DNA of 14,900 nucleotides. It comes from Deltaproteobacteria bacterium (GTDB taxonomy: Bacteria > Desulfobacterota > Syntrophia > Syntrophales > UBA5619). The notes beneath the pieces are model-generated. The model did not search any database. It saw nothing but the letters and a program-made list of their open reading frames with translations, and was not told where the DNA came from. Positions within the stretch are counted from its first letter, which is position 1; every line of letters begins with the position of its first letter. The position numbers were made by a program, and so were the translations under genes. The DNA lies in assembly GCA_026388365.1 (NCBI GenBank), contig JAPLJW010000099.1, positions 1-14,900 on the forward strand, in the 5' to 3' direction. Shown here piece after piece: positions 1-14,900 of this stretch.

Positions 1-723
1 AAGGCCATTTCATCCGTGGGGCATATCCTGACCTTCGCAAAGATCAAGGGGGAGGCGAGGCAGCAGCAGATCGTAATGGAGATGGCCGCCGGGCTCCTGG
101 AGGGCCGGGGAAAACGGCTCTCCTCCGGCGCCTGGGCCGCCCTGGGGCAGAAGACCGGCTTCAGCCTCCGGGAGTCGCTCGGGGCGATCGAGAAGCTGAT
201 CACCTATGCGGGGGAGAGGGCGGTCATCGAGGCGGCGGATGTGGAGGCCGTCATCGGCCGGACGAAAGAGGATACCGTTTTCGATCTGACGGGGGCGCTC
301 ACCGCAAGAAACCTGGCGGCCGCCCTCCAGGCGTTGAAAGATCTCCTCGATCAGGGAAGCCCCCCCCTGATGATCATGGCCATGATCACGCGGGAGATCC
401 GTTTCCTCCTCCATGCGAAACTCCTGCTCGCCTCCGGGCGGTTGAAGGCCTTCAGCGCGAACATGGACTACGGCCGTTTTCAGAAGGCGATTTATCCCTT
501 CATCAAGCCGGGGGCCGGCGAGGGGGAAGATCATGTCGATCTCGTTTCGCAACACCCGTACGTCGTCTATCAGTCGCTGAAGAACGCGGGCCGGTTCACC
601 CGCTCCGAGCTGGCCGGCTTTCTGGAGATGCTGGTCCGGATCGATCTGGCGCTCAAGTCCACGGGACAGGATCCCCGCCTCCTCCTGGAGCGCTTCCTGC
701 TCGCCGTCTGTAAATCTCAGTAA
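1..723 (+). CDS. holA: DNA polymerase III subunit delta, C-terminal part (5' end outside window)
   Basis: The reading frame is open from base 1 (codons AAG GCC ATT...) to TAA at 721-723. About 240 residues are visible, so roughly the N-terminal third of a ~340-residue delta subunit lies to the left. The GTG at 16 is an internal codon. The visible part matches the end of the delta AAA+ ATPase-like core and the helical collar domain: 'FSLRESLGAIEKLITYAGERAVIEAADVE' style lid helices, then 'VFDLTGALTARNLAAALQALKDLL', 'MIMAMITREIRFLLHAKLL', and the collar ending in 'LVRIDLALKSTGQDPRLLLERFLLAV'. Delta opens the beta sliding clamp as part of the clamp loader in replication. The last 134 bases of the recognisable core (577-710) recur as a decayed copy at 3338-3471. 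The stop comes 11 bases after the end of that repeat, and kinase-like sequence follows at once, so the extreme C-terminus (KSQ) may be rearranged. Confidence 0.88.
   Translation, partial: KAISSVGHILTFAKIKGEARQQQIVMEMAAGLLEGRGKRLSSGAWAALGQKTGFSLRESLGAIEKLITYAGERAVIEAADVEAVIGRTKEDTVFDLTGALTARNLAAALQALKDLLDQGSPPLMIMAMITREIRFLLHAKLLLASGRLKAFSANMDYGRFQKAIYPFIKPGAGEGEDHVDLVSQHPYVVYQSLKNAGRFTRSELAGFLEMLVRIDLALKSTGQDPRLLLERFLLAVCKSQ
577..710 (+). repeat. Direct repeat, copy 1 (inside holA 3' end)
   Basis: These 134 bases align without gaps to 3338-3471 at an offset of 2761, with nine mismatches by my count (about 93% identity). The similarity stops in both copies at the same GCCGTCTG. This copy encodes the intact collar C-terminus of the delta subunit. 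Confidence 0.9.
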
Positions 724-811
724 AATCGACGTCCGGAGACAGGAAGGAGAAGGAACGACCTTCACCCTCTATTTTCCGGCAACGCGGGAGGCGCACCCGG
801 TCAATCTCCTG
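722..811 (+). pseudogene. Severed C-terminal tip of a sensor histidine kinase (remnant)
   Basis: Frame 2 from 722 reads KIDVRRQEGEGTTFTLYFPA and then TREAHPVNLL. The string EGxGTTFTLYFP is the G2-box end of HATPase_c domains in sensor histidine kinases, normally preceded by 'GG.I.V.S'. Here the preceding G-rich part is replaced by the end of holA, and no ATP-binding N or G1 box exists upstream in this frame. I infer that only the last ~30 codons of a kinase survive, joined to the holA stop by a rearrangement. The frame stays open into the 3' end of the transporter gene on the other strand, so its true end is unclear. The motif is short, so a chance match is possible. Confidence 0.5.
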
Positions 812-844
812 GAAGGCCGGTTCACGATCGGCAGCAATGGGTGG

Positions 845-2254
845 TTACCCGATCAGTCCCACCGCCTTCCAGTACAGGAGGCTGATCGCCAGAGTGACCA
901 GGCAGGCGAACAGGTAGATGATCCCGGCCTGGCGTAGCTGCGCGGGCGTCCACGAAGCCTTTCCCGCGATCGATTCCCCGATGATCACGAAGGGCTGCTG
1001 ATAGGCCATGAAGAAGCAGTTCCCCGCCATGATGAATAAAAAGAAGATGACCAGCGGCTGGATGCCGAAATCGGCGGCCAGCATGGGCAGAAACGGCACC
1101 ACAAAGGGGATCGTCGCATAGAGCTGGGCGACATCCACAAAACGCAGGACAAAAAACAGGACCAGCAGCGCATAGGTCAGCAGCCAGGGGTTGCCCACCA
1201 ATGTCCTGATGACCGGGCTGAACGACCGGTTCAGAAAAGGGGCCACACCCGTTTCCTGCAAGAGCATGCCCAGCCCCATGATCGTGCCGATGAAGAGGAC
1301 AAAATCCCAACTGATCGCCGTCCCGATATCATGGCCCTTGATGACGCCGAACACGGCCAGCAGCGCAAACGCCCCCAGACAGACGGTGACGTCCGGGATC
1401 CCGTGCATGCGGCCGGTCACCAGCATCAGGAAGGTGGCCATCAGGATCGCGAGCGTCGCCTTTTCCTGGAAGCTGATCGGTCCGAGCGCCTTGAATTCGA
1501 CCTTGAAGACGTCTCTATCGAGGTCCAATTCCTCCGCCGGTTTCATGACCCTGTAGAGGACGAGGATGAACAGGAGCGACAGCACCGCCGAGGGCACCAG
1601 CATGGCCTTCAGCCAGGAGTCGAAGTTGATCACCCCCTGCAAGCCGGGCGTGGCGCCGAAGAACCCGATGGCTACCGGTCCCCACAGGGAACCCGTAAAC
1701 CAGCCGCTTCCCGGAATCAGCACCATGGACCAAGCCGAAAGCAGGATGAGGCCCGCCCCCTTGGAGCCGTATTGCAGGTGGCAAATCTCCGTGGAAGCCA
1801 CGGCGATGGGGATGACAATGGCGATCCGGACCACGATGGAGGGGGTCAGGACCGAAAGGAGCAGCCCGATGATGACCCAGGAGAGGGTCAGGCTCAGATA
1901 GCTGGGTCGGAACAGACCGATGACCCAGTAGGCCAGCCGTTTGCCCAGCCCCGTGGAGTTCAGGGCAAAGCCGAAAAACAGGGCGGGGATCAGGATCCAG
2001 ATCGCCCGGGTGGTGTAGCCGTTGAAGACGATGGAGTACGGGATGCCTGAGGCCGTCAGCAGCAGCAGCATGACCATGCTGCCGATCGAAAGGGGGACCC
2101 AATTCGTGCCGAAAATCCAGAGGCCGACGGCCACGAAAACCGACATCAAGACCGCATGGCCCGCGGGGGCCAGGCCCGGCGCGAAGGGTTTGACAATGCC
2201 GATGCCGATGCCGATTGCCGAGAAAAGAACGATTCCCAACAGGCGTGTTTTCAT
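845..2254 (-). CDS. DASS/SLC13-family anion:sodium symporter-like membrane transporter
   Basis: The protein has 469 residues and is strongly hydrophobic throughout, with about 11-12 likely membrane segments, the usual size for the divalent anion:sodium symporter (DASS, CitT/SLC13) family. Family-like features are the re-entrant loop region LTPSIVVRIAIVIPIAVAS (136-154), which corresponds to the conserved 'TPSNTARAG..PI' stretch. In the second half, the SWDFVLFIGTIMGLGMLLQETG segment (315-336) matches the 'WD.ll.fGgg..LG..l..tG' signature. C-terminal hydrophobic helices contain AYQQPFVIIGES (417-428). Such carriers import di- or tricarboxylates or related anions across the inner membrane; the substrate cannot be read from sequence. 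The start ATG is followed by a positively charged MKTR; upstream on the coding strand is GGGGTAAGGG, a weak ribosome site. The gene lies downstream of the lipoprotein gene but is separated from it by a terminator, so it probably has its own promoter. Confidence 0.8.
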   Translation of the reverse strand: MKTRLLGIVLFSAIGIGIGIVKPFAPGLAPAGHAVLMSVFVAVGLWIFGTNWVPLSIGSMVMLLLLTASGIPYSIVFNGYTTRAIWILIPALFFGFALNSTGLGKRLAYWVIGLFRPSYLSLTLSWVIIGLLLSVLTPSIVVRIAIVIPIAVASTEICHLQYGSKGAGLILLSAWSMVLIPGSGWFTGSLWGPVAIGFFGATPGLQGVINFDSWLKAMLVPSAVLSLLFILVLYRVMKPAEELDLDRDVFKVEFKALGPISFQEKATLAILMATFLMLVTGRMHGIPDVTVCLGAFALLAVFGVIKGHDIGTAISWDFVLFIGTIMGLGMLLQETGVAPFLNRSFSPVIRTLVGNPWLLTYALLVLFFVLRFVDVAQLYATIPFVVPFLPMLAADFGIQPLVIFFLFIMAGNCFFMAYQQPFVIIGESIAGKASWTPAQLRQAGIIYLFACLVTLAISLLYWKAVGLIG

Positions 2255-2412
2255 CCCTTACCCCAGTTATCCGGATTCAACCCGATGGATCAAAGAAAAG
2301 CCTCTGCCCGACGTTGCGAACCCTTTTCACTTTTCAGAATTACGGAGGGGAAAACTACACCGGTCCTCGGGAATAGTCAACCGGCGACTTCGAAAACGGG
2401 GAGAAGGGGCGC

Positions 2413-2450
2413 AATAAAAAGCAGACAGCTTCCTTGCCGGGAAGCCCTGC
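2413..2450 (-). terminator. Intrinsic terminator after the LytR_C lipoprotein gene
   Basis: On the minus strand there is a stem GCAG + GCTTCC, loop CGGCAA, then GGAAGC + CTGC, with a small internal asymmetry, followed directly by TTTTTATT. The 6-bp inner stem is perfect and the outer GCAG/CTGC pairs next to the T tract. It lies about 85 bases past the lipoprotein stop and should separate that transcript from the transporter gene. Confidence 0.72.
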
Positions 2451-2534
2451 CCTGTGGGTGGGGAGCTTCGCAACTGTCCGGGAATTCCTCACACCGCACG
2501 ACATGCCGATGTTTTGCCTGAGTGATGGCTTCTT

Positions 2535-3185
2535 CTATCGGGTCACTACGATGATATCGAATATGGAAGACCAGGTCATCGGTTTGACGACCGTCTCCTT
2601 CCCGAGGCGGCCCGCCATTTCCTTTGCCTCCTTTTCCGAATCTTTGGCATGGTAAACCGTATCGCTCTTAATATGGGTTGTGGAGGCCCGATCCAACCGC
2701 TCGACCTTGTAACCCAGATCCTGGAGCTTCTTGGACATGGTCCGGGCCGCTGGAAGCCCGCCGCTGCCCGCCAGCACCTTGATGCGCAGTTCCTTCGCGG
2801 CGGCAGTCTGTGTTTTCTCCTGCGTTCGTTCCTCCACCAGAGCAACTTCTTTTATCGCCACCGCTGCTTTCAATTCCTTGTTCTCCTCCAGCAGGTCATT
2901 CTTTTCTTTCTCCAGGCTCTCAATCCGGGTCTGCCTCTCGCTGACGGCCATCAGTTGGGTCTTGTCTTTCTCTTCAAACTTTTCAATCCGGGATTGCTGT
3001 TGAAGAACGACCTTCTGAAGGGCTTCGTTCCCCGATTGAAGATGCTCCACCTCCTTCTGCAGTTCCTTCTTCGATATGCTGAATTTTTTGACCTCCTCAT
3101 CCGAACTGCCGTCAAAATACCGAAACACGCCGCATCCCGAAAGAAGACAGACCAAAATCAGACAAAGAATGGCGCCTCTTTTCAT
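2535..3185 (-). CDS. Coiled-coil lipoprotein with C-terminal LytR_C-like domain
   Basis: From the chosen start the protein has 216 residues. Residues 1-18 are a lipoprotein signal: MKR, a hydrophobic core, and the lipobox LLSGC with Cys18. Residues ~38-120 are charged heptad-like sequence (KKELQKEVEHLQSGNEALQ, IESLEKEKNDLLEENKELK), a probable coiled coil. Residues ~133-216 resemble the LytR C-terminal domain (LytR_C): 'IKVLAGSGGLPAART...LGYKVERLDRAS...DTVYHAKDSEKEAKEMAGRLG...DIIVVTR'. LytR_C domains occur in envelope-associated proteins of unclear function. The start at 3185 is preferred over an in-frame ATG 13 codons earlier because a strong AGGAGG precedes it and because the signal peptide then begins with MKR. 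The protein should be anchored in the inner or outer membrane facing the periplasm. It is monocistronic, with a promoter candidate at 3295-3324 and a terminator at 2413-2450. Confidence 0.72.
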   Translation of the reverse strand: MKRGAILCLILVCLLSGCGVFRYFDGSSDEEVKKFSISKKELQKEVEHLQSGNEALQKVVLQQQSRIEKFEEKDKTQLMAVSERQTRIESLEKEKNDLLEENKELKAAVAIKEVALVEERTQEKTQTAAAKELRIKVLAGSGGLPAARTMSKKLQDLGYKVERLDRASTTHIKSDTVYHAKDSEKEAKEMAGRLGKETVVKPMTWSSIFDIIVVTR

Positions 3186-3187
3186 AA

Positions 3188-3200
3188 CCCCCCCCCTCCT
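3188..3200 (-). promoter_or_regulatory. Ribosome binding site with a nine-G run before the lipoprotein start
   Basis: On the coding strand the leader reads AGGA followed by nine G in total and TT before ATG at 3185. The AGGAGG core fixes the start codon. The homopolymer lies exactly between the Shine-Dalgarno core and the start, so gain or loss of a G would change the spacing. Confidence 0.7.
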
Positions 3201-3294
3201 GCTCTTGATGCAAAGGCTCTTCATGCAAGCCGGTTAAAATAAATCCTTTCCCAAAGAGCTTTGTTCTATAAATCGTTACTTTTTTGATGGGTAA

Positions 3295-3324
3295 AGCATA
3301 GGGATTTTTATGTTTGGATGTCAA
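3295..3324 (-). promoter_or_regulatory. Sigma-70-type promoter candidate for the LytR_C lipoprotein gene
   Basis: On the minus strand there is a perfect TTGACA (3319-3324), an 18-base spacer, then TATGCT (3295-3300). It is about 110 bases upstream of the start at 3185 in a locally AT-rich stretch, and it abuts the holA remnant that begins at 3338. Confidence 0.5.
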
Positions 3325-3337
3325 GAGGATTTCGCTG

Positions 3338-3493
3338 CTGAAGAACGCGGTCCGGTTCACCCGCTCTGAGCCGGCCCGCGTTCTGGAGATGCTGGTCCGG
3401 ATCGATCCGGCGCTCAAGTCCACGGGACAGGAGCCCCGCCTCCTCCGGGAGCGCTTCCTGCTTGCCGTCTGCGGCGCCGTCAAAGTTTCTTGA
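3338..3493 (+). pseudogene. Decayed duplicate of the holA 3' end
   Basis: Bases 3338-3471 align to 577-710 of holA without gaps and with nine mismatches. In the holA frame the copy still reads LKNAVRFTRSEPARVLEMLV and on to LLAVC, then continues with different codons to TGA at 3491-3493. Seven of the nine changes alter the amino acid (for example G to V, L to P twice, L to R), which fits loss of selection. There is no start codon or upstream part of the gene. It overlaps the 3' end of the NYN gene on the other strand by about 14 bases. Confidence 0.85.
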
Positions 3494-4010
3494 ACCGGGC
3501 CAGGGCGGCCCGTTTCTGTTTGGAGAGCCGCCGGGAGGGCCCTTTCCTTTTCATGCCGGTCCGGTCGTCGTCATCATCATCCGGATTCCCCTCTCCGGGA
3601 AACTCCGCAGCGGAAGATCCCGCGGCGCTTCGTTCCAACAGGGCATCGAACGCGGCGGAGGCGATGGCGGACTGCCCGCGTCGCGTCGCGAACACGGCGA
3701 TCTCACGGTCGGAGGTGACGACCAGGATCTCCTCGCTCCCTTTCCCGAGCAGCCGCTTGATCACCTCATCGGCCTTCTCTCCCAGGCGGGAATAGATGAT
3801 CTCCATCCCCCCCGCGAAGTCCCGTTCCTCCGTTGGCGAGCCGCCTTCCCAGCCGTCGAAGACGACGGTTATCCGGTGCCCCCGACGTTTCCGGTAACCG
3901 GCAAGGCTCCGGATGAGGGCGTTGCGCCCCTCCTCCAGGCTTTTCATCTCGGAATGCCGGAAGGTGTCGGATTGCCGGATCAGGTTGTAGCCGTCCACGA
4001 TGATATGCAT
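3480..4010 (-). CDS. YacP-like NYN/PIN-fold ribonuclease
   Basis: The protein has 176 residues, typical for the NYN_YacP family, whose characterised member in Bacillus (YacP/Rae1) is a ribosome-associated mRNA endonuclease. The start is MHIIVDGYNLIRQS, the usual N-terminal strand of the family. The acidic residues expected for the metal-dependent site are present: D6 (VDGYN), D52 (VVFDG), D81 (KADEVI) and D101 (VVTSDREI). A longer in-frame ORF begins at 4124, but its extra 38 residues look unlike the family and cross the promoter region, so I start at 4010; the ribosome site there is weak (GGAACGGAAC). The C-terminus has an aspartate run (144-149) and a basic tail (KRKGPSRRLSKQKR), plausible for RNA binding. 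Its 3' end abuts the decayed holA copy. Confidence 0.8.
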   Translation of the reverse strand: MHIIVDGYNLIRQSDTFRHSEMKSLEEGRNALIRSLAGYRKRRGHRITVVFDGWEGGSPTEERDFAGGMEIIYSRLGEKADEVIKRLLGKGSEEILVVTSDREIAVFATRRGQSAIASAAFDALLERSAAGSSAAEFPGEGNPDDDDDDRTGMKRKGPSRRLSKQKRAALARFKKL

Positions 4011-4053
4011 GGCGTTCCGTTCCGGGAAAATGATCCTTGTTAGCAGGAAGTCA

Positions 4054-4082
4054 TTGTCAGCCAAGGGCGAATATGGTATAGA
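4054..4082 (+). promoter_or_regulatory. Sigma-70-type promoter candidate for the acyl-CoA operon
   Basis: TTGTCA (4054-4059), a 17-base spacer, then TATAGA (4077-4082). TGG directly before the -10 box also gives an extended -10. It lies about 120 bases upstream of the acyl-CoA synthetase start at 4200. Confidence 0.6.
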
Positions 4083-4133
4083 TCCCCCCGGTCGTTTTTC
4101 GGCCGAGGTCCATTTCGGCAGCACTATACCAAA
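4072..4133. repeat. Inverted repeat linking two opposing -10 boxes
   Basis: TATGGTATAG (4072-4081) and CTATACCAAA (4124-4133) are inverted copies matching at nine of ten positions, 42 bases apart. The left arm holds the rightward -10 box (TATAGA). The right arm, read on the minus strand as TTTGGTATAGT, holds a leftward extended -10 (TGG TATAGT) suited to the NYN gene; its -35 is poor. This could be two similar promoters or a two-site operator. Confidence 0.45.
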
Positions 4134-4199
4134 CCAGGGTTCGATTTAACATCGAAAAGGGAAGACAAACCATCATTCAACCATCCAGGAGGAAATCTT

Positions 4200-5843
4200 A
4201 TGGCAGCAAAAACCTATGCACCCGGAGAATGTTACCAGTATCAGTTGCTCATCAAGCACCTGCTTGCCACACCGCTATTTTTTGCGCCGGACCAGGAGAT
4301 CGTTTACCGGGATAAGGTCCGCCTGACCTATCGGAAGGTCAACGAACGGATCCACCGCCTGGCCAACGGTCTGGCGAAGCTGGGCGTCGCGGAGGGCGAT
4401 ACGGTCTGCGTCTTCGACTACGACAGCCATCGCTACCTGGAGTGTTTCTTCGCCATTCCGATGATGGGGGCGGTTCTCCACACCCAGAACTGGCGTCTCT
4501 CCCCCGAGCAGATCCTCTACACGATGAACCATGCGGAGGACAAGGTCGTCCTCATCCATGAGGAGTTCCTGCCCCTCTTGGAGGCCATTTACGACAAGCT
4601 CACGACCGTAAAAAAGATCATCCTGATCTCCGAGAGCGGCCAGAAACCCGCCACGAAAATCCCGTTCGCTGCGGAGTACGAGGGGCTTCTCCAGGGGGCC
4701 GCCGACTTCTGCGACTTCCCGGATCTCGATGAGAACACGCGGGCCACCACCTTCTACACGACGGGGACGACCGGTCTGCCCAAGGGGGTTTCCTTCTCCC
4801 ACCGGCAGCTCGTCCTGCACTCCCAGGCCATGGCGATCAGCGTCGGCGCCTATGAATCGGTCGGCCGGTTCCGCTCCGACGATGTTTACATGCCGATCAC
4901 CCCGATGTTCCACGTCCACGCCTGGGGGCTTCCCTACACGGCGACGATGCTGGGGGTCAAGCAGGTCTATCCGGGCAAGTACGAGCCGCCCATGCTCCTC
5001 AAGCTGATCCTCACGGAAAAGGTGACCTTTTCCCACTGCGTCCCGACGATCATCCACATGCTGGTGTCGAGCCCGGTCGTCAAGACCCTCGATCTCTCCA
5101 AATGGCGGGTGGTCATCGGGGGGGCGCGTCTCCCCAAGGGGCTCGCCCAGGCGGCGACGGCCCTCGGGATCCAGATCTTCGCCGGTTATGGGATGTCGGA
5201 GACCTGCCCGCTGATCTCGCTGGCGAACCTGAAGCCATCGATGCTCGGCTGGGAGAAGGAGCGGCAGATCGACCGCCTCATCATGACAGGGCTTCCCGTG
5301 CCCCTCGTCTATGCGAAGATTGTCGATGCGAATGGCAAGGACCTGCCCCACGACGGGGTTGCGACGGGCGAACTGGTCCTCCGGGCGCCGTGGCTGACCG
5401 AGAGCTACTATAGGGATCCGGAGCGGACGAAGGATCTCTGGCAGGACGGCTGGCTCCATACAGGCGACGTCGCCTACATCGATTCCGAGGGGTACATCCA
5501 GATCACCGACCGGATCAAGGACGTGATCAAGACCGGCGGCGAGTGGGTCTCCTCGCTCGATCTGGAGAATTTGATCAGCATGCATCCCGCGGTCTCCGAG
5601 GCGGCGGCGATCGGCGTCCCGGATGCCAAGTGGGGCGAGCGGCCGCTCCTGGTCATCGTGCTGAGGCCGGAGTCCAAGGGAAAGGTCACGGAGGAGGAGA
5701 TCAAGGCCTTCATGTTCCAGAATGCCGCTGCGGGGAAGATCCCCAAGTACGGCATCCCGGACAAGTATATGTTCGTGGATGAGATTCCCAAGACCTCGGT
5801 CGGGAAGATCAACAAGGTCCAGCTCCGGAAACAGATGATCTGA
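4200..5843 (+). CDS. Acyl-CoA synthetase (AMP-forming fatty acid:CoA ligase, AlkK/FadD-like)
   Basis: The protein has 547 residues, the usual size. It activates a carboxylic acid with ATP to an acyl-adenylate and then to acyl-CoA in the cytoplasm. The ANL-superfamily motifs are all visible. The P-loop-like TTFYTTGTTGLPKG is at 183-196 (K195), and YGMSET at 330-335 (adenylate binding). DGWLHTGD is at 416-423 (D423 contacts the ribose), followed by ITDRIKDVIKTGGEWVSS, the hinge and C-domain region. The SVGKINK near the C-terminus contains the catalytic lysine (about K536). The layout (LTYRKVNERIHRLANGL, MFHVHAWGLPYTATMLGVKQVYPGKYEP) resembles medium- and long-chain fatty acyl-CoA ligases of the AlkK type; the chain length or aromatic specificity cannot be told. 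AGGAGGAAATCTT precedes ATG at 4200. It is the first gene of an operon: the acyl-CoA dehydrogenase starts 17 bases after its stop. Confidence 0.92.
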   Translation: MAAKTYAPGECYQYQLLIKHLLATPLFFAPDQEIVYRDKVRLTYRKVNERIHRLANGLAKLGVAEGDTVCVFDYDSHRYLECFFAIPMMGAVLHTQNWRLSPEQILYTMNHAEDKVVLIHEEFLPLLEAIYDKLTTVKKIILISESGQKPATKIPFAAEYEGLLQGAADFCDFPDLDENTRATTFYTTGTTGLPKGVSFSHRQLVLHSQAMAISVGAYESVGRFRSDDVYMPITPMFHVHAWGLPYTATMLGVKQVYPGKYEPPMLLKLILTEKVTFSHCVPTIIHMLVSSPVVKTLDLSKWRVVIGGARLPKGLAQAATALGIQIFAGYGMSETCPLISLANLKPSMLGWEKERQIDRLIMTGLPVPLVYAKIVDANGKDLPHDGVATGELVLRAPWLTESYYRDPERTKDLWQDGWLHTGDVAYIDSEGYIQITDRIKDVIKTGGEWVSSLDLENLISMHPAVSEAAAIGVPDAKWGERPLLVIVLRPESKGKVTEEEIKAFMFQNAAAGKIPKYGIPDKYMFVDEIPKTSVGKINKVQLRKQMI

Positions 5844-5847
5844 GAAT

Positions 5848-5853
5848 GGAGGA
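5848..5853 (+). promoter_or_regulatory. Ribosome binding site that sets the acyl-CoA dehydrogenase start
   Basis: GGAGGA lies seven bases before ATG at 5861. The alternative in-frame ATG at 5846 overlaps this site and has none of its own, so 5861 is the likely start. Confidence 0.75.
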
Positions 5854-5860
5854 AAAAACC

Positions 5861-7003
5861 ATGGATTTTGAACTCACCGAAGAACAGAAGATGCTGCAGG
5901 AGATGGCCTACCGCTTTGCGAAGGCCAATTTCACCTCCGTTTCGCAGGAGTGCGACGAACAGGAGAAATACACGGCGGAGATCCGGAAGAAAGGGGCGGC
6001 CCAGGGCCTCGTCGGCGCCTGGATTCCGGAGGAGTATGGCGGCGCCGGCGCGGGCTGCATGGGGAACGCCATCATCACCGAGGAACTCTCGAAGGTGGAT
6101 ATGGGGATCGGTCTCAACGTCGGGGCCGCGAGCTTCGGCTGCGAGGCCATCCTCCAGTATGGCTCCGAAGAGCAGAAGAAGACCTGGCTCCCGCCGGTCT
6201 GCAGCGGCGAGAAGGTCAGCGCGGGGGCCTTCACGGAGCCGAATGCCGGCACGGATGTCGCCGGCTACAAGACGCGGGCCGTCAAGGACGGGGGCGACTA
6301 CGTGATCAACGGGAACAAGATGTTCATCACCAACGGCACGGTCTGCGATTTCATGGTGACCCAGTGCATCACGAATCCCGAGGAGAAGAAGCACAACAGC
6401 TTCAGCCTGATCATCGTGCCTTCGGATGCGAAGGGGATCACCCGGAACAAGATCCACGGGAAGATGGGGATCCGCGCGAGCGACACGGCGGAGATTGCCT
6501 TCGAGGATGTCCGGGTTCCGCAGACCAACCTGGTCGGGAAGGAGGGGCACGGATTCCGCGAACTCATGCACTTCTTCGACACCACCCGCGTCATGGTCGC
6601 CGCCCAGGCCCTCGGCCTTTCCGAGGCCTGCCTCGAGACCAGCATCAAGTACGTCAAGGAGCGGACCGCCTTTGGTGCGCCGCTGGGGGCCTACCAGCTC
6701 ACCCAGATGAAGCTGACCGAAATGGCCATCCGGATCGAGGCGCTCCGGGGGCTCATCTACAAGTCGGCCTGGCTGATCGATCAGGGGCGGCCGGACTACA
6801 TCCTCGCGGCGATGGCGAAGTTCTTCGGCGGCCAGACCGCCGTTTTCTGCGCGAACTACGCCGTTGAGCTCCACGGGGGATACGGCTACATCGAGGAGTA
6901 CCCCGTCCAGAAGTGGTACCGCGACGCCAAGATCCTCGAACTCTACGAGGGGACGAAGGAGGCGGAGATCATGACGATCGGCCGCTACCTCCAGGCAAGG
7001 TAG
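5861..7003 (+). CDS. Acyl-CoA dehydrogenase (classical YEGT type)
   Basis: The protein has 380 residues from the start chosen by its ribosome site (MDFELTEEQKML, a typical family N-terminus). It would use FAD to oxidise acyl-CoA to 2-enoyl-CoA, passing electrons to electron-transfer flavoprotein. Signatures: GAFTEPNAGTDVAGYKT (122-138, flavin and substrate contact), GIRASDTAEIAFEDVRVP, TAFGAPLGAYQLTQMKL, AVELHGGYGYIEEYPVQKWYRDAKILELYEGTKE. The glutamate in LYEGT (about E363) is at the position of the catalytic base of short- and medium-chain acyl-CoA dehydrogenases. Translationally close to the acyl-CoA synthetase upstream, it probably oxidises the thioester that enzyme makes. A flavoprotein gene follows 65 bases later. 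Confidence 0.92.
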   Translation: MDFELTEEQKMLQEMAYRFAKANFTSVSQECDEQEKYTAEIRKKGAAQGLVGAWIPEEYGGAGAGCMGNAIITEELSKVDMGIGLNVGAASFGCEAILQYGSEEQKKTWLPPVCSGEKVSAGAFTEPNAGTDVAGYKTRAVKDGGDYVINGNKMFITNGTVCDFMVTQCITNPEEKKHNSFSLIIVPSDAKGITRNKIHGKMGIRASDTAEIAFEDVRVPQTNLVGKEGHGFRELMHFFDTTRVMVAAQALGLSEACLETSIKYVKERTAFGAPLGAYQLTQMKLTEMAIRIEALRGLIYKSAWLIDQGRPDYILAAMAKFFGGQTAVFCANYAVELHGGYGYIEEYPVQKWYRDAKILELYEGTKEAEIMTIGRYLQAR

Positions 7004-7068
7004 CCCAAATGGCCGGATCCCTATGCACCTTGGAAATTTCCGTTTATGAACAATGAAGGAGACCCCCT

Positions 7069-8103
7069 GTGAAGACGCGCATTACCGAACTGTTCGGCAT
7101 TTCCTATCCCATTCTCCTCTCCGGCATGAGCTGGATCAGCGTTCCGAAGATGGTGGCGGCCGTCTCCAATGCGGGGGGGCTGGGTATTCTTGCCACGGGT
7201 CCCTTTGACGCGGAGCAGACGCGGCAGGCGATCCGGGAGATCCGGAGCCTGACCGACAAACCCTTCGGCTGCAACGCCACGCTCCTCATTCCGGGGGCCG
7301 CGGAGAATGCGAAGGTCATGCTTGCGGAGAAGGTCCCGGTCATCAACTTCGCGCTGGGAAAGGGCGACTGGATTGTTAAGGGGGCCCACGAGTACGGCGG
7401 CAAGGTGATCGCGACCGTGGTCAACGCCCGCCATGCGAAACGGGCCGAGGAGTATGGGACGGATGGGGTGATCGCAACCGGACACGAGGCGGCGGCCCAC
7501 GGCGAGGCGGTGACCTCGCTCGTCCTCGTCCCGAGCCTGGTGGACGCCGTGAAAAGCCCGGTGATCGGGGCGGGTGGTTTCGCGGACGGCCGGGGGCTGG
7601 CGGCGGCGCTGGCTCTGGGGGCGGAGGGGATCGCAATGGGGACCCGTTTCATGACGACGCAGGAGAGCCCGCTCCACGCGAACTTCAAGCGGCTCTCCAT
7701 CGAAAAGGAGATCACCGACACCCTCGCCTCGCCCCGGATCGACGGGATCCCCTGCCGGGTCCTGAAAACCGAAACGGCTCTGAAGGCCGAGCGGCGAGGG
7801 CTTGACCTCATCGCGGCCTTCTTCAATTCCCGGGAGATCGCCGCCCAGCTCCATGTGCCCTACCTGAAGCTCTGCCTCGGCGTGATGGCTTCCGGCTGGA
7901 AGAACGCCCGGCAGCTCGCCTTCATGGCCAATGGCTTCAAGGCCTTCCGCCTTGCGACGGAGAACGGCGATCTGGAGAGGGGGATCCTTCCCGTGGGGCA
8001 GGTGATGGGTCTCCTCCGCGACGAGCCGACGGTGAAGGAAGTGGTCGAACGGATCGTGGCCGAGGCGAAGCAGGTCCGGGAGAGGCTCGCCGGGCAGCTT
8101 TGA
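7069..8103 (+). CDS. Nitronate monooxygenase / FabK-like FMN flavoprotein
   Basis: The protein has 344 residues and starts at GTG 7069, preceded by AAGGAGA at a normal distance. It is a TIM-barrel FMN protein of the 2-nitropropane dioxygenase / enoyl-ACP reductase II family. Seen: N-terminal FGISYPILLSGMSWIS (barrel strand 1 of 'YPIiqgpM'), AVSNAGGLGIL, GHEAAAHGE (138-146) aligning with the 'G.EaGGH.g' loop, so H144 is likely the catalytic histidine. The phosphate-binding VIGAGGFADGRGLAAALALGAEGIAMGTRF (165-194) follows. Database names for such genes are usually nitronate monooxygenase. In an anaerobe, next to acyl-CoA synthetase and dehydrogenase, a CoA-linked reductase role is at least as plausible. 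Probably the last gene of the operon; no clear terminator follows. Confidence 0.82.
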   Translation: MKTRITELFGISYPILLSGMSWISVPKMVAAVSNAGGLGILATGPFDAEQTRQAIREIRSLTDKPFGCNATLLIPGAAENAKVMLAEKVPVINFALGKGDWIVKGAHEYGGKVIATVVNARHAKRAEEYGTDGVIATGHEAAAHGEAVTSLVLVPSLVDAVKSPVIGAGGFADGRGLAAALALGAEGIAMGTRFMTTQESPLHANFKRLSIEKEITDTLASPRIDGIPCRVLKTETALKAERRGLDLIAAFFNSREIAAQLHVPYLKLCLGVMASGWKNARQLAFMANGFKAFRLATENGDLERGILPVGQVMGLLRDEPTVKEVVERIVAEAKQVRERLAGQL

Positions 8104-8363
8104 AAGCGGGGGTAATTTTTCCGGTTCATCTGGTTGATGCGTACTTTCATGAAAAAGGATGAGATCAAAGCCCGATCGCAAGCAACCTGGTTTCACCTGC
8201 AAAGTGTGAGTCGTGACATATTGTCAGTACTGATGATAACGGGTGGAAAGCCAAATATTTTTAGCGTGAATTTTAAGGCTATTCGTAGCTGACCAACAGC
8301 CAAACTATCTTTTAGATTTCACGTGCGAGAGGCCGTTGCACAGGTTGCCGCTGTTGGCCTAAA
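8104..8363. other. Intergenic space between converging genes, with inverted repeats
   Basis: The flavoprotein gene and the large lipoprotein gene converge on these 260 bases. They hold a small palindrome TGACA-TAT-TGTCA (8214-8226) and a perfect 8-bp inverted repeat CCAACAGC (8293-8300) / GCTGTTGG (8350-8357) around a second imperfect AGGCC/GGCCT stem. None has a T tract, so I cannot call an intrinsic terminator. An open frame of 47 codons at 8149-8292 lacks a ribosome site. Confidence 0.4.
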
Positions 8364-11246
8364 TCATTGCGACAGCGCCGCCTTGTATGCTGCGTCGTAG
8401 GAGCCGGTCGGGACAATATCTGCGGCCGCAAAATTGGTGGCATAGCTGAAGGCGTTATTGAACTTGGCGCCGCAGGTGGTGGAATTGATCGGCAGCAGCA
8501 TGACGGGGCCATTCGTATCTGAAAAGGGTTCTTGCTTCGCCATATCAGCGATGCCCATGGAGCCGTTCGCCGTCTTATAGATGTTCTTGATTCCTTTCCG
8601 AATCCATGTGGGATATGAACACTGTGCAAAGTCTATCCAGTAGTTGCTCATAGGAGGTGCTGGAGGATCACTGGGCACGCCCCAATACCCGATGGCCAGC
8701 GTCAGGACCCTGTATTTTTTCACCATGTCCGGGTCTTTCTGTGTGGCATTGGCGAAGTAAAGCGAATAATCCCAGCTCAGAAAATACCGGTATGACTGAT
8801 TAAAATTGTTCAAGACTTGTCCCAGGTAATCGGCCAGGGAAGACGTAACGGACGCATTCAAAGAAGGATTCATCTGGTTGAAGGTCATGACGCCGTTGGG
8901 GTAAGCGGCGTAGGTAAGACCCCGGATGATCTGGTAAGGGCCGGCCGTTTGCAGGAATAAGAGAGCCGAGGGCTTTGACTGCTTGTACTGGAACACGGGG
9001 AACCAGGGCGATTTAAGCGTTGCCTTGTTTTCTTCATAAAGGGAAAGCGGGTTCTTCATCGGGTCGGTATAGGGGATAACATCGTCGTCCGTAAGAAAGT
9101 AATCCCCCGACCCCGAGTACCTGATGCCCTTTAGATTAAGAAAACCCAGCTGATTGTTTTGATCCCAGACAAAGGGGATATAGCCGCCCGGCGCGCTGCT
9201 CCAGATCTGCGCGTTGTGCGGCTCCAGGAGTGTCTTCACGATGTAGTTGTAGGCATCGATATTGCCGAGTGCCTTGTACAACCTGCTTTCCCGTCCATCG
9301 CCGCCCTCTTTTCCCAGCATCTCGACGCTGAAGCTCGTCAGCAGGGCATCATTGAGATCCACCCCCTGCGACAACTGCAGGGCGATCATGTCAAACGCAT
9401 TGTCCCGAAAGTGGGAATAGAACGTATTGAAGAGATTGCTCATGTCGGGACTCACTTTACTGATGGCAAAGCCGCTGAGAAAGTGCAGGTAGGAGTTGAG
9501 TTGGCCCAGCCTGTCCACAATCATAAGCAAAATGGAGATATTCGGGAATCCGGCGATCTTTGTGGACTGGCCGGGGATATCGAGGTTGGGGCGAAGCTGG
9601 GGAATCACCTGGTCGTAGGCGGTGGTATCGAATCCGCTCACAAACATCTTGTCCACGCGCATGATGTTGCTTCCCTGCACCGAGGGGGCAAAGACGCGGC
9701 GCCCATTTTTAAGCAAGCGGAGCTCCCTCTCATAGTCCTGATACAGGGACGGTCCGCCGCCGCCTGGCTGACTCGAGGCCGCTGCCCCCTTCGCCTCTAC
9801 AGCGGCTTCTGCCGCCTCGGCCTGGGCCCTGTCTTGGTCAGGTGTCTTTTTTTTGTCCTGCTGATAGGTTTTCCACTCGTCGTAGGATGAGAAGCAGCTG
9901 TCGGGAGGTTCAGCGGGGCTTTTCTTCTTTTCCACCGGGGCCGGGAGCGTCAAGGTACCCATGACGGGAAGATTGCTCAAGGCGGGAACCGATATCGGCG
10001 ACGCTTCATTGCTCAGCATGGAAAAAAGAGAGTTGGCCCAGGCGGTCGTGTCGATGACGCCTGCGGGCAGCGACCGCGCTGTAACGACCGTGTTCTTGTA
10101 GGCGGTGGCCCAGCCGCTTTGCCGGGCCCCCCCGACATTCGCCGAACCGCTCCCGCCGAAGCCGAGACCCGAATAGCTGACGGCAAGCGCCGCGTCGTAG
10201 ATATTTTCCGAATTGCCGCTGCTTGAACCGAATTGAAGCTGACCGTTTCCCATACCGTAGTTCATGGCGCTGATGTGCGAGACAAAAGAATCCCCGTGAT
10301 AGCTGTAGAATTGCTGTATCGCGTTCGATATGTAGCCCTTCATGAGGAGCATGTTCGCCGTTAATGTCTTCCGAATAGTCGCATCGCTGTACGTATTGTA
10401 CTGGGTTCTCAGAAGGCTGAAAATCCTTTCCATCTCTCCCAGGAGTTGAATGTTGCCGTAGGCGTTTTCTTGATCGTCGAGCTGCCCGTTGTTGACGATA
10501 GTTACGGTCTTGACATACTTGTCGCCGGTTTGGCCGGTGACGTATGCCTCCGTGTAAGCGACGCGCGATTTTACCGTGGCGTCGTCGAGCTTGGCGCCGA
10601 CCAGGTAAGAGGTAAAGCTCGCATTCCGGTTAAAGCCGCCCGTCAGCACGGCCACGTAGGCCCCGCTATTGTTGTACGACATCGTCACATTCACCGTTCC
10701 ATCGGAAGAGGCGTCCTGGCGTTTATTTTCCTGGTGATAGGCCGCGCTGGCCTTTAATCCGCCGTAACTGCCGGACAACGTGAAGTCGTACCGTTCCTGC
10801 CCCGAGTGGGAGGAAGCGCTGCTGTTGCTCACCAGTTTGATTTCCGTGACGGCCTGCGTACCGCTGGAGAGGTTGACGTCTATATAGTTATCCTTGTCCA
10901 GCAACGAGAGATCAAAAACCGGCTGCACGATATAGGTAGAATTTGCGGTACTGACTTTCGCTCCGATGGTCATATTTTTTACCGAGTCGATGGTTATCGG
11001 TGTGCCGTTGGCGCCCAACTGATCGCTCGTCAGATAGATTTGAAGATCGTCCTCCTCCATTTTTGCCTGCTCTGACAGCGTGGGGTACTGCGCCGTCAGG
11101 CTTCGTGAACTCGATGAATTGCAGCCCCAGACAAGCATGAGCAGGAGAGGCATTCCTGAGGCAAGAAAAAGCAACAAACGTGAGCGCAGCAAGGGAAGGG
11201 AGCAAGCGCCGGATCCTTTTTTCTTCCATACAACATGACCTGTCAT
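8364..11246 (-). CDS. Large predicted lipoprotein with MACPF-like segment, function unknown
   Basis: The protein has 960 residues. The start at 11246 is fixed by AGGAGGT (11254-11260) seven bases upstream; the frame stays open a further 103 codons but that part has no signal. Residues ~22-41 form a hydrophobic signal ending in a lipobox-like LVWGC (Cys42; Trp at -2 is unusual), followed by a Ser-rich tether. Residues ~60-435 are Ser/Gly/Asn-rich and beta-prone: LSGSYGGLKASAAYHQENKR (157-176), NVTMSYNNSGAYVAVL, a helix 265-315, then GDSFVSHISAMNYGMGNGQL (318-337) and VSYSGLGFGGSGSANVGG (356-373). That order, especially 'GDSFVS.I..', resembles the MACPF/CDC pore-former core; this is pattern recognition, not a search. 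Residues ~438-500 are a charged Ala/Lys/Pro linker. Residues 500-960 are aromatic-rich and unrecognised. The gene is monocistronic, in DNA poorer in GC than its neighbours, so possibly acquired. It is probably surface or periplasmic. Confidence 0.75.
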   Translation of the reverse strand: MTGHVVWKKKGSGACSLPLLRSRLLLFLASGMPLLLMLVWGCNSSSSRSLTAQYPTLSEQAKMEEDDLQIYLTSDQLGANGTPITIDSVKNMTIGAKVSTANSTYIVQPVFDLSLLDKDNYIDVNLSSGTQAVTEIKLVSNSSASSHSGQERYDFTLSGSYGGLKASAAYHQENKRQDASSDGTVNVTMSYNNSGAYVAVLTGGFNRNASFTSYLVGAKLDDATVKSRVAYTEAYVTGQTGDKYVKTVTIVNNGQLDDQENAYGNIQLLGEMERIFSLLRTQYNTYSDATIRKTLTANMLLMKGYISNAIQQFYSYHGDSFVSHISAMNYGMGNGQLQFGSSSGNSENIYDAALAVSYSGLGFGGSGSANVGGARQSGWATAYKNTVVTARSLPAGVIDTTAWANSLFSMLSNEASPISVPALSNLPVMGTLTLPAPVEKKKSPAEPPDSCFSSYDEWKTYQQDKKKTPDQDRAQAEAAEAAVEAKGAAASSQPGGGGPSLYQDYERELRLLKNGRRVFAPSVQGSNIMRVDKMFVSGFDTTAYDQVIPQLRPNLDIPGQSTKIAGFPNISILLMIVDRLGQLNSYLHFLSGFAISKVSPDMSNLFNTFYSHFRDNAFDMIALQLSQGVDLNDALLTSFSVEMLGKEGGDGRESRLYKALGNIDAYNYIVKTLLEPHNAQIWSSAPGGYIPFVWDQNNQLGFLNLKGIRYSGSGDYFLTDDDVIPYTDPMKNPLSLYEENKATLKSPWFPVFQYKQSKPSALLFLQTAGPYQIIRGLTYAAYPNGVMTFNQMNPSLNASVTSSLADYLGQVLNNFNQSYRYFLSWDYSLYFANATQKDPDMVKKYRVLTLAIGYWGVPSDPPAPPMSNYWIDFAQCSYPTWIRKGIKNIYKTANGSMGIADMAKQEPFSDTNGPVMLLPINSTTCGAKFNNAFSYATNFAAADIVPTGSYDAAYKAALSQ

Positions 11247-11253
11247 CTCGTGC

Positions 11254-11260
11254 ACCTCCT
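11254..11260 (-). promoter_or_regulatory. Ribosome binding site fixing the start of the large lipoprotein
   Basis: AGGAGGT on the minus strand, seven bases before ATG at 11244-11246. It favours this start over the earlier in-frame codons up to 11555. Confidence 0.75.
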
Positions 11261-11345
11261 CGCGACGTGATTCAAGGGTGGCTGTTATGGGACCCAATAA
11301 AATACGGCGATTAGAATTGATAAAAATGATCTTTGGAATGATCGG

Positions 11346-11375
11346 AATATGCGGTACGAGGGGGTTGTTTGTCAA
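11346..11375 (-). promoter_or_regulatory. Promoter candidate for the large lipoprotein gene
   Basis: On the minus strand there is a perfect TTGACA (11370-11375), an 18-base spacer, then CATATT (11346-11351), about 100 bases upstream of the start codon. The -10 box is imperfect (four of six). Confidence 0.4.
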
Positions 11376-11390
11376 GAAGATTATAACTCC

Positions 11391-11885
11391 GTATCCAGGG
11401 GTTCCATCCCCAGATTGATGAGCGATATCGATCCGTACCCCCATTTTATCCTTGTCCCGCGTATCGAAACGTGCTTTATCTTTCCCGCAGCCGCGGCCAT
11501 CGCAATGAAGATAACCTCGACGTCCGCTTGGCCAGCAGAAACTTCTTGTCGGCATTTATTCTTAAGAGATATCCGCTAATCCTCATTCAGCTCAATATCC
11601 TTGATTACGAGATGGCGCAGCTACCGTTCCAGAATACCCCGCCTTTGCTCCCACGATGCACAAACACATGCGAAAATCGACCTATTTCCCCCGGGACGAT
11701 AGAGACATCGTCTCCACCGAGATAATCCCTGTAGAACGCATTTATCGCATACCAAAACGCAGACACCTCTATCTTTTTGTAGCAGCGGCCGAGGGTAATG
11801 TTGCATAAAATCAAGACTTTTCCGCAAAGCTCGGCACAATGGCCGCATTGCGCTGCACCTTGCTTGTCCGGCGATCGGATCGCCG
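11391..11885 (-). pseudogene. Probable broken, unidentified gene
   Basis: On the minus strand one frame, open from about 11885 to TAA at 11605, reads protein-like: CGHCAELCGK, AFWYAINAFYRDYLGGDD, VSIVPGEIGRFSHVFVHRGS and KGGVFWNGS. At about 11620 the sense seems to move to the frame one base earlier: LRHLVIKDIELNED, a TAG (where CAG would give Gln), then RISLKNKCRQEVSAGQADVE, VIFIAMAAAAGKIKHVSIRG and on to a stop near 11391. One frameshift and one nonsense change would thus restore about 160 codons. There is no convincing start or ribosome site (TTG at 11814 is possible). I recognise no family. It could instead be chance open frame in non-coding DNA; the region is poorer in GC than its neighbours. 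Confidence 0.3.
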
Positions 11886-11906
11886 TCGCGGATCAAACCG
11901 CCGGTC

Positions 11907-13172
11907 TTACCACCCCTTCGTCCACATCTCTTCGTCCTCGTAGACCTTTTCGTCGTTCTGGGCGGCCTCCTCGGCGTCCGCCTCGATCATCCGGCCGGGA
12001 TTGGGATCCTTCAGGAGCTCGCGGTAGTACTCGTGCTGGATGAGGAGGTTCATGATGTCGTTCGTGCCCGTCCAGATCTGGATCAGGCGGGTGTCGCGGA
12101 TCATCTTCTCGATCGGGAAGACGTTTGTGTAGCCGATGCCGCCGACGACCTGCATGGCGAGGTTGCAGACGTTCCAGGCCGTGTCCGTCGCGAATTTCTT
12201 GGCCTCGCTGACCATGCGCCGGCTGGCTGGCAGGTCCGCATCGACGCTTTTGCCCGCTGCATGCGTCAGCGCCCGGGCGGCGTCGAGCTGGGTAATCGCG
12301 TCGGCCACCTTGAAACTGACTCCCTCGAAGTTCCGGATCTTCTGGCCGAAGGCCTTCCGGCGGTCGGAGTAGCGGGCCGCCACCTCCAGCGCGGCACGGG
12401 CCATCCCCAGGGAGCCGCCGGCCGAGGTGAGGCGCTCCGGAACCATCATCGTGTCGAAGATGAGCGCCCCCTGGTTAAGACCGCCGATGAGGTTCTCCGC
12501 CGGGACCTTCACGTCCCGGAAGATCAATCTTCCCGTCCCACCGCCCCGGGTTCCGAGCAGCTTGTAGAGGTACTTCACCTCGACGCCCGGCCGGTCCTTT
12601 TCGATCAGGATCAGGCTGATCCGCTCGCGGGGCTTGCCCGCCGGGTCCGTGTTGCAGTAAACGATGAAGAAGTCCGCCCCGTCTGCGGCGACGACGAACC
12701 GCTTCTGTCCCTTCACCGTGAACCAGCCCTCCTTCAGACCGGCCCGGGTCGCGGCGCCGAAGAAATCCGAACCGCCGCGGGGTTCCGTCAGCGCCTCCGC
12801 GGAGATCAGATCCCCCCTGAGCAGCGGTTTCAGGAACTTCTCTTTTTGCTCTTCCGTACCGAAAGAGTGGAGGGCCTGCCCCACGATGGAGGGCATCGAG
12901 AAGGCGCAGCCGAGGGCGGTTCCGAGGACGCCCACCTCCTCCAGGGCGGCGATCTCCGCACTCCAGGGGAGTCCCCGGCCGCCGTACTTTCGATCGAAGC
13001 GCAGGCCGAGGAGGTTATGTTCTCCCAGCGCCTTCACGAATTCGCGGGGGTAGGTGATTTCGTCCCGGTCCATCTTCCGAATCAGGTCGGAGGAGACCTC
13101 CCGCTTGACGAACTCCCGGACCTCCTGCTTCAAGTCGATCTCTTCCGGGGTCAACAGAATGTCCTGCAGCAT
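11907..13172 (-). CDS. Acyl-CoA dehydrogenase, isovaleryl-CoA-dehydrogenase-like active site
   Basis: The protein has 421 residues, longer than usual because of an acidic C-terminal tail (~395-421). It would use FAD to oxidise an acyl-CoA. Signatures: EALTEPRGGSDFFGAAT (126-142), LGTRGGGTGRLIFRDVKVP, RRKAFGQKIRNFEGVSFKVAD, QVVGGIGYTNVFPIEKMIRDTRLIQIWTGTND. At the usual catalytic-base site the motif is WTGT (T368) rather than YEGT, while helix G carries PERLTSAGG with E246. That matches the arrangement known from isovaleryl-CoA dehydrogenase, where the base is a helix-G glutamate and the C-terminal site reads GAGT. A branched or otherwise unusual acyl-CoA substrate is therefore likely, but not determined. 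AAGGAGG precedes ATG at 13172. It lies downstream of rpe on the same strand, separated by a repeat element, so probably a separate transcript. Confidence 0.9.
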   Translation of the reverse strand: MLQDILLTPEEIDLKQEVREFVKREVSSDLIRKMDRDEITYPREFVKALGEHNLLGLRFDRKYGGRGLPWSAEIAALEEVGVLGTALGCAFSMPSIVGQALHSFGTEEQKEKFLKPLLRGDLISAEALTEPRGGSDFFGAATRAGLKEGWFTVKGQKRFVVAADGADFFIVYCNTDPAGKPRERISLILIEKDRPGVEVKYLYKLLGTRGGGTGRLIFRDVKVPAENLIGGLNQGALIFDTMMVPERLTSAGGSLGMARAALEVAARYSDRRKAFGQKIRNFEGVSFKVADAITQLDAARALTHAAGKSVDADLPASRRMVSEAKKFATDTAWNVCNLAMQVVGGIGYTNVFPIEKMIRDTRLIQIWTGTNDIMNLLIQHEYYRELLKDPNPGRMIEADAEEAAQNDEKVYEDEEMWTKGW

Positions 13173-13227
13173 GCTATCCTCCTTTGCAAATATAACGGCC
13201 TCGTCAAAAAGTGATTTTACCTTGTTT

Positions 13228-13338
13228 TGTCATTCCGTGCTTGACACGGAATCCAGTCATTTTTCGGGGACAGATTTCAAATCTGTCCCCGAGTTCCCGC
13301 TGGAGTTTACCCCGGACCTGATACGGGGCAGGAATGAG
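13228..13338. repeat. Composite REP/MITE-like palindromic element
   Basis: Three hairpins in a row. The first is ATTCCGTG-cttga-CACGGAAT (13232-13252). The second is a near-perfect palindrome with 13-base arms CGGGGACAGATTT / AAATCTGTCCCCG around one C (13265-13291). The third is CCCCG-nine bases-CGGGG (13310-13328). The ends are roughly inverted: 'GTCATTCC...GGAATCCAG' on the left and 'CTGGAG...GGAATGAG' on the right. Such modules are typical dispersed intergenic repeats of proteobacteria. It sits between rpe and the acyl-CoA dehydrogenase gene and contains no gene. Confidence 0.75.
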
Positions 13339-13390
13339 AAAGTGGGGGTATTTTTCAAGGATCTCGCTGGGGAAGGATCCGGGGCCTTTT

Positions 13391-14062
13391 TCAGACCGCG
13401 ACTGTCGGCGCCGCCAGAAGGGCCTTCATCGCCCCGATGGTTGCGGGATAATCGCCGCTGCCGAAGATGGCGGAACCGGCGACGAGGATGTCCGCTCCGG
13501 CGTCGGCGATGGAACGGATGTTCTTCAGGGTGACCCCTCCGTCCACCTCCAGCAGAACGCCGGGGGCGATGGCGCGGATCATCTCCTTCGCCTGCCTGAT
13601 CCTGGAGAGGGAACCCCCGATGAACTTCTGCCCCCCGAAGCCGGGGTTCACGGTCATGATGAGCAGGAGGTCGATGTCGGGCAGGATCGGTTCGATCTGG
13701 ACAAGGGGCGTGGCCGGATTGAGGGAGACTCCCGGCTTGAGGCCCCGTTCGCGGATCATGGCGACCGTCCGGTGGAGATGGACTGAAGTCTCCACATGGA
13801 CGGTGATCCGGTCGCTCCCCGCCTCCGCAAAGGCGTCGATGTGCTTTTCGGGGTTTTCGATCATCAGGTGGACGTCAAAGGGGAGACGGGTCGTTTTCCG
13901 GAGAGATGCGATCAGTCCCGGGCCGATGGTGATATTGGGGACGAAACGGCCGTCCATGACGTCGATATGGATCCAGCCTGCCCCCGCCGCCTCGACAGCC
14001 GCGATCTCTTCGCCCAGACGGCTGCCGTCCGCCGAGAGGATGGATGGTGCGATCATTTTCAT
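13391..14062 (-). CDS. rpe: Ribulose-phosphate 3-epimerase
   Basis: The protein has 223 residues, full length for the family. It interconverts ribulose 5-phosphate and xylulose 5-phosphate in the cytoplasm (non-oxidative pentose phosphate pathway). The (beta/alpha)8 fingerprints are complete: MIAPSILSAD at the start, WIHIDVMDGRFVPNITIGP (30-48), FDVHLMIENP (62-71), MTVNPGFGGQKFI (136-148) and LLEVDGGVTLKNI. The metal ligands fall at H32, D34, H65 and D174, with D34 and D174 as the acid/base pair. The start ATG at 14062 is followed two codons later by a second ATG; neither has a strong ribosome site, so the exact start is uncertain by two codons. No intrinsic terminator is evident after the stop; the repeat element lies 50 bases on. 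Confidence 0.95.
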   Translation of the reverse strand: MKMIAPSILSADGSRLGEEIAAVEAAGAGWIHIDVMDGRFVPNITIGPGLIASLRKTTRLPFDVHLMIENPEKHIDAFAEAGSDRITVHVETSVHLHRTVAMIRERGLKPGVSLNPATPLVQIEPILPDIDLLLIMTVNPGFGGQKFIGGSLSRIRQAKEMIRAIAPGVLLEVDGGVTLKNIRSIADAGADILVAGSAIFGSGDYPATIGAMKALLAAPTVAV

Positions 14063-14274
14063 GGTTGAACCTGCAACGGTTTAGTGTGCATGGATGTATG
14101 AATGGAAAAGCGGTTATGGATATTCCGGCCGTTTTCCGGATGCAACGTCCCGTGGGGCGCTCGCCCCGATCGTACTGCCGGGACTTTCATACACCATCAT
14201 CAGTGCCGTGTCAATGTTCCGGCCATCGCATGGAAGCGATTTGCAACCCCTACACCATCCATGTGCATTCTTAA

Positions 14275-14318
14275 GAAAGTATGCAACTATAAATCAGTTT
14301 GCATTTTATAATACTTTC
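14275..14318. promoter_or_regulatory. Nested inverted repeat, probable HicB operator
   Basis: The outer arms GAAAGTAT (14275-14282) and ATACTTTC (14311-14318) are perfect inverted copies. Inside them ATGCAAC (14281-14287) pairs with GTTTGCAT (14297-14304) with one extra base. The repeat covers the -10 box of the hicAB promoter, as expected for autorepression by an antitoxin with a DNA-binding domain. Confidence 0.55.
14284..14312 (+). promoter_or_regulatory. Promoter candidate for hicAB
   Basis: A consensus TATAAT lies at 14307-14312, 21 bases before the hicA start codon. The -35 at 17-base spacing (CAACTA, 14284-14289) is poor, which suits a repressible promoter, but the -35 placement is uncertain. 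The remaining intergenic sequence back to rpe (14063-14274) shows only small GC-rich stems such as GGGGC/GCCCC at 14154-14167. Confidence 0.5.
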
Positions 14319-14333
14319 CGGCATAAGAGATCC

Positions 14334-14588
14334 ATGAACGCAAAACAGAAAAAGACCTTGGTCCTGATCTTTGAGAAGCCGACACGTTCAGATATTTCAT
14401 GGCAGGAAACCGTTTCGCTTCTCCTTGGAATCGGTGCTGTTATGAAAGAGGGCAATGGATCTCGCGTAAGATTCAAGTGCCGTGATTACAGTCTTCATGT
14501 TCATGCGCCACACCCGGAAAGGGTCATATCGAAAGGCACGGTCGAGGCGATACGGGGTTTTTTAACGGACATAGGAGTTACACCATGA
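14334..14588 (+). CDS. hicA: HicA-family toxin (mRNA interferase)
   Basis: The protein has 84 residues, the expected size for a HicA/YcfA toxin with a double-stranded-RNA-binding-like fold that cleaves mRNA. Seen: N-terminal helix ISWQETVSLLLGIGAVMKEG ('i.w.el..ll..lGa...eg'), the GSRVRF strand, SLHVHAPHPERVISKGTV with H55, H57 and H60 (the 'H.PHP...l.kg.v' variant in which a histidine is probably catalytic), and AIRGFLTDIGV at the end. The start at 14334 is chosen because the longer open frame back to 14094 crosses the promoter and reads unlike HicA; the ribosome site is weak (AAGAGA). Its stop overlaps the hicB start by ATGA (14585-14588), so translation is coupled. Confidence 0.88.
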   Translation: MNAKQKKTLVLIFEKPTRSDISWQETVSLLLGIGAVMKEGNGSRVRFKCRDYSLHVHAPHPERVISKGTVEAIRGFLTDIGVTP

Positions 14589-14900
14589 AAAATATTTTGC
14601 AGCATAAAGGGTACGCCGGAAATGTTCAATTTGATCCGGATGATATGATTTTCTACGGTCGCGTCATGGGGATGAAGAAGGCCCATATCGCCTATGAGGG
14701 AAAGACTGTTGACGACCTTGTGAAAGATTTCCGGGATGCCATTGATGATTACCTCAATATGTGCGCCGAAGAGGGCATTGAACCCGAAAAGCCCTTCAAG
14801 GGCACGTTCAATCTCCGCCTTGATCCCGAGCTCCACAAACGTCTGGTCGTGAATGCTACCGACCAAGGTATGACACTGAACGCTTTCGTCAAGGGTATCC
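14585..14900 (+). CDS. hicB: HicB-family antitoxin, N-terminal part (runs off the window)
   Basis: 105 residues are visible before the window ends. The first ~75 residues form the HicB domain that holds the toxin: HKGYAGNVQFDPDDMIFYGR, then MGMKKAHIAYEGKTVDDLVK, then DFRDAIDDYLNMC. From about residue 80, GTFNLRLDPELHKRLVVNAT and DQGMTLNAFVKGI match a ribbon-helix-helix DNA-binding domain, so this antitoxin should repress its own promoter. TAGGAG lies nine bases before the ATG, which overlaps the hicA stop. Only the last residues of the ribbon-helix-helix domain should be missing. Confidence 0.9.
   Translation, partial: MKNILQHKGYAGNVQFDPDDMIFYGRVMGMKKAHIAYEGKTVDDLVKDFRDAIDDYLNMCAEEGIEPEKPFKGTFNLRLDPELHKRLVVNATDQGMTLNAFVKGI

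Follow-up and report, generated by a model that had tools for sequence, protein, structure and literature searches.

A gene on the minus strand of the window (the whole 14,900-nucleotide stretch of DNA that was analysed) encodes a 960-residue protein that is probably a divergent lipoprotein of MACPF fold, built like the BSAPs of Bacteroidales from a lipid anchor, a pore domain and a receptor-binding C-terminal domain. It belongs to a rare bacterial lipoprotein family in which the hole-punching fold of perforin and complement has apparently been overlooked by sequence databases, and the second half of the protein may serve to aim it. Its features, from the N-terminus to the C-terminus, are:

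8364..11246, minus strand: gene of the 960-residue predicted MACPF-fold lipoprotein, stop codon included (open reading frame, composition, 58 other family members)
11124..11246, minus strand: predicted signal peptide, residues 1-41, with LVWG at its C-terminal end (sequence reading; lipobox-like Cys in the family)
11121..11123, minus strand: Cys42, probable lipid-anchored residue, followed by Asn and not Asp (sequence, family alignment)
10764..10862, minus strand: predicted strand 1 of hairpin 1, residues 129-161 (model, block-mean pLDDT 45-62)
10647..10757, minus strand: predicted strand 2 of hairpin 1, residues 164-200 (model, block-mean pLDDT 51-70)
10296..10496, minus strand: predicted helical block preceding the signature, residues 251-317 (model, block-mean pLDDT 89-97)
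10278..10295, minus strand: GDSFVS, MACPF-signature-like, residues 318-323 (aligned with GSHLVT of a bacterial MACPF by profile comparison)
10167..10277, minus strand: predicted strand 3 of hairpin 2, residues 324-360 (model, block-mean pLDDT falling from 70 to 41 toward the tip)
10068..10160, minus strand: predicted strand 4 of hairpin 2, residues 363-393, with a break in the model at 377-382 (block-mean pLDDT 31-60)
10011..10049, minus strand: predicted helix past strand 4, with Trp403 (model; Trp in 59 of 60 rows)
9690..9941, minus strand: Ala/Lys/Glu-rich linker, residues 436-519 (composition)
8367..9689, minus strand: unrecognised C-terminal half, residues 520-960 (neither Pfam nor NCBIfam matches it, and PDB sequences give nothing believable; low-confidence model)

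In the ORF analysis of the window, the frame runs from an ATG at 11246 to a stop codon at 8364-8366 and is open further upstream as far as another ATG at 11555; the start at 11246 is preferred because of its ribosome site (GAGGAGG, read a few bases upstream) and the signal peptide that follows. Two protein searches, which score candidates sharing short words, yielded 58 other family proteins in total (P0002-P0059), a lower bound with more possible; the first returned 12 rows and the search with the C-terminal half 58, each count including the window protein itself. All but one of these relatives (57 of 58) are 864-1180 residues long, the exception, P0053 (559 residues), beginning in the linker. 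Judged by sequence conservation the ORF is a real gene, since relatives at 32-66% identity retain its frame and layout, and the same conservation across the 58 other members rules out a chance ORF. The first-pass annotation of the protein was confirmed: a predicted signal peptide and a lipobox-type Cys42 are followed by the GDSFVS-bearing N-terminal half, a linker rich in Ala and Lys, and a C-terminal half rich in aromatic residues.

That annotation had also described the gene as standing alone in GC-poorer DNA. It is indeed solitary on its strand: the next gene upstream on that strand (11907-13172) lies 660 bases away, and the gene on the downstream side (7069-8103) is convergent to it. Its GC content of 54.6% (GC3 0.70) is lower than that of eight of the nine other measured window genes (GC 60.7-65.9%, GC3 0.76-0.89), but the ninth (2535-3224, minus strand) is lower still at 52.8%; low GC is thus not unique to it in the window and, as the sole basis for supposing acquisition, is a weak sign. 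The gene at 2535-3224 encodes a small predicted lipoprotein with a LytR_C domain and a middle part that appears coiled-coil-like by eye. Gene and surroundings have GC values of 0.658 and 0.714, 0.658 and 0.673, 0.642 and 0.669, and 0.647 and 0.666 in four of five Burkholderiales loci, and in the fifth, L002, the family gene is slightly GC-richer (0.593 and 0.580). Neither Rfam families nor tRNA were found in the window; promoter-like sites numbered 4 (2.7 expected) and terminator-like sites 5 (4.5 expected). The flanking genes (4200-8103, plus strand; 11907-13172, minus strand) encode an AMP-binding enzyme, two acyl-CoA dehydrogenases and a nitronate monooxygenase-type protein, which suggests that the host is a fatty-acid degrader. 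Further along, at 14094-14899 on the plus strand, a HicA-type toxin (Pfam HicA_toxin, E 6.1e-7) followed by a HicB-like frame, recognized by eye and incomplete at the window end, probably forms a toxin-antitoxin pair.

Named family proteins include those of Ottowia, Delftia, Pigmentiphaga and a Geobacteraceae MAG, and a scan of genome contigs gave three loci, in a Rubrivivax MAG, Comamonas testosteroni JL40 and Acidovorax sp. MR-S7. The family is sparse: in a draw of 399 genomes from the order to which G003 belongs the gene occurred once, and in 399 from its family three times, both draws including G003 itself, which had been picked because it carries the gene. A quick tree drawn from 59 of the 60 rows groups the window protein with P0002-P0007 (seven rows) and puts most others in a separate 40-row group that includes the Rubrivivax MAG, several long branches making the deep order unsure. 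No relatives were found in viral contigs (tblastn) or in plasmids, and a literature search with thin coverage of subscription journals, which took in PMC4999547 and PMC8986115, found no description of this lipoprotein family.

A model of the N-terminal half (m5937ea708463), built with 59 relatives, has a pLDDT of 69 and shows a helical block flanked by two long beta-hairpins, with strand 3 directly after GDSFVS; this predicted model has the bent four-stranded sheet, two hairpin segments and helical block of the MACPF/CDC superfamily. In a Foldseek search, 29 of the 30 PDB matches at E <= 1e-3 were MACPF pore structures, which took ranks 1-29 (best E 2.1e-9), and the gasdermin 6vfe stood below them all at rank 30 (E 9.3e-4). 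TM-scores are low and the hairpins are poorly modelled. Prediction and fold search together speak for the MACPF/CDC-like core suggested at first pass, and the model supports the adoption of a MACPF fold by the N-terminal half. An earlier whole-protein model (15 sequences, pLDDT 48) showed no MACPF and no useful match in the fold search. A viral library returned 591 matches at E <= 10, of which a single one, nameless, reached E <= 1e-3, and most of the best 50 of the 591 were phage maturation proteins. Of the twelve best 13-residue beta-amphipathic windows, six fall within the predicted hairpins; as these account for roughly one third of the examined part, the enrichment is weak.

The profile match to MACPF that the first-pass annotation would have led one to expect was absent. 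Pfam matched the window protein to no family at E <= 10, so neither to PF01823 nor to PF01289; PF01823 was likewise lacking from the 15 members scanned out of the 60-row set, which matched nine unrelated families with a best E of 0.024, and from G003, a carrier of a family member. NCBIfam gave no match, and one further PDB sequence search returned no rows. Single PDB sequence rows for 5g2x (E 1.8) and 4ija (E 0.027) were taken as chance.

The PF01823 signature reads [YW]-G-[TS]-H-[FY]-x6-GG. The window protein has the claimed order of GSYGGLKASAAY (residues 159-170), predicted helical block and GDSFVS (318-323), and the signature of its family mostly takes the form [HN]-G-D-[SA]-F (Gly in 59, Asp in 55 and Phe in 57 of 60 rows), Tyr preceding the Gly in one row only and His occupying the MACPF motif's His position in none of the 60. 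Behind strand 4 lies a conserved Pro-x-Gly (Pro 59/60, Gly 54/60) and not Gly-Gly. The stretch departs from the PF01823 signature, though its position and register match those of bacterial MACPFs; because the signature and the Pro-x-Gly differ, we file the protein as MACPF-fold by predicted structure and not as a PF01823 member.

PF01823 served to fetch bacterial MACPF genes for comparison: among 398 Pseudomonadota genomes it found them in 3, and among 274 from the class to which one of these belongs it again found them in 3, one genome being common to both counts. Profiles were obtained for 7 of the 11 loci. One genome, G1389 (L015, L017-L022), holds seven PF01823 matches in about 2 Mb, two neighbouring pairs among them. 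Compared by Hhalign with seven bacterial MACPFs, the N-terminal half (59 rows, 42 after filtering) aligned over 100 columns, GDSFVS with GSHLVT and WANSLF with WAKSVM, at a score of 27.9 (P 0.011, probability only 3.8%), against 17.3 for the reversed N-terminal half and 14.8 for the C-terminal half. Among 100 shuffles of each kind, a score of 27.9 or more was reached by none when columns were shuffled singly or in blocks of 5, by 2 with blocks of 15 and by 4 with blocks of 30. An earlier comparison with three MACPFs had aligned another stretch, including GSYGGLKASAAYHQENKRQDASS, with the pre-signature strand of L007 (probability 2.2%). The signature lies 86 residues from the conserved Trp here, and 83-93 residues from it in six of the seven bacterial MACPFs (109 in the seventh), the Trp nearest to 90 being used where several are present. 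The profile comparison places the signature and the downstream Trp in register with bacterial MACPFs, weakly yet above most controls.

A lipobox-like Cys stands near the N-terminus in 53 of the 58 Met-started family rows, P0059 with a weak preceding signal among them, and in 41 under a stricter pattern that the LVWGC of the window protein fails. As a sequence prediction the family carries the lipidated N-terminal Cys of BSAPs, and export and lipidation of the window protein are predicted. Asp follows the Cys in one of the 53 lipobox-like rows. In E. coli, absence of Asp after the lipidated Cys points to the outer membrane, where the window protein would be located under this rule.

Beyond the linker (15.3% Ala and 10.6% Lys over residues 436-520), the C-terminal half is richer in F/W/Y than the N-terminal half (13.6% against 9.0%) and holds positions invariant across the 60 rows, for example W682, GGY at 687-689 and LLP at 917-919. 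The only model to cover it, the 15-row whole-protein one, is mostly helical over residues 571-710 (block-mean pLDDT 57-88). Its earlier description as unrecognised stands insofar as it has no sequence match, and is a statement of absence, the sole covering model being poor. Within a search admitting proteins of 0.55-1.75 times the query length (shorter or longer carriers being outside its scope), this half was found only behind a family N-terminal half, except in P0053, which starts in the linker.

By analogy with the BSAPs, whose succession of anchor, MACPF domain and C-terminal part it matches, the protein most likely forms pores while tethered to the cell surface, with its C-terminal half aiming it. 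After Sec export it would be cleaved before Cys42 and then lipidated, and would arrive in the outer membrane, probably at the cell surface or on vesicles. The C-terminal half may then bind a target, upon which the N-terminal MACPF domain would oligomerise and two segments (residues ~129-200 and 324-393) would insert as beta-hairpins lining a large pore in a neighbouring cell's membrane. We infer surface location, target binding, oligomerisation and pore formation from BSAPs and other MACPF proteins, and an attack on neighbouring cells by analogy with BSAPs and CDC-like proteins (CDCLs).

The main rival to this reading, which we rate as rather unlikely, is that the MACPF-fold protein is not a weapon and acts in adhesion, in capturing nutrients or in reshaping the cell's own membrane, serving in Burkholderiales an adjacent cassette of exported hydrolases. 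In L002, L003, L013 and L014, the MACPF-like gene lies directly behind a ~690-residue lipoprotein gene on the same strand, with a gap of ~70-100 bases (between ORF or match ends). Each of the four also has nearby a serine hydrolase of the beta-lactamase fold and an alpha/beta hydrolase whose signal looks Tat-like by eye (in L013 these lie beyond the MACPF-like gene), and three have AraC-type regulator genes. Among 399 genomes of one family (a draw apparently identical to the other family draw, as the handles agree), the cassette lipoprotein occurred in 8, of which 3 also carry the MACPF-like gene, against 0 of the 391 others (hypergeometric value 5e-6, or 3e-4 without the centre genome, neither corrected for kinship). 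A part in protein transport or nutrient use was also proposed for Bth-MACPF (PMC2954219). Against this rival, the window holds no cassette genes at E <= 1e-3, and the MACPF-like gene was not found in five other cassette-lipoprotein loci, of which L031 and L032 retain both hydrolases and AraC genes, and L033-L035 a serine hydrolase with an AraC gene (one locus) or an AraC gene only (two). Since the cassette lipoprotein co-occurs with the MACPF-like gene and also exists without it, this gene is an optional module linked to the cassette in Burkholderiales, and resembles an add-on; moreover, BSAPs, tested bacterial lipoprotein MACPFs, kill bacteria (PMC12853789). A by-eye reading of the cassette lipoprotein as GH64/thaumatin-type was set aside as evidence (Pfam best E 0.067, in two of four). 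In the Acidovorax locus (L003, 10785-16284, plus strand), the cassette is followed downstream by genes for large proteins with IPTL-CTERM and choice-of-anchor domains.

It is improbable that the N-terminal half has a different hairpin-rich fold, gasdermin-like or artefactual, whose long, pore-state-like model hairpins attract MACPF matches; the low TM-scores and hairpin pLDDT, the want of a profile match, the presence of gasdermin 6vfe in the results and the weak phage maturation-protein matches fit such a fold, but the best-modelled part is the helical block running into the signature, as in MACPF, no other fold enters the first 29 ranks, and separate sequence evidence concurs on the register. 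A chance-acquired relic, degenerate or inactive, is still harder to credit. The sparse occurrence in the two 399-genome draws, G003 included, and a GC below that of eight of nine measured genes might be cited in its favour, but the frame is intact over 960 codons, and the layout and many invariant positions in both halves are kept across 32-66% identity. Beyond the surface-tethered pore former as such, we would advance only tentatively, as possible and somewhat doubtful, the fuller proposal that these proteins form a family, so far undescribed and outside Bacteroidota, of antibacterial pore formers tethered to the surface, each with a large C-terminal targeting domain of its own and of new fold, and that the gene is an optional cassette module in Burkholderiales and stands alone in the window lineage. 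If true, the C-terminal domain would be new and a candidate for the aiming part.

Among known systems, the pore of pleurotolysin B (9do7, 9do6, 4v2t) is the best fold match to the N-terminal half, in the pore state and at 8-10% identity; pleurotolysin B is fungal, has an aegerolysin partner and is without a lipid anchor. The CDCL pore structure 9ccp is a weaker fold match (E 0.024). CDCLs of Bacteroidota belong to the MACPF/CDC superfamily and form antibacterial pores of Gram-negatives, but are identified through PF01289, two-component and protease-activated (PMC11169675), whereas the window protein has no Pfam match, PF01289 included, at E <= 10. Bth-MACPF (BT_3439) is likewise a bacterial predicted lipoprotein with a MACPF domain, and has extra C-terminal domains that are reported otherwise from its closest homologues only (PMC2954219); it differs in its length of 558 residues and its membership of PF01823. 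Lipoprotein signal peptides are said to be absent from bacterial MACPFs outside Bacteroides (PMC2954219), to which the family described here would be an exception. Closest in layout are BSAP-1 and the other BSAPs, called the first bactericidal bacterial MACPF proteins, which have a lipidated N-terminal Cys, a MACPF domain that likely brings about oligomerisation and pore formation, and a C-terminal domain that drives receptor binding (PMC12853789). BSAPs are described from Bacteroidales, with a PF01823 domain and a surface-export signal (PMC12853789), whereas the present family, known from sequence, shows no PF01823 match in the window protein or the 15 scanned members, has a C-terminal half of ~440 residues and has its named members in Burkholderiales and a Geobacteraceae MAG. 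If the likeness to BSAPs is true, complement-like proteins would extend further across Gram-negative bacteria than is known, to Burkholderiales and the window lineage, through a family that Pfam misses.
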